A stretch of DNA of 64,000 nucleotides from Elusimicrobium minutum (GTDB taxonomy: Bacteria; Elusimicrobiota; Elusimicrobia; Elusimicrobiales; UBA9959), in the NCBI GenBank assembly GCA_020723765.1, contig DYIF01000003.1, positions 62,001 to 126,000 on the forward strand, given 5' to 3'. Within the stretch, counting starts at the first letter, position 1, and each line of letters starts with the position of its first letter. The notes under the pieces were generated by a model that had not been told where the DNA came from, did no database searches, and saw nothing but the letters and a program-made list of their open reading frames with translations. This document shows positions 1 through 64,000 of the stretch, piece after piece. The position numbers and the translations under genes were made by a program.

Positions 1-167
1 TTCCGAGAAAGCCGATTGCATTAACATGGAATTAAGAATAAAAGTTATAGCCGCTATTACCACCGCCATAACGTTTCTTAAATCCTTTGATATTTTATTA
101 AATATTGGGAGCGTGAAAGCGCCGAGAACCGGTATAAGGACTGCTAAAATTAAGGTTTTATCCATAT
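1..167 (-). CDS. N-terminal fragment of a polytopic membrane protein, possibly NuoM/MrpD-like antiporter subunit (truncated by window edge)
   Basis: Minus-strand frame from ATG at 167: MDKTLILAVLIPVLGAFTLPIFNKISKDLRNVMAVVIAAITFILNSMLMQSAFSE; hydrophobic with antiporter-like start. Confidence 0.45.
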
Positions 168-283
168 ATACCTCTTTAATATAAATTAAATTCATTTTAT
201 CAAAAAAATAAAATAATTAAAAATTAGTAAATCTAAATTTGATATTAGTTTAGCTAATATTAAACCCAAAAAAACTTGAATAA

Positions 284-1927
284 TCAAAAAAATATCAACA
301 TTATAAAAGGGAGTTCTATTAAGAATTCCGAAAGTATTATATCCGGAATGTTTTTTCTTTTTATCAAACTGGAAAGTATTAAATAATAAATCGGAAGCAA
401 AACCGCGGACGGTTTTATCTTATGGTAATTTAACGAAACTAATAAAAGAGTCGATAACAATAAATTTAGTATTAAATAAATTTTTTTCTCGTTAAGATAA
501 TAGATGATGCTTTGTTGGGATATTATTATGTCGTTATGTTTTTGCAGAAGGCTTATCATTATATTTCTTATTACGGAAGATATTAAAACGAAAACGAGCG
601 ATAAATAAAATATTTTGGTATTTAACTTGTCGCTGGCTATAGCCGGTATGAAAGAGATTATATAAACCCATCCCAAAGAAACGAATATGTCTTTTCCCAT
701 AGGAATTTTTAAAGAGGATTTGAGTTTTACGTATAAAAGCCCAGGTACCGCAAATAAGGATATTAATATCGGATAGGTTATCCCCATATTAAAAGATATT
801 GCGATGGATAATAATATCGATAAAAAAGAAATATATTTGATTATTTGTCCGTATTTTAAAAAGATTATTTTTTTAATATCCTTTTCGAGATTTTCTTTTT
901 CGAAACTTCTGTTTATTATATGAACTCCCATTATGGCGAGAGACAGGGCAAAAGCCAGAGGTATATCTATTTCAGATTTGAAACTTTTATATATGAGCGA
1001 TATTAATCCGAAAGAAGCAAAGCCGGTAAATATTCCGCTTACCACAAAAAAATTCAGAAACTTCGATAATACCGTTTCGTTTTGTGATATATCTTTTATC
1101 TTCTTTTCCACCCTTTCTATAAGCCATACGGGGGTCGAGGCCCCGGCGGTTACGAATATGGTTTCTTTGTCCTTTATCGTTTCGCCGGTAATTTCGCTTT
1201 CGTTTTCCACTAAAATCGTTTCTTTCGAAAGTTTTTTGCATATCTGATAAAGCCTCTGGGTATTGGCGGAATGTTTTCCTCCTATCACTACCACAAGGTC
1301 CGAAATTTTTGAAAACTCCACCGTCTCCCTTTGCCTTAGTTTCGTAGGGGTACATATGGTGTTTGATATTACTAGTTCTTTTACTTTAGGCTGTATAGTT
1401 TTTATGACTTCAAAAAACAAATCCTCTTCCTGAGTAGTTTGAGAAACCAGATTAGCTTTTTCCAGTAACGGTAGTTTTTCCGCTTCTTCTTTGGAATTTA
1501 TCACATAACATTTATCTCCCGCATATCCTCTAAGCCCTATAACCTCCGCATGATCGGGGTCTCCAAGTATTATGGTGTGGTATCCCTTTTCTATATATTT
1601 GGTTATTACATTATGAACGTTTTTAACTAAAGGACAGGTGGCGTCCACTATGTTTAATCCCGCTTCTTTTAATTTCTTCTCCGTTTCGGGTGGTATTCCG
1701 TGAGCTCTTATTACGAGTATGCTGTTTTCTTTGTCTTTTATTTCGGATATATCTTCTATCGCTTTTATGCCTCTTTCGGTTAAATTTTTTATGACGTCTT
1801 TGTTGTGTATTAAAGGTCCTAAAGTGTATATTTTTTTGCCGGTTTTTTCCGAAAGTTCTATAACCTTGTTTATAGCGTTATTTACTCCCGGGCAGAACCC
1901 CGCGTTTTTAGCTATTATCAATTTCAT
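284..1927 (-). CDS. ispH: IspH (4-hydroxy-3-methylbut-2-enyl diphosphate reductase) fused to C-terminal UbiA-like polytopic membrane domain
   Basis: N-term has the three IspH Fe-S Cys contexts (GFCPGV, ATCPLV, NTICTPT) and HG motifs; residues ~285-547 are hydrophobic with UbiA-like segments (IPMGKDIFVSLGW, SSVIRNIMISLLQKHNDIIISQQS). Confidence 0.88.
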   Translation of the reverse strand: MKLIIAKNAGFCPGVNNAINKVIELSEKTGKKIYTLGPLIHNKDVIKNLTERGIKAIEDISEIKDKENSILVIRAHGIPPETEKKLKEAGLNIVDATCPLVKNVHNVITKYIEKGYHTIILGDPDHAEVIGLRGYAGDKCYVINSKEEAEKLPLLEKANLVSQTTQEEDLFFEVIKTIQPKVKELVISNTICTPTKLRQRETVEFSKISDLVVVIGGKHSANTQRLYQICKKLSKETILVENESEITGETIKDKETIFVTAGASTPVWLIERVEKKIKDISQNETVLSKFLNFFVVSGIFTGFASFGLISLIYKSFKSEIDIPLAFALSLAIMGVHIINRSFEKENLEKDIKKIIFLKYGQIIKYISFLSILLSIAISFNMGITYPILISLFAVPGLLYVKLKSSLKIPMGKDIFVSLGWVYIISFIPAIASDKLNTKIFYLSLVFVLISSVIRNIMISLLQKHNDIIISQQSIIYYLNEKKIYLILNLLLSTLLLVSLNYHKIKPSAVLLPIYYLILSSLIKRKNIPDIILSEFLIELPFIMLIFF

Positions 1928-1929
1928 AA

Positions 1930-2032
1930 AAGTTTAAAGTTCAAAGTTCAATGTTCAAAGTTCAATGTTTAAAGTTCAATGTTGTATGTTCAAAGTTGCA
2001 AGTTTAATGTTCAAAGTTATAAGTTTAGAGAT
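1930..2032. repeat. Degenerate short tandem repeat, unit ~ AAAGTTCAATGTTC
   Basis: aaagtttaaagttcaaagttcaatgttcaaagttcaatgtttaaagttcaatgttgtatgttcaaagttgcaagtttaatgttcaaagttataag fills the ispH-kbl gap. Confidence 0.85.
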
Positions 2033-2035
2033 AGA

Positions 2036-3268
2036 TTATATTATCGCTAACTTTTTACCGACTTTTACGAATTTGGAAACGGCAAATTCTAAGTCTTTTA
2101 TGGTATGACCGGCCGTCACTATGGTTCTAAGTCTTTCTTTTCCTTTGGGAACCGTCGGATATACTATGGAAAGAGCAAAAACTCCTTCGTCGAATAGCAT
2201 GTTGGAAAATTTAACCGCTTTTGCGCTATCTCTCACCATTATCGGAGTTATGGGCGTTACGCTTTCTCCGGTATCAAAACCGTATTTTTTCAGTTCCGTT
2301 TTAAAAAATTCCGTATTTTCCCATAGTTTTTTTAAGTGTTTGGGTTCGGTTAAAAGTATTTCAAGTATTTTTATGCATGTAGCGGCCACCGAAGGCGGTT
2401 GAGAGCTTGAAAATAGAAAAGGTCTTGCGACCGATCCCAGATAATCCCTTAAAGTTTTAGTGGTTGCGGCATATCCGCCTACCGCCGCAAAAGCTTTGGA
2501 TAGTGTTCCTATCTGTATTTCGACTTTCCCGTCTAAGTTAAAATGATTTACCGTTCCCCTTCCTTGATTTCCTATTACTCCGCTTGCGTGAGCGTCGTCC
2601 ACCATGACTATCGCGTCGTATTTCTTGGCAAGCTCTACCACCTCCGGGAGAGGAGCGATATCTCCGTCCATAGAAAATACGCCGTCGGTTACTATAAGTT
2701 TTCTTTTGGCTTTTTTCGATTGTTCGGATTCTAATATCTCCTTTAAATGTTTCATATCTTTATGCCTATAAATCATTCTCGGGGCTTTGGCGAGTCTTGC
2801 TCCGTCTATTATGGATGCGTGGTTGAGCTCGTCTGATATCAAAAGATAATCCTCTCTGTTCATTAGAGTCTGACATACCGCGACGTTCGAAGTAAATCCC
2901 GATTGGAAAAGTATTGAGTCCTCGGTATTTTTGAAAGCGGCGAATTTTTTTTCAAGTTCTCTGTGTATCTCCATAGTCCCTATTATGGTTCTTACCGCTG
3001 CGCTTCCCACCCCGTATTTTTTAATAGCTTCTATCGCCGCTTTTTTTACTTCGGGGTTTGAAGCCATCGCCAGGTAATTGTTTGAGGTAAGATTTATGAC
3101 TTTTTTCCCGTCTATTACCGATACGGGTTTTTGTTCGGAATTTAAAATTCTCGGAACTATAAATCTGTTTTCTTTCTTTAAATTTTTTATTTCTTCTTCG
3201 GCGAATTTGAGTTTCCTTTTAACATCCGGAGTTAAAGGTACTCTTTTTTCGGTTTTATTTTTTATCAT
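2036..3268 (-). CDS. kbl: Glycine C-acetyltransferase / 8-amino-7-oxononanoate synthase family (PLP)
   Basis: ILFQSGFTSNVAVCQTLM, DDAHASGVIG, GTLSKAFAAVGGY (PLP lysine) motifs of alpha-oxoamine synthases. Confidence 0.85.
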   Translation of the reverse strand: MIKNKTEKRVPLTPDVKRKLKFAEEEIKNLKKENRFIVPRILNSEQKPVSVIDGKKVINLTSNNYLAMASNPEVKKAAIEAIKKYGVGSAAVRTIIGTMEIHRELEKKFAAFKNTEDSILFQSGFTSNVAVCQTLMNREDYLLISDELNHASIIDGARLAKAPRMIYRHKDMKHLKEILESEQSKKAKRKLIVTDGVFSMDGDIAPLPEVVELAKKYDAIVMVDDAHASGVIGNQGRGTVNHFNLDGKVEIQIGTLSKAFAAVGGYAATTKTLRDYLGSVARPFLFSSSQPPSVAATCIKILEILLTEPKHLKKLWENTEFFKTELKKYGFDTGESVTPITPIMVRDSAKAVKFSNMLFDEGVFALSIVYPTVPKGKERLRTIVTAGHTIKDLEFAVSKFVKVGKKLAII

Positions 3269-3282
3269 AACTCCTCCGTATT

Positions 3283-3657
3283 TTATTTGTTTTCGGTGAT
3301 TTTTTTTATTAATTTTAGCATATCGTCCAAATTGAAAGGCTTTTGTATTATCTCCGCGGCTCCGCTCATCTTCGCTATGTTTTTTTCAAATTGGATGTCT
3401 CTGGAAGTCATTATTATTATATGAGGCGGATTTTCTATTTGATTCGTTATTTCATAGGCGACATGGTATCCGTCGATGTAAGGCATCATTACGTCCAGAA
3501 GCACCAGATCGTATTTGTTTTGTTTTATTTTGTTTAACGCGTCTTTTCCGTTTGTTACGGCTTCGCATTCGTATCCGTGAGAAGAAAGAAAGCCTTTTAA
3601 TAACTCGGTTATATCCATTTCGTCGTCGGCTATAAGAAGTTTTAACTTATTCTCCAT
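3283..3657 (-). CDS. Response regulator receiver protein
   Basis: LLIADDE...DLVLLDVMMPYIDGY...IIMTS...QKPF: CheY-like. Confidence 0.93.
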   Translation of the reverse strand: MENKLKLLIADDEMDITELLKGFLSSHGYECEAVTNGKDALNKIKQNKYDLVLLDVMMPYIDGYHVAYEITNQIENPPHIIIMTSRDIQFEKNIAKMSGAAEIIQKPFNLDDMLKLIKKITENK

Positions 3658-6600
3658 GAATTAACCCCCATAACTTTTTCTATTTTTTTAATGATCTCTT
3701 TTGATATTTTGACCGATAGCGAAGTTTCCAGAGTATATTGATTGTTGTTTATGGAGTTTATTACGAAATAAACCTTCGCTCCTTGAAAGTCTTTGTTCGT
3801 TTCGAGAATTTTTTTTATCTCTTTGAGTTCTTTCATCTCTTCGGTCATAATCTGTTTTCCTTCAAAGAATATTATAAAACTTTTGAATTTTTTTTGTATA
3901 TATTCAAACATCTCCCACACGCCGTCGGCTATTATTTCGTACTTTTTTGAAGAAAAATCGCTTTTTTTAATTACCCCTTCCACAACAACTATGTTGTCTG
4001 ATTTTATGTTATTTTGACATTGCTCGAACTGTTTTGGAAATATTGTCACTCCCACCGATTCGGTCAGGTCCTCCAATTCTATCTTACACATATTTTCGTT
4101 TTTTTTGGTCTTTGTTATTTTAAATCCCGAAATCATACCTGATAAAACCACCTTCGAATTTTCCGCCAGTTTGTTTGAAAATATATCCGACACGGTATTC
4201 TCCGATATCATTTTTATAATCCTTTTAAAATTAACGAGCGGATTTCCCGAGAGATAAAAACCTAAAACTTCTTTTTCGTTTTTTAATATTTCATGTTCGC
4301 TTAATACTTTTTCTTCCTGAGTTTGGAAAAGCATATTGGAACTAAAAGACAATATGGATGAGCCGGAGTCCATTTCCGAGGCGGTTAAAGCTTTGGTTCT
4401 TTTTAAATGTTTTTCTTCTTCTTTAAATAAACCGTCGAAAGCTCCGGCTTTGGCCAGAGATTCTATCACTCTTTTGTTGAACTGTTTGGTATTGTTTCTG
4501 GATATAAAATCGTTTAACGATTTGTATAATCCTTTTTTCTCTCTTTCTTTTACGATATCCTCCGCGACCGTTTCTCCTATATTTTTTATGGCGGTGAGAG
4601 CGAACCTTATTCCTCTTTTTTCTCCGTTTTCCTCTATCGAAAATTTGGGATAAGAGTAATTTACGTCGGGCGGGAGTATTTCAAAGCCCATCTCTATGGA
4701 TTCGTTTATGTATGTTACCATTTTGTTTTCTTTTTGCTCCGAACCTATGGCGTTGTGCCCTATTTCGCTGGATAGAAGCGATACCATAAACTCAAGAGGG
4801 TAATTAGCTTTCAAATAGGCGGTCTGATAGGATACCGTGGCATAGGCAACGGTGTGAGATTTATTGAAACCGTAACCCGCAAATTTATACATCTGGTCGA
4901 ATATCTTTGTAGCGGTTTTCGTCGGAATCTTGTTTTTTTCCGCTCCGGTTATGAATTGATTTCTGGCTTTCTCCATCTCTTCCGGAATTTTTTTGCCCAT
5001 GGCTTTTCTAAGCCTGTCCGCATCGGCCGGCGAAAAGCCCGCCAATTTTTTCGCTATCTCCATCACCTGTTCCTGATATATTATCGTTCCGTAAGTATCC
5101 TTGAGTATGTCTTCCAGTAAAGGATGGTCGTATACTATTTTTTCTTTTCCATGTTTTCTGTTTACAAACAGATCTATCATTCCGGCTTCGATTGGGCCGG
5201 GCCTGTATAACGCCACAAGAGCCGATATGTCCGAAAAAGCGGTAGGTTTTAAGTTCTTTACCAGTTTTTTCATGCCTTCGCTTTCCAGCTGAAACACCCC
5301 GGTTGTTTTCCCTTCGGATAAAAGTTCGAATGTTTTTTTGTCGTCGAAAGGTATCCTGTCTATGTCAAAATCCGGATTTTTTTTCTTAATCGTATCAACG
5401 GCGTCCTGAATTACGCTCAAAGTTCTTAGTCCCAGAAAATCTATTTTTAAAAGTCCGAGTTCCGTAAGAGTTTCTCCGTCGTACTGAGTCGTTACCACTC
5501 CTTCTCTTTGAATCAAAGGAACATATTTATATACCGGTTTGTCGGTTATGACTTTTCCGGCCGCATGGACCCCCGTATGCCTTTTAAGCCCTTCTATTTT
5601 TAAAGCTATTTCGAATAATTTTTTATGGTTTTCGCTCGTATCTCTTATCTTTTTTATGTCCGGATTGTTTAAGGCTTCGGCCAATGTTTCCGACTGAATC
5701 ATTTTTGTTATCTTATTGGTTTCCGACGGCTCAAAACCTAAAACTCTTCCTACGTCTTTTATCGCCATTTTCGCCATTATATTCCCATAGGTAACTATGT
5801 TGGCTACATTTTCTTTGCCGTATTTGTTTATGACGTAGTTTATTACCATTTCTCTGCCTTTGTCCGAAAAATCTATATCCAGATCCGGCATCGATTTCCT
5901 TTCCGGATTTAAAAATCTTTCAAATAAAAGGTTGTGTTTTAAAGGATCTACTTTTGTTATCTTTAGCGCGTAAGAAACGATCGCTCCGGCTCCAGATCCT
6001 CTTCCCGGTCCTACGGGAATGCCGTTTTCTCTTGCGTATTTTATAAAATCCATAACTATCAAAAAATAACTTGAAAACCCCATCTTTTTTATTACGCCTA
6101 ACTCAAAATTCAGCCTTTCCAGATACTCCGGCGGAATTTTCCCGAATTTCTCTTTAAGCCCTTCTTCGCAAAGATCTTTGAGATATTGAAACTGCGCTTC
6201 GTCAGGGTCTTTAAATTTTTCGTTATATTCTTTGGGTATGTCGAATTTTGGAAGATATATTTTATCTTTTTCGAGCTTAAAATTGCATCTTCTGGCTATT
6301 TCCACCGTATTGGTCAGGGATTTAGGAATCTCTTTGAAAAGTTCATACATTTCCTGGGCCGATTTGAAATAAAGCTGGTCGGTTTCCATTTTCATTCTGT
6401 CTTTGTCGGTTATTAAAGCTCCGGTGGATATGCATATGTGAACGTCGTGAGCGAAAGCGTCCTCTTTATGTTCGTAATGGCAGTCGTTTGTGGCTACCGG
6501 CTCAAGATCTAATTTTTCCGCTATCTGAACAAGAGGTTTTAAAATTCTTTTCTCATCCGCAAGATTGTGGTCCATCAGCTCTATGTAAAAATTTTCTTTT

Positions 6601-7121
6601 CCTATTATGCTTTTCATTTTATCCGCTATATCGAGAGCTTTGTCGAAGTTGTCTTCGAGTATGTACTGGCCTAAAAGAGAATTTAAGCATCCGGATAAAA
6701 ATATTATTCCTTTATTGTATTTTTCTAAAAGCTCGAAATCTATTCGCGGGTGGTAATAAAATCCTTCAAGATACGCTTTTGAAAGCATTTCCACGAGATT
6801 AACGTATCCTTCGTTGTCTCTTACCAGAGCGGTTATATGTCCGGTTTTAAATTTGTCTTTTGTTTTGTCTCTCCTGTCTCCTTCGGTTATATAAAGCTCG
6901 CAGCCTATTATCGGCTTTACTCCCGCTTTTATGGCGTTGTTATAAAATGGGATGGCTCCGTACATATTTCCGTGATCGGTTATCGCCACGGCCTGTATTT
7001 TTTCTTTGGAAAGTCTTTGCAAAAATCTGGAAGGTTTGCCGTCTATTTCGGTTATTCTTAACATCCCGTCCAACAGAGAGTATTCGGAGTGGTTGTGTAG
7101 ATGAATGAATTCGGGAGTCAT
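3642..7121 (-). CDS. dnaE: DNA polymerase III subunit alpha
   Basis: PHP domain start (IHLHNHSEYSLLDG), GPGRGSGAGAIVSYAL, PDLDIDFSDKGRE, YGFNKSHTVAYA. Confidence 0.97.
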   Translation of the reverse strand: MTPEFIHLHNHSEYSLLDGMLRITEIDGKPSRFLQRLSKEKIQAVAITDHGNMYGAIPFYNNAIKAGVKPIIGCELYITEGDRRDKTKDKFKTGHITALVRDNEGYVNLVEMLSKAYLEGFYYHPRIDFELLEKYNKGIIFLSGCLNSLLGQYILEDNFDKALDIADKMKSIIGKENFYIELMDHNLADEKRILKPLVQIAEKLDLEPVATNDCHYEHKEDAFAHDVHICISTGALITDKDRMKMETDQLYFKSAQEMYELFKEIPKSLTNTVEIARRCNFKLEKDKIYLPKFDIPKEYNEKFKDPDEAQFQYLKDLCEEGLKEKFGKIPPEYLERLNFELGVIKKMGFSSYFLIVMDFIKYARENGIPVGPGRGSGAGAIVSYALKITKVDPLKHNLLFERFLNPERKSMPDLDIDFSDKGREMVINYVINKYGKENVANIVTYGNIMAKMAIKDVGRVLGFEPSETNKITKMIQSETLAEALNNPDIKKIRDTSENHKKLFEIALKIEGLKRHTGVHAAGKVITDKPVYKYVPLIQREGVVTTQYDGETLTELGLLKIDFLGLRTLSVIQDAVDTIKKKNPDFDIDRIPFDDKKTFELLSEGKTTGVFQLESEGMKKLVKNLKPTAFSDISALVALYRPGPIEAGMIDLFVNRKHGKEKIVYDHPLLEDILKDTYGTIIYQEQVMEIAKKLAGFSPADADRLRKAMGKKIPEEMEKARNQFITGAEKNKIPTKTATKIFDQMYKFAGYGFNKSHTVAYATVSYQTAYLKANYPLEFMVSLLSSEIGHNAIGSEQKENKMVTYINESIEMGFEILPPDVNYSYPKFSIEENGEKRGIRFALTAIKNIGETVAEDIVKEREKKGLYKSLNDFISRNNTKQFNKRVIESLAKAGAFDGLFKEEEKHLKRTKALTASEMDSGSSILSFSSNMLFQTQEEKVLSEHEILKNEKEVLGFYLSGNPLVNFKRIIKMISENTVSDIFSNKLAENSKVVLSGMISGFKITKTKKNENMCKIELEDLTESVGVTIFPKQFEQCQNNIKSDNIVVVEGVIKKSDFSSKKYEIIADGVWEMFEYIQKKFKSFIIFFEGKQIMTEEMKELKEIKKILETNKDFQGAKVYFVINSINNNQYTLETSLSVKISKEIIKKIEKVMGVNSWRIS

Positions 7122-7245
7122 ACTAAAATTATACCAAAAACCTATTTATGCTTCATAATTTATCGTAGATATGATATATTGAGTATTATTATCGGTTATA
7201 ATTATGCGTAATTTAAATTTGATAAAATTTAAGGAAGGAGAAATA

Positions 7246-7809
7246 ATGAAAAAATTTATCGAAAAAAAGCATAAAGAAAACGAAATATATTCCGGCAAAG
7301 CGATTTCTTTCAGAGTCGATAAAGTCGTACTTCCGAACAAAAAAATCGCAACCAGAGAGTTTATGGACCATCCCGGCGCCGTTGCAGTTTTGCCGGTAGA
7401 CGAAGATGGAAACATAATATTCGTAACGCAGTACAGATATCCCATTAAAGAGCTTACATATGAAATACCGGCCGGGAAATTAAACCATAAAAGAGACGAT
7501 TTCTTAAAGCGAGCTATAGCGGAGTTAAAAGAAGAAACGGGATATACCGCGAAAAAAATGATCCATATGATAGATTTCTGGCCCACTCCCGCTTTTTCAA
7601 ACGAGATTTTAAAGATATACTTAGCTTTGGGTCTTAAAAACGGAGAGTCAAATCCCGACGAGGATGAGTTTTTAAACGTAGTTAAGATAAACGAAAAAAA
7701 AGCTCTGGATATGGTTAAAAAAGGAAAGATAAAAGATTCAAAAACGATAATAGCCCTTCTATATTATTTTCTTTTAATCAAAGGAGAAAAAAATGAACAT
7801 ACCCGATAA
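7246..7809 (+). CDS. NUDIX hydrolase (ADP-ribose pyrophosphatase-like)
   Basis: NUDIX box (AIAELKEETGY context); ATG at 7246 preceded by aaggaggagaaata SD, preferred over the ORF start at 7204. Confidence 0.88.
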   Translation: MKKFIEKKHKENEIYSGKAISFRVDKVVLPNKKIATREFMDHPGAVAVLPVDEDGNIIFVTQYRYPIKELTYEIPAGKLNHKRDDFLKRAIAELKEETGYTAKKMIHMIDFWPTPAFSNEILKIYLALGLKNGESNPDEDEFLNVVKINEKKALDMVKKGKIKDSKTIIALLYYFLLIKGEKNEHTR

Positions 7810-9733
7810 TAAACTCGCCGATGCCATAAGAATTCTTTCTATCGATACGGTTACCAACGCTAAAAGCGGACACCCGGGAATGCCTTTGGGAGCAAGCCAG
7901 ATAATATTTGCGATTTTTAAATATCATCTAAGATTCGACCCAAAAGACCCCAAATGGTTTTTTAGAGAAAGATTCGTATTATCGAGCGGCCACGCTTCGG
8001 CCATGTTATACTCCACTCTTTATTTATTCGGCTACGATATAAAAATTGAAGACCTAAAAAGTTTTAGAAAAATAGGTTCGATAACTCCCGGACATCCAGA
8101 ATATTCTCATACCCCCGGAGTGGAAGCCACCACCGGACCTTTGGGACAGGGAGTGGCTATGAGCGTGGGAATGGCGTGGAGTTCCAGATATTTATCCAAT
8201 TTATTTAATAAAAAAGATATGGAACTATTCGACGATTATGTATACGCTCTTTGCGGAGACGGGGATATGATGGAAGGAATAACCTACGAATCGGCGTCTT
8301 TGGCCGGAAATTTAAATTTGGATAATTTGATATGGATATACGATTCCAACAATATAACAATAGAGGGCAAAACCGATATGGCTTTTAGAGAGAATGTAAA
8401 AGACAGGTTTATATCTCAAGGTTGGAATGTTTTGGTGGTAGAAAACGGGTTTGACATTTCGGAGATAAACAAAGCCATATCGCTGGCCAAAGAAAAAAAA
8501 GGGAAGCCCAATTTAATAATAGTTAAGACAAAGATAGGATATAAAAGTCCGAAGGAAGGTTCGAATAAAGTTCACGGAGAACCGTTAAGCGATGAGGAAG
8601 TGGATATAACGAGAAAGAATTTGGGCTGGGAGTATTCCGAAAGGTTTTTTATACCGGAGGAAATTAAAAACGAGTTTAAAAAAATATACGAATACAAAAT
8701 AACTCAAAGAAAAGAAATCGATAAAAAAATAGAAAAATACAAATCCGAATATCCCGAAGATTGGGAAAGGTTTTCAAAATATTTAAACGGCGAATTCGAT
8801 TTTAAAGCGGATTTAGACGAGAGCAAACCTTACGCTACCAGAGAATCTTCTCATATAATACTTAATCGGATATCGGAGCGGGTTGAAAATATCGTAAGCG
8901 GTTCGGCGGACCTTGCTCCTTCGACCAAAACGGATATTAAAAACTACCCCGAAAGAAACATTCATTTCGGGATAAGAGAGCACGCTATGGGCGGTTTTGT
9001 AAACGGAGTAAGCTTATACGGGGCTTTGAGGCCCGTATGTTCCACATTCCTGGTTTTTTCCGATTATTTAAGGCCTGCCATAAGATTGTCCGCTTTAATG
9101 GGGACAAACCCGGTTTTTGTTTTTACTCACGATAGCATAGGAGTCGGAGAGGACGGTCCGACTCATCAACCGGTAGAGCATTTAATGTCTTTGAGGCTTA
9201 TACCGAATCTTTATGTGATAAGACCGTGCGATTTTTATGAAACTTTATCGGCATGGAATTTTATATTAAAAAACAATATTCCGTCGGCATTGTTATTGAC
9301 AAGGCAAAAGGTTAATACATTAACGGCTTATAAGGATTTAATAACCGATAATTTTAAAAAAGGAGCGTATAATATTGTTAAATACGATAAACCCGACGTC
9401 GTTTTAATATCCTCGGGTTCGGAGGTTCATATAGCCTTATCGGTTTGCGAAAAATTGAATAAGGAAGGGATAAAAGCGAACGTCGTATCCGTGCCTTGCG
9501 TTGAATTGGCCTTAAAAAATTCAAAAGATTATCTTTTGGAAATTTTTCCGCCGGGGGTTAAAAAAGCGGTAATAGAAGCCGCGGTTGGTATAGGATGGTC
9601 GGATATAATAAAAGATAACGTTCATTTCTTCGGAGTTGATTCATTCGGTTATTCCGGAACCGAAAAGGACGTTTACGATAAATTCGCTCTTAACGCCGAT
9701 TTCATATATAAAAAAATAAAGGAGATTTTATGA
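7793..9733 (+). CDS. tkt: Transketolase
   Basis: TNAKSGHPGMPLGAS, ALCGDGDMMEGITYESASLAG, THDSIGVGEDGPTHQPVEH. Confidence 0.97.
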   Translation: MNIPDNKLADAIRILSIDTVTNAKSGHPGMPLGASQIIFAIFKYHLRFDPKDPKWFFRERFVLSSGHASAMLYSTLYLFGYDIKIEDLKSFRKIGSITPGHPEYSHTPGVEATTGPLGQGVAMSVGMAWSSRYLSNLFNKKDMELFDDYVYALCGDGDMMEGITYESASLAGNLNLDNLIWIYDSNNITIEGKTDMAFRENVKDRFISQGWNVLVVENGFDISEINKAISLAKEKKGKPNLIIVKTKIGYKSPKEGSNKVHGEPLSDEEVDITRKNLGWEYSERFFIPEEIKNEFKKIYEYKITQRKEIDKKIEKYKSEYPEDWERFSKYLNGEFDFKADLDESKPYATRESSHIILNRISERVENIVSGSADLAPSTKTDIKNYPERNIHFGIREHAMGGFVNGVSLYGALRPVCSTFLVFSDYLRPAIRLSALMGTNPVFVFTHDSIGVGEDGPTHQPVEHLMSLRLIPNLYVIRPCDFYETLSAWNFILKNNIPSALLLTRQKVNTLTAYKDLITDNFKKGAYNIVKYDKPDVVLISSGSEVHIALSVCEKLNKEGIKANVVSVPCVELALKNSKDYLLEIFPPGVKKAVIEAAVGIGWSDIIKDNVHFFGVDSFGYSGTEKDVYDKFALNADFIYKKIKEIL

Positions 9734-10641
9734 AAGAAAAGTCTATCCTTATATTGGGGCTTGGCAGGATGGGGAGCGGAATAGCCAAAAGGCTTTCTTT
9801 AAAAGGATTTAAAACATACGTGTACGACAGGCATTATGAAAAAGCCGTAGAAATATCGAGGAAATATAAAAATATTATTCCTTTAAAAGAATTGCAAGAT
9901 TTTAAAATTAAAGCCAAAGGCAAAAAAATAATATGGATAATGCTTCCTCACGGAGATGTCACTCAAACTTATATAGAAAAATCCAGATATATTCTTTCTA
10001 AAGGCGATATAATAATAGACGGCGGAAATTCCAAATGGGAAGATTCTAAAAAAAATTACCGTAACCTTAAAAAATCCGGCATAAATTTTTTAGACGCGGG
10101 AGTAAGCGGAGGGATCTGGGGAGAGCGAAACGGATATTGCATTATGGTCGGCGGAGATAAAGAAGTTTTTGAATATTGCGAAGATTATTTCAAAGCGCTT
10201 TCTACAAATAAAGGTTATCTTTATTGCGGAGACTGCGGTTCGGGTCATTTTGTAAAAATGGTTCATAACGGAATAGAGTATGCCATGATGCAGGCCTATG
10301 CCGAGGGGTTTGAGTTGATAGGAAGTTTCGACGGTGTTAAAGCGAAGAAAAGCGAAATAGCCGGTATGTGGAATAGAGGAAGCGTTATAAGAAGCTGGTT
10401 ATTGGAGCTTGGCTATTTGGCGCTCAAAGAAAACGAGGAACTATCCGATATAAAAGGGTATGTCGAAGATTCGGGAGAAGGAAGATGGACCGTCGAGTAT
10501 GCGATATCCAAATCCATACCCTGCGAAACAATAACGGCTTCGCTTTTTAGAAGATTCAGGTCAAGAAAAGAAAATCCTTTTTCGGAAAGGTTTCTGGCGG
10601 CATTGAGAGAAAAATTCGGAGGGCATAAAGTAATAAGATGA
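9730..10641 (+). CDS. gnd: 6-phosphogluconate dehydrogenase, short (~300 aa) form
   Basis: LGLGRMGSGIAKRL, DAGVSGGIWGERNGYCIMVGG, HFVKMVHNGIEYAMMQAYAEG. Confidence 0.94.
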   Translation: MKEKSILILGLGRMGSGIAKRLSLKGFKTYVYDRHYEKAVEISRKYKNIIPLKELQDFKIKAKGKKIIWIMLPHGDVTQTYIEKSRYILSKGDIIIDGGNSKWEDSKKNYRNLKKSGINFLDAGVSGGIWGERNGYCIMVGGDKEVFEYCEDYFKALSTNKGYLYCGDCGSGHFVKMVHNGIEYAMMQAYAEGFELIGSFDGVKAKKSEIAGMWNRGSVIRSWLLELGYLALKENEELSDIKGYVEDSGEGRWTVEYAISKSIPCETITASLFRRFRSRKENPFSERFLAALREKFGGHKVIR

Positions 10642-12083
10642 ACGAAAAGAAAGGTATATGTTTTGAGATTTTTTCAAGCGGCGTCGGCGTTTGTTTGTTC
10701 GGAGCCACCGGAGATTTGTCTAAAAAGAAGCTTATCCCGTCGTTATATAATCTGTATGCCAAGGAATATGTAAGAGAAAATTTTTTCGTAATTAATATAG
10801 GAAGCAAGGATTACGACGAAGAAAGTTTTAGAGAATACGTTTCGCGGATATTAAAATCCGAAGGGGCGCAAAATTACGAGTCTTTTTTATCCAGAAATTT
10901 TTATTTTAAAATCGATTATTCGGACGAAAAATCTTATTTTAATCTCTATAAAAAATTTTTGCAATTGGAATCAAGATTTCTTAACGGAGTAAAAAACAGG
11001 CTTTTTTATTTAGCGATACCTCCCGGTTTTGTAGAGAAGACTTTATTAAATATTAAAAACTCGTTTAATCCCAAACCCCGTAATACGGAGATAATAATAG
11101 AAAAACCCTACGGCTCTAATTTTTGCGAAGCTTTAAATCTTAACCTTTTTTTAAAGGAAAATAATATTGAAAAATGCGTTTATAGAATAGATCATTACTT
11201 AGGCAAAGACTCGGTTTTGAACATACTGCTCGTTAGATTTTTAAACTTCGCTTTCGATAAAACTTTCAATAATAAATTTATAGATAATATTCAAATTACC
11301 GTATATGAAGAAGAAGGGGTTGAGGACAGGATATCTTTTTACGATTCCATAGGCGCTTTCAAAGATATGATAACTCATATAATTCAACTTATATCTTTTG
11401 TGGCGATGGATCTTCCGAAGGATATGAATCAAAGGGAAATTAAAAAATCCAAAATAAAGGTATTAAAAAATATTAAGCTATTTTCCGAAAAAGAAATTAA
11501 AGATTATTTTATAAGAGGAAGGTATCTGGGGTATGAGAATATAAACGGTGTAAAAAAAGATTCGGATACCGAAACTTTTGTCGCTTTTAAATTGGAGATT
11601 GAAACTTACAGGTGGAAAGGCGTTCCTTTTTATGTAAAATGCGGGAAAAAAATGAAAGAAAAAATGACCAGAGTCGATATCGTTTATAAAAATTCCGATA
11701 ACGCTTTTTCAAACAAGTATTTTATAGAAAACTCAAATATTCTAAGTTTTATAATACAGCCTCAAAAGATTATGGAATTCAGATTTAACGCCAAATCGGA
11801 CGGTCCCAGGTTTTGCGTTTCGGCTCAGTCATGGAATAAGCATTTTAATACCACATTGCTTACTCCATCCGACTACGAAAGGCTTCTTTTAGACGCTGTA
11901 AATAAAGACAAAACATTGTTTTTAGATTCTGTTGAGATGGAATATATATGGAGATATATAAAACATACCGAAGATACAGTTTTGAAAAATAAAATTATTT
12001 TAGAGCGGTACGAGCCTAAAAAAATTTTAGATTCTTGTTTAAAAATGATAGAGAAAGATAAAAGAAAATGGATATACGTTTAG
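10638..12083 (+). CDS. zwf: Glucose-6-phosphate 1-dehydrogenase
   Basis: FGATGDLSKKKLIPSLYNL, IIEKPYGSNF, YRIDHYLGKDSVLNILLVRF. Confidence 0.95.
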   Translation: MNEKKGICFEIFSSGVGVCLFGATGDLSKKKLIPSLYNLYAKEYVRENFFVINIGSKDYDEESFREYVSRILKSEGAQNYESFLSRNFYFKIDYSDEKSYFNLYKKFLQLESRFLNGVKNRLFYLAIPPGFVEKTLLNIKNSFNPKPRNTEIIIEKPYGSNFCEALNLNLFLKENNIEKCVYRIDHYLGKDSVLNILLVRFLNFAFDKTFNNKFIDNIQITVYEEEGVEDRISFYDSIGAFKDMITHIIQLISFVAMDLPKDMNQREIKKSKIKVLKNIKLFSEKEIKDYFIRGRYLGYENINGVKKDSDTETFVAFKLEIETYRWKGVPFYVKCGKKMKEKMTRVDIVYKNSDNAFSNKYFIENSNILSFIIQPQKIMEFRFNAKSDGPRFCVSAQSWNKHFNTTLLTPSDYERLLLDAVNKDKTLFLDSVEMEYIWRYIKHTEDTVLKNKIILERYEPKKILDSCLKMIEKDKRKWIYV

Positions 12084-12745
12084 ATTACTCCGATATGGAG
12101 TTGATAACCGAAAAGGCTTTTTCTATTTTCGAAAGAAGCTATTTGGAAGAAGTAAAAAATAAAGGTTTTATTTCGGTTATAATTTCCGGCGGCAAAAGCC
12201 CTTTGAGTTTTTATTCTAAACTTAACGCCGATAAAAATATAGATTTCTCAAAAATATTTTTTTTTATATCAGACGAAAGAGTAACGAAAGATCGTTCCGA
12301 ATTAAATTACGAATCGATAGAAAAAACTCTTTTTTCGGGCAAAAAAGAATATAACTTCAAAAAAATAAATCTTGAAACGGATAATCCCAAAATTTGTTAT
12401 TCTAAAGAAATAGAAGATTTTTTAAAAGAATACGAAGTATTCGATATTTCCTTTTTAGGCGTGGGTCCGGACGGACATTTAGCGTCTCTTTTTAAACCAG
12501 ATTACGGTACCGAAGAAAAAGTAATAGAAACGGTAGCCCAAGGATATAAGACGGCCGATAGAATATCTTTAAATTTTTCTGTTTTAAACAAGGCCAAACA
12601 AACTATTTTTATAATAAGCGGTAAAGGAAAAGACAAAGTGGCAAGCGATATAATAAAAGGAGATATAAAAAACTATCCGATAAGTGGCATAGCGACGCCA
12701 AAATGCTACTTAATAGACTCAAATTCCGTAAACATAAATCTATGA
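12068..12745 (+). CDS. pgl: 6-phosphogluconolactonase (DevB type)
   Basis: ISGGKSPLSFYSKL, FFISDERVTKDRSELNYE, LGVGPDGHLASLF. Confidence 0.93.
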   Translation: MDIRLDYSDMELITEKAFSIFERSYLEEVKNKGFISVIISGGKSPLSFYSKLNADKNIDFSKIFFFISDERVTKDRSELNYESIEKTLFSGKKEYNFKKINLETDNPKICYSKEIEDFLKEYEVFDISFLGVGPDGHLASLFKPDYGTEEKVIETVAQGYKTADRISLNFSVLNKAKQTIFIISGKGKDKVASDIIKGDIKNYPISGIATPKCYLIDSNSVNINL

Positions 12746-14067
12746 ATATTCAAAACCTGAATAAAATTCCTCATCTTCCGGGAGTTTATATTTTTAAGGA
12801 TAGGTATGATAAAGTTATATATATAGGAAAAGCCAAAGATTTAAAAAAAAGAGTCTCCTCTTACTTTTCTGGCAAATCCGATTCATCTTATAAAATTTCA
12901 GGAATAAGGCTTTTGTCTTTTAAAATAGATTTTATAATATGCGATAGTGAAAGAGAGGCTCTAATAGCGGAGCGAAGGCTTATTTCCGAATTTAAACCTT
13001 TTTTCAATGTTTTATGGAAAGACTCTAAAAGATATCCTTACATAGTCATAACAAAAGAAGATTTTCCCCGACTTTTAATAACTAGAAATATAGAAATTAA
13101 AGGTAAATACTTTGGTCCTTATCCTAAGACTGATATGATAAAGAAATTAATAGATAAACTGAGAGATATTAAAATAATAAATTTAAGATTTTGCAATTAT
13201 GAGTTTTCTTTAGCTAAACCCCTGGATAGGAAAAAAATAGATAGATGCGTTTATTACCATACCAGACAATGTCCATCGCCTTGCGACCCCAAAATAATTT
13301 CAATCAAACACTATAAAGATATTGTAAAAAATTCTTTAGATTTCTTTAGTGGCAGATACGATAAAGTAAAAGACTACTTTTTTAAAAAGATGAAACAATC
13401 CTCAGAGAAACTCGATTATGAAAATGCTAAGATTTATAGAGACGCAATAGAAGCTATAGATCATATAAACGAAAGAGTGACTATAAGAGAAACGGAGATT
13501 AAAGAAATAGAATCGAAAGCTGATTTTACAAAAACTCTTATCGGATTAAAAGAAAGATTAAATCTTAATAAAATACCGTACCATATAGAATCCTTCGATA
13601 TATCTAACCTTTTGAATAAGTATACGGTCTGTGGAATGGTTTGCTTTATAAATGGTAAAAAAAATCATTCGCATTATAGAAGATATAAGATAAATTTTGT
13701 AACTCAAAAAGGCTCAAATGATTATGCTATGATATACGAAGCTGTTAAAAGAAGAATAGCGGAAATTAAGAAAAACAAAGATATAATCCCCGATCTTTTT
13801 TTAATAGACGGTGGTAAGGGACAACTTTTTTCAGCATTCAAAGCTTTAAAGGAACATAATTTAAATACCGACATAATATCTTTAGCCAAAAAAAACGAGG
13901 AGATTTATAAGATAGATTTTAAAAATAGTATAATATTTGAAAAAGATTCGCCAGAGCTTTTATTTTTGATGTCGGTTAGAGACGAAACGCACAGGTTTGC
14001 TATATCTTATCATAAAAAGCTCAGGTCCAGGAGGTTGTTATTTGATTTTGATAGGAAGTTTAGATAA
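12742..14067 (+). CDS. uvrC: UvrC-like excinuclease lacking the C-terminal (HhH)2 domain
   Basis: GIY-YIG (PGVYIFKDRYDKVIYIGKAKDLKKRVSSYF), UVR-like helical region, RNase H-like nuclease (IESFDISN, DLFLIDGGKGQL); stops just after HRFAISYHKKLRSRRLL. ATG 12742 overlaps pgl stop (ATGA). Confidence 0.88.
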   Translation: MNIQNLNKIPHLPGVYIFKDRYDKVIYIGKAKDLKKRVSSYFSGKSDSSYKISGIRLLSFKIDFIICDSEREALIAERRLISEFKPFFNVLWKDSKRYPYIVITKEDFPRLLITRNIEIKGKYFGPYPKTDMIKKLIDKLRDIKIINLRFCNYEFSLAKPLDRKKIDRCVYYHTRQCPSPCDPKIISIKHYKDIVKNSLDFFSGRYDKVKDYFFKKMKQSSEKLDYENAKIYRDAIEAIDHINERVTIRETEIKEIESKADFTKTLIGLKERLNLNKIPYHIESFDISNLLNKYTVCGMVCFINGKKNHSHYRRYKINFVTQKGSNDYAMIYEAVKRRIAEIKKNKDIIPDLFLIDGGKGQLFSAFKALKEHNLNTDIISLAKKNEEIYKIDFKNSIIFEKDSPELLFLMSVRDETHRFAISYHKKLRSRRLLFDFDRKFR

Positions 14068-15817
14068 AAAAATTACGTTTAAGGATAAATTAAAGAAAAT
14101 AGAAAATAATTTTAATTTGCATTTTGAAAAAATCTCATCTGTAAAGGATTTATATCTTTATAAAGAAGCCGACGAAGTTTTTTATTTCGACAAAAAAGAC
14201 GGGGTTAGCATAATTTTTAAAGGTGATATATTAATGGGGAAAAACGAATATTCGGCCGAATATATATGTAATATTTATAAAAAATACGGCGACGATTTCG
14301 AAAATTATTTAGACGGCTGGTGGAGTGTAATCGTAATCGACGAGTTAAAAAACAAGATAACGCTATCTTCAGATATAATGGGTTTTGGGAAAATATTTTA
14401 TAAAATAGAAGATGATATAATTTTAGTAACAAATAAATTAAAATATTTATATTTGCTTTCACATTATAATTTTTTTGGTTCTAATATAAATAAAAATTTT
14501 ATATTAGATTACCTTATTTATGGAGTTGATCCAAGTAACGTTTACGGTTCCAAAATTTTATCCGATTCCAGGTCTATTTTGCCGTATCATAAACTGATAA
14601 TATATAAAAATAAATCTAAAAATATAAAATATTTTGACCTTAAAACAAATAACCAAATAGGAACCTTTAAGGAAAAAGATTTTATTAAAAGAAAGTTAGA
14701 ATTTAAAGAGTTAATGAAAAAATCCATATATAAAAGAATTCCCCCCAGCGACACTCCTTACGGAATGGAACTCTCTGGAGGAATAGACTCTAATTCCATT
14801 CTTTTTAATATTTTTGATTTATTAAAAACAAATAAAGATAAGAGTAAAAACATAAAAATAGCCCATGTCGTTTTGGAAGAAGAAAAAAAATATTTTAGAT
14901 TAACGGAAAATGTATTAAATAAGCATAAAATAACCCTGAAAAAACTAAATTATAAAGAACCGGATTTTAATCATGTTTTAGGCTTGTTGTTTTTCTACGA
15001 TAACCTCCTTACTTCTTTTAATTTTATAAGCTCCAACTTAATGTTTAATTATTTTAAAAATAATAATATAGATATCGTTTTCGACGGGGATGGTCCCGAT
15101 GAGATGTTGGGCGGGTATGATTATAAGTATATTCCTCTTTATCTTTTAAATTATCTTTCGGAGTTCGGCAAAGTCAAATTTTTGAAAGAATTGGATTATT
15201 ACAAAGACCATCTGGTTTCTTTTAAAAGAAATTTCGATTTTTCTTCATTTAAAAATATAAGATCGAACTTATTAAGTATGAACAAATATGGAAGAAAAAA
15301 CGATTCTATAAACCAAATCCTATCAAGGAAATATAAAGAATACGAAAACGACGTTTTTATAAAAACAAGCCTATCGGAGAATTTTCTATTCGATTTTAAT
15401 AACATATCCACTACAAGCGGAGCTTTTTTAAATTACAGAAGACCTTATCTCGACAAGTATATGGTGCGATTTTTGTTTTCCCTTCCAATATCCTATAAAA
15501 TATATAAAGGCGAGACCAAATATATTCTTAAGAAAAGCATGGAAAAAACGGTTCCGGATGAAATAATTAAAAGAAAAAAATTCGGCGGCATTATGTCTCA
15601 CAATTTTAAGACCGATTTCGTTTTAAAAAACAAATCAAATTTTTTAAATTTTATAAAAGAAGACGGCTATGTAATGGAGTTTTTAGATTATGGTTTTTTA
15701 AAATCTAATTTCGAAAATATCGCTTATTCGGATCCAAATATTTTGCTGAGGATGCTATGCGCCGAGGCGCATTATAAAGCCGTATCGAAAATTTCTTTTT
15801 ATAAAAAATTTTTATGA
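14042..15817 (+). CDS. Asparagine synthetase-like protein (PP-loop amidotransferase family), N-terminal Cys2 absent
   Basis: MELSGGIDSNSILFN PP-loop, FDGDGPDEMLGGYDY, RRPYLDKYMVRFLFSLP; best start TTG at 14042 with AGGAGG 7 nt upstream. Confidence 0.82.
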   Translation: MILIGSLDKKITFKDKLKKIENNFNLHFEKISSVKDLYLYKEADEVFYFDKKDGVSIIFKGDILMGKNEYSAEYICNIYKKYGDDFENYLDGWWSVIVIDELKNKITLSSDIMGFGKIFYKIEDDIILVTNKLKYLYLLSHYNFFGSNINKNFILDYLIYGVDPSNVYGSKILSDSRSILPYHKLIIYKNKSKNIKYFDLKTNNQIGTFKEKDFIKRKLEFKELMKKSIYKRIPPSDTPYGMELSGGIDSNSILFNIFDLLKTNKDKSKNIKIAHVVLEEEKKYFRLTENVLNKHKITLKKLNYKEPDFNHVLGLLFFYDNLLTSFNFISSNLMFNYFKNNNIDIVFDGDGPDEMLGGYDYKYIPLYLLNYLSEFGKVKFLKELDYYKDHLVSFKRNFDFSSFKNIRSNLLSMNKYGRKNDSINQILSRKYKEYENDVFIKTSLSENFLFDFNNISTTSGAFLNYRRPYLDKYMVRFLFSLPISYKIYKGETKYILKKSMEKTVPDEIIKRKKFGGIMSHNFKTDFVLKNKSNFLNFIKEDGYVMEFLDYGFLKSNFENIAYSDPNILLRMLCAEAHYKAVSKISFYKKFL

Positions 15818-16137
15818 AGATTTCGGATATAAAAAGAGAGATGAAAAAATATCCTTTGTTTTATCAAAAGGTCTGGCTTAAATGTATGGAGATCCCTTTC
15901 GGCCAGACAAGAAGCTATAAATGGATAGCGAAAGAGATAGGTCGACCGAAAGCTTTTAGGGCGGTGGCTCTTGCGCTTAAAAGAAATCCATTCGCTCCTT
16001 ATGTCCCATGTCATAGAGTGATAAGATCGGACGGAACGATAGGCGGATATTCGGCTTTGGGCGGAGTTAAAAAGAAAAGAGAAATGATTATAAAAGAAAA
16101 AAAATCAGCTGAAAGGAAGAACAAGAAGATCTTTTAG
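15814..16137 (+). CDS. ogt: Minimal methylated-DNA-protein cysteine methyltransferase (DNA-binding domain only)
   Basis: FGQTRSYKWIAKEIGRPKAFRAVALALKRNPFAPYVPCHRVIRSDGTIGGYSALGG; PCHR active-site motif intact. Confidence 0.9.
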   Translation: MKISDIKREMKKYPLFYQKVWLKCMEIPFGQTRSYKWIAKEIGRPKAFRAVALALKRNPFAPYVPCHRVIRSDGTIGGYSALGGVKKKREMIIKEKKSAERKNKKIF

Positions 16138-17001
16138 TTGTTTTGGATTTAATATTTTCCAGTCGTATAAATTTATATCTTTTGTCTTTTTTATAGCGAA
16201 TATATATTCTTTTTTAAAGAAAGTTTTGGGCCATGGCAGTATTTTTTTTATGTTTATAGAAATGTTTTTCCCGATAGCTTTTATCTCTCCCTTTATTGCC
16301 AAAAACTCAAAGTCGTCTTTAAAGATAAAAATACCGGATAGCAGTTCCTTTCTTATTTTTGCTCTTTCCGGAATGTGTTTTTCCATAAATTCGTATATCT
16401 TTTCCCCTCTTTTTATGCTTTCTTTACAGTTGTAGGAGCACGGATGCCATGTTATTATGGGCTCGAAATCCATTCCCGATGAAAACAATTCTTTGTTTTT
16501 TTCCAAAAAATTTTTAAAAAGTATTTTAACCCTTTTTCTCGGATCCGGTGTTCTGGAATAAAAATTAGTTATATTGTTTATGTAAAAAGGAGTTTTTGTT
16601 TTTATTTTTGTTTTGGAAAATATGTAAGCGATTAAAGATTCTTTATAATCCCACTCCGAATAACTTTCTACGCAACATTCCGGGTAATCCAGATATATTC
16701 CCCATTCTTTGAGCCTGTTTTCTAAAAAAAGTTTTTTGGCTTCTTCCATCCTTTTTGTGTCCGTTCCTATTAATATGTCCGTGTGATTTTGATTAAAAAC
16801 GTTTTTCCCTTTTTCTTTCATGATTAAAAGTTTAAACTTAAACCTATCGCAAAGTTCTTTTACCCTTTCTTCGTCTTCTTGGTCTTGCGTGGCGGTGTAG
16901 ACGACTTTTTTATCCCCGCAAAATAAAGCCGCTAAGTCGTTTATTTGAAGAGTTTTCGGCCTTTTTTCTATTAGATATTCGGATATTTCGGGTTTGTTCA
17001 T
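16105..17001 (-). CDS. DUF483-like conserved hypothetical protein
   Basis: GIYLDYPECCVESY and WHPCSYNCKESIKRG cysteine motifs. Confidence 0.5.
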   Translation of the reverse strand: MNKPEISEYLIEKRPKTLQINDLAALFCGDKKVVYTATQDQEDEERVKELCDRFKFKLLIMKEKGKNVFNQNHTDILIGTDTKRMEEAKKLFLENRLKEWGIYLDYPECCVESYSEWDYKESLIAYIFSKTKIKTKTPFYINNITNFYSRTPDPRKRVKILFKNFLEKNKELFSSGMDFEPIITWHPCSYNCKESIKRGEKIYEFMEKHIPERAKIRKELLSGIFIFKDDFEFLAIKGEIKAIGKNISINIKKILPWPKTFFKKEYIFAIKKTKDINLYDWKILNPKQLKDLLVLPFS

Positions 17002-17002
17002 T

Positions 17003-17995
17003 TTAAAATTCCGATTTTAAAGTTCTTGTCATTAAAGATTTTAAAGCTTTTTGAGGTTTTTTGTTTTTGTATATTACCAGATAAACTTCCCTGGATATGG
17101 GCATTTCTATTGATAATTTTTGTGTCAATTTGTTTAACGCTTTTGCCGTTTTTACTCCTTCCGCGACTTGTTTCATAGAGCTTATTAGTTTCAAGGGATT
17201 TACCCCCTCGCCTATTTTATATCCTACCGAGTAGTTTCTGGATATGCTTGAATTACAGGTAAGTATCAGGTCTCCTATTCCGGATAACCCCAGAAAGGTT
17301 ATGTCTTTGGCTCCTAATTTTTTACCTAACTTTCGTATTTCGTTAAGCCCCCTCGTTATAAGCGCCGCCTTCGTATTATATCCCAGATTTAAAGCGTCGC
17401 TCATTCCGGCCGCTATGGCCACTACGTTTTTTATCGCACCTCCTATTTCCGTTCCTATTATATCGTCGTTTTCGTAAACTCTAAAATAATCTGTGCTTAA
17501 AATTTCCTGAAACATTTTTCTTGTTTTATGGTCTTTTCCGGCGATTGTCGTTGCGGCGGGCTTCTTTCTGGCTATTTCTACGGCGAAGTTGGGGCCGGAT
17601 AAAACATAAATATCTTTTCCGGTTATGTCAGAAAGTATTTCCGAAGGCCTTTCAAAAGTATTGAGTTCTATTCCTTTTGAAAGACTCAAAATGTAAGCGT
17701 CCTTTAAATATCGGGAATATTTTTTTAGTGCGGTTCTTATGTATTGAGTCGGAATTGCGTTTATTATTATTTCGGATGAAAGCGCTTCTTTTAAATCGTT
17801 AGAAGCTTTTAAGTTTTTAGATAATCTTATTCCTTTTAAAAAAATGTTGTTTTCCGAACGTTCATTTATGTTTTTTGCAACTTCTCTTTCCTTTGCCCAT
17901 ATTGTTACTTTAAAACCTTTTTCGGATAGTAAATTCGCTATGGTGGTGCCCCAGGCTCCCGCTCCCAAAACGGATATTTTTAAATTTTCTCTCAT
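17003..17995 (-). CDS. gpsA: Glycerol-3-phosphate dehydrogenase [NAD(P)+]
   Basis: VLGAGAWGTTIANLLSEKG, LSGPNFAVEIA, AIKNVVAIAAGMSDAL, LGLSGIGDLILTC. Confidence 0.96.
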   Translation of the reverse strand: MRENLKISVLGAGAWGTTIANLLSEKGFKVTIWAKEREVAKNINERSENNIFLKGIRLSKNLKASNDLKEALSSEIIINAIPTQYIRTALKKYSRYLKDAYILSLSKGIELNTFERPSEILSDITGKDIYVLSGPNFAVEIARKKPAATTIAGKDHKTRKMFQEILSTDYFRVYENDDIIGTEIGGAIKNVVAIAAGMSDALNLGYNTKAALITRGLNEIRKLGKKLGAKDITFLGLSGIGDLILTCNSSISRNYSVGYKIGEGVNPLKLISSMKQVAEGVKTAKALNKLTQKLSIEMPISREVYLVIYKNKKPQKALKSLMTRTLKSEF

Positions 17996-18036
17996 AAAAT
18001 TATTATACTAAATGTGTTCGGTCGGGTATTTCGATT

Positions 18037-18627
18037 TTATTTGAAAAAATTAATATATTCCTTATAATTATCGAAGTCTTTTATTATTCCCTTGTCTTTT
18101 ACGAAGATGTCTTTTAATTCGACTTTTTTATGGTGAGTTACCCAGTGAAGCCCTTTTTCGTAAGGCGCTTTAAGTATAAGTTTAAAATATTTTTGAGGAA
18201 TTATTATGGGATGGCCTCTTTTGAAACTTCCATCCTCTTTTTTCGTATAAGGAATTATTATTTTGTTTTTGTTTTTTTTATAAGCTTCGGTTATTTTTTT
18301 GTAAGTCGATTTTTTTATAAGAGGCTGGTCTACGAGGTTTATCATTATCGGAGTTTCTATTTGGTTTTCAATAATATGCTTTACCGCTACTTTTACCGAG
18401 TTTATCTGACCTAACTCGTAATCGGCGTTTAAAAGAACGGTTTGATTTGGAAAAAGTTTTTTTATTTTGTCGTAGTTATGATTTCCGGCTACTATTATTA
18501 TTTTATCCGAGAACGTGTCCAATTTTTTAAATATTCTATCAATAAAATACTCTCCGTCTATTTTGAGAAAAGCTTTGTCTCTTCCCATTCTTTCGGATTT
18601 GCCGGCGGATAATATTACGGAATACAT
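18037..18627 (-). CDS. MobA/MocA-like nucleotidyltransferase
   Basis: VILSAGKSERMGRDKAFLKIDG; NLVDQPLIKKSTYKKI. Confidence 0.85.
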   Translation of the reverse strand: MYSVILSAGKSERMGRDKAFLKIDGEYFIDRIFKKLDTFSDKIIIVAGNHNYDKIKKLFPNQTVLLNADYELGQINSVKVAVKHIIENQIETPIMINLVDQPLIKKSTYKKITEAYKKNKNKIIIPYTKKEDGSFKRGHPIIIPQKYFKLILKAPYEKGLHWVTHHKKVELKDIFVKDKGIIKDFDNYKEYINFFK

Positions 18628-18629
18628 GA

Positions 18630-19988
18630 TTAAATTTTATCCATAAGTTTTTTAACTAATTTGTCGGCTTTTTCTTTTAATTTTCTTTCGTCTACCGTTA
18701 GCAATTTTCCGTTTTCCGCTTTTACTTCCCCGTTTACCACGGTGTATTTCGTTTTTTGATTTATTCCGCAGAATACCAGAGAGGCTATCGGATCGTATGT
18801 GGACCCGGCGTATTCTATTCCTGATATATCGAATACCGCTATATCCGCGGCTTTCCCGACTTCTATGGATCCTATATCTTCTCTTCCCAAAACCTTTGCC
18901 CCTCCTCTTGTCGCCAAATACAATGCGTCTCTTGCGGGCATGGAATCGACTTTATCTTTTACCCTCGATACCAGCATCGCCTGTTTTATTTCCAAAAGCA
19001 TATTGGATGAGTCGTTGGAAGCGGAACCGTCCACTCCCAAACCGACGGGGACTTTGTTATTTAAAAACATTCTTATTGGTGCTATGCCCGAACCTAATCT
19101 AAGATTTGATGTAGGACAATGCGCCACTCCGGAGCCGTGATCTCCCATTTTTTTCGCTTCTTCTTCCTTTATATGAACGCAGTGCGCAAACCAGCTTCTT
19201 TCGTTTAGCCATCCTACGCTTTCCATATACTCAAGCGGCCTCATTTTATGAAGACTTAGACAGTATTCTTCTTCGTCTAATGTTTCGGCCAGATGAGTAT
19301 GTGTTCTTACCTCCCATTTTTTTGCCATTTCCGCCGTAAGTTTTAATAGTTCGCTCGTTACCGAAAAAGGCGAACATGGGGCAAGCGCCACGTTGGTCAT
19401 TGCGAATTTTTCTTTGGAGTGATACTTTATTACGACTCTTTCTGAGTCTTTCATTATCGTATCTTCGTCCTGAACCACATCGTCCGGCGGAAGTCCGCCT
19501 TTCGATTTCCCTCTGCTCATCGAACCTCTTGTTGCGGTAAACCTCATTCCTATTTCTTTTGCAGATTCTATTTCTCTATCTATTAAATATTTGGAGGATT
19601 TTTGAGGAAATAAATAAAGATGATCGGAACTTGTCGTGCATCCGGTGAGCAAAAGTTCTCCAAGTCCCACTTTTGTAGATATATCGACCCAATCCTCGTC
19701 CAAATTTCTCCATACCTCGTATAGAAACACTAGCCAATCGAACAACTTTGAGTCCTGTACCTGAGGGATGTTTCTCGTTAATGTCTGATATAGATGATGA
19801 TGAGTGTTTACAAACCCCGGGGTTATAACGCAGTTTTTGGCGTCTATTATTTTGTCGGCTTTTATCTTTATGTTTTTCGCTATTTTTTTTATCTCCGGAC
19901 CTTCTATATAAATATCGTAATCTTTTAATTCAGTTCTTTTGTCGTCGGCGGTAAAAATGTAACCGCCTTTTATCAAAAGTGTTTTCAT
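18630..19988 (-). CDS. Amidohydrolase, SsnA / 8-oxoguanine deaminase-like
   Basis: ITPGFVNTHHHLYQTLTRN, RTHTHLAET, GLGVDGSASND metal-site motifs. Confidence 0.85.
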   Translation of the reverse strand: MKTLLIKGGYIFTADDKRTELKDYDIYIEGPEIKKIAKNIKIKADKIIDAKNCVITPGFVNTHHHLYQTLTRNIPQVQDSKLFDWLVFLYEVWRNLDEDWVDISTKVGLGELLLTGCTTSSDHLYLFPQKSSKYLIDREIESAKEIGMRFTATRGSMSRGKSKGGLPPDDVVQDEDTIMKDSERVVIKYHSKEKFAMTNVALAPCSPFSVTSELLKLTAEMAKKWEVRTHTHLAETLDEEEYCLSLHKMRPLEYMESVGWLNERSWFAHCVHIKEEEAKKMGDHGSGVAHCPTSNLRLGSGIAPIRMFLNNKVPVGLGVDGSASNDSSNMLLEIKQAMLVSRVKDKVDSMPARDALYLATRGGAKVLGREDIGSIEVGKAADIAVFDISGIEYAGSTYDPIASLVFCGINQKTKYTVVNGEVKAENGKLLTVDERKLKEKADKLVKKLMDKI

Positions 19989-20001
19989 AATATCCTCCGA
20001 A

Positions 20002-22443
20002 TTATTTTTTCTCGTGTTTTTTTCTTTTTCTCATATAAATTGCTTTTGAAGGACATTTTTTTGCGCATATCGAGCATCCTATGCATTTTTTATGATCGAA
20101 TGTCGGTTTTTTGTCTTTATTTAATTTTACCGCAAGATATCCGCATGTCGCGCAGTTGCCGCATCCTATGCATAACTCATTTATAACATCCGGTATCTTT
20201 TTTTCGGGGGTTAGTTTGTCGAAAGGAGTTATTATGTCGGGTAAAGCGCAGCCTATAAACTCGGATACCGAGTTATATCCTTTTTCATATAACATCGAGG
20301 ACAATCCCCACTCCAAATGGTTTATTATATCGTATCCGTATTTCATAAGTATGGTGCAGAACTGAACGTTTTTGGCTCCCATAGCCAGGAAATTGGCGGC
20401 CATTTTCCAATTCATCGCTCCGCCGTTTGCGGATATCGGAACCCCTATTTTTACGGCTTTTGCCACGGTCAGATAACTTATCGGAGCTATCCCTTCTCCG
20501 CTAAGCCCGACGACTACTCCTTCATCCCATTTTTTATTATTCGATTTTCTAAAACCGAGGGCCGGGAAGGAATTCGCCAAGGTTATGCCGGCTTTTTTAT
20601 TAGGATATTTATCGTAAACTTTTTTTATCGCGTCCACCACCTGGTATATGGATGTCACCGCGCCGGTAAGCTTAAAAAGCTTTGGTATTTTCGGATCGGA
20701 CATTTCCATTACCCAGTCGATGATCTTTGCGCTAAGTTCGGGATCCTGAGATACGATATCTCCTTTGGTCCCATCCCCTCCCTGAGGACACGATAGGCTG
20801 TATTCTATAACCATAGCTCCCGCGTTTTCTAATTTTTTAGTGTTGGATTGCCATACTTTTTTATCTTTTTCATCGTTACCGGTGACCGGTCCTCCTGTGG
20901 ATGCTCCGGTAATTCTATCCGGATAAAGTTTTATAAGTTTTTCTATTTCGGCGCATACCCTATCCAGCGGGTGATCCGAAACGTTATCCGAGTTTCCATA
21001 AGTCGATTTGTCGAAAAGAAACATATATTCTGAAGGTATATGTATATGGACGTTATCGAAGGCTGTTTTCATTATCACGCCGGGCCATCCGTTTTCGTAG
21101 GCCAATTTTACCTGCTCAAAACCGTCCGAATGAGGAGCCGCCGATATCATAAAAGGAGATTTCATTTTATAGCCGAAGAAATCGGTTTCCAGATTTACGG
21201 GAAGCATATTTCTTCCGGTTAAAACAAGAGAACTTTTATTATTTTTTTCTATCTTTATTTTCTTGTTTTTAATATACGCGTCTACTTCCATTGCTGCATT
21301 TTTTCCGCTTGCTGCGCATTCTACTACCGTGGAGGCTCCGTTTAAAAAATCTCCGCAGTAAAAAACACCCTCTTTTTTTAGGATGTTCATAGAGGGAATA
21401 TTTTTTATCGCGAGTATCACGAAATCTATGTCTGTTCTATTTTGAACGCTTCCTTCTATTTCGTTTCCTTTTTCGTCCAATTTGACAAATTTTGCGCCGG
21501 TTATCTTTTTGTTTTTTGAGATTATTCCTTTTATTTTAGTTCTTCCGTTTATGTTTATTTTATATTTATATAGCTCTTCTATTTCTCTTTCGCTAAGCTG
21601 TATTTCCGCGGCGTTTTTTCTTGTGAAAATCTCGGCTGTTTTGGCTCCCATTTTTATTGCCGTTACCGCGCAGTCCGCGCTTACGGCTCCTCCGCCGACT
21701 ACCGCCACATTTTTGTTTTTTAAATTATATTTTTTAAAATTTTTTAAAAATTCTAGTCCGTCTATGCCCATATCTTCATTTTCTATGTTAAGCCTTATTT
21801 GTTTGTCCACTCCCGCTCCTACTATTACCGCGTCGTAATCGGATAAAAGTTTCTCGGGTTCTTTTATTTCCATTCCCAAATTTATTTTTATATCTCCCAA
21901 AGTTTTTATAAAATCTATGTCTGTTTTAAGTATGTTTTTATCGAGTCTCGAATCCGGAATTAAGTTCATAACTCCGCCTATTTTTTTATCTTTTTCGTAT
22001 ATGTCTATGGAATAACCCATCTGAGTAAGAGCCGCTGCGGCGCTTAGGGAACTCGCTCCCGAACCTACTATCGCGATTTTTTTTCCGTTTTTCTTTTGTT
22101 TTTCAAATTTCGGCATTATTCCCGTATCTTTGGCTTTTTGTATTATCGTTGCCTGGACCTTTGGGATATCTATCGGTTTATCCAGAAGTTTTCTCGAGCA
22201 CGCTTTCATGCAAAACCAATCGGGACATACCGCTCCGCAAACTCCTCCTAAAGGATTTGAGCCCATAATTATTCTTGCACTGGTCGCAAAATCGGAGCTT
22301 TCCCCGGATTTAATAGCCATTATAAAATCCGCGGGAGAGCAGTTTACGGGACATGCTTGTTTGCAGGGTTTTTCCTGGCAGTATAAACATCGGTCTACTT
22401 CTTCGAAAAGTTTGGCGTCGGATAAAAAAATTTCGTTATTCAT
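20002..22443 (-). CDS. Fused PreT-PreA-type (dihydropyrimidine dehydrogenase-like) flavo-iron-sulfur oxidoreductase
   Basis: N-term GltD/PreT-like Cys region and Rossmann folds (IVGSGASSLSAAAALTQMGY; AVVGGGAVSADCA), then PreA-like FMN barrel (LSCPQGGDGTKG) and C-terminal 2x[4Fe-4S] (CIGCGNCATCGY, CIGCSICAKKCP). Confidence 0.88.
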   Translation of the reverse strand: MNNEIFLSDAKLFEEVDRCLYCQEKPCKQACPVNCSPADFIMAIKSGESSDFATSARIIMGSNPLGGVCGAVCPDWFCMKACSRKLLDKPIDIPKVQATIIQKAKDTGIMPKFEKQKKNGKKIAIVGSGASSLSAAAALTQMGYSIDIYEKDKKIGGVMNLIPDSRLDKNILKTDIDFIKTLGDIKINLGMEIKEPEKLLSDYDAVIVGAGVDKQIRLNIENEDMGIDGLEFLKNFKKYNLKNKNVAVVGGGAVSADCAVTAIKMGAKTAEIFTRKNAAEIQLSEREIEELYKYKININGRTKIKGIISKNKKITGAKFVKLDEKGNEIEGSVQNRTDIDFVILAIKNIPSMNILKKEGVFYCGDFLNGASTVVECAASGKNAAMEVDAYIKNKKIKIEKNNKSSLVLTGRNMLPVNLETDFFGYKMKSPFMISAAPHSDGFEQVKLAYENGWPGVIMKTAFDNVHIHIPSEYMFLFDKSTYGNSDNVSDHPLDRVCAEIEKLIKLYPDRITGASTGGPVTGNDEKDKKVWQSNTKKLENAGAMVIEYSLSCPQGGDGTKGDIVSQDPELSAKIIDWVMEMSDPKIPKLFKLTGAVTSIYQVVDAIKKVYDKYPNKKAGITLANSFPALGFRKSNNKKWDEGVVVGLSGEGIAPISYLTVAKAVKIGVPISANGGAMNWKMAANFLAMGAKNVQFCTILMKYGYDIINHLEWGLSSMLYEKGYNSVSEFIGCALPDIITPFDKLTPEKKIPDVINELCIGCGNCATCGYLAVKLNKDKKPTFDHKKCIGCSICAKKCPSKAIYMRKRKKHEKK

Positions 22444-22486
22444 CTTTCCTCCGTATACTAATATTAAATTTTACCAATTTAATATG

Positions 22487-23875
22487 TTAAATATATCGGT
22501 CCGAAATAATTTTTAGAATATTTTCTTTTATTTTCGATTCCATATTTGCGGCCATTTTTTGGTACGATTTGATATTTTCTTTTGAAAGGGTCGAAGTGGA
22601 AATTATTTCATAAGGAGGATTTTCCATCCATTTAGCCTTATAGCGCTTTGCTATTTTCGTCATAGGAGTATCGGGAAATACCGATAACGTACAGTAATCT
22701 ATGTAGGCGTTGATTGGAAAAGTGTCGTTTTTTTTAAAATTTTCGATTTCCTTTTCGCTTTTTGTTTTCAATATGTGTTTTATGACCCTTTCCATGCTCC
22801 ATCTGAAAGTTTTTTGGATGTCTTTTTCGGTTTCTCCCGGTATTCCTATCATAATTTCGAGTATTATCGTAGATTTCGGAGCGTATTTAATTATCATATC
22901 CAATTTTTTCCCCGTTTCTTTTAATGAAAGGCTTAGATTTTCTCTTTTTAAAATTTTTATCGATTTGGGATTAATGGATTGAATCCCTATGCTGAATTTT
23001 AAATGAGGATTATTAGAAACTTTTAGTATGTCTTTAGTTATAAATTTTATGTTTGTGGTTATCGACCAGTCTATTTCTTTTGTTATCGCTTTCGATGTTA
23101 TGAATTTTAATATTTTTTCGGCTCTTTTTGGATTTATTAAAAAATCGGAATCGGATATTATCACTTTAAGCCGCCCGGAATTTATTCGAGAAGCGTTATC
23201 TATTATCCATTTTATTTCTTTTAAAACTCTATTTAAAGAAAAGAATCTTATATTCTTTTTGATCGTCCATAAACAAAAAGGACAATTAAAGGGACACCCT
23301 CTCGAAGTTTCCAATATCAGATAATCTGCCGAAGTATTTCGGAATATCTCTTTTAAGTATGGAGACGGGATATCGTCTAAGTTGCGTAAAATTTTTTCTT
23401 TATTTTTTATTATTTCGTTTTTTCTTTTAATTATGATGTTCCCTACGTTATACCAGTCGGATCCCGATAACGTTTTTTTTATTATTTCGGCAAACGCAAT
23501 CTCACCTTCCCCTTCTATGAGAGCGTCGGCTTTGGAGTCGGTTAATATTTCCCCTCCGTTTACTGAAACTTCTTTTCCGCCCAATATTATTTTTATTTTT
23601 TCGTTTTCTTTTTTTAATAGTTTTGAAAGATAAACAACCCGGTCTCTGTTCCACATATAACACGAAAAACCTATTATCCGAGGCTTTGTTTTTAAAATGT
23701 CTTTTAATACTTCATTTAGTCGGTTGTCTATTTCTTTTTCCGAAAATTCCTTTATTAATATTTTTACTCTTTTATTGAAAATCTTTTCGGCGTATGTTTT
23801 CAAATATGCCAGCCCCAGAGGAACGGTATGGATTTTTTCTCGATAAATGTTTATTAGCGTAATTCTGAGAGGCAT
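22487..23875 (-). CDS. B12-binding-domain radical SAM protein
   Basis: LGLAYLKTYAEKIF...IGFSCYMWNRDRV (B12-binding type) then ETSRGCPFNCPFCLW CxxxCxxC. Confidence 0.88.
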   Translation of the reverse strand: MPLRITLINIYREKIHTVPLGLAYLKTYAEKIFNKRVKILIKEFSEKEIDNRLNEVLKDILKTKPRIIGFSCYMWNRDRVVYLSKLLKKENEKIKIILGGKEVSVNGGEILTDSKADALIEGEGEIAFAEIIKKTLSGSDWYNVGNIIIKRKNEIIKNKEKILRNLDDIPSPYLKEIFRNTSADYLILETSRGCPFNCPFCLWTIKKNIRFFSLNRVLKEIKWIIDNASRINSGRLKVIISDSDFLINPKRAEKILKFITSKAITKEIDWSITTNIKFITKDILKVSNNPHLKFSIGIQSINPKSIKILKRENLSLSLKETGKKLDMIIKYAPKSTIILEIMIGIPGETEKDIQKTFRWSMERVIKHILKTKSEKEIENFKKNDTFPINAYIDYCTLSVFPDTPMTKIAKRYKAKWMENPPYEIISTSTLSKENIKSYQKMAANMESKIKENILKIISDRYI

Positions 23876-23876
23876 T

Positions 23877-25202
23877 TTAAAATCGGTTCCATATCTTTTT
23901 TGCGGTTTCTTGGGATTTTCGCGCTACTTCCTTTTCGTCTATAAAATTTAGTTTCCCCTTTTCCATAAGAATGTTTCCGTTAACTATGGTGGTATCTATG
24001 TTGGATTGAGATATGCCGAATATAAGATGCCCCATAAAATTGTCTTCTTTTAACGGAGTGGTCGGAATGTAGTCTACGATTATAATGTCGGCGAAATTCC
24101 CTTCCTTTATCTCGCCTATTTTTTCGAAATATTTTGACGCTATCTTAGCGTTATTCTCTAAAGTTTTTGTAACCTCGGGAAAACCGACCGAAGGATTTGA
24201 ATTTTTTAAATGACAAAGCCATAAAGCAGCTCTAATCTCTTCCATCATATTTACTGTCATAGCGTCGGTTCCAAGCCCGTATAATATTTCTTTTTTAGAA
24301 AAACCTATTATATCGGATATCCCTACTGCGTTATTGGCGTTGGATTGCGAATTGACGGCTATTTGAGTTTGAGTTCTTCTTAGTATTTCTTTTTCTTTTT
24401 CGTTTATATGTACGCAATGAGCCAGTATGCTTTTTTCTCCCAGTATCGAAAATTTTTCAAATCTTTCCACCACTCTCATCTTATGTTTTTTCTGGCAGTC
24501 TATCTGGTCGGATACGGCTTCGGCGCAATGTACGTGAAAACCCGAGTTTAGGGAGTTTCCTATGTCCGAGGCTATTTCAAGCGTTTTATTCGATACGGTA
24601 AACGATGCGTGGAGACCGAATAAAGACTTTATAAAATTGTCGTTTTTTTCATTTGAATATTTTATAAACTCGTAATTTTCTTTTATTCCTTCCAGCGCCT
24701 TTTTTTCTCCGTCTCTATCCGAAACCTCGTAACACAAACAGGCTCTTAGACCGCATCGGCGCACGGCTTTTTCTATTTCAAATAAGGATCCTCTTATTGA
24801 GAAAGGACTTGCGTGATGGTCTATCAGCGTAGTCGTTCCTTTTTTTATCGCCTGTATCAAAGCCGCCATGGAGCTATAGTAAATGGCGTCGTAATCCAAT
24901 TTTTTATCCAATCTCCACCACAAATTGTTCAATACTTCTACAAAATCTTTAGAGGAATTTATCTTATTAAGTCCTCTTGCGAAACTCGAATAAAAATGCA
25001 TATGAACGTTTATAAACCCGGGCATTATTAGTTTATCTTCGGCATTTATGATTTTGTCCGCTTTTATGTTTTTTGAGGCGGATTTAAATATTTTTTTTAT
25101 CTTCGAATCTTCTATAAGGATATCGTACCCTTTTAGAAGTTTTTTTGAAGAACCTCCGGTAAAAATTATCGAATTTTTTATCAATATTGTTTTGGTTTTC
25201 AT
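23877..25202 (-). CDS. Amidohydrolase, SsnA-like paralog
   Basis: IMPGFINVHMHFYSSFARGL, GFHVHCAEA, YGLGTDAMTVNMMEEIR. Confidence 0.85.
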   Translation of the reverse strand: MKTKTILIKNSIIFTGGSSKKLLKGYDILIEDSKIKKIFKSASKNIKADKIINAEDKLIMPGFINVHMHFYSSFARGLNKINSSKDFVEVLNNLWWRLDKKLDYDAIYYSSMAALIQAIKKGTTTLIDHHASPFSIRGSLFEIEKAVRRCGLRACLCYEVSDRDGEKKALEGIKENYEFIKYSNEKNDNFIKSLFGLHASFTVSNKTLEIASDIGNSLNSGFHVHCAEAVSDQIDCQKKHKMRVVERFEKFSILGEKSILAHCVHINEKEKEILRRTQTQIAVNSQSNANNAVGISDIIGFSKKEILYGLGTDAMTVNMMEEIRAALWLCHLKNSNPSVGFPEVTKTLENNAKIASKYFEKIGEIKEGNFADIIIVDYIPTTPLKEDNFMGHLIFGISQSNIDTTIVNGNILMEKGKLNFIDEKEVARKSQETAKKIWNRF

Positions 25203-25210
25203 TTATTCTC

Positions 25211-26569
25211 CTATATATACCATTCTATTTGAAGCGGGCTTGACTCTATATCTTTTGAAGAAGTTATAAATCTTTTGATAATATCTTTTAATATCAGCTC
25301 TTCCCGATCTATTTCAAATAACCATATTTCGTCCAATTTTTGTTCTCCGTCTACAAGCGTGAAAGAATTTTTTGAAAATTTTCCGTTAAGCGAAAAGTTT
25401 ATTCTTACCGTAACTCCTTTCGTAATTCCAGCCGGATTTTTTTCATAGCTTAAAAAATCTATGGATATGATTTGAAATTTGTCTATTTTTAAAAAAATAT
25501 TTTTTTCGTTTTTAATTTTTTCCCTGGCTTTGATTAGTTTTTGCTTAATCTCTTCTTCGATTTTTACGCTTATCTCCTGGGTATCGTTTTTCCACCAGGA
25601 GTATATGTTAAAAAAAGTTTCGGCTATTAAAAGTTGCATTTTGGGTTTTGAGATTTCTTTATATGGTTGTCGTTCTCCATCCGATAATTCCACTTTATTT
25701 CCCATATTGTTGACAAAAGAAGGGGTCCCTAAAAGATTTTCCAGTTTCATGACATAGGATTCGCCTTTTTGTTCTATCAAAGATAATTTCCATATTCCGT
25801 CGTAGACGAAAGTCAAAAAAAGATATTTTGTTATCGGAAATCTTTCTCCGGATACGAAGTTTTTGTTTACCGCGTCCACATAATATTGTCTCGAAGTGTA
25901 TTTTACGAAAGCCGATATGGCTTTTTCGTAATCGGTATATCTTACGTTTATTATTTTAACGTCGTCTACAGAAAAATTTTCTATTTCGGTTTTTATTTCC
26001 TTTTGATAAAGTTCCGCTATTTCTTTTAGATATTTTTTATATAGATAATCGCTCGATATCTGAGCCATATCGTTTTTTTGTCCGGAAATCATCAACATAT
26101 ACTGTTCGAGCGCGTATGCGGAAAGCTTTTTAAAATCGTCCGGATTTAAATTTAATTTTTTAAGTATTTCCTCGGCTTCCCTTTCTCTCTTTATCAAATC
26201 TTCTTCGGTAAATGATTTGTAAGAAGCCTCGGTTTTTTTCTGTATAAAATGCATAAAAAGTCCGGCGACTATATAAGCTATAGAAGAATATCCCCTTGAT
26301 CTGTTAGGGTAGTTGTAATCGTATGTTCTATAACGACCGTATCTCGAAGAAGGAGTAAAAAGTAGAATTATCAGTATTATTATGAAAAAAGGAAGATCCG
26401 ATTTTGAAAATCCTTTTTTGGGAGGTTTATAGTCGTTGTAAGAATAAGAATATGAAGATGAATCGTCGTCGTAAGCGAAAGGACTTGCGAGTCTATCGAC
26501 AATATTAAAAGAAGCGTTTAAATTCAAAACTAAAAAACAAATCGAAAAAAGCAAAAAAACTTTTTTCAT
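25211..26569 (-). CDS. Membrane protein with TIM44-like region
   Basis: Signal/TM N-term, Ser/Tyr-rich linker, TM segment, soluble C-term with TIM44-like pattern (FSVDDVKIINVRYTDYEKAISAFVKYTSRQYYVD). Confidence 0.6.
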   Translation of the reverse strand: MKKVFLLFSICFLVLNLNASFNIVDRLASPFAYDDDSSSYSYSYNDYKPPKKGFSKSDLPFFIIILIILLFTPSSRYGRYRTYDYNYPNRSRGYSSIAYIVAGLFMHFIQKKTEASYKSFTEEDLIKREREAEEILKKLNLNPDDFKKLSAYALEQYMLMISGQKNDMAQISSDYLYKKYLKEIAELYQKEIKTEIENFSVDDVKIINVRYTDYEKAISAFVKYTSRQYYVDAVNKNFVSGERFPITKYLFLTFVYDGIWKLSLIEQKGESYVMKLENLLGTPSFVNNMGNKVELSDGERQPYKEISKPKMQLLIAETFFNIYSWWKNDTQEISVKIEEEIKQKLIKAREKIKNEKNIFLKIDKFQIISIDFLSYEKNPAGITKGVTVRINFSLNGKFSKNSFTLVDGEQKLDEIWLFEIDREELILKDIIKRFITSSKDIESSPLQIEWYI

Positions 26570-26823
26570 TTTATCAAACCAAAGGATATAATAAGAACCA
26601 CCGAAAATATTATGCTTATTCCTATTATTACTGCGGATACCACTCTCGAATAGTATTCGCTAACCGCGGTATTCCCTCTTAATATTTCCTTTATTTCGTC
26701 TATATCGGGTGTTATTTCGTTTATTATATTAAACGCTTTTCTTATTACGCTCATAAAAAAAGCTAAAGAAACCAGAGATATTATTAAAGATATAACCACA
26801 ATCGCTATTATTTTAATTATCAT
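26566..26823 (-). CDS. Small hypothetical membrane protein, two predicted TM segments
   Basis: 85 aa ORF, 4 nt overlap with downstream gene, hydrophobic termini. Confidence 0.6.
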   Translation of the reverse strand: MIIKIIAIVVISLIISLVSLAFFMSVIRKAFNIINEITPDIDEIKEILRGNTAVSEYYSRVVSAVIIGISIIFSVVLIISFGLIK

Positions 26824-26832
26824 TTTTCCTCC

Positions 26833-28248
26833 CTAAGCTATATGTTTTAAATGTCTTTTGGCGGTTTGAATCAAAGATATGTTGTTGTCTGCCGCCATTT
26901 TAATTACTTCTTTCTCCGTTTCAACGGCCCCGTGTATTACGGTTTTTATCGGAAGTTTTATTATCTCTTTCATCGAATTGATATCTAAAAAACCGTTTAT
27001 AGCCAATATCATATCTTTTTTTAATTTTATCATATTTTTTTTGTTCATTTTAAATATGGCCGAAACTATGGCGAAATGCGAAGATTCGTCTCCCTGGGAA
27101 TAAGATAACATTACTCCTTCCGAGATTATGACCGCGCAGTGCGTTTTCAAATGTTTTGAAAGAATGTATGCAAGTTTTATGTCTCTCCTGTTTTCTATAG
27201 AATATCTTTTGTTTATGGATTTGATCTCCAATGTTTCGTCGAATATATCCGGTTCCTGTATTACGAAATCTCCGCCAAGATATATTATTTCTTTTTCCGA
27301 TGGAGGGTTTATTATATTCATTGAAAAAGATATGAGTTTTGTTTCTTCGTTTTTTTTGCCCAAATATTTTAATATATCCGCCGAAAAATCGGGGGCTATT
27401 AAGCATCTTGGTTTTAGATTTGCGATTTCTTTTATTATTTCGGTGTCGATAGGCTCGTTGAAAGCGTAAGTGTTTCCCTGTTCAGGTTCTCCCAACTTTA
27501 AAACGGCTTTTTTTAAGCTTTCCGCGGTGACCAAAGAACAAATATTCGAGTGTTTTAAACAAATTATCGTCGGTTCTTTTATGTCCTTGAAAATATTTAG
27601 GGCTTTTTCTATGTCCAAATAATGATTTAAATTTAATTCGGAATCCGACGATTTGATGTTTTTAAAATGAAAATTGGATTTTATCGGAGAAGAGTATATG
27701 GCGCATTTTTGGTGAGGGTTTTCTCCGTATCTAAGTTCTTTTTCTTTTTTGAGCGGAATGTTTATTATTTCGCTTTGGATATTGATGTAAGGAAACATAT
27801 CGTACGATTTTTTTGAAAAAATATAGGATAACTTATTAAGGGTTAGAATTAAAAGTTCCTTTTTCAGCTCCTGGCTTATTTCTCCAAAGAGCCTCATATG
27901 AGATTCGGATTTTACGATCGATTGGTTGTCGCTTATTACTGTTATCCCTTTATTTGCCGCGAATATAAGGAGTATCGTGTTATAAAAATCTTCGTAGGAC
28001 TCCGGTATGTCGGCTATTACGATATCCGGCTTGGTTATCGAACTTTTTTTCTTTCCGGAAATTATGTTTATTAATTCGATATTAGGGTGAGAGTCTTCCG
28101 ATTTTAATTCCAAGGCGCTTACTCCGTTTTTTATCAAAAATTCGAAGGTTGAGCCTTGAGAATATATTTCATATCCGTTTGAAATAAGAGTTTTTGAAAT
28201 TTCGAGAACTTCCGATTTGTCGTATAGGTTTATATATGCCGATTTCAT
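26833..28248 (-). CDS. purH: Highly divergent PurH-like protein
   Basis: LYDKSEVLEISKTLISNGYEIYSQGSTFEFL (MGS-like N-term), LRYGENPHQKCAIY, LKHSNICSLVTAESL (cf. KHxNPCG). Confidence 0.72.
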   Translation of the reverse strand: MKSAYINLYDKSEVLEISKTLISNGYEIYSQGSTFEFLIKNGVSALELKSEDSHPNIELINIISGKKKSSITKPDIVIADIPESYEDFYNTILLIFAANKGITVISDNQSIVKSESHMRLFGEISQELKKELLILTLNKLSYIFSKKSYDMFPYINIQSEIINIPLKKEKELRYGENPHQKCAIYSSPIKSNFHFKNIKSSDSELNLNHYLDIEKALNIFKDIKEPTIICLKHSNICSLVTAESLKKAVLKLGEPEQGNTYAFNEPIDTEIIKEIANLKPRCLIAPDFSADILKYLGKKNEETKLISFSMNIINPPSEKEIIYLGGDFVIQEPDIFDETLEIKSINKRYSIENRRDIKLAYILSKHLKTHCAVIISEGVMLSYSQGDESSHFAIVSAIFKMNKKNMIKLKKDMILAINGFLDINSMKEIIKLPIKTVIHGAVETEKEVIKMAADNNISLIQTAKRHLKHIA

Positions 28249-30233
28249 TTTATAATATCTAAAAATTCTTTTTCGCTTATAATTTTAACGCCCAATTTTT
28301 TCGCTTTTTCATACTTCGACCCCGGATCTTTCCCCGCGACAAGATAAGAGGTCTTCGATGAAACGGAAGAGGATATTTTCCCTCCCAATTCCATAACCTT
28401 TTTTTCAGCTTCGTTTCTTGTCATGCCGTCGAGCTCTCCGGTAAATACGAAGGATAATCCGTTTAACTTTAAACTCTTTATCTCGTTGCGATATTTCGTG
28501 TTTAAACCCAGGGCTTCGAATTCTTCTATCATTTTTTTAACGTTTTCCTGTTTGAAAAAGTCCGATATTGAATTGGCTATAGTCGGTCCTATTTCGTTTA
28601 TAGACGAAAGTTCTTCCTCTTTCGCTTCGGAGAGTTTCTTCAAATCCGTAAATTTTTGAGCCAAAATCTCCGCCGTTTTTTCTCCAACGTGTCTTATCCC
28701 CAGAGCGTATATTAATTTGTTTAAATTGTTTTTTTTGGATTTTTCTATTTGATTTAAAAGATTTGAAGCCTTTTTTTCTTTAAATAGATCCAATTGCAGT
28801 AGATCTTCTTTTTTTAGTTTGTATATGTCGGTTATCGTTTTTATTAATTTTTTTTCAATTAGCGCGTCTACCGTATTTTCTCCGAGTCCCTCTATGTTCA
28901 TCGCGTCCCTTGAGGCGAAATGTATTATGGTTCTTCTGATTTGCTCCGGGCATTCCGGATTTATGCATCTTATATAGACCTCGTCTTTATGTAGCTCGGA
29001 TTGGCATGCCGGACATTTTTTAGGCGGAATTATTTCCTTTTCTTCGCCCGTCCTTTCTTCTTTTAAAACTCTGATTATTTTTGGGATAACGTCTCCAGCT
29101 CTTTCTATTATCACGGTGTCTCCGACTTTTGCGTCAAGTCTTTTTATCTCGTCAAAATTATGAAGGGTGGAGCTGGATATTATAACTCCTCCGCATTTCA
29201 CAGGCTCAAGACTTGCCACCGGAGTTAATATGCCGGTTCTTCCTACCGAAAATATCACGTTTTTTATTTTTGTTTTGGCTTGTTCGGCTTTAAATTTAAA
29301 GGCTATAGCCCATCTGGGACTTTTTGCGGTATTTCCCAGGATTCTTTGAATAGAAAAATCGTTTATCTTTACCACTATTCCGTCTATCTCAAAATCTAAA
29401 TTTTCTCTTTCCTCTTCGGTTTTTTTATAAAATTCAATCACCTCTTCGGGTTTTGAGCACAACCTCTTTATGTAATTGGTCGGTATGGAAAGATTGTCGC
29501 AGAGCTTGAAATACTCCCACTGGGTCTTCGGTTCGGCTATTCCTCTTACGTTCGCGTACGAATGAACCATAAATCTTAGGTTTCTTTTTGCGGTTATGTT
29601 GGGGTCTTTTTGCCTGAGAGATCCGCTTGCCGCGTTTCTCGGATTTGAAAATAAATCTTCTCCGTTTTCCTCTTGCGTTTTGTTGATTTTTTCAAAATCT
29701 TTTTTGTTTAAATATACCTCTCCTCTTATCTCTATGAAAGAGTTTTGAGGGAGGTTTATCGCCAATGGAACGGATTTTATCGCTTTAACGTTTGCCGTTA
29801 CGTCTTCTCCGGTTTCTCCGTCTCCTCTTGTAGACGCTCTTACAAGTTTCCCGTTTTCGTATTCTATGGCGCAGGATAGCCCGTCTATTTTGGCTTCCGC
29901 AACCATTTCAAAGCTTTTCCCTACGATTTTTACAATTCTGTTATGCCATTCTTTAAATTCCTCTTCGCTATAGCAGTTTTCAAGAGATAACATCGGAGGA
30001 TTGTGTTTTACAGGATTGAATTCGTTTGAAGCCTGTCCTCCCACTCTGTTGGTCGGAGAGTACTCGTCGCGGTATTGCGGATATTTATTTTCAAGTTCTT
30101 TCAACTCTTTCATCAAAGAGTCGAACTCCGCGTCCGATATTTCCGGTTTTTGTAAAACGTAATAAAGGTACTCGTGTCTTCTTATTTCTTCTCTTAATTT
30201 TTTAATTTTGTTTTCTATGTCGGACATGTTCAT
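28245..30233 (-). CDS. ligA: NAD-dependent DNA ligase
   Basis: VAEAKIDGLSCAIEYENG, TRGDGETGEDVTAN, Cys4 zinc site, BRCT C-term. Confidence 0.97.
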   Translation of the reverse strand: MNMSDIENKIKKLREEIRRHEYLYYVLQKPEISDAEFDSLMKELKELENKYPQYRDEYSPTNRVGGQASNEFNPVKHNPPMLSLENCYSEEEFKEWHNRIVKIVGKSFEMVAEAKIDGLSCAIEYENGKLVRASTRGDGETGEDVTANVKAIKSVPLAINLPQNSFIEIRGEVYLNKKDFEKINKTQEENGEDLFSNPRNAASGSLRQKDPNITAKRNLRFMVHSYANVRGIAEPKTQWEYFKLCDNLSIPTNYIKRLCSKPEEVIEFYKKTEEERENLDFEIDGIVVKINDFSIQRILGNTAKSPRWAIAFKFKAEQAKTKIKNVIFSVGRTGILTPVASLEPVKCGGVIISSSTLHNFDEIKRLDAKVGDTVIIERAGDVIPKIIRVLKEERTGEEKEIIPPKKCPACQSELHKDEVYIRCINPECPEQIRRTIIHFASRDAMNIEGLGENTVDALIEKKLIKTITDIYKLKKEDLLQLDLFKEKKASNLLNQIEKSKKNNLNKLIYALGIRHVGEKTAEILAQKFTDLKKLSEAKEEELSSINEIGPTIANSISDFFKQENVKKMIEEFEALGLNTKYRNEIKSLKLNGLSFVFTGELDGMTRNEAEKKVMELGGKISSSVSSKTSYLVAGKDPGSKYEKAKKLGVKIISEKEFLDIIK

Positions 30234-30664
30234 TTAAGAACATTGGTTTTCGCTATGGTATCTAAAACCCCGTTTATAAAATCCGGTCCTTTTTCTTCGT
30301 TCGGAGAATACATTTTCGATATTTCCACCGCTTCGTCTATAACTATCGGCACCTGATTTTTAAGATATACCATTTCCGCCGTAGCCATTCTTAATATGGC
30401 TTTGTCTATTGGAAATATGCCGTCAAAATCCCATTTCTTGCTTGCCGTTCTTATTATTTCGTCTATTTCTTTGATGTGTTCTACGGTGATTAAAAAAAGA
30501 TTTTTATAAAAATCCATAGTCGAAGGGTCTTTCATTATCCCGATGTTTTCGGTGTTTTGAACATAGGTATTCAAGATTTCTTCCGAAGGTATTTTTCCTA
30601 TATCGTAAAGATATAAGGAGATAAAACAGTTAATCCGCGCCATTCTTCTTTTTCCCATGTTCAT
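30230..30664 (-). CDS. nusB: Transcription antitermination protein NusB
   Basis: DKAILRMATAEMVYLKNQVPIVIDEAVEISKMYSPNEEKGPDFINGVLDTIAK. Confidence 0.92.
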   Translation of the reverse strand: MNMGKRRMARINCFISLYLYDIGKIPSEEILNTYVQNTENIGIMKDPSTMDFYKNLFLITVEHIKEIDEIIRTASKKWDFDGIFPIDKAILRMATAEMVYLKNQVPIVIDEAVEISKMYSPNEEKGPDFINGVLDTIAKTNVLK

Positions 30665-30726
30665 AAAATTACCTCTTTAAAATTAAAGAACCTTTATAAT
30701 AATATTATATCAATTTGTGAGTTTTT

Positions 30727-31416
30727 TCAGTTTAAAATTATTTCGGTCGATATTATATAATCCAATTTCGGGAAATAGGATTTAAGATACGAGTTTCCTT
30801 CGGTTTGTATTTTAGACTGAGAAGGCCCGTTGCCGTAAGGTTCTCCCTCTCCGTAATCGGAATATAAATTATCGACTACATCCATCCCTTCTATAACTTT
30901 TGCAAAAGGCGAAAATCCCATGGAATCTAACCTTTGGTTGTCTTTAAAGTTTATAAAAAGCTGAGTAGTTCTGGTATTTGGGCCGGCTGTCGCGAAGGAT
31001 ATGGTTCCTCTTGAATTGGATAATTTAACCGGATCGTCGTCGATTACGGCTTCTCTCCATTTTGAGGATATATTCGGGTCTTTGTTTATTCCAAATTGAG
31101 TAACAAACCCTTTTATCACCCTGAAAAAAGCGGCTTCGTTATAAAAACCGTTTTTAACAAGGTTATAAAATCTGTCCGCTCCTTTAGGAGCCCATTCTCT
31201 TTTAACTTCCACCAGAAAATCTCCTTTTGTGGTTTTGAACCTTACCTTAAAATTTTCGGGCGCGGTTTCGTTTAATAAATTCGGATTTGAAAGTTTATCC
31301 ATATTTACTCCTTTTTCGGTTGTTTGAGCGGAGATCTTATTATCCTTTTTATCTAAATTTTTGTCCGCGCAGGATATAACCGAGAGTATCAACAAAAAGG
31401 ATATAAGTTTTTTCAT
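30727..31416 (-). CDS. Peptidyl-prolyl isomerase (cyclophilin), predicted lipoprotein
   Basis: Lipobox-like LLILSVISCADKN; cyclophilin motifs FFRVIKGFVTQFG, FFINF-type TQLFINFKDN. Confidence 0.88.
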   Translation of the reverse strand: MKKLISFLLILSVISCADKNLDKKDNKISAQTTEKGVNMDKLSNPNLLNETAPENFKVRFKTTKGDFLVEVKREWAPKGADRFYNLVKNGFYNEAAFFRVIKGFVTQFGINKDPNISSKWREAVIDDDPVKLSNSRGTISFATAGPNTRTTQLFINFKDNQRLDSMGFSPFAKVIEGMDVVDNLYSDYGEGEPYGNGPSQSKIQTEGNSYLKSYFPKLDYIISTEIILN

Positions 31417-31417
31417 T

Positions 31418-32623
31418 TTATTTTTTCTCCGCGATAAAAGAACCTATGCAAGCGTAAAAAGAAGCGGCTTTTAAAAGATGATCGACCGGCATTTGTTCGT
31501 TTATGCTGTGAGCGTATATTTCGTTCGAAGGGCCAAATCCGATCGTAGGTATCTTCAGCCTTCCGCAGCTTGCGACTCCGTTTGTGGAAAAAACCCACTT
31601 ATCGACTATCGGTTTTTTGCCTAAGGAAACAAAAGCTGCTTTTATCGCGGCTTGAACCAGGGGATGCTCTTCTTTCATAACCCATGTGGGAAAATATTTT
31701 TCCTGGCTTACTTTTAATCCCGTCCAGCTTTTCGCCTCGTAATAAAGCATTTCGACTTTCGCCCGATATTTTTTGACGGAAGGAAGATTTTGTATTTGAC
31801 TTATCGCAAGTTTTTTATCTTCTCCGACGGTGAGTCTCCTATCTAAATAAATCGTGGCTTCGTCTGGAACTGCGTTTAAAGACGGGGTTTTGCATTCCAT
31901 ATATGTTACCGCGACGGTTCCTTTGCCTAAAAATTTATCGTTTTTCAATCTTTCGTTTAATTCGGTAATTTCTTGAACTATATGAGACATCTTAAATACG
32001 GCGTTATCGCCTCTTTCCGGAGCGGAAGCATGGCAGGATTTTCCTTTCACTACCACTTTTATTTCCATTCTTCCTCGGTGTCCTCTGTAAACCGAAAGAT
32101 TTGTCGGTTCGGTTAAAACCACATAATCCGGTTTTATCTTTTCTTTTTGTATTATGTGAAGGAGCGGAAGTCCGTCGCAGTCTTCTTCCTGAACCGAACC
32201 TACGGCTATGTACGTATAATCTTTTGCAAGTCCTAGTTCCTTTATTATTTTCCCGGCATAAACCATTGAAACCATCGATAATTTTTGGTCCGTAGCCCCT
32301 CTTCCGTATATGGTATTATTTTTAAATACTCCTTTAAAAGGATCTATTTTCCACGCTTTCGGGTCCCCCACTCCAACTGTATCTATATGAGCGTCTATCA
32401 TTATTTTCTTTTTACCATTTCCTATAAATCCAAGTATGTTTCCCATTTTGTCTATTTTGACTTTGTCGAATTTGCATTTAATCATCTCTTTTTTTATTAA
32501 ATCTACAAGTTTTCCTTCCTGGCAAGAAAAACTCGGAGTTTTAACCATGTTTACGGCGAAATTAACCATGTCTTTTTCGTATTTTTTTACCAATTCTTTA
32601 ATTTCTTTTTCTTTATTAATCAT
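31418..32623 (-). CDS. M20 peptidase, YgeY-like (selenium/purine-metabolism-linked hydrolase)
   Basis: IMIDAHIDTVGVGD, YGRGATDQKLSMVSMVYAGKIIKEL, RGHRGRMEIKVVVKGKSCHASAPERGDNAV. Confidence 0.8.
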   Translation of the reverse strand: MINKEKEIKELVKKYEKDMVNFAVNMVKTPSFSCQEGKLVDLIKKEMIKCKFDKVKIDKMGNILGFIGNGKKKIMIDAHIDTVGVGDPKAWKIDPFKGVFKNNTIYGRGATDQKLSMVSMVYAGKIIKELGLAKDYTYIAVGSVQEEDCDGLPLLHIIQKEKIKPDYVVLTEPTNLSVYRGHRGRMEIKVVVKGKSCHASAPERGDNAVFKMSHIVQEITELNERLKNDKFLGKGTVAVTYMECKTPSLNAVPDEATIYLDRRLTVGEDKKLAISQIQNLPSVKKYRAKVEMLYYEAKSWTGLKVSQEKYFPTWVMKEEHPLVQAAIKAAFVSLGKKPIVDKWVFSTNGVASCGRLKIPTIGFGPSNEIYAHSINEQMPVDHLLKAASFYACIGSFIAEKK

Positions 32624-32663
32624 ATGATCTCCTTTTTTACATTATACCAATTTATTAAACAAA

Positions 32664-33371
32664 TCATCGGTTTGATTTAATCTTTATTTTTCTAACCGAA
32701 GGAATATATATGGTCGTTCTATCGTCTATTTCTTTTATTTCGTCTTTGAAAGAAGAAATATTGTGAGATTTTATCCGCTCTTTTTCAAAAACCGTATTTA
32801 TTTTAATCGTATAAAACTTATGATCTGGTTTGTACAATCTTGTTAACGTTTTGATTTTTTTGTTATCAATATTTTTAATAAGATTCGGATTGAATATTAT
32901 TATATCGTTATATGGATTCAACCTGTTTTCTACGGGATAGGTATAAATTACGTAGGTGTTTTCTCCTTTGAGTTTTCTGCATATCAGATCTATAACATAA
33001 TCCAGAGAAGATACGCTCGGTATGGTTTTTATGTTAAATTTTTTTTTCAATATTTCGTATAGCGATTGATTTCTTTTATTGAGATACAAAGGATTGCCGT
33101 GAGTAAGATAAAGTATGGTATCGAACTTTTTAAATAGCCTGTTTATTTTATCGAATATGTAATTCACCGATTTTTCTATATCGGTCGAAAGATGTTTGTT
33201 TATAGAAAAAGTATTTTTGTTTATTTTTTTAAAATACGCAAGGTCGACTTCGTTTAAAGCGTCGGATATCACTATGTCGGCTTTTTTGAATATTTTTAAA
33301 ACTTCGATCGATATGTCCGAGAGGTTCATTCCTATCGAGCCCATATATATCGTTTTTTTGTCTTTAAACAT
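32664..33371 (-). CDS. Tetrapyrrole-methylase-fold SAM-dependent methyltransferase (copy 1)
   Basis: IYMGSIGMNLSDISIEVLKIFKKADIVISDALN and TILYLTHGNPLYLNKR...IPSVSSLDYVIDLI match TP-methylase fold landmarks. Confidence 0.72.
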   Translation of the reverse strand: MFKDKKTIYMGSIGMNLSDISIEVLKIFKKADIVISDALNEVDLAYFKKINKNTFSINKHLSTDIEKSVNYIFDKINRLFKKFDTILYLTHGNPLYLNKRNQSLYEILKKKFNIKTIPSVSSLDYVIDLICRKLKGENTYVIYTYPVENRLNPYNDIIIFNPNLIKNIDNKKIKTLTRLYKPDHKFYTIKINTVFEKERIKSHNISSFKDEIKEIDDRTTIYIPSVRKIKIKSNR

Positions 33372-33387
33372 ATTATTATTATATAAT
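33358..33387 (+). promoter_or_regulatory. Candidate promoter for U32 pair: TTGTCT - 18 - TATAAT, -10 ends 8 nt before ATG
   Basis: ttgtct at 33358-33363, tataat at 33382-33387, ATG at 33396. Confidence 0.45.
33378..33383 (-). promoter_or_regulatory. Candidate -10 (TATAAT) for copy-1 methyltransferase, 6 nt before its ATG
   Basis: attata on + strand at 33378-33383; minus-strand ATG at 33371. No clear -35. Confidence 0.35.
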
Positions 33388-33395
33388 AATTGTTA

Positions 33396-34325
33396 ATGAA
33401 ATTACTTTCCTGCATAACTTCGTTAAACGAGATAATTCCCATTAAAAAAGCCGGAGCCGACGAGGTTTATTTCGCTTATGAAAAAGTATATAATTACGGC
33501 AATTCAAAATCTCTTAAAAACTTATCGGAAGTAAAAAAAGCAGTAAATATTTCTCATAAAGCCGGTATGAAGGCTTTTTTGGCGGCTAACGATATAATGT
33601 TTGATACTCAAAATCATAAAGCGATTAAAGAAATTAAATCCATAGTTTCGATGGGTATCGACGGAATAATAGTTTCGAGCGTTGGGCTTCTTTTAAAACT
33701 TAAAAAATTAAATATAAAAGTTCCTATTCATTTAAGTTCTTTAAATCCTGTTTTTAACATAGAAACCGCGAGAATTTTTTCCAAATTTAACATATCGAGA
33801 ATTATTTTACCAAACCAAATCTCAGCTTACGAATCTAAAGATATAATAAATTTTTGTCGTGAGAAGAAAATAGAGACCGAAGTCTTTTATTTTCGATATT
33901 TCGGTTGTCCATATATAAACGGATATTGTTATCTGCACGGAGACAGATATTTTGATTTGACTTCCGAAGAGGCATGCCTTTGCAAGATAGACGAAAGAAG
34001 AAATAATGTTAATGTTAAGGTTTTAAATTATGGAAATAACAACTCAATAGTTGCAAAAGTAAGGAAAAGAGTGCGAGAGAGATTTTCCAAAGGAGGACCG
34101 CCGAGAATTATGACAGCCGCAGAGTTTTTCGATTTTTATCGCCTTGGAGTTACTCATGTAAAATACGGAACCAGAACCGACGATACCAGAACTAAAATTA
34201 TAAACGTATATAATATCAAAAAAGCTATCGATTATATGATGAATGTTTCATCGATGTGCGATTATGATGAAGCTAAAAAAAGATTTGTAAAATATGCGAT
34301 TGGGAATTCTGGAGTTATTAAATGA
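33396..34325 (+). CDS. U32 family protein, UbiU-like (pair A, first subunit)
   Basis: KKAGADEVYFAYEK..., FRYFGCPYINGYCYLHGDRYF...EEACLCKID; C-term FFDFYRLGVTHVKYGTRTDD. Confidence 0.75.
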   Translation: MKLLSCITSLNEIIPIKKAGADEVYFAYEKVYNYGNSKSLKNLSEVKKAVNISHKAGMKAFLAANDIMFDTQNHKAIKEIKSIVSMGIDGIIVSSVGLLLKLKKLNIKVPIHLSSLNPVFNIETARIFSKFNISRIILPNQISAYESKDIINFCREKKIETEVFYFRYFGCPYINGYCYLHGDRYFDLTSEEACLCKIDERRNNVNVKVLNYGNNNSIVAKVRKRVRERFSKGGPPRIMTAAEFFDFYRLGVTHVKYGTRTDDTRTKIINVYNIKKAIDYMMNVSSMCDYDEAKKRFVKYAIGNSGVIK

Positions 34326-35113
34326 AGCTCAAAGGAATAAAAAACGCCATTAAACTTAAACATAATCATCTTAAATCTTTTTCGTTCGACTTAAAAGATT
34401 ATGAATTTTTGTATACCGGAAGCGAATTTTGTGAAAACCTGCTTGAGGTTTATCTCGACGTCATAGATATTCTAAAAAATTTTGATAATAAAATATGTTT
34501 TTTAACTCCTCCCGTAAGTTATAAAGGAATAGAGTTATGTTTTAAAATTTTCAAGTGGCTTAAGGATAATAAAAAAAACGAAGAAATAGAAATTACCGCA
34601 AACGATTTCGGAACGATAAATGTCGCCAGAGAAGTATTTGGGAAGAAGATAAAGATAAACTTTGGAAGACATATTACAAAGCATTTTTTTTCGACGGATA
34701 AAACTTCTATCAGAGCCAACTCTTTAGATTGTCTTGTTTTTGCAAATAAAATGAATATAGAAAGGTTTGAGATATCGAGTTTCGATACGGTTCCTTCTCA
34801 TAATTTCGATATATTTAAGAAAAATAGAGTGAGGTTCTTTTTTTCCGTTTTTTATCCGTATGTGAATTTGACTATGTCGAGAAATTGTCTTTTGGGGATG
34901 CCAGATAATTCTCCTTCTTCTACGATTAAAAACATTCCCTGCTCAAAGGAGTGCGTTAGCGGGGATTATTGCGTAACAAACAATAAAACAAGAACCGATT
35001 TGATAGCGAGCGAAAATTCTTTGTTTGTAAAGAATACGTCGGATATTTTTTTAAGCTGGAAAGTTTTTAAAAGCATTCGAGCCGACAGGGCGGTTTACTG
35101 CCCTTTTCTTTGA
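34322..35113 (+). CDS. U32 family protein, UbiV-like (pair A, second subunit)
   Basis: FLYTGSEFCENL; VNLTMSRNCLLGM...IPCSKECVSGDYC cysteine arrangement. Confidence 0.7.
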   Translation: MKLKGIKNAIKLKHNHLKSFSFDLKDYEFLYTGSEFCENLLEVYLDVIDILKNFDNKICFLTPPVSYKGIELCFKIFKWLKDNKKNEEIEITANDFGTINVAREVFGKKIKINFGRHITKHFFSTDKTSIRANSLDCLVFANKMNIERFEISSFDTVPSHNFDIFKKNRVRFFFSVFYPYVNLTMSRNCLLGMPDNSPSSTIKNIPCSKECVSGDYCVTNNKTRTDLIASENSLFVKNTSDIFLSWKVFKSIRADRAVYCPFL

Positions 35114-35745
35114 TTAAGAATATGATATACTATTCGCTTGATTTTCCTTTTATTTTTTATTTGGGGATCGTATAAAAAATAAGCGTTTGAATTTAAAAAA
35201 ATATTTTTCGATATGGCTGATTTCATTTTTATATATCGATCCGCGCAAGGGCAGTTGCCTTCCGCTTTAAAAGCGCAGTTTCGAGTGTGGGTAAGATAAG
35301 AAAAAGGAATATGAAGGTTTATTTTAGTCAGATTTTTAATTATGCCGGGCTCTGTCGTGTTATCTATTTCGTAAGCCTCTATGTTTTCGAATATTTTTTT
35401 AAGTTTTCCCCATCCGATAGATTTGGATAGATTTGAAATCAAAACCCTTCCGATATTTATCTTCTTTTTTGTTTTGTTTTTGGTCAAAAAATAAAAAAGC
35501 CCCATATCGTTGACGGTTATTTCTTTTACCGAAGTCGTTTCTAAAATTTTTATTATATTTTTGAAACAATTATCCGTTATTATCGGTGTCAAAAGAACGA
35601 TATTTTTATGTGTTATCTTTTTAATATGTTCGAGTTTCGGTATTTTAAATTGGCAAAACTCTGAGCCTATATATAAAAAATCGTATTTTTTATAATCGAT
35701 ATTATTAAAATCGTTTTCCGGTACTATAACGGCTTTTTCAATCAT
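35095..35745 (-). CDS. U32 family protein, UbiV-like (pair B, second subunit)
   Basis: FLYIGSEFCQFKI; LTHTRNCAFKAEGNCPCADRYIKM. Confidence 0.68.
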   Translation of the reverse strand: MIEKAVIVPENDFNNIDYKKYDFLYIGSEFCQFKIPKLEHIKKITHKNIVLLTPIITDNCFKNIIKILETTSVKEITVNDMGLFYFLTKNKTKKKINIGRVLISNLSKSIGWGKLKKIFENIEAYEIDNTTEPGIIKNLTKINLHIPFSYLTHTRNCAFKAEGNCPCADRYIKMKSAISKNIFLNSNAYFLYDPQIKNKRKIKRIVYHILNQRKGQ

Positions 35746-36568
35746 ATATGTTAAAATATTTTTTCAGACAAGAATAAAAAACCTTTTTCGACGGATTTTT
35801 TTCCATTATGGATATCAGCGTTTTTATTTTTTTTAGTATTTTTATTTTTTCTTCGGTTGTCCCGTCTCTTGCCGTTTTTATATAATTCGCGCCTAACTTG
35901 TAATAATTGTATATCGTTTCAAATCTTTTTTTTGCGGATGGATGGGCCATTTTAATTTTTTGCTTCCCCGACATAAAAACATAACTGCAATTGGTCTTTT
36001 TTCTTATTATTCCGTCGAAATCGTGATACAAGCATGCCCCGTCTATGTTTGAGCAGTAGACGTCTGGAAAATAAAATATTTCGTATTCTATGTCTTTAAT
36101 TTTCTTGATAAAAAACTGTTCTTCGGGTTTAAGGTGCTGAGGTATTACCAATCTCTTTAGTCCGGTCAGTTCTTTATAGAATTTTAAAGAATTTGAATTA
36201 AAAACCAAAGCCGTGGAACTCAGTATTATTTCCGTTTTATTTTTGAAATGTTCTGCTAAATTGATATCCCTTAATATTATGCCGGATAGCCCTTTCTTAA
36301 TAAGTTTTTCTATAATCTCGACCGCCTTTGATGTTTCGGTTTTGTCGTATGTTTCGTTGGCCGCTATATAGATTTTCTTTCTTTGGCTTTGAGCCGTTTT
36401 TATCAATTTTTCCGCTTCGTCCGTATCTTTTATGTTTAAGAATGAATACCATTTTCTATGGTTTTCCACTTCTTTTAAACCGAAATAGAACTCGTCAGAA
36501 ATAGAAGAGAGTATTTCGCATTCTTTTATATTATTTACTCCGGATACGATTTTCATCCTATTTTTCAA
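35738..36568 (-). CDS. U32 family protein, UbiU-like (pair B, first subunit)
   Basis: SSISDEFYFGLKEV..., YFPDVYCSNIDGACLYHDFDGIIRKKTNCSYVF; TIYNYYKLGANYIKTARDG matches pair A C-term. Confidence 0.7.
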   Translation of the reverse strand: MKNRMKIVSGVNNIKECEILSSISDEFYFGLKEVENHRKWYSFLNIKDTDEAEKLIKTAQSQRKKIYIAANETYDKTETSKAVEIIEKLIKKGLSGIILRDINLAEHFKNKTEIILSSTALVFNSNSLKFYKELTGLKRLVIPQHLKPEEQFFIKKIKDIEYEIFYFPDVYCSNIDGACLYHDFDGIIRKKTNCSYVFMSGKQKIKMAHPSAKKRFETIYNYYKLGANYIKTARDGTTEEKIKILKKIKTLISIMEKNPSKKVFYSCLKKYFNIYD

Positions 36569-37577
36569 ACTCCTTCATAGTTTCGAGAAAACTTAGTTTC
36601 GATTTTCTGATATATTCTTTATTCTTATAGTTTTCCCAGAATTGTTTGGCTTTTTTTATAACCGGCTTTATTTCGTCGCTTCCGTATATTTCCAAGTATT
36701 TTTTTTCTATTCCGGGGCAGTATTTATAGTATATGCATTTTTTGCATTGAGGCGTTTTTATCCTGTGTTTATACGAGATTTCAAGCGATTTTTCTTCGGG
36801 TGTTCCAGGATGTATGCATTCGGATTCGTCAAATCCCGAAAGATATAGGTCTAAAACCTTGTTTTCGTATTCTTTTAAAAAGCAAGCGGGAAGATGTTCG
36901 TAGAAAAAAGGGTACCCTCCTTTTTTTAAAAGATTATTCGAGGCTTTTTTCATATATTTTACAGTCTTTGAAATTTTTACTTTGATTTTTTCAGTATTTT
37001 TATCGGCATTTCCCAGATAGTTTAAATATTGTATTACTATAAGTTTTAGTCCCATTTTGTAGTAATATTCTACATAATTTTCTATTTTTGAATAGTTTGT
37101 TTTAGTCACTAAAAATATTGACGACAAAGGTATTTTCAATTTTTGAATATTTTTTAGAGCTTTTATTATTTGCGAATATGATCCTTTTAATCCGGTTAAA
37201 AATTCGAATTCTTCTTTCCTGTAATCGGGGAGATTTAAGGCCAAAAAATCGGCTCCTATTTTTTTAACTTTTAACGCGAATTCGTAATCCGAAAATTTTA
37301 GGCCGTTGGTAAATATGTGTATTTTAAATCCAAGCTTTTTGCACAAAGCCAATACTTTAAAAAAGTCTTTATGAACGGTAGGCTCTCCTCCAAGCAATGT
37401 AATATAATTAAATCCGTTTTTTTTAGCCTTATAAACAGATTTGGATATCGTATTAAAATCTATTTCTTCTACCTTAGTTTTCAGATTGTCTTTGGCGAAA
37501 CAATATACGCAATTTCTGTTGCATCTTTGGGTCATATATATTTCAAATCTTTTAAAATCTATATTTTGATTTGTCAT
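36558..37577 (-). CDS. Radical SAM protein (Cx2Cx5CxG C-terminal subfamily)
   Basis: CNRNCVYCFAK; TLLGGEPTVHKDF; C-term CKKCIYYKYCPGIEKKYLEIYGSDEIKPV. Confidence 0.88.
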   Translation of the reverse strand: MTNQNIDFKRFEIYMTQRCNRNCVYCFAKDNLKTKVEEIDFNTISKSVYKAKKNGFNYITLLGGEPTVHKDFFKVLALCKKLGFKIHIFTNGLKFSDYEFALKVKKIGADFLALNLPDYRKEEFEFLTGLKGSYSQIIKALKNIQKLKIPLSSIFLVTKTNYSKIENYVEYYYKMGLKLIVIQYLNYLGNADKNTEKIKVKISKTVKYMKKASNNLLKKGGYPFFYEHLPACFLKEYENKVLDLYLSGFDESECIHPGTPEEKSLEISYKHRIKTPQCKKCIYYKYCPGIEKKYLEIYGSDEIKPVIKKAKQFWENYKNKEYIRKSKLSFLETMKEFEK

Positions 37578-38239
37578 TTTTTTGCGAAGGGTATAAAAAT
37601 TGTCGCCATATTTTTTATTGTTTTTATTTTGGTTTCAAAATTGTTTGTTTTTGTTTTTATTATTTTCGTGTCTTGGCATGAAAAGTCTTTTATTATTACT
37701 ATATATATCGGGTGGTCGTCGGAATAGCTTTTTTTGAAAGTCAGTAAAAATTGTTTAAGCAGGGAATCGTCTTCTTTTAGGGCTTCGGCTCCGAAAATTA
37801 TCGTATCCGTTTCCGGGTACAATTTTATCTTTTTTTTGTCCTTATTTAAAGATATCACGGTTAGGTCTCTGGGAATTAGGTTTAATTCGTTAAATATGTC
37901 GATTATAATATCGAAGGAAGATACCGCCGGAAGCGTGATTGTTTTTACGTTTTTCAGTTGGTTTTTTATAAGATAGGTTATCGAGTTTAGAAAACAAGGA
38001 TTTCCGTAAGTCAAAAAGGCTATCTTTTCATATTTTTTAAATAGTTTTTTTATTAAAGTAAGTTGTTGTTCTGGATTTAAATCTCTAACCGATTTTATTT
38101 TTATCCTTGCAGAAAGAATTATATCTTTGTCGATGCTCGGGGATATTACGACTTCCGCTTTTTCTAAAACTTCCGAAGTTTCGGCCGTAATATGTTTTAA
38201 GGTTATGCCGTAACCGCATATAAATAGCGTTTTTTTCAT
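37574..38239 (-). CDS. Tetrapyrrole-methylase-fold SAM-dependent methyltransferase (copy 2)
   Basis: FICGYGITLKHITAETSEVLEKAEVVISPS; IAFLTYGNPCFLNSITYLI...TLPAVSSFDIIIDIFNELNLIPRD. Confidence 0.72.
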   Translation of the reverse strand: MKKTLFICGYGITLKHITAETSEVLEKAEVVISPSIDKDIILSARIKIKSVRDLNPEQQLTLIKKLFKKYEKIAFLTYGNPCFLNSITYLIKNQLKNVKTITLPAVSSFDIIIDIFNELNLIPRDLTVISLNKDKKKIKLYPETDTIIFGAEALKEDDSLLKQFLLTFKKSYSDDHPIYIVIIKDFSCQDTKIIKTKTNNFETKIKTIKNMATIFIPFAKK

Positions 38240-39375
38240 AAAAGAGAAAAGTAATATCTTCCTTTTTTAAATTCTATTTCGACTATTTTTTTTACCGATA
38301 GCGATGTCGCCGCGTTTATTACGTTATTGGCGTCCTGACAGCTTTGACAAAGCGGAACTTTTTTAGATAATTTTATTATTTGTTCCACCGGCATTTTTCC
38401 TTTTCCTTTTTTTAATATCTCAATCAAACACTTTTCATCGTCGGTAAAATATATTTTTTTCTTCTCGGACTTTTTATATATCGGTTCAAATCCCTCCCAT
38501 CCGAAAATTTTTACATATTCCTTATCCACTCCGTCGCATTTTGTTTTGAAAACGCATTTTTTGCACACTTCTCCGCGTATTTTGTTCGAATTGGTCTTGT
38601 CGTCTAAATTTATAAGATTCATATGTGGAGATTTTACTACGGTATTAAAAGCTGATATGCCTATCAAGTTTTCCTCATATCCTTTTAGAAAACAAGGCGG
38701 GACATTTAAAAATAATATTTCGTTCGACATGTTGTTTTCTACCATTATCTCCACGGCTCTAATAAAAAATTTTTCACATTTTTTTAAACCGACTCCGATT
38801 TTTTTATGATTATAAAACATATTCCCTACGTATATCGGGTATATTACAACAAAGTTGGTGACTCCCATATCCAGAAGAAATTCTATTATCTCGGGCAGTT
38901 TGTCGTAATTATATTTATTTATGAGTATATTGTTGCCTATTCTTATCTTCAGTTTTTTCATGTTTTCTATAGCTTTTATTACTTTTTGATATGAGTTTTT
39001 TACGCCGGTAAGCATGTCGTGTATTTTGGGGTCGTTAGAAGTCAGGGAAAACTTACAAAAGGTAAGTCCCGCTTCTTTTAATTTTTTTGCTAAACTGTAG
39101 TTGGAAAGAGTAAGTCCGTTTGTTTGTATTCTTATGAAATTAAAACCCGTTTTTTTGGCGAATTTTATTATTTCTACAAGGTCTTCTCTTATCGTCGGCT
39201 CACCTCCGCTTAATCCCAATTTTTTATACCCCGCTTTTTTCGCTTTATAAATTTCTTTGAATATTTCTTCTTTTGATAGATATAAACTTCTATCATAGTC
39301 GCCTTGAGAACAAAAAGAACAATTAAGATTACATTTATAGTTTAAGAGTATTTCGTAACAGTCTCTATTTTCCAT
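38236..39375 (-). CDS. Radical SAM protein (Cx2Cx5CxG C-terminal subfamily) with extra C-terminal extension
   Basis: CNLNCSFCSQG; LSGGEPTIRED; CKKCVFKTKCDGVDKEYVKIFGWEGFEPI. Confidence 0.88.
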   Translation of the reverse strand: MENRDCYEILLNYKCNLNCSFCSQGDYDRSLYLSKEEIFKEIYKAKKAGYKKLGLSGGEPTIREDLVEIIKFAKKTGFNFIRIQTNGLTLSNYSLAKKLKEAGLTFCKFSLTSNDPKIHDMLTGVKNSYQKVIKAIENMKKLKIRIGNNILINKYNYDKLPEIIEFLLDMGVTNFVVIYPIYVGNMFYNHKKIGVGLKKCEKFFIRAVEIMVENNMSNEILFLNVPPCFLKGYEENLIGISAFNTVVKSPHMNLINLDDKTNSNKIRGEVCKKCVFKTKCDGVDKEYVKIFGWEGFEPIYKKSEKKKIYFTDDEKCLIEILKKGKGKMPVEQIIKLSKKVPLCQSCQDANNVINAATSLSVKKIVEIEFKKGRYYFSLL

Positions 39376-40414
39376 TTTTTATTCCGTGCATTCTTCTAAA
39401 ACTATTATATTTTATTAAAATTTTAAACTGTTTTTTTAGCGTTTGGCTTATCGTTTTTTGTATTTCGAGAATAATTTTCATCTTTTTGTCGATATCGCTT
39501 TTTTTAACGTAATTGTAAAAAAAATAAGCACCAATTTGGCAGAAAAGGTGGGTTGATTTAAACCCTAAGCTTTTAAATTTTTTAAAAAGAAGTTTTCTTT
39601 TTTCTATCGTTTTATCCGAAATATCGAAGCCTTTTAAGGTTTGCTCGTCTGCTCCTATTAACTTATCGCATAAATAAAATTTGCCGTCCGGCAGCAGCGT
39701 TATGTTGGAGCATTCTTTGATTTTATTTTTGAAAATATCGTCTATTATTTCGTATCTGTTGGAAATTTCGTAAAGTTCTTTTTTTTCTTTTATTAAATTT
39801 AAGTATCTTTTAAACATTTCGTTCAATTCTCTTTTTATTTTTTTAATATCTTTGATTTCCCAATCGTCGGAGTAATCTATGTTCCATCCTATTTTCCTGA
39901 AACCGAGTTCGTATAAATAAGATACGTTTGAGCTTAAAAAAGCTATATTTTTTCGGGTTACTACCATATTTGCGATTGTGTAGCTTATTAAATCGTATTT
40001 TTTAAAATTATTTATGGCGGTATCGTGAACTGATATTTTTTTGTTTTTAAAAACCCTCGATTTGTCGTTTGTTTTTTTGTCTCCGTCTATGCTTAAAACC
40101 GCTTTAACTTTACCGTTTTTAATAAACTCGGCTATTTTCTCGTTCATTATCGTGCCGTTTGTAAATAAGGTTATAGGTATGGTAGAGTCGGTTTTTTTTA
40201 TGTGGTTTATAAATTTAAAAATATTTTTTTTGATTAATAAAGGCTCTCCCCCCAGAATTATTATCTGAGGATTTTCGGCTATTTTTAAAAATTTTTTAAG
40301 CGCTTTTTTAAACTTAAAATAGGATAGTATTTCGCTTTTTCTTTTTTTGTAATGGCAATATCGGCATGAAAGGTTGCAGTTAAGAGTAGGGTATATTATT
40401 AATTTTTCTATCAT
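39365..40414 (-). CDS. Radical SAM protein (AnSME/SPASM-like)
   Basis: CNLSCRYCHYKKRKSE; IILGGEPLLIKKN; LLPDGKFYLCDKLIG. Confidence 0.87.
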   Translation of the reverse strand: MIEKLIIYPTLNCNLSCRYCHYKKRKSEILSYFKFKKALKKFLKIAENPQIIILGGEPLLIKKNIFKFINHIKKTDSTIPITLFTNGTIMNEKIAEFIKNGKVKAVLSIDGDKKTNDKSRVFKNKKISVHDTAINNFKKYDLISYTIANMVVTRKNIAFLSSNVSYLYELGFRKIGWNIDYSDDWEIKDIKKIKRELNEMFKRYLNLIKEKKELYEISNRYEIIDDIFKNKIKECSNITLLPDGKFYLCDKLIGADEQTLKGFDISDKTIEKRKLLFKKFKSLGFKSTHLFCQIGAYFFYNYVKKSDIDKKMKIILEIQKTISQTLKKQFKILIKYNSFRRMHGIKNGK

Positions 40415-41334
40415 TTGTCTTTTATGGGATTTAGCTCTTTATCTCCGTAGTTTTTTATATATTCTTTCCAGATTCCCTCGCATAGTTTGAAAAGCTTGCA
40501 TCCCTTGCAACGCTTGGTTTTTTCTCTTGCGTATTTTTTTCGAGATTTTACCACGTCTTCGTTTACGAAATCCGGAGCCCAATGCTTGGAAAGAAACAGT
40601 TTCGCCTCGTTTATTTCGCTTATCTGATCGAGATAGTCTGTAAAATAACATAACGGAACGTATCTTACCTTCCACTGATAATATCCCGCTTCTCTTCCGA
40701 TATCGAGGGCTTTTCTCATATATTTTGAAGCTATAGAAATTTTAGGAACCATATTCGAGAAATCTTTGTTGGCTCCTCCGTATTGAGGATCTACGAATAT
40801 ATATTCTACGTTTTTAATTTGCAATTTTACGTGAAGTTTGGCTATTTGAGGCAGTTTTTTGAAATTTTGCTTTACTATCGTGGTGTTGGCGTTTATGTTG
40901 TTAAATCCAATTTTTTTAAAATTTTCTATTCCTCTCATTAGTTCTATGAAGGAACCTTTTGAGCGAGTTAGAAGGTCGTGCGTTTTGGAGTCCGGTCCGT
41001 GTATGGAGAATATTATAGTGGATAGCCCTTTTTCTAAAGCTTTTTTAGCGAAGTTTATGTCCGAAAACATTCTTCCGTTTGTTGCTATTACTATATCGGG
41101 TATGTTTAATTTTTTAGCGGTGGATATTATTTTAAAAAAATCGTCTCTTATCGTGATTTCTCCGCCTATAAATTCTATTATGTCTATTTTCTCTTTTTTT
41201 GTGGCGAGATATATTTCTTTGATTATTTGGTCGGTAGTTTTGCTTTTTATTTTTCTTTTCTCCGAATTTATACAGAATCTGCAATTGTTGTTGCAATCGT
41301 AACCCACAAATATTACTATTTTTTTCTTTTTCAT
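40411..41334 (-). CDS. Radical SAM protein (Cx2Cx5CxG C-terminal subfamily)
   Basis: CNNNCRFCINSEKR; EFIGGEITIRDDF; CKGCKLFKLCEGIWKEYIKNYGDKELNPI. ATG 41334 gives 4 nt ATGA overlap with upstream stop; preferred over 41382. Confidence 0.88.
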   Translation of the reverse strand: MKKKKIVIFVGYDCNNNCRFCINSEKRKIKSKTTDQIIKEIYLATKKEKIDIIEFIGGEITIRDDFFKIISTAKKLNIPDIVIATNGRMFSDINFAKKALEKGLSTIIFSIHGPDSKTHDLLTRSKGSFIELMRGIENFKKIGFNNINANTTIVKQNFKKLPQIAKLHVKLQIKNVEYIFVDPQYGGANKDFSNMVPKISIASKYMRKALDIGREAGYYQWKVRYVPLCYFTDYLDQISEINEAKLFLSKHWAPDFVNEDVVKSRKKYAREKTKRCKGCKLFKLCEGIWKEYIKNYGDKELNPIKDK

Positions 41335-42527
41335 TTTAGTAAAGATACTATATTGGCGTCGAAAATAATTTCCATAATACATCCCGAAAATATTCCCAAA
41401 GCGAACGGCTTTGATCTTACAAATTCTATTTTAGCGTTTTTATCGGGATGTTTTGAAAGCCAATCTTTTAATTTTTCGACCTGCTCTTCGTCCAATCCGT
41501 CTTTAAACGCATCCTCAAAGACTCCTTCGAATGCCTCGTTGTTTCTAAAAACTTCAAGTTCTTTGGACGATAAAACCATTCCTGGTTTTATTTCTTCTTT
41601 GGAAGCGTAGTAAGTATTGTGTATTTCTATTATCTGTTCGAATAAAATTTTCCCTAAAAAAAATATTCCGCCGAATTTCAAAGTGTTTTTAAAAGCGATA
41701 GTTATTACTTTAGCTAAAAAATCGACCGGGTGCGGATTTAGTATTACGCTCAGGATAAAAACCGAATACATAAAAATCATTATATATTTCCATAGTCTTG
41801 ATTTTAGGAATTGAGAAATTTTAGGCCATAAGAAAAACATTAAAAAAAAGAATATGTCGGTTCTTTTGAATATATTAAAAACATATTCTTGAAGCATAAG
41901 ATTTAACATCTGCTTGTAAACGAATATGGATATTACATTAAAAAAAGTGATTAGTATGATTGGAGATTTATAGTTTATTTTTTTAATTTTGTTTAAATAA
42001 AAATTTTTTAATTCTTTAAATGCGTCCTTGTCGCCTGTGTTTACCATGGATATGTTATCTTTTACGTATCTAAATACAGAAAAAAACGCCGACAGTATGA
42101 ATATGTTTATTAAAACGGATATCCATAAATAAGATGGAAATCCTTTTGCGTTATAGTTTATAAGAGGTATAAAGCAAAGGTTTGCTATGTAAAACTTGGA
42201 ATCTCCTGCCGGCCATATTTCTCCGTACCATAGTATATATGAAAATATTACGGAATAAAAACAGTGCAATATGTAATTTTTATAAAAAATAATATTCATA
42301 TAATTTGTGGAGATGTCGGAGTATCCGGCTATCGTATTTATTATATTGATTAGAATAAGCGCCGATATTATCTTAAAGCCGAGTATTATTTTTGAGTTTT
42401 TTATTTTGCCGGTTTCAAAATCTTCTCTTACTATCGATATTCCCCATATGAGATAAAGGGTAATGGAAATATACGATATTATTTCCGGTATTTTATTCGC
42501 GTATTGTTTTAAGCTCAGCGTCTCCAT
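41331..42527 (-). CDS. Divergent A24 prepilin-peptidase-like polytopic membrane protein
   Basis: VREDFETGKIKNSKIILGF (cf. D..x..IPN) and GEIWPAGDSKFYIANLCFIPL (cf. GxGDxK) in a multi-TM context. Confidence 0.6.
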   Translation of the reverse strand: METLSLKQYANKIPEIISYISITLYLIWGISIVREDFETGKIKNSKIILGFKIISALILINIINTIAGYSDISTNYMNIIFYKNYILHCFYSVIFSYILWYGEIWPAGDSKFYIANLCFIPLINYNAKGFPSYLWISVLINIFILSAFFSVFRYVKDNISMVNTGDKDAFKELKNFYLNKIKKINYKSPIILITFFNVISIFVYKQMLNLMLQEYVFNIFKRTDIFFFLMFFLWPKISQFLKSRLWKYIMIFMYSVFILSVILNPHPVDFLAKVITIAFKNTLKFGGIFFLGKILFEQIIEIHNTYYASKEEIKPGMVLSSKELEVFRNNEAFEGVFEDAFKDGLDEEQVEKLKDWLSKHPDKNAKIEFVRSKPFALGIFSGCIMEIIFDANIVSLLK

Positions 42528-43380
42528 AAAGTTCGTAATACCTCTTCATAAGTCCTAAACATTTTTTCTTTAGTTTACAGCCTTTGCATTTATAGGTGTA
42601 GATCCTTTCTTCTTTCGGTAAAGTAATCCATGCGTATTTTCTTAAGTTTTTGTTTAAAACGCACAAAGGAAAATGGTACAATCTTAAATTAATCCCCTTT
42701 AAAATATCTTTAATGGAATATATCTTTTGTGCGGATTTTGATAATTTTAAATAAATCTTTCTTTTATTTTTCTCAGAAATACCTTCTATTTCGTAATGTA
42801 TTATCGTTATTCTCCAATTCTTATAGCCCAATAAAAAATCTTTTAAAAATAATATCGTTTTATCGAGCTCCTTTATGTTAAGTTTATGTATCACTATTCT
42901 TATTTCCAATTCTCCTTTAAATTTTAAGGCTATATTTTTTATCCCGTTAACGGTTTGTTCATAACTGTTTTTTATCCCGGTTATTTTTTCGAATGTTTTT
43001 TTGTCGTAACTGTGAAAACTTACGGCCACCGTAAAAGGAGGCTTTGCGACGGATACAAATTTTGTCAAAAATTTTTCATTTGAAAAACTTCTGCCGTTTG
43101 TAAGAAGGGTTATCGGTATTTCGCTCAACTCTTTGCGCAGGTATGTTATAAATCGTAAAAAATCGGGATGTAGCGTCGGTTCTCCCCCGGTTATATTAAT
43201 ATAGTTTTTTTTGTCGAAATTGGAATTATAAACGTTTATTCCTTTTATGTATAGCTTTAATTTTTTTATTTGAGTTTTTATATCGTAGTTTCCCAGCGGA
43301 TTTGAATTGGAATATTCTTTCGGATTTGTGCACATAACGCATTTGTTGTTGCATATATTCCATAAAGATATATCAGGCAT
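42493..43380 (-). CDS. Radical SAM protein, HxsC-like
   Basis: CNNKCVMCTNPKEYSN; NITGGEPTLHPDF; TLLTNGRSFS; GELEIRIVIHKLN; CKGCKLKKKCLGLMKRYYELYGDAELK. Confidence 0.78.
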   Translation of the reverse strand: MPDISLWNICNNKCVMCTNPKEYSNSNPLGNYDIKTQIKKLKLYIKGINVYNSNFDKKNYINITGGEPTLHPDFLRFITYLRKELSEIPITLLTNGRSFSNEKFLTKFVSVAKPPFTVAVSFHSYDKKTFEKITGIKNSYEQTVNGIKNIALKFKGELEIRIVIHKLNIKELDKTILFLKDFLLGYKNWRITIIHYEIEGISEKNKRKIYLKLSKSAQKIYSIKDILKGINLRLYHFPLCVLNKNLRKYAWITLPKEERIYTYKCKGCKLKKKCLGLMKRYYELYGDAELKTIRE

Positions 43381-44770
43381 CGAACCACCTCATAAATAAA
43401 TCCAAGTTTTTTTTGTTTTTTAAAATTTTTATTATTATTTTAAATATTCCTTTTTCTATCCGACACCAGTAAAACGATTGGTTCGATCCGAAGGGAGTTT
43501 TAGATGTTTCGTAATTAAATACGGGACATACTCCGCAGTAAGGCTTAAAAGCGCAATTTACGCATAGGGGCTGATTTTCAAGACAGGATGACAATAAACA
43601 TAATTTTGCTGGCGAAGAATTTACGACATCTTTATATTCGGATTTAAAAACATTTCCAACCTTAAAGGTTTTATCGTTTTGCGCTCCGACCATCCTTCCT
43701 TCGTCGCAGGTATATATATCCCCATCGTAATTATAAGCTAATTGTCCTATAACTGCGCCGCAAGGGTTTCTAAGGTCCAAAAAATTCGGATCTTGTTTTA
43801 ATAATATTTTTCTTAATTTTATAGCGGCGTTTCTTTCCACGAATTTTTTTCCTTTTTTGTTTATTTCTATTATGTAATTCAAAGATTTTTCGTAAAAATT
43901 TAAAAACTCTTCCGATGAGTATCCTATTTTTCCCCATATATTTTTTGCGTAACCTATCGGTGATAGAGGCCTTAAGAATATTCCGCCAAGGCCCAAATTA
44001 AGATATTCGTCTATTATTTCTTTATGATGGTTAAAGGAGTATCTTGTGGTGGTCATTAAAGCCGAAGGCATAAAATCGATATTTCCGTCATTTGTCAAAT
44101 CGATCATTTTTTTAATCATCTTATACCAGTATACGACTTTATCGTATGACGAGGATGGATGATATATTCTATTTTTATCGTGAATTTGTTTGGGTCCGTC
44201 TAACGATGTGCATATGGATATTTTGTTTTCTATTAAAAATTTTAGTTTTTGATTGTCCATTAAAGAAAGGTTTGTCACTAAGCTTATTATTATATTTTTG
44301 CCTATTTTTTTGTTTTTCTTTTTTATGTATTCTATGCCCTTTTTTAGAAGATTCCAATTTAAAAGAGGCTCTCCGCCTTGAAATTCTATTGTTATGTTAG
44401 GATTTGGAGTATCCATTATAAAATCTATGGTTTTTATCAAAGTTTTTTCGTTTATTTCTTTATTGAATTTGGAGTCGGTTGCTCTGCAGTACATGCAAAA
44501 ATGATTGCATTTTAATGTCATTACTATTATATGAAGACTCGGAGAAGAATAGGCGTATTTGTTTATTCCTGAGTAAGATTTAATGAAATTTTTTATGTTT
44601 TCTGGTTTTGTAAAATATTTTTTGCTCCAAAAACATTTGCCTTCTAACTTTTTATCTTTTTTCCCTTTTATTACGCTTTCAAATTGTCTTTTGTTTAACA
44701 ACAAACCTTCACCAGAATCGTTAGATACAAAGTAGGTATTTTTATCTATTTTTTCAAAATAAAAATTCAT
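43373..44770 (-). CDS. Radical SAM/SPASM protein, HxsB-like (copy 1)
   Basis: SLHIIVMTLKCNHFCMYCRAT; IEFQGGEPLLNW; DIYTCDEGRMVG; SSCLENQPLCVNCAFKPYCGVCPVFNYE. Confidence 0.85.
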   Translation of the reverse strand: MNFYFEKIDKNTYFVSNDSGEGLLLNKRQFESVIKGKKDKKLEGKCFWSKKYFTKPENIKNFIKSYSGINKYAYSSPSLHIIVMTLKCNHFCMYCRATDSKFNKEINEKTLIKTIDFIMDTPNPNITIEFQGGEPLLNWNLLKKGIEYIKKKNKKIGKNIIISLVTNLSLMDNQKLKFLIENKISICTSLDGPKQIHDKNRIYHPSSSYDKVVYWYKMIKKMIDLTNDGNIDFMPSALMTTTRYSFNHHKEIIDEYLNLGLGGIFLRPLSPIGYAKNIWGKIGYSSEEFLNFYEKSLNYIIEINKKGKKFVERNAAIKLRKILLKQDPNFLDLRNPCGAVIGQLAYNYDGDIYTCDEGRMVGAQNDKTFKVGNVFKSEYKDVVNSSPAKLCLLSSCLENQPLCVNCAFKPYCGVCPVFNYETSKTPFGSNQSFYWCRIEKGIFKIIIKILKNKKNLDLFMRWFDA

Positions 44771-45672
44771 TTTGTTATTACCGGTTTAAATTCATCCCAA
44801 CCGAATATTTCCGGATATTCTCTCCATGGACCTTCGCAAATTTTGAAATAAACGCATTTTTTACACTTTTTGTGTTTTAATTTGCCTTCGTTTCTTCTAT
44901 ATTCTCCGTAGTTTTCCACGAATACTTCGGCATCAACCACGGGGCCGTCCGGTATTATCTTTTCCGCCACGCATTCTTCGTATCCTTTCATAAAACAATA
45001 AGGAATGGCTTCGGTATAACATTTTATCCCCTTTGAAATTCCTATATCCAGAGCCTTTTTTAGATACGGCATAACTTTGCTTTTTTTAGGAACTATCCAC
45101 TCTCTTTTTTCCCATGCTGTTCCTATGATATGGACAAAAGCGAATTGAAATTGGTCGACTTTGAGATATGTTAAAAGTTTGGCTATTTGCGGTAGATCTT
45201 TATAGTTTAAAGACGTAATTACGGTATTGGTTAGCACATATAAACCTAACTTTTTCGAGTTTATTATTCCTTTTATGGTCTGGTTAAAGCTGTTGTCTGC
45301 GTTTGTAAGTTTATCGTGGATTTCCGGTTTGGAGCCGTGTAGAGCCGGGCTTATTTCGTTTGCTCCGGCGGATTTGATTTTTTTTAAAAAGCTCATATCG
45401 GAAAGAGTCCTTCCATTTGTTTGTAGTTGTATGTATTCGTATTTTAATCGCTTAGCTTCTTTTATTAGCTCTATTAAATCGGGGTGTAGAGTGGGTTCTC
45501 CCCCGGTAAATACCACGCTGTTAGCTTGCGATTTAATTCCGTCTTTTAACGCTTTTATTACCTCCGACTTGGTTTTCCTCTCTATGAAAGTTCTTTTGGC
45601 GCCCTGAGCGCAAAAATCGCACTTGTTATTGCAGTTAAAAGTTATTTTTATGTCGATTTTTTTCCTTATCAT
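44767..45672 (-). CDS. Radical SAM protein (Cx2Cx5CxG C-terminal subfamily)
   Basis: CNNKCDFCAQGAKR; FTGGEPTLHPDL; CKKCVYFKICEGPWREYPEIFGWDEFKPV. Confidence 0.88.
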   Translation of the reverse strand: MIRKKIDIKITFNCNNKCDFCAQGAKRTFIERKTKSEVIKALKDGIKSQANSVVFTGGEPTLHPDLIELIKEAKRLKYEYIQLQTNGRTLSDMSFLKKIKSAGANEISPALHGSKPEIHDKLTNADNSFNQTIKGIINSKKLGLYVLTNTVITSLNYKDLPQIAKLLTYLKVDQFQFAFVHIIGTAWEKREWIVPKKSKVMPYLKKALDIGISKGIKCYTEAIPYCFMKGYEECVAEKIIPDGPVVDAEVFVENYGEYRRNEGKLKHKKCKKCVYFKICEGPWREYPEIFGWDEFKPVITK

Positions 45673-45696
45673 TTATAATATTTTATCATTTTTAGA

Positions 45697-46947
45697 TTAG
45701 TCGTAAGTATTTAGCCAACTATGGAAAACAGATCTATATTCCGAATTTCTTAAAAATTTTTTTAGGATTTGAAATATTCCCTTAAAAAGTTTACACCTAT
45801 CGTTGGTTATCATATTGCCGTAAATAGAATTTTGGGTTATATAATTATAATAGCCGCCTATTTTGCAGTATATCGCATACTCGCATCTTGAACAAAGCGG
45901 TCTTGTCAATTCCTGAAAATTTTCCAACATAAACTTTTGAGTTTTAGGTTTTTTTATTAAATTTTTGAAATTTTTAATATTTTTTACGTTTTCGATTAAG
46001 AATATTTTATCTCCGTTTTCGCCCAATATTCTCGCCTCGTCGGAAGGATAAATGTTTGCGTTTATGTCGTATGCGAGTCTGTGGTATATATCTATCGCTC
46101 TATATCTGGGTTTTTTCTTTTTTATTAAATCGTATAAAAGTAGATAAGCCCCCTTTTCATATACGGGAATGCCTTTTTTTATGTTTATGTTGATTATATG
46201 CTTTAAAGCTTTTTCGTAAAATTCCAAATAATCTTCGTATTGGTATCCGAATTCTTTCCAATTTAACCATGCTCTCCCGTAAGGTTCTATAAAACCCAAT
46301 TGTATTCTCATAACGCCCAATTTTAAATATTCTTCTATTATATCTTTATGGCGTTTAAGAGATTTTTTTGTGATAGTTGTTATTATATTGGGATATTCTA
46401 TACGCCCGGTTTTTGCGTAATATACGAGCTTTTTAAGATTTGATATGACTTTTTCATAAGAATCTGGCCTGTTTGAATCGTGTATTTCTTTCGGACCGTC
46501 TAACGATGTGCAGATTGTAATTTTATATTTTAATATAAGTTTTATCGCTTCTTCTTTTAGTTCCGTAAGATTTGATACGACTGAAAAATATATTTTTTTA
46601 TTAAATTTTTTAGATTTTTCGCTCGAATATCTTAAAGCTTCTTTTAAAACATCCAAATTTAAAAAAGGCTCTCCGCCTGTAAATTCTATATAATACGATC
46701 GTCGGGGAATTGTAAATATAAAGTCTATTATTTTTATGGCCGTTTTTGAGTCCATGGAATTTTTGGCGGTTCCGGAGTCGGCTATGCAGTATTTACATAG
46801 ATTGGCGCATTTTCCGGTTAAGGAGATTATATGACCCTCCGGGCCTTTATAATCCAGATAATATCTATTTTTGATTAGATTAAGTATTTCATAATAAGAT
46901 TTTTTGGGAAATATGAAGGGTAATAAAATTTTATCTTTTATAGTCAT
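45697..46947 (-). CDS. Radical SAM protein, HxsB-like (copy 2)
   Basis: CANLCKYCIADSG; IEFTGGEPFLNLDVL; NIYPSDEARILGENGDKIF; RPLCSRCEYAIYCKIGGYYNYIT. Confidence 0.84.
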   Translation of the reverse strand: MTIKDKILLPFIFPKKSYYEILNLIKNRYYLDYKGPEGHIISLTGKCANLCKYCIADSGTAKNSMDSKTAIKIIDFIFTIPRRSYYIEFTGGEPFLNLDVLKEALRYSSEKSKKFNKKIYFSVVSNLTELKEEAIKLILKYKITICTSLDGPKEIHDSNRPDSYEKVISNLKKLVYYAKTGRIEYPNIITTITKKSLKRHKDIIEEYLKLGVMRIQLGFIEPYGRAWLNWKEFGYQYEDYLEFYEKALKHIININIKKGIPVYEKGAYLLLYDLIKKKKPRYRAIDIYHRLAYDINANIYPSDEARILGENGDKIFLIENVKNIKNFKNLIKKPKTQKFMLENFQELTRPLCSRCEYAIYCKIGGYYNYITQNSIYGNMITNDRCKLFKGIFQILKKFLRNSEYRSVFHSWLNTYD

Positions 46948-47969
46948 TAGTGTTTGTAGAACGGAGAAATCGCTACGGGTTTGGAAATCGTTTTTATCGG
47001 TTCGAATTCTTTGCCCCCGAATATTTTATAATACGATTTTTCAAACCCGGCGCACAAGTTAAAGTATATGCATTTTTTACATTTATCGGTTTTCATTCTG
47101 AGGGTATTAGTGATATGTAAGTACATGGAATTTTTATATGATTTTTCCGGCAGATAAAGATCATCGTCGTTGAAAGGAATTTGCCAGTCAGATATTATAT
47201 GTTCGCATCCCGGAGCGACGCAAGGGACGAAGTTGCTTAAAATTGGAGAAACAGGAAGTATGTTTTTAGATTCTAAAAAAGAAAGAGTTTTTAACACATA
47301 AGGAACGATATCCGAATAACTTACTTTTAGTTTGTGTGAATTTTTATCGGCGATTCCTATAAAATGAGCCGCTATTAAACTATATGTTTCTATACCGTAA
47401 TTATCGTATAAAAATTTTACCATATCGGGGATATGTTTATAATTCAATGCCGTTATGGCTATGTTTGCCGTTACATAAATTTCGTTTTTTATGGCGTTTT
47501 CTATACCCTTTATCGTTTTTTTAAAAGCTCCCGGCGTTCTTACGGTTTCGTCATGTTTTTGAGGTATTATATGATGTATTGAAAAAGAAGCGCTATTTAA
47601 CCCGGCTTTTTTAATTCTTTCGGCGAAAACCGGATCGGCCATTTTTTGTCCGTTTGTTACTATTTGTATGACTTTATATCCTTTTTTTTTCGCAAATAAT
47701 ATGGCTTTGTCGAGTTCGGGATATATCGTGGGCTCTCCGCCTATAAATTGTACTATTTTGCTTCCGTTTTGATAAGAAGATATCAAATCCTTAAACACGT
47801 TTGAAATCAGCATTGGGTTTTTGTTTTTCCATTCATCTAATTCCGGAGAGCTGTAACAAAAAACGCATTTTATATTGCATTTGTAATGTAGAGTTATTTC
47901 GCAGACTTTTGTTCTATGATAAGGCCATTCGTATTTTTTAATTGCTTCTATTGTGGACAGAGAATTCAT
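46947..47969 (-). CDS. Radical SAM protein (Cx2Cx5CxG C-terminal subfamily)
   Basis: CNIKCVFCYSSPELDEW; QFIGGEPTIYPEL; CKKCIYFNLCAGFEKSYYKIFGGKEFEPI. Confidence 0.88.
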   Translation of the reverse strand: MNSLSTIEAIKKYEWPYHRTKVCEITLHYKCNIKCVFCYSSPELDEWKNKNPMLISNVFKDLISSYQNGSKIVQFIGGEPTIYPELDKAILFAKKKGYKVIQIVTNGQKMADPVFAERIKKAGLNSASFSIHHIIPQKHDETVRTPGAFKKTIKGIENAIKNEIYVTANIAITALNYKHIPDMVKFLYDNYGIETYSLIAAHFIGIADKNSHKLKVSYSDIVPYVLKTLSFLESKNILPVSPILSNFVPCVAPGCEHIISDWQIPFNDDDLYLPEKSYKNSMYLHITNTLRMKTDKCKKCIYFNLCAGFEKSYYKIFGGKEFEPIKTISKPVAISPFYKH

Positions 47970-47981
47970 AATTATATTTTA

Positions 47982-48689
47982 TTATATAAATTTAAATCTT
48001 TTTATCTTCATTATTTTGGAACTTGTGGTATCGTCTTTTTCCGATACTATCTCCCAGCTTTCTATTTTTAATTTCTTTTTGATTATAGGGCTTTTTATTA
48101 CTAATGTTTGAAAATCGTTTGCGTCTATATGATTGCCTTTGGCGTTTTCTCTGTTAATATAATTTATAAAATTTTCATCTACTTCTTTCGCCAACCAATT
48201 TATGTCTATATTTTTTTCAACGGCGGTTATTATAAAATATATACCGGCTTTCAGGCTATCTTTAATCATTTCGGTTGTCGTTTTGCCCTTTACCGCGGAT
48301 TTGTATTTTATATTTAGTTTTTTGAATAACGATAGTATATCTCTTATCAATAAACTATCTTTTTTTTCTCTTATCTCGTAATCCATGCTGGAGTAGAATG
48401 TTATTTTTTTAAATTTGCCTTTTATTTCTTTTCGGTGTATTTCTTTTATCGCATCTATAAAAGGAATTTTGTAGTCTTCGAATTTATATTCTATCATCCT
48501 TATTCCCATAAGCCTGGATTGTTCTTTTAATATTTTTATTTTTAGTGAATCGTTAAATATCTTATGGTGTATTTTGCCGGCGTTAAAAGTAAAAATAAAA
48601 GGAATCGAATATCCTTCTTTTAAAGCTTTGTATATCGAGTAATGAGAGTCTTTGCCCCCGCTATAATTTGAAAAAGCTATTTTTTGCAT
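47982..48689 (-). CDS. PP-loop ATPase, Dph6 / ATP_bind_4-like
   Basis: AFSNYSGGKDSHYSIYKALKEG (SGGKDS); AGIYFIITAVEKNID; GNHIDANDFQTLVIKSPIIKKKL. Confidence 0.78.
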   Translation of the reverse strand: MQKIAFSNYSGGKDSHYSIYKALKEGYSIPFIFTFNAGKIHHKIFNDSLKIKILKEQSRLMGIRMIEYKFEDYKIPFIDAIKEIHRKEIKGKFKKITFYSSMDYEIREKKDSLLIRDILSLFKKLNIKYKSAVKGKTTTEMIKDSLKAGIYFIITAVEKNIDINWLAKEVDENFINYINRENAKGNHIDANDFQTLVIKSPIIKKKLKIESWEIVSEKDDTTSSKIMKIKRFKFI

Positions 48690-50632
48690 ATATATAAATT
48701 AACCTTTCCCATTTTATATGAATTAATTTTATTAAACCTATTTTTTAGCGTTTTAAAGTCTTCGGAGTTTAAAAAATCTATAATTATCATTTCTTTGCTA
48801 TTTTTCGGAATAAATTCCTTAAATTTTAGCCATGAGAATATATTCCATAATATCGTTTTTTGATTTTTAAAATCGATCTCATAAAACTCTTCTATCGAAA
48901 TGGTTTTATGCGAAGGGTCAAACTCTGTTTTGTCGCAAAATTTATCCGAAATATCTATAATTTTATCCGATTCCATCTTAAAATCCATCCATTTTATGTT
49001 TAAGTATTTGTTCATATCTATAAATCGGCTTAATTCTTTTAAGTAGAAATTAATATCGGCTTTTAACGATAATCTTATCTTTATGTTTTTTATCATATCG
49101 AGTATTTCAAATACGGTTTTGTAATAATCGTCTTTTAATATCGTCTTTTTCTTTTTTATCACCTCCAACATAAACTCGACCGTTTTGTTATAAAGCTCAG
49201 ATCTTTTTTGGTAATTTTTATTCATATATTCGAATCTATCTACATTTAAAAGTTCTTTAATCAGATTGTTTAATCTCCGGTTTTGCTTAATGTAACTCGC
49301 AAAAAGTTCGTATGTAGACAATGATCGATTTTTCGATTTTATCGTTAAAGATATTTTATGCAATATATCCGACAAGAATCTGTCTTTCTCCGTAATTTTT
49401 ATTACTGAGCATATTTCATTTAATTTTTTTTCTGTTTTAATTATTTCTTCTTTTTTATATGTGTCGTTTGAAATTATATAATAAGGATATTTATTTGAAA
49501 ATTTTATATTATATTCTTTCGACATTTTTTCAAATCTTGTGTTTTTCCAGACCATAAGTTTGAAAAAATCCAATCTTGCTTGAGTTTGAAGTCCAAATTC
49601 TATCGTTTTTTTAAAGTTTTCGAAATTATCTCCGGGAAGTCCATATATGCATGAAAGGACGAAGGGTTGCGCTATGTTTTGAATCTTATCTTTGTATCTT
49701 AGTATGTTTTCTTTTATTTTATCCATATCGAAAAATCGGTTGGTTTTTATAAGAGCCGACTTTGTAATGGTCTGGATTCCGAAAGCTACTGTTATATTAG
49801 GTTTGGATATCCAATCTACAATATTATCGTTTAGCCTGGTGGCTTCGGTGTTAAAATTAAAAAAAATCTTCTTATTTATTTTTTTTATTTTTTTAAATAT
49901 TTTCTCGGCTCTCTTTATGTCGTGAAATATGTCGCTATCGCAAAATTCTATCGATTTGGCTTCGGGATTTTCTTTTATTATCTCATCCAATTCTTTTAAT
50001 GTTCTTTTTAAGTCGAATTTCCTATATCCCATAAAACTTTTTGATACCGCGCAGTAATTGCATTGATACAAGCATCCTCTCGATCCTTCTATATAAAACT
50101 CGGTGTAATTTTTTAAGTTAAAAACTCTCGATAGATACGGCGAAGGAATCTTATTTATGTCAGAAATCGGCTCCCTTAAAGGATTAAATACCATCTTGCC
50201 ACTTTGAAAATACCCTAAACCTTTTATTTCGCTAAAATTTTTCTTTTTCTCCAATATTCGATTTAAAAGTTCGACAAAGGTTTCTTCTCCTTCTCCGATT
50301 ATTATATAATCTACTGATTTTTTGTAGTCGAGTTTGTCATAAAAACTTGTGGTTATAGCGGGCCCTCCAAGTAGAGTAATAATATTTTCGTATTTCTTTT
50401 TTAATTTAAAGCATAAATCTATGAAAATCTGAGGATTTTCGTAACACGAAAAGCCTATCATATCGGGTTTTATAGGATATAATTTTTCGTCTAAAATATC
50501 TTCGTAATCGTTTAGTTCTATTATGGTTATTCTTATGTTTTTTGAGTTTTTTTCCGCGTATGTTTTAATGTATCCAAGTCCCAGAGGCGGATGTCTTCTT
50601 TTTTTAGCTACAAGGTAAATGTTAAATATCAT
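48677..50632 (-). CDS. B12-binding-domain radical SAM protein, long C-terminal extension
   Basis: LGLGYIKTYAEKNSKNIRITIIEL...IGFSCYENPQIF...TLLGGPAITT, then SRGCLYQCNYCAVSK; ~200 aa unassigned C-term. Confidence 0.87.
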   Translation of the reverse strand: MIFNIYLVAKKRRHPPLGLGYIKTYAEKNSKNIRITIIELNDYEDILDEKLYPIKPDMIGFSCYENPQIFIDLCFKLKKKYENIITLLGGPAITTSFYDKLDYKKSVDYIIIGEGEETFVELLNRILEKKKNFSEIKGLGYFQSGKMVFNPLREPISDINKIPSPYLSRVFNLKNYTEFYIEGSRGCLYQCNYCAVSKSFMGYRKFDLKRTLKELDEIIKENPEAKSIEFCDSDIFHDIKRAEKIFKKIKKINKKIFFNFNTEATRLNDNIVDWISKPNITVAFGIQTITKSALIKTNRFFDMDKIKENILRYKDKIQNIAQPFVLSCIYGLPGDNFENFKKTIEFGLQTQARLDFFKLMVWKNTRFEKMSKEYNIKFSNKYPYYIISNDTYKKEEIIKTEKKLNEICSVIKITEKDRFLSDILHKISLTIKSKNRSLSTYELFASYIKQNRRLNNLIKELLNVDRFEYMNKNYQKRSELYNKTVEFMLEVIKKKKTILKDDYYKTVFEILDMIKNIKIRLSLKADINFYLKELSRFIDMNKYLNIKWMDFKMESDKIIDISDKFCDKTEFDPSHKTISIEEFYEIDFKNQKTILWNIFSWLKFKEFIPKNSKEMIIIDFLNSEDFKTLKNRFNKINSYKMGKVNLYICKK

Positions 50633-51701
50633 ATTTAAATGTTGTTTTTATTTTGAATTTGGGTATTTTTTTTACCGGTTCTATGCTCCCTCTTTTTATA
50701 TTTTCCGTATGTTCTTTGTTGAATCCCCTGCATTTATCTTTTAAAATGCACCGGGGACAAAGCCAGTCTATTTTGACGCTTCTATTTTCGTTTATTTCGG
50801 CTATGGTTGTAGACGTTTCGTCGTAAAGCATGACGGTTTCTCGTCTTGGAGAATTTTTTTCCCAGTCGGCTATTATGTTTAAGTATTCGGGGAAAAGACA
50901 AGGCGGGAAATTTATTAATATTCTTGTAAAAAGCGGAAAACCGGATTTTTCAACCATTTTCATGGCTTTTTTTACATATTTCGAAACTTCCACTATATTT
51001 GCCGCAAGTTTTGTTTTATTTATCTTCATAGCGCCGTAGTAATTGCCTACGATTATGTTGAAGTAATTTATTTTAAGCTCGTTATAAGCGAAGTCGAAGA
51101 ATTCGGGAAAGTCTTTATAGTTTAGAGAATTTAGAACCTGAGCGGTGGCGAGTTCCGAGTTTAATTCTTTTATCGTTTTCATCGCTTTAACCGTTTCTCC
51201 CCATGCTCCTTTGATTCCGACCAGATCGTCGTGGGTCTTTGGATTTATGGAATGCAGAGAAATATCGAAAGAGTTAAACCCGCTTTTTATTAAACTCTTT
51301 GCGTATTTTTTGTCGGATAACTTCCTGCCGTTAGTGCATATTTTTACGCATTTATATCCGATTTTTCTCGCAAATAAAGATATTTCGGTTATGTCTTTTC
51401 TAAGAGTGGGTTCGCCTCCTATTATTGACGCTATCCAGGATTTTTCTTTTGCCCCTTTATAAAGAATTTGATAAATTTTATTTAGCGAAGGAACGTTGTT
51501 TTGAGTTAAAACGGAGGGATGATTATAACAAAAGACGCATCTGTTGTTGCATGAAGAGTTTACGCTTACCTCGCATGTGTAGGGTTTTTCGGATAATTCC
51601 CATTCTATGGATTTTATTCTTTCCAAAATATATTTAGGTTTGAGATTTGGGTTTATTTTTTTTATCAAATTAAAATTTCTTTTTAAAAATTCATCTTTCA
51701 T
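50622..51701 (-). CDS. Radical SAM protein (Cx2Cx5CxG C-terminal subfamily)
   Basis: CNNRCVFCYNHPSVLTQ; IIGGEPTLRKDI; CPRCILKDKCRGFNKEHTENIKRGSIEPV. Confidence 0.88.
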   Translation of the reverse strand: MKDEFLKRNFNLIKKINPNLKPKYILERIKSIEWELSEKPYTCEVSVNSSCNNRCVFCYNHPSVLTQNNVPSLNKIYQILYKGAKEKSWIASIIGGEPTLRKDITEISLFARKIGYKCVKICTNGRKLSDKKYAKSLIKSGFNSFDISLHSINPKTHDDLVGIKGAWGETVKAMKTIKELNSELATAQVLNSLNYKDFPEFFDFAYNELKINYFNIIVGNYYGAMKINKTKLAANIVEVSKYVKKAMKMVEKSGFPLFTRILINFPPCLFPEYLNIIADWEKNSPRRETVMLYDETSTTIAEINENRSVKIDWLCPRCILKDKCRGFNKEHTENIKRGSIEPVKKIPKFKIKTTFKYDI

Positions 51702-52764
51702 ATATCGATTTGTTTAATTCTATCGCTTTCTTTATATAGTTTTTTATATTTTCGTTTTTTGAGCTATTTTTTATTAAAAATTTGCAAAAATCGGCTATTT
51801 TTTTGTCTCTTATTTTTAACGCTATAGAGCCATCGACCAGATTTTTTTTATAGTAATATTTTTTTATGCATTTTTGACATTTTTTGGGGTCATAACCGCA
51901 GTTTAAATATTTTTTATTAAATCCTTTTAGGCTATCGCCTATTATTATGTTCCTTTTTTCTTTTTCGTAATTAACGAAAGAAAATGGGTAAAAACCGAAG
52001 TTCCCGTCGGGATATAATTCCAGATCTTGATAAAAAGGGCATATCTTTTGTTCGTTATGAGTTTTTGAGAATAAATCGTACATTTTTTCGTGATATACGA
52101 ATATTTTTTTATTAATAAGATTTAATATTTTTTGATTGATTTCATCCATTTTTCTTTCCAATTCGATAAACTTTTTCTCTCCCCATGCTTTTCCGCAAAC
52201 GCATTCTATGTTTATTGTTTTAAATCCCAAATTTATTATTTCATCAAAATCGATACTCATATTCTCGACAAAATTGGGGTCTATACAGTATATGCAAAAG
52301 GTGTTAGAGGCAGAATTTTTTAAAAAACTTTTTATGTTTTTTTTGACCAGAAAATAGGAGTTATGTTTGTTTTCGAATAATCTATTGTATCCGTGGCTTT
52401 TTTCGGTTCCGGAAAAACTTACGGCTATAAATATGTTTTCTTTTTTAATGCACTTCAATATTTCTTTGGTGATTATGGTCCCGTTGGAGGCTAAGAATAG
52501 AGCGTATTTTTTGTCGTATTTTAAGGCCGTATTTTTTATTATAGATATCCAATCTTTTATTTTATCGAAGTATAACAAAGGCTCTCCGCCGTAAAATTCT
52601 ATTTTTTTGAAATGTCCTGGAGACATAAAAAGCTGATTAATAGCCCTTTCAAAATCTACGGTTTTTAAAACTATTTTGTTGTTTTTATTTATAAAACAAT
52701 GTTCGCATCTCAGATTGCAATCGGAGGTAACGGCTATCTTAATCTTTCGTATTTCATTTCGCAT
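51691..52764 (-). CDS. Radical SAM/SPASM-like protein adjacent to the HxsA-like precursor
   Basis: CNLRCEHCFINKNNK; IEFYGGEPLLYFDK; ELYPDGNFGFYPFSF; CGYDPKKCQKCIKKYY. Confidence 0.86.
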   Translation of the reverse strand: MRNEIRKIKIAVTSDCNLRCEHCFINKNNKIVLKTVDFERAINQLFMSPGHFKKIEFYGGEPLLYFDKIKDWISIIKNTALKYDKKYALFLASNGTIITKEILKCIKKENIFIAVSFSGTEKSHGYNRLFENKHNSYFLVKKNIKSFLKNSASNTFCIYCIDPNFVENMSIDFDEIINLGFKTINIECVCGKAWGEKKFIELERKMDEINQKILNLINKKIFVYHEKMYDLFSKTHNEQKICPFYQDLELYPDGNFGFYPFSFVNYEKEKRNIIIGDSLKGFNKKYLNCGYDPKKCQKCIKKYYYKKNLVDGSIALKIRDKKIADFCKFLIKNSSKNENIKNYIKKAIELNKSIYER

Positions 52765-52773
52765 TATTATAAT

Positions 52774-53127
52774 TTAGCACCAACCTCCGCGCTGATGAGA
52801 CCCGTGCGAGCCGTGTGAGCCATGCGAGCCGTGAGAGCCGTGAGATCCGTGGGAACCGTGAGACCCGTGAGAACCGTGTGATCCGTGAGATGAGTGAGAG
52901 CCGTGTGATCCGTGAGATGAGTGAGAGCCGTGTGAGCTATGAGACACGTGAGAAGTTCCGGTAAAATAGTTTGTATGCACGGCGGCATTTGCATCGGTGG
53001 GCAAAGAAGAGCCTATTATCCCTAAGGCTACGGCGGTTTTTACTATGTCGCTATCTAAAATTTTTCCTTCTTCGCTATTTAAAAATGTTTTAATATTCTT
53101 TTTTATCTTTTTGTTATTCCGTTTCAT
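52774..53127 (-). CDS. hxsA: HxsA-like His-Xaa-Ser repeat RiPP precursor, 117 aa
   Basis: Leader MKRNNKKIKKNIKTFLNSEEGKILDSDIVKTAVALGIIGSSLPTDANAAV, then 18 S-H-x triplets and C-terminus QRGGWC. Confidence 0.9.
   Translation of the reverse strand: MKRNNKKIKKNIKTFLNSEEGKILDSDIVKTAVALGIIGSSLPTDANAAVHTNYFTGTSHVSHSSHGSHSSHGSHGSHSSHGSHGSHGSHGSHGSHGSHGSHGSHGSHGSHQRGGWC
52792..52953 (-). repeat. 9-bp coding tandem repeat encoding (Ser-His-Gly/Ser/Val)n, 18 triplets
   Basis: Read codon by codon: 18 SHx triplets; Ser and Gly codons vary at third positions. Confidence 0.95.
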
Positions 53128-54184
53128 CGTTTCCTCCGGTCGTCTTTTTTTGTTTTTGAAGTATTTCTTTAGCTTTTTTTATTATTTCGCCGTCTTTTTT
53201 CTTTATCTCATCCAATCTCTTTTGCTCTTCCAATTTTCTTTTCTGAGCTTCTTTTTCCGCCTCCGCTTTTTGTTCTTTTTGCATTATTTCCTCAGTTTTT
53301 GAGTTCAACTTTTGCATATAATCGCAGTAAGTTAATAATAATTTGTCCCGATATTGGTCGCATAATCTTTCGTTTCTGGTGGTAGAAATTTCACATCTAA
53401 ACCTCATGGAAGGTTTCATTAACGAGCAGTTTAAAATTCCGTTTTGAACGGAATCTTTGTATAGCCTGAAAGATTCTCTTACGTCATTAAAACTCGTATC
53501 GGATTCGGTTCTCGGCAAAACGTTATAACATTCTTTTAGTTTTTTTCCTGATAAATTTAAAGCGTCGCATGTCTTGTCCATCCCCATCTTTAAAGCCGAG
53601 CATATTTCTTTCGGAGTTTTTTCCAATTTTCTAAAAACATCTATTTCGTCTTTTTCGTTTTTATCCGCCATGGCTTTTGTCAAATAATCTACGCATGCCA
53701 GTTCTTTTTTGTCGTCTTTCATAAATACAAGCAACATCGTTTGCCATTTATTATATTTTAAAAGACATGAATCCTGTCCTACCTGAGGCAACATTTTGCA
53801 ATACTCAGGAGAATTTTTCGCTATCGACATACAGAAAGAATAATCTACCAACATCGATATTATGTTATTCGTTTCTTCTTCGGTTAGTGATGCCTTTACT
53901 TTTGCGGTTTTCGATATTCCCCATGTTTTTCCGTAATCTAAAATTATGTCGTTTATCGTTTTTGTGCAACCGGTTATTTGCGCATACTGAGTCGGTATCT
54001 GTTCTATTGTTTGTATTTTGGGCGCCTCGGTGCTTTCTTTCACCACCTCTACGCCTATACTTATATTTTCAGGTTGGCTTGGCCGAGTTTGGGATATAAA
54101 CGATTTTTTAGAAGTTTTTATGTTTATTATTACGGCGGTTATAAGCGCTATAATAATAACCGCAAGTACTATGTATTTTTTCAT
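53114..54184 (-). CDS. N-terminally membrane-anchored Cys-rich protein with charged C-terminal helix
   Basis: TM MKKYIVLAVIIIALITAVIIN; 12 Cys dispersed in the extracytoplasmic part; E/K/Q-rich C-term. Confidence 0.75.
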   Translation of the reverse strand: MKKYIVLAVIIIALITAVIINIKTSKKSFISQTRPSQPENISIGVEVVKESTEAPKIQTIEQIPTQYAQITGCTKTINDIILDYGKTWGISKTAKVKASLTEEETNNIISMLVDYSFCMSIAKNSPEYCKMLPQVGQDSCLLKYNKWQTMLLVFMKDDKKELACVDYLTKAMADKNEKDEIDVFRKLEKTPKEICSALKMGMDKTCDALNLSGKKLKECYNVLPRTESDTSFNDVRESFRLYKDSVQNGILNCSLMKPSMRFRCEISTTRNERLCDQYRDKLLLTYCDYMQKLNSKTEEIMQKEQKAEAEKEAQKRKLEEQKRLDEIKKKDGEIIKKAKEILQKQKKTTGGNDETE

Positions 54185-54477
54185 TTTCTACCCCTTTTTT
54201 TGCTTTTGGGCTCTTCCCCGAGGGCGGATACCAAAGCTTTGGTTATTATCATTTGAGATACCTTGAAATTTTTCTTCGATATATCTATTCTACATTGCTG
54301 ATTTAGAGCTTCGTTCATCAGTTCTTTGAATATTTTCTCGGAGTTTTCGCAATCTATATTTATTATGTTTTTGTTTTTTAATTTGGTTATAACTACCGAC
54401 TCGCCATCTTTTATTATGTTTTTAGCTATATTCAATGCCTCGTATGAGTATAAATCTTCGAATGTTTCGTATTTCAT
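54181..54477 (-). CDS. Small protein, possibly a second divergent HxsD-like
   Basis: ATG 54477 overlaps stop of upstream gene (ATGA). LYSYEALNIAKN...IFKELMNEALNQQCRIDISKKNFKVSQMIITKALVSAL resembles the HxsD C-terminal pattern. Confidence 0.55.
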   Translation of the reverse strand: MKYETFEDLYSYEALNIAKNIIKDGESVVITKLKNKNIINIDCENSEKIFKELMNEALNQQCRIDISKKNFKVSQMIITKALVSALGEEPKSKKRGRK

Positions 54478-55949
54478 ACCGTTATCTCCTTTTTGTCTTC
54501 TACCCACAAATTGAATATTTCCATATTTTTTTTGTCTTCCATTAACTCGAATATTATGTCGAAGATGCCCATAAATATTTTGCATCTTTCCGAAGATATG
54601 TTGTTGCCCCATATGTTGTTTTGCGCTTCATAATTTATTACCGGACAGACTCCGCAGTATGGTCTGTATGCGCATCTTGAACATGTAAATTGGTTTTCGA
54701 GGTTGGATGTTATCGCGCAGGTTTTTGTGGTTAAGGAATTTATAATATTTTTATATGAATCATTTACCGTTCCTATTTTGAATATATCGTCACCTTCCCA
54801 TCCGACCATCCTTCCTTCGTCGCAGGTATATATGTCTCCGTTGTGGTTATATGCCACCTGTCCTATCCCCGCTCCGCAGGGGCATCTAAGGTCTACAAAA
54901 CCGCTGTCTTTAGCGTTTAGTATTTTGTTTAAAAGCATTATCGCCGTTTTTTCTTTTATGTCTATTCCTTTTTTGTTTAAGTTTAATATGTAATTTAAGG
55001 AATCTTTATAGAATTTTAAAAAAGATTTGGAATCGTATCCTATTTTGTCCCACATCTTTTTAGCAAAACCTATGGGCGAAAGAGGCCTTAGGAAAATCGT
55101 ATTTAAGTCGTTTTTTACAAATTCGTCTACTATCTCTTTGTGATATTTTAAAGAATCGCTCGATATGGTAGTTAGGGCCGAAGGTTTAAATATCCTGTAT
55201 GAGAGATTTGTTTGTTTGTCATGCATCGAGTTAAAATATTTAAGCCATTTTATGGTTTCTCTATAGGAGTTTGCCTGTGTATATATTCTATTTTTATTGT
55301 GTAATTTTTCGGGTCCGTCAAGCGAGGTACATATGGAAACTTCGTTTTCCATTAAAAAATTTGCTTTCTTTTCGTCCATCAGAGAAAAGTTAGTGACTAT
55401 TGATATGTTAATTTTTTTATCGCTATTTTTTTCTTTTTCTCTTATGTATCGTATCGTTTTGGATACGGTTTCCCAGTTATAAAGAGGTTCTCCACCCTGG
55501 AATTCGAAAGTCAATACCGGGGCTGTAGAATAAAAACCTATATCCACCGATTTTTTTGCTATGTTTATCGGCATATCTGTTTTGTTGTTAGATATTCCGA
55601 CGGCCTGACTCTGACAATAAACGCATTTATGATTGCACCTTAGAGTGGTTACGAGTATATGAAGAGACGGTCCCCAGAAAAGATATGAGTTTGAATTTTT
55701 CCATCTTGAAAAAAGGTCGTCGAAATCCATCTGTGTTTTAATAAAACCTTTGGAAATAAGTTCTTCTTTTAATTTTTTTGAGGCTTTGTTTTTATATACT
55801 AAATCGTTAAATTCTTTCTGGTTTATTGTCAAATAGCGGCCGAAATCGTTTGTTATTATAAATTTGTTTTTTATTTTTCTCCATCTTATGTTGATAAGCT
55901 CCAAATTATTTTTTCCCATATTTTTCTTCCCAGGTTTTTTTGACATCAT
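54474..55949 (-). CDS. hxsB: Radical SAM/SPASM protein, HxsB-like (copy 3)
   Basis: SLHILVTTLRCNHKCVYCQSQAVG; FEFQGGEPLYNW; DIYTCDEGRMVG; SNLENQFTCSRCAYRPYCGVCPVINYEAQNNIWGNNISSERCKIFMGIFDIIFEL. Confidence 0.87.
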   Translation of the reverse strand: MMSKKPGKKNMGKNNLELINIRWRKIKNKFIITNDFGRYLTINQKEFNDLVYKNKASKKLKEELISKGFIKTQMDFDDLFSRWKNSNSYLFWGPSLHILVTTLRCNHKCVYCQSQAVGISNNKTDMPINIAKKSVDIGFYSTAPVLTFEFQGGEPLYNWETVSKTIRYIREKEKNSDKKINISIVTNFSLMDEKKANFLMENEVSICTSLDGPEKLHNKNRIYTQANSYRETIKWLKYFNSMHDKQTNLSYRIFKPSALTTISSDSLKYHKEIVDEFVKNDLNTIFLRPLSPIGFAKKMWDKIGYDSKSFLKFYKDSLNYILNLNKKGIDIKEKTAIMLLNKILNAKDSGFVDLRCPCGAGIGQVAYNHNGDIYTCDEGRMVGWEGDDIFKIGTVNDSYKNIINSLTTKTCAITSNLENQFTCSRCAYRPYCGVCPVINYEAQNNIWGNNISSERCKIFMGIFDIIFELMEDKKNMEIFNLWVEDKKEITV

Positions 55950-56349
55950 TTTTCTTCTCCTTCTTCATTTCTTTTGAAATTTCTTCCTCCACCTCTTTTA
56001 TCAGTTTCTCAAGTTCTTTTTCCTCTTCAGGTGTTAGCCCTTCGTCTGAAGATTTTGGGGCCGGCGGAGTATAGATTATCGCTTTTTGTATTAGATATTC
56101 TCTTAAATCTTTATTTTCTTTCCATATTTTTTGTCTTATCAACTCGTTTTTAAATTCTTCTTCTATTTCTTCTTTTAGTTTTTTTATGTCGGTACTTTTT
56201 TCGCTAATAGATTCAAGACCGACTTTTATTTTATCATCAGTTCTGTTTATTATTACCCAGAATCTATCGCTTAAAGTATAGAAAACATATCTTATTACTT
56301 CAAGCGGATATTTTTTTTCGTCATATATAAATTCTATTGTCTTGCTCAA
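55906..56349 (-). CDS. hxsD: HxsD-like protein with charged C-terminal extension
   Basis: KKYPLEVIRYVFYTLSDRFWVIINRTDDKIKVGLES...KLKEEIEEEFKNELIRQKIWKENKDLREYLIQKAII matches the remembered HxsD pattern. Confidence 0.75.
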   Translation of the reverse strand: MSKTIEFIYDEKKYPLEVIRYVFYTLSDRFWVIINRTDDKIKVGLESISEKSTDIKKLKEEIEEEFKNELIRQKIWKENKDLREYLIQKAIIYTPPAPKSSDEGLTPEEEKELEKLIKEVEEEISKEMKKEKKNDVKKTWEEKYGKK

Positions 56350-56364
56350 ATTTCCTCCCTTAAT

Positions 56365-57066
56365 CTACTGCATTCTGCAACATACTAACCACCCGGTTTG
56401 AGTGCTTTCGGCTGTAAAAACGGTCCATGCACCGCTTGGGTATAACTGGGCGCTTATATTAGTTCCGGCTGCATTGGATATAAAACCTGCGACTACTCCC
56501 CAATCGCATGATGTCGTTCCACCGTTTCCATACCATACATAATGGCAGAGATTATAAAAATTTCCATTATCGATTCTAATATTCCCGTTGACGTGAAGAT
56601 GCATGTTGCTACTTGGCGTGGTTCTTATCCCGACTTCATTGGTGTTTGTCATAAACATCGTGTTTACGCTTGAGTTGTTTCTTATATTAAAACCCCCGGT
56701 GCCGTAGTTTATATACATAATGTTATCCGACCACCTCGGCCACATAAAAGTTTCGTATGTTCCCGCAGCGTTTTTAGCCGCAAAAGAAGCGGTGTTCTCT
56801 ATCCCGAGTACCCCCCCGGTTGCTCCTATAGTTAGCGGATATGCGGGGGCTGCGGTAGATGCGGTTCTTATAGCAACTCCTCCGCCGTTTCTCGCAAGCC
56901 ATGTATTGTTTGTGGTTAGCATGCTTACATAACCGCCGTATGGAGCGGGATAGTATGTGGTTATATTAAGCGTTTCGCTTTCCGTTATATTAGTCAAAGA
57001 AAGGATATAAGCCGAGGTTACGATTAGGACAAAAACAAACTTTTTTATAAAAACCTTAACCTTCAT
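56365..57066 (-). CDS. Secreted protein with TTYYPAPYGGY motif (tail-fibre/pilin-like surface protein)
   Basis: Signal peptide MKVKVFIKKFVFVLIVTSAYILSLTNITES then LNITTYYPAPYGGYVSMLTTNNTWLARNGGGVAIRT. ATG 57066 with GGGGGAG SD preferred over 57114. Confidence 0.75.
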   Translation of the reverse strand: MKVKVFIKKFVFVLIVTSAYILSLTNITESETLNITTYYPAPYGGYVSMLTTNNTWLARNGGGVAIRTASTAAPAYPLTIGATGGVLGIENTASFAAKNAAGTYETFMWPRWSDNIMYINYGTGGFNIRNNSSVNTMFMTNTNEVGIRTTPSSNMHLHVNGNIRIDNGNFYNLCHYVWYGNGGTTSCDWGVVAGFISNAAGTNISAQLYPSGAWTVFTAESTQTGWLVCCRMQ

Positions 57067-57102
57067 AACTCCCCCTTTTTGCCATAGGGACAACATAGTT
57101 AT

Positions 57103-57131
57103 ATTATACACCATAAATCGCTTTTTTTCAA
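57103..57131 (-). promoter_or_regulatory. Strong sigma70-like promoter of the HXS operon: TTGAAA - 17 - TATAAT
   Basis: Minus strand TTGAAA (57131-57126), 17 nt spacer, TATAAT (57108-57103), then SD and ATG at 57066. Confidence 0.8.
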
Positions 57132-57137
57132 GGTTGG

Positions 57138-58082
57138 TTAATCCGTTAATTCTTTAGCTTTTTTGGCTATTAATATCTTCTTTTTTTCGTTTTTTTTACG
57201 CTTAAAAATTTTTATCGTTTTGATTATTTTTTCTATTGTTTCTTCGTAATCCAAAGGTATGGTTTTATTGGATATCCCCCATGCCAGTCTTGAAGACAGA
57301 GAAATAAATTCGTCGTAAGAGATAATCTTTGAATATTTTAATATTCCGTAACTTTTCCAAACGGTATCTTCGAATTTTAATTTGTTTTTCTTTATGTAAT
57401 CCTCGGAGATTTTAAGTTCTTTTTCGTCAAGTATCGAAGCCAATTTTTTCGCTCTTTTTATGAAATCATCTATTTTTTCTTTAGGCTCTGGTTTTGCGAT
57501 CATATAGACAAATCCGAATGAGCATACGATATCTTCGTTTATGCCTTTTATTTCCGCTCCCAAAAATTTTAAGTTTTCTTTTATTTCGGCAGAGCTATTC
57601 GTATAATAAATTCCTGGTGAGTGTATTAAAAATATTATTTCCGTTTGGTTGGGAATCAGTGTGGGATCCGAGCCCAAAAAACCGAAATTTTTGGAGTACG
57701 AGAATATCGTATGTTTTGATAATTCATCTATTATTCTTTTGGCTCTTTGATAAGATTCTAAAGGGTCGTTAGTTGAGGATTTGGATATGGAAGCGATGTG
57801 TTCGTAAAGGTTTAATCCTACCGCGGTTTCTTCCAATGATTCGGATATCAAAATCGAATGTTTTTTTATTTCTCTTGAGTCTAACTCCAAAAATCTAACG
57901 GTCAGTTCGTCTTTTATTTCGGCCGGATTTATTAGTATCTTCGGTTTTTTAATTATCTTTTTCGATAGTATGATTTCTGCGGTTTTTTCTTTTATTTCTA
58001 TCAACTTTTTTTCGGCTTCGGAATTTAAGAATTTGTAAGGGAAAATGTTTCTGTAAATTATCGTTTGATTTGCAAGTATCAT
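57138..58082 (-). CDS. mcsB: McsB-like ATP:guanido phosphotransferase fold, apparently catalytically dead
   Basis: Aligns along McsB (FGFLGSDPTLIPNQTEIIFLIHSPGIYYT; VWKSYGILKYSKIISYDEFISLSSRLAWGI) and follows mcsA; catalytic CPT is DPT. Confidence 0.75.
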   Translation of the reverse strand: MILANQTIIYRNIFPYKFLNSEAEKKLIEIKEKTAEIILSKKIIKKPKILINPAEIKDELTVRFLELDSREIKKHSILISESLEETAVGLNLYEHIASISKSSTNDPLESYQRAKRIIDELSKHTIFSYSKNFGFLGSDPTLIPNQTEIIFLIHSPGIYYTNSSAEIKENLKFLGAEIKGINEDIVCSFGFVYMIAKPEPKEKIDDFIKRAKKLASILDEKELKISEDYIKKNKLKFEDTVWKSYGILKYSKIISYDEFISLSSRLAWGISNKTIPLDYEETIEKIIKTIKIFKRKKNEKKKILIAKKAKELTD

Positions 58083-58570
58083 TTTTTTTCTTTTAATTTT
58101 TTTAATTCTAAAAGAGTTTTTTTTATCATTTCGATGTCTTCGAAGTCCAGATATGTTTTTAGTTTTTTCTTGAGTTTTAATATTTTTTCTTCATTGGAAT
58201 ATTCCATGTCTTCTATGGAATAAGGATAATTTATTTCGTTTATCGTTTCGTTTAAATTAAATTGAACGAGTTTTTTTAGAATTTCGCCGAATTTTATATA
58301 GCAAAAAGGACATCCCAATCTTTGAGTTTTTATAAATTCCAGATAGCTTCGATGGCATTTAGGACATATCAATTTTTTCTTAGACTCCGGAAGTTCTTCT
58401 ATTATCGCTTCGGCGTAATCCTCAAAAGAAGATTTTCCTTTAGAAATCTCGTCGATATGAGCGTATTTTTCCGCGCAATTTATGCACATCTTCATCTTTT
58501 TAATTCTTCCGTTGATTATCGTTTTTACCGATACTTCGGCTTCGTTTTCCCCGCATCTTTCGCATTTCAT
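58079..58570 (-). CDS. mcsA: McsA-like zinc/UVR-motif protein
   Basis: MKCERCGENEAEVSVKTIINGRIKKMKMCINCAEKYA and CPKCHRSYLEF...GCPFCY; C-term UVR-like helix. Confidence 0.85.
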   Translation of the reverse strand: MKCERCGENEAEVSVKTIINGRIKKMKMCINCAEKYAHIDEISKGKSSFEDYAEAIIEELPESKKKLICPKCHRSYLEFIKTQRLGCPFCYIKFGEILKKLVQFNLNETINEINYPYSIEDMEYSNEEKILKLKKKLKTYLDFEDIEMIKKTLLELKKLKEKK

Positions 58571-59241
58571 AAGATTTTTTTTAATTCCGTCTTTGAAAGC
58601 GAGTATATTTTGTCCGAAAATATTCGAGCAAGCTCCATATTGTGGGTGACCATTACGACGGTAGAACCTTCCTGATTTAATTTTTTAAAATCGTTCATAA
58701 CTTTTATCGCGGTTTCGTGATCTAAATTTCCGGTAGGCTCATCCGCTATTATAACTGACGGATTGTTTCTTATGGCTCTTAAAATGGCTGTTCTTTGCTT
58801 TTCTCCTCCGGAAAGTTCTTGAGGTTTTTTGTAAGCCTTGTCTTCCATCCCCCACTTTTTCAAAAGTTCCATACCTTTTTTAACGCTTTTTTTGTCGTTT
58901 AGTATCAAAGCTGGCATTTCTATATTTTCGAGTATATTAAAGTCTTCAAGCAACGAATCGAATTGAAAAACGAAACCTATCTCTTTAAGCCTCATTCTGT
59001 TTTTTTCTTCTTCTTTCATTTTTGAGATGTCCGTTCCCATAAAAAAAACTTCTCCCGAATATTTGGAATCTAAAGTTGATATTATGTTTAATAACGTGGT
59101 TTTGCCGCTTCCGCTCGGGCCCGTTATAGAGACGAAATCTCCTTTTTTTATTTCAAATGATAGATTTTCAAATATTATTATTTCGGAGTTGGGTTGCGGA
59201 TATATTTTTGTCAGATTTTTTACTTCTATTATTTTTTCCAT
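58567..59241 (-). CDS. lolD: ABC transporter ATP-binding protein, LolD-like
   Basis: GPSGSGKTTLLNIISTLD, LSGGEKQRTAILRAI, VIIADEPTGNLD. Confidence 0.92.
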   Translation of the reverse strand: MEKIIEVKNLTKIYPQPNSEIIIFENLSFEIKKGDFVSITGPSGSGKTTLLNIISTLDSKYSGEVFFMGTDISKMKEEEKNRMRLKEIGFVFQFDSLLEDFNILENIEMPALILNDKKSVKKGMELLKKWGMEDKAYKKPQELSGGEKQRTAILRAIRNNPSVIIADEPTGNLDHETAIKVMNDFKKLNQEGSTVVMVTHNMELARIFSDKIYSLSKTELKKIL

Positions 59242-59243
59242 AT

Positions 59244-60449
59244 TTAGCCGTATCTTATCGCGTCTCCGGGGTCTACCTTTGAAGCTTTATTTGCGGGAAT
59301 TTGAGAGCTTATAAGGGTAAGTACGAGAGATATCGTTATTATCAAAAAAACATCCTTAACAGATACTTCTACCGGTACTTTTGTTATATAATATATATCC
59401 GAAGGAAGCTCTACTATTTTATATCTTTTTACTATTTCTAAAATTATAAACCCTATAATCATTCCTATGGTTATTCCTATTCCGGATATGTATATTCCGC
59501 ATATCATAAAAATTTTCTTTATTTTGTTTTTAGACGCTCCCATAGCTCTCAAAATGCCTATCTCTTTGGTTTTTTGTACCGTTATCATAAAAAGATTGGA
59601 GGATATGGAGAAGGTGGCGATTAAAATTATAAGAGAAAGTATCAAAGTCATTACGAATTTTTCAAGCTTGAGAGCGGAGAAAAGGTTTTTGTTTATATCG
59701 GAGTATGTTTTTATGGAGAAATAAAAAGGTATTTCTTTTCTCAGTTTAAAATAAACCGGTTGTGTTAAATCGATGTTTTTAAGTTTTATCGATATGCCGT
59801 TAGATAAAATATCGGGATTGAAAAAAGATTTAGCCTCGTTTATGTCTATGAAAGCGAAAGACGAATCGTATTCGTAATATCCCGTGTTAATTATACCTTT
59901 TATTTTAAATTTTCTCATCTTTGGAATTATTCCCAATGTCCCCGAGTCGAATTTGGGAGAAACTAAGACAAGTTCGTCGTCTATAAAAACCCCTAAATTT
60001 TTGGCAAGTTCTTCTCCCAAAACTATTCCTTGATTTTTTAAATCCCATTTTCCGTATCTCAAAGATTTTTCTATGTTTGTAACTTTGAATTCGTTTTGGG
60101 CTTCTATGCCTTTTATGATCGTTCCAATGCTTCTGGTTTGGGTTATAAGTATTCCTTGAGAAATAATAAAAACGGATTTGGCTTCTATTTCTTTAAAAGA
60201 GGATAGGAGCGTATCCAATCTTGAAAGTTCGTTTTTATTCATTTCCCCGTATATTACGATATGGGATTGTGAGTCGAGTATTTTCTTTTTTATTTCGGAT
60301 TGAAATCCGTTTATAACCCCTAAGGTTACAAGTATGGCGGCTACGGATATCGCTATCGCGGAGACTGCTATCAGGGTGGTTAAAGAGGTAAAAAGAGATT
60401 TCCTTGAATTTTTTACGTATCTTAAAGCTATTTCGGACTCAAAACTCAT
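59244..60449 (-). CDS. lolC: LolC/LolE-like ABC permease
   Basis: ALRYVKNSRKSLFTSLTTLIAVSAIAISVAAILVTLGVINGFQSEIKKKIL; FtsX-like C-term, KEIGILRAMGASKNKI. Confidence 0.9.
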   Translation of the reverse strand: MSFESEIALRYVKNSRKSLFTSLTTLIAVSAIAISVAAILVTLGVINGFQSEIKKKILDSQSHIVIYGEMNKNELSRLDTLLSSFKEIEAKSVFIISQGILITQTRSIGTIIKGIEAQNEFKVTNIEKSLRYGKWDLKNQGIVLGEELAKNLGVFIDDELVLVSPKFDSGTLGIIPKMRKFKIKGIINTGYYEYDSSFAFIDINEAKSFFNPDILSNGISIKLKNIDLTQPVYFKLRKEIPFYFSIKTYSDINKNLFSALKLEKFVMTLILSLIILIATFSISSNLFMITVQKTKEIGILRAMGASKNKIKKIFMICGIYISGIGITIGMIIGFIILEIVKRYKIVELPSDIYYITKVPVEVSVKDVFLIITISLVLTLISSQIPANKASKVDPGDAIRYG

Positions 60450-61930
60450 TTAGTTTCTTCTTTCGGTTTTAGAAGAGGAAAAAGAATAACTTCTCTTATG
60501 GAAGGTTTTTGAGATAAAAGCATGGTAAGCCTATCTATTCCTATTCCTATTCCGCCGGTAGGGGGCATGCCGTATTCCATGGCTTCTATAAAATCTTTAT
60601 CTAATATGTCCGCTTCGCCTAAATTTTCTTCAAATTTTTGTTTTAATTGTTCAAGTAACCTCGATTTTTGATCCTGTGGATCGTTTAATTCCGAGTATGC
60701 GTTTGCAAGCTCGTGTCCTCCTACGTAAAACTCAAATCTTTCCACTATGGATTCGTCTTGATTTTTAAGCTTTGCAAGCGGAGTTATCGCCGTCGGATAG
60801 TCCATAATAAAAGTAGGTTGAACTGTTTCTTCTTTTATTACCCAATCCATTATTCTTTCGAATAGCTTTGCCGACGGGGTTTGTTTGTCGTAGTCTATCT
60901 TTAATTTTTCGGCTAATTCGTAAAGACCGTCTCTATTAAAAGATTTGCCTTTTAATACCGAATGTATATCCTGTCCGGTTTTTTCTTTCCACAAATCCGG
61001 CAATGAAATTCTTTTAAAAGGCGGCTTAAGATTAATTTTCATTCCGTCGTATTCTATTTCTGATAGGTTAAACTCGGATGTAAATCTTTCAAATAACCTT
61101 TCCACAAGTTCCGCCATTCCGTTGTAATCGGAATATGCTTTGTATGCTTCCAGAGTCGTAAATTCCGGATTGTGAGTAGTGTCTACTCCTTCGTTTCTAA
61201 AAACCCTTCCTATTTCATAAACTCCGTCAAATCCGCCTATTATCAATTTTTTTAAGGGGAGTTCGGTGGCTATTCTCATATAAAGTTCTATTTTAAAAGC
61301 GTTATGAAATGTAATGAAAGGTCTTGCCGAAGCGCCTCCAGCTTGAGAACATAGTATCGGTGTTTCTACTTCCAAATATCCGTCTTTGTTTAGCGTATCT
61401 CTTATAATGGATATTATTCTGCTTCTTTTTACGAATATTTCTTTGACCTCTTCGTTAGATATCAAGTCCAGATATCTTTCTCTGTATCTTGTTTCCGGGT
61501 CGTTTAGCCCGTGCCATTTTTCCGGCATGGGTCTAACAGATTTGGATAGTATTGTAAAATTTTCGACGTTTATCGTAAGTTCTCCGGTATGGGTTTTAAA
61601 AAGCTTTCCTTCCACACCTATAAAATCTCCTGTAGTCATATATTTTTTAAATAAATCGTATTTTTCTCCCAAAAGATCTTTTTTAAGATATATCTGTATT
61701 TTATCGGTTCCGTCTTTTATATGAGCAAAGCTCGCCTTTCCCATAACTCTCAAAAGAATTATTCTTCCGGCCGTTAATACTTTCGAATCTATATCCATTT
61801 TTTTTATTTCGGATATTTTATTTTTTACATAAAATCTTGGCGGAAACGGATCTATATTTTGTTTTTTCAGATCGTCTATTTTTGAATAATTGGTTTTTAT
61901 TATCTCGTCAAGTGTTGTTTTTGTTTCCAT
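60446..61930 (-). CDS. lysS: Lysyl-tRNA synthetase (class II)
   Basis: RYRERYLDLI, GRVFRNEGVDTTHNPEFTTLEAYKAY, GGIGIGIDRLTMLL. Confidence 0.97.
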   Translation of the reverse strand: METKTTLDEIIKTNYSKIDDLKKQNIDPFPPRFYVKNKISEIKKMDIDSKVLTAGRIILLRVMGKASFAHIKDGTDKIQIYLKKDLLGEKYDLFKKYMTTGDFIGVEGKLFKTHTGELTINVENFTILSKSVRPMPEKWHGLNDPETRYRERYLDLISNEEVKEIFVKRSRIISIIRDTLNKDGYLEVETPILCSQAGGASARPFITFHNAFKIELYMRIATELPLKKLIIGGFDGVYEIGRVFRNEGVDTTHNPEFTTLEAYKAYSDYNGMAELVERLFERFTSEFNLSEIEYDGMKINLKPPFKRISLPDLWKEKTGQDIHSVLKGKSFNRDGLYELAEKLKIDYDKQTPSAKLFERIMDWVIKEETVQPTFIMDYPTAITPLAKLKNQDESIVERFEFYVGGHELANAYSELNDPQDQKSRLLEQLKQKFEENLGEADILDKDFIEAMEYGMPPTGGIGIGIDRLTMLLSQKPSIREVILFPLLKPKEETK

Positions 61931-62300
61931 ATTCTATGGCTCCTTTAATAGTGTTTAAAAGATTTTTGGGGTCGAACGGTTTTTCTACGAAAGAATAAAC
62001 GTTGCTTGCCATTTCGAAAAGATCTTTAGTTTGTCCTTTTGCGGTCAATATTATTATCGGTATATTTCTAAGTTCTTCTATTTGTTGAAGTTTAGTTTGA
62101 AAGGTATACCCGTCCATTTCTGGCATCATTATATCTAAAACTATTACATCCGGTTTTATGGGATTGGATGTGTCGGTAAGTTTGTTATACGCTTCAAGCC
62201 CGTTTGATGCTTGTATCGCCTGGTATCCTTCTTTTTCGATTAAAACCTTTAATAAAAAAAGAACGTCTTTTTCGTCGTCTATTATCATAATCTTATTCAT
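61908..62300 (-). CDS. Response regulator receiver protein
   Basis: MIIDDEKDVLFLL...DVIVLDIMMPEMDGY...IILTAKG...EKPFD. Confidence 0.93.
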   Translation of the reverse strand: MNKIMIIDDEKDVLFLLKVLIEKEGYQAIQASNGLEAYNKLTDTSNPIKPDVIVLDIMMPEMDGYTFQTKLQQIEELRNIPIIILTAKGQTKDLFEMASNVYSFVEKPFDPKNLLNTIKGAIEYGNKNNT

Positions 62301-62416
62301 CTTTTTCCCCCGTTATTGTCCGAGTCATAAATCGAAATTAAAAAATATGTTTTTGCGGCCATAATATAAATTTTACAAGATTAAAATCTCATAATCAAAC
62401 ATTTTTGAGCTATATT

Positions 62417-63790
62417 TTATTTGTTTATGGCTTTTAAATTTTTCTCGTATAAAATTCGATGGATTTCTTTCGCGAATAGATTTAAAGAATTGTCCCTTGC
62501 TCCCATAACCATTATTATATCGTCTTTTTTTATATTTTCGGAAATGAAAGTTTTTATGTCTTGCCTATTTGGAAAATAAAAAGCTTTTACGCCTTTTTTG
62601 ATTGTCTCATCTATTATATCTTTTGAGGATATGTCTCTGGTAACGCTTCCACCCGCATAGTATATTTCGGGCATAATTAAAATATCTTCTTTTCTTAGTT
62701 TTGAAAAAACTTCCACCAGATCGTTTTTAAACATTCTTGCCGGTGCATATCCGTGAGGCTGGTAAATAAATATCGCTCTTTTACAAGCCCCTATCACCGT
62801 CTTTACGGCCGCTTCTATTTTTGCAGGATTATGAGCGTAGTCGTCTATTATCTTTATTCCGTTTACTTCTCCCACGAGATTCATCCTTCTAAAAGTTCCT
62901 TTAAAAGACAAAAGAGATTTCGATATATCTTTTAAACTTAATCCCAAGTGTTTTGTTACGGAGATTGCGGCTATGGCGTTTTCTATATTATGTAATCCGC
63001 CGATAGGGAGATGAAAATCGATATCGGCTATTTTAAATTGAGAATGGAAAATATCGGTTTTGATTATTTGGGCATTTAAAGTTTCTTTGCCGAATAAACG
63101 AATATTTTGTTTTTTTGTCGCTATTGCCTTGCAATTATCGTCTTCTTCGTTTATAAAGGCTATTTGTGAGTTTGATATGAAAATGGAAAATATTTTTTTA
63201 AGTTCTTCAATGGGCTTGTGGTCTTTGGTTATGTTAAGTATAAGACCTATTTTGGGTTTATACCTGGTTATCGTAGAGTCGGATTCGTCCGCTTCTATTA
63301 CAAGCCACTTCCCTTTCCCACCGTAGGCGTTTCCTAAAAATTTTTCGTTCATTATCGAGTTTATGTAGGCTCCGTTTATTACCGAAGGATTAAGTCCCGA
63401 TTCGTTTAAAATGTGCCATATCATAGCCGTAGTCGTACTTTTCCCGCTTGTGCCGGCTACCGCTATGGTCTGGTATCTTGAAACATATTCCGATAAAACT
63501 TCGGAGCGGTGAATTATTTTTAAACCTAATTTTTTGGCTTTTTCATACTCTGGGTTTGTCTCTTCCACAGCGGTTGAGATTACGAAGAAATCTATATCTT
63601 TTGTTATGCCGATACCGTTTTGAGGGTAAGTTTTAATTCCGTTTTTTTCAAATTTTTCTTTTATGTCCAGGTTTTGATTGTTATCGAATGATCTGTCCGA
63701 GCCGCAAACCTCGTGCCCTTCCATTTTTAAAATCTGAGCCAGAGCGCTCATTCCCGAACCGGCTATCGCGCAAAAAAAATATTTGGACAT
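62417..63790 (-). CDS. murC: Mur ligase, MurC-like (UDP-N-acetylmuramate--L-alanine ligase)
   Basis: IAGSGMSALAQILKMEGHEVCGSD, AVAGTSGKSTTTAMI, WLVIEADESD, FRRMNLVGEVNGIKIIDDYAHNPAKI. Confidence 0.88.
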   Translation of the reverse strand: MSKYFFCAIAGSGMSALAQILKMEGHEVCGSDRSFDNNQNLDIKEKFEKNGIKTYPQNGIGITKDIDFFVISTAVEETNPEYEKAKKLGLKIIHRSEVLSEYVSRYQTIAVAGTSGKSTTTAMIWHILNESGLNPSVINGAYINSIMNEKFLGNAYGGKGKWLVIEADESDSTITRYKPKIGLILNITKDHKPIEELKKIFSIFISNSQIAFINEEDDNCKAIATKKQNIRLFGKETLNAQIIKTDIFHSQFKIADIDFHLPIGGLHNIENAIAAISVTKHLGLSLKDISKSLLSFKGTFRRMNLVGEVNGIKIIDDYAHNPAKIEAAVKTVIGACKRAIFIYQPHGYAPARMFKNDLVEVFSKLRKEDILIMPEIYYAGGSVTRDISSKDIIDETIKKGVKAFYFPNRQDIKTFISENIKKDDIIMVMGARDNSLNLFAKEIHRILYEKNLKAINK

Positions 63791-63811
63791 AAGATAATTA
63801 TACTAAAAGAT

Positions 63812-64000
63812 TTATTCGGCTGATAGGCTTAATCCTTTTAAAGCGGCTTTTTTCATTAATTCTTCGTTTTCTTTTTTTAGTCCCAATTTTTTATAAACCG
63901 CCCCAAGTCCGTAATAAGAATCTTTGGCGTAGGGACATAATTCTATGGATTTTTGAAAAAAATCTTTTGCCGTTTTAAAATCTCCTGATAACATATGAAT
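63812..64000 (-). CDS. C-terminal fragment of TPR-repeat protein (truncated by window edge)
   Basis: DFKTAKDFFQKSIELCPYAKDSYYGLGAVYKKLGLKKENEELMKKAALKGL; TPR pattern, frame open to window end. Confidence 0.7.
   Translation of the reverse strand: MHMLSGDFKTAKDFFQKSIELCPYAKDSYYGLGAVYKKLGLKKENEELMKKAALKGLSLSAE

Follow-up and report, generated by a model that had tools for sequence, protein, structure and literature searches.

The locus described here raises the question of what a stand-alone methyltransferase of the TP-methylase fold does in a bacterium without tetrapyrrole synthesis. The window, meaning the whole stretch of DNA that was analysed, comprises 64,000 nucleotides of an Elusimicrobium minutum contig. 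A preliminary description, made from the letters of the window alone, had placed a TP-methylase-fold reading frame at 32664-33371, numbered it as the first copy, noted U32 genes beside it and likened it to split-borosin N-methyltransferases acting on a peptide. The reading frame is present, contains all three motifs quoted for it, and lies on the minus strand, which had been left unspecified. Its product is referred to as TPM1.

TPM1 matches the Pfam TP_methylase model (PF00590) at E = 9e-6 and 26.2 bits, just under the curated cut-off of 27.8, and its paralogue TPM2 (37574-38239) matches at E = 1.2e-9, above the cut-off. The two proteins share 29% identity across their whole length (E = 5e-19). 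The genome holds three copies, not two; the third (G000:C6:179090-179761) is isolated on another contig between FTCD and efflux genes. Together with one RsmI, encoded on contig C32, the three TPM-family proteins are the four PF00590 members of the genome. At E ≤ 0.001, 35 of the 295 genomes of the phylum Elusimicrobiota contain a homologue, so TPM1 is not a chance reading frame. TPM1 alone as a query against genome contigs confirmed no relatives, and a search of the contigs with the family alignment returned matches only in Elusimicrobiota and unnamed bacteria, the named relatives being Elusimicrobiota metagenome-assembled genomes. Neither TPM1 nor TPM2 returned useful matches in single-sequence searches of the PDB, and promoter and terminator scans around TPM1 found nothing above chance. 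Residues G14, T90, G92, P94 and S121 are invariant in the family, as would be expected of a retained cofactor pocket, and the family loop lacks GxGPGDP.

The genes that bear on the function of TPM1 are the following.

32664-33371, minus strand: TPM1, predicted stand-alone TP-methylase-fold methyltransferase, 235 aa
33390-34325, plus strand: U32A, UbiU-like, divergent neighbour of TPM1, Cys173/180/198 conserved
34322-35113, plus strand: U32B, UbiV-like by its Cys pattern (Cys37/189/207/211), no Pfam or NCBIfam match above cut-off
35095-35745, minus strand: U32B2, second UbiV-like partner
35738-36568, minus strand: U32A2, second UbiU-like protein
36558-37577, minus strand: radical SAM protein, HxsC-related, 4-bp overlap with TPM2
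37574-38239, minus strand: TPM2, paralogue of TPM1 within the Hxs operon, 221 aa, 4-bp overlaps on both sides
38236-39375, minus strand: radical SAM protein, 4-bp overlap with TPM2
43373-44770, minus strand: HxsB radical SAM/SPASM maturase (TIGR03978, 480 bits)
47982-48689, minus strand: DPH6-like ATP-pyrophosphatase (TIGR03679 at 61.6 bits, far under cut-off; PF01902 above cut-off)
48677-50632, minus strand: B12-binding radical SAM protein
52774-53127, minus strand: HxsA4-type His-Xaa-Ser repeat precursor, candidate substrate (NF038313, 86.5 bits, cut-off 55)
54474-55949, minus strand: second HxsB radical SAM/SPASM maturase (TIGR03978, 485 bits)

An Hxs cluster occupies the minus strand from about 56.3 to 35.1 kb of the window and comprises the HxsA4-type precursor, two HxsB proteins, HxsD-like proteins, many radical SAM proteins of the HxsB/HxsC type, a B12 radical SAM protein and the DPH6-like ATP-PPase. 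Both HxsB proteins exceed the curated cut-off and share one cluster with a His-Xaa-Ser precursor, the combination by which an Hxs system is recognised. Just outside the window, the same genome (L121, L122; G000:C20:126001-165800) encodes another HxsB and two additional U32 pairs, along with many radical SAM proteins of the B12 and other types, which brings the length of the modification region to more than 100 kb. To our knowledge, the named Hxs components, HxsA to HxsD, include no TP-methylase, U32 pair or DPH6-like enzyme. A full-text literature search found no description of this set of enzymes together with Hxs, nor any description of the chemistry of Hxs systems.

The U32 genes noted in the preliminary description do adjoin TPM1. 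U32A starts 18 bp from it and is divergent, and a YgeY gene lies 40 bp away on the other side. TPM1 is transcribed towards the YgeY and PPIase genes and, set between these and the U32A-U32B pair, it flanks the Hxs operon rather than forming part of it. In the UbiU-like proteins the cysteine spacing is CX6CX17C and in the UbiV-like proteins CXnCX17CX3C, both kept in nearly all homologues, compared with CX6CX16C... in UbiU and CXnCX12CX3C in UbiV (PMC6747719). The two pairs, which span 33390-36568 in and beside the Hxs cluster, are candidate oxygen-independent peptide hydroxylases. Genome G176 has two U32 pairs inside its Hxs cluster, and a different contig carries a third.

Across the phylum, HxsB was found in at least 76 of the 295 genomes and the TPM family in 40, every one of which (40/40) also carries HxsB. 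Among the HxsB matches listed, one is found within 20 kb of 8 of the 39 core TPM genes, where 0.83 would be expected from random placement. This is about a tenfold excess, with P ~ 1e-6 that is indicative only, as it refers to the HxsB matches listed and ignores relatedness between genomes, most HxsB-carrying genomes belonging to one family. TPM2 and the members from genus g8 are translationally coupled by 4-bp overlaps within Hxs operons. In g8 the TPM gene is the last in a run of overlapping genes arranged as in the window: HxsC4b, HxsB2, HxsC, the membrane-like gene found at 41.3 kb of the window, HxsC4a, a pair of radical SAM genes, another radical SAM gene, a SufS-type desulfurase and TPM. 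In genome G222 the TPM gene has HxsB on one side and the adjoining cluster gene on the other. The link between TPM and Hxs is real but not exclusive; the other 31 of the 39 core members have no HxsB within 20 kb among the matches listed.

Several further features accompany these loci. SufS-type cysteine desulfurase genes occur in Hxs clusters at L037:8379-9602, L038:8098-9408 and L065:4001-5449, and in genus g8 the desulfurase gene overlaps TPM by 4 bp. In genome G113 (L056:5597-9528) the TPM gene is followed by a fusion of NifH with nitrogenase component 1 and by a second nitrogenase-like gene, with Hxs genes directly downstream.

The reading that we tentatively prefer, at somewhat below an even chance, is that TPM1 belongs to an uncharacterised borosin-related clade of SAM-dependent methyltransferases and most likely tailors a His-Xaa-Ser repeat peptide under anaerobic conditions. 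In the proposed sequence of events, radical SAM enzymes of the HxsB/HxsC type and the UbiU/UbiV-like U32 pairs would first modify an HxsA-type peptide, which TPM1 and TPM2 would go on to methylate with SAM as the methyl donor. The acceptor may be a nitrogen of the backbone or of an imidazole, a hydroxyl that a U32 pair had introduced, or another group that radical SAM or U32 enzymes had placed on the Hxs peptide. TPM1 may N-methylate a peptide, as suggested in the preliminary description. Of this reading, the fold, the clade, the association in the genome and the lack of tetrapyrrole synthesis are observed, and the catalysis, the peptide as substrate, the methylated atom and the sequence of steps are inferred. 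The following observations stand against this reading: TPM1 lies outside the Hxs operon, with a plus-strand U32 pair between; most core members, as counted above, are remote from HxsB, and many of them occupy type IV pilus or O-antigen-ligase loci; and the syntenic main Hxs cluster of G176 has no TPM. A more specific version, in which a borosin-fold enzyme with a different active site would act with the U32 hydroxylases and radical SAM proteins to yield a hydroxylated and methylated His-Xaa-Ser peptide anaerobically, can be entertained but is rather unlikely.

The same distribution lends itself to another explanation, that the enzyme has as its substrate a small metabolite or a component of the envelope or pilus, its proximity to Hxs being incidental. 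In most members of genus g4, and for other orthologues, TPM follows genes for PilM/N/O/P-like proteins, a secretin, two Wzy_C O-antigen-ligase-like proteins and a PLD protein, TPM1 itself is 40 bp upstream of YgeY, and the third copy, flanked by FTCD and efflux genes, is on its own. Nevertheless, the 4-bp overlaps that tie TPM2 and the g8 members into Hxs operons, the co-location excess and the presence of HxsB in every TPM-carrying genome make such a role outside peptide maturation unlikely. At five of the g4 loci (L042, L043, L045, L052 and L062), a protein of about 470 aa of no known type is also encoded ahead of TPM.

The kinship of the TPM family was addressed by profiles, structural models and phylogeny. 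NCBIfam models gave only sub-threshold matches, spread over CbiL, YabN, CobF, CbiE and Dph5; the best for TPM1 was YabN at 27 bits (E = 2e-6), against a cut-off of 525 bits. A core-family profile searched against PDB sequences placed diphthine synthase first at ~1e-11, over the N-terminal half only. In other Elusimicrobiota, of family f7 (L102, L103, L105, L107, L111 and L113), tandem TP-methylase paralogues occur that are apparently fused to TPR-rich N-terminal regions and carry RGHP-type motifs nearer those of borosins. The f7 paralogues bridge the TPM family to characterised enzymes: L118, used alone, matched OphMA at 1.5e-11, and its matches to RsmI and tetrapyrrole enzymes were no better than 1e-3. 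A combined family-wide profile reached dbOphMA at 6e-21 and SonM at 1e-15, both over the full length, and Dph5 at 6e-13 over the N-terminal half only. The core-only profile scored dbOphMA at 48 bits over the full length, CbiL at no more than 31, CobA at no more than 25 and four of five RsmI proteins at 14-18 bits, the organism's own RsmI reaching 42.

The AlphaFold model of TPM1 (pLDDT 84.7, pTM 0.71) retrieved borosin methyltransferases as all of its best 50 PDB matches, SonM (7ltc) being the best (E = 7e-15, TM 0.69). For TPM2, borosins do not rank first: precorrin-4 C11-methyltransferase leads at 2.5e-11, followed by borosins at 1e-10. Fold alone therefore discriminates weakly, and the structural argument carries less weight. 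A maximum-likelihood tree with RsmI, CobA, CbiL and dbOphMA, from which Dph5 (similar in the N-terminal half only) and YabN (matching in its MazG half only) were left out, separated the core family, the f7 paralogues and dbOphMA from RsmI, CobA and CbiL with support 91/89, and united all three copies of this genome with the members from G176 and g8 in one subclade (100/97). In AU tests, grouping with RsmI was rejected (p = 0.038), whereas grouping with CobA/CbiL (p = 0.148), with CbiL alone (p = 0.066) and of the core with the borosin alone (p = 0.062) was not rejected; the best tree places the TPM family apart from CobA/CbiL. The clear placement in a tetrapyrrole or RsmI clade that would have spoken against a borosin relationship did not occur. 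Judged from these sequence comparisons, the TPM family is a clade of its own whose nearest characterised neighbours are the borosin methyltransferases.

The preliminary description went further in likening TPM1 to the split borosins, in which case it would use the OphMA/SonM mechanism for iterative backbone N-methylation of a precursor that is a separate molecule. Borosin methyltransferases are indeed its closest characterised relatives by profile (E = 6e-21) and by fold, the match being weaker for TPM2, and TPM1 is a stand-alone protein in a RiPP neighbourhood. Bacterial split borosins, however, are described as retaining every conserved OphMA residue that holds the peptide or forms the oxyanion hole (PMC8429565), and in TPM1 the residues aligned with OphMA Y63/Y66/R72/Y76/Y98 are F/N/D/V/H. 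TPM2 has I, V, a gap and a gap at the first four and Y at Y98. Among core members, positions 72 and 76 are gapped in 16 of 19 and 15 of 19, and the Y98 position is Tyr in 14 of 19. Within the Hxs-linked subclade the latter varies between H, R, N, C and Y, which may reflect altered substrate handling. The alignment was made to dbOphMA, not SonM, whose equivalents are Y58, R67, Y71 and Y93 (Y98 being that of the YGHP motif); it is uncertain around these sites, yet Tyr is nearly absent within 4 columns of each. The OphMA mutants R72A, R72K, Y76F, Y98A and Y98F gave no detectable methylation after purification (PMC6108569). Moreover, TPM1 has neither a fused core peptide nor an adjoining precursor: its flanking gaps of 40 bp and 18 bp hold no precursor ORF, and the sole Hxs precursor found lies at a distance of about 19 kb. 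With catalytic residues missing and no adjoining precursor gene, TPM1 was not filed as a borosin enzyme. Kinship with the borosin fold is supported, through the profile, the L118 intermediate and the TPM1 model; identity as a split-borosin N-methyltransferase is not, and such a mechanism must be considered quite improbable. TPM1 is related to the borosin alpha-N-methyltransferases but probably lies outside them, with a different chemistry.

By analogy with Dph5 and Dph6, a diphthamide-like step might be imagined in which a histidine of HxsA, once modified by a radical SAM enzyme, would be methylated by TPM and amidated by the DPH6-like ATP-PPase. The precursor is rich in histidine, the DPH6-like gene is conserved in the Hxs clusters of G176, G211 and G215 and near that of G113, and the core profile finds Dph5 at the E-value given above. 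Yet the genome has no Dph2, the Dph5 match stops at the N-terminal half and the G176 cluster has the DPH6-like gene without a TPM, all of which leave this proposal very doubtful. Family searches, positive for their controls in the expected reference genomes, found no match to HemB, HemC, CobA, CbiL or Dph2 in the 98% complete genome; tetrapyrrole synthesis and a true diphthamide pathway are thereby excluded, and the earlier remark that no cobalamin or siroheme genes lie near TPM1 holds for its surroundings as well. Methylation of an imported corrinoid or haem-like cofactor is extremely improbable despite the shared fold family, the sub-threshold matches to the CbiL and CbiE models, the precorrin-4 C11-methyltransferase heading the PDB matches of TPM2 and the unrejected CobA/CbiL grouping, because the biosynthetic enzymes are absent, the GxGPGDP loop is missing and the family lies elsewhere in the best tree.

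The best reading is accordingly of a distinct borosin-related clade of peptide-tailoring methyltransferases that was recruited to Hxs clusters. If TPM acts on the Hxs peptide, a non-radical methylation would be added to the Hxs pathway, the borosin fold would be seen to be adapted without its known catalytic residues, and the reaction could be assayed simply, by a mass shift of +14 Da. The adjacent UbiU/UbiV-like pairs would in turn extend oxygen-independent hydroxylation to peptides.

Among known systems, the YabN methyltransferase domain is the best NCBIfam match of TPM1, but YabN carries a fused MazG domain that TPM1 lacks. RsmI is set apart by its separate clade, the AU test and the distinct RsmI on C32. 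CobA, CbiE, CbiF and CbiL belong to the same fold family, and precorrin-4 methyltransferase is the best fold match of TPM2; they differ in pathway context, loop and position in the tree. Dph5 shares the TP-methylase fold and a similar N-terminal half, and a DPH6-like gene is present in this cluster as well; at profile level there is no C-terminal similarity, which together with the absence of Dph2 speaks against a Dph5 identity. The borosin methyltransferases (OphMA, dbOphMA, MroM and the split SonM) share with TPM the fold, a full-length profile match, a loop without GxGPGDP, the YG(H/N)P and VS motifs and a C-terminal (T/S)xYIP, and SonM, like TPM1, is encoded apart from its substrate. They differ in the catalytic Tyr and Arg and the adjacent precursor, absent from TPM1, and in the separate clade and genomic company of TPM, namely Hxs radical SAM or pilus genes. 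The Hxs systems (HxsA-D) are matched by the neighbouring cluster, which passes the curated cut-offs for both HxsB and HxsA4.
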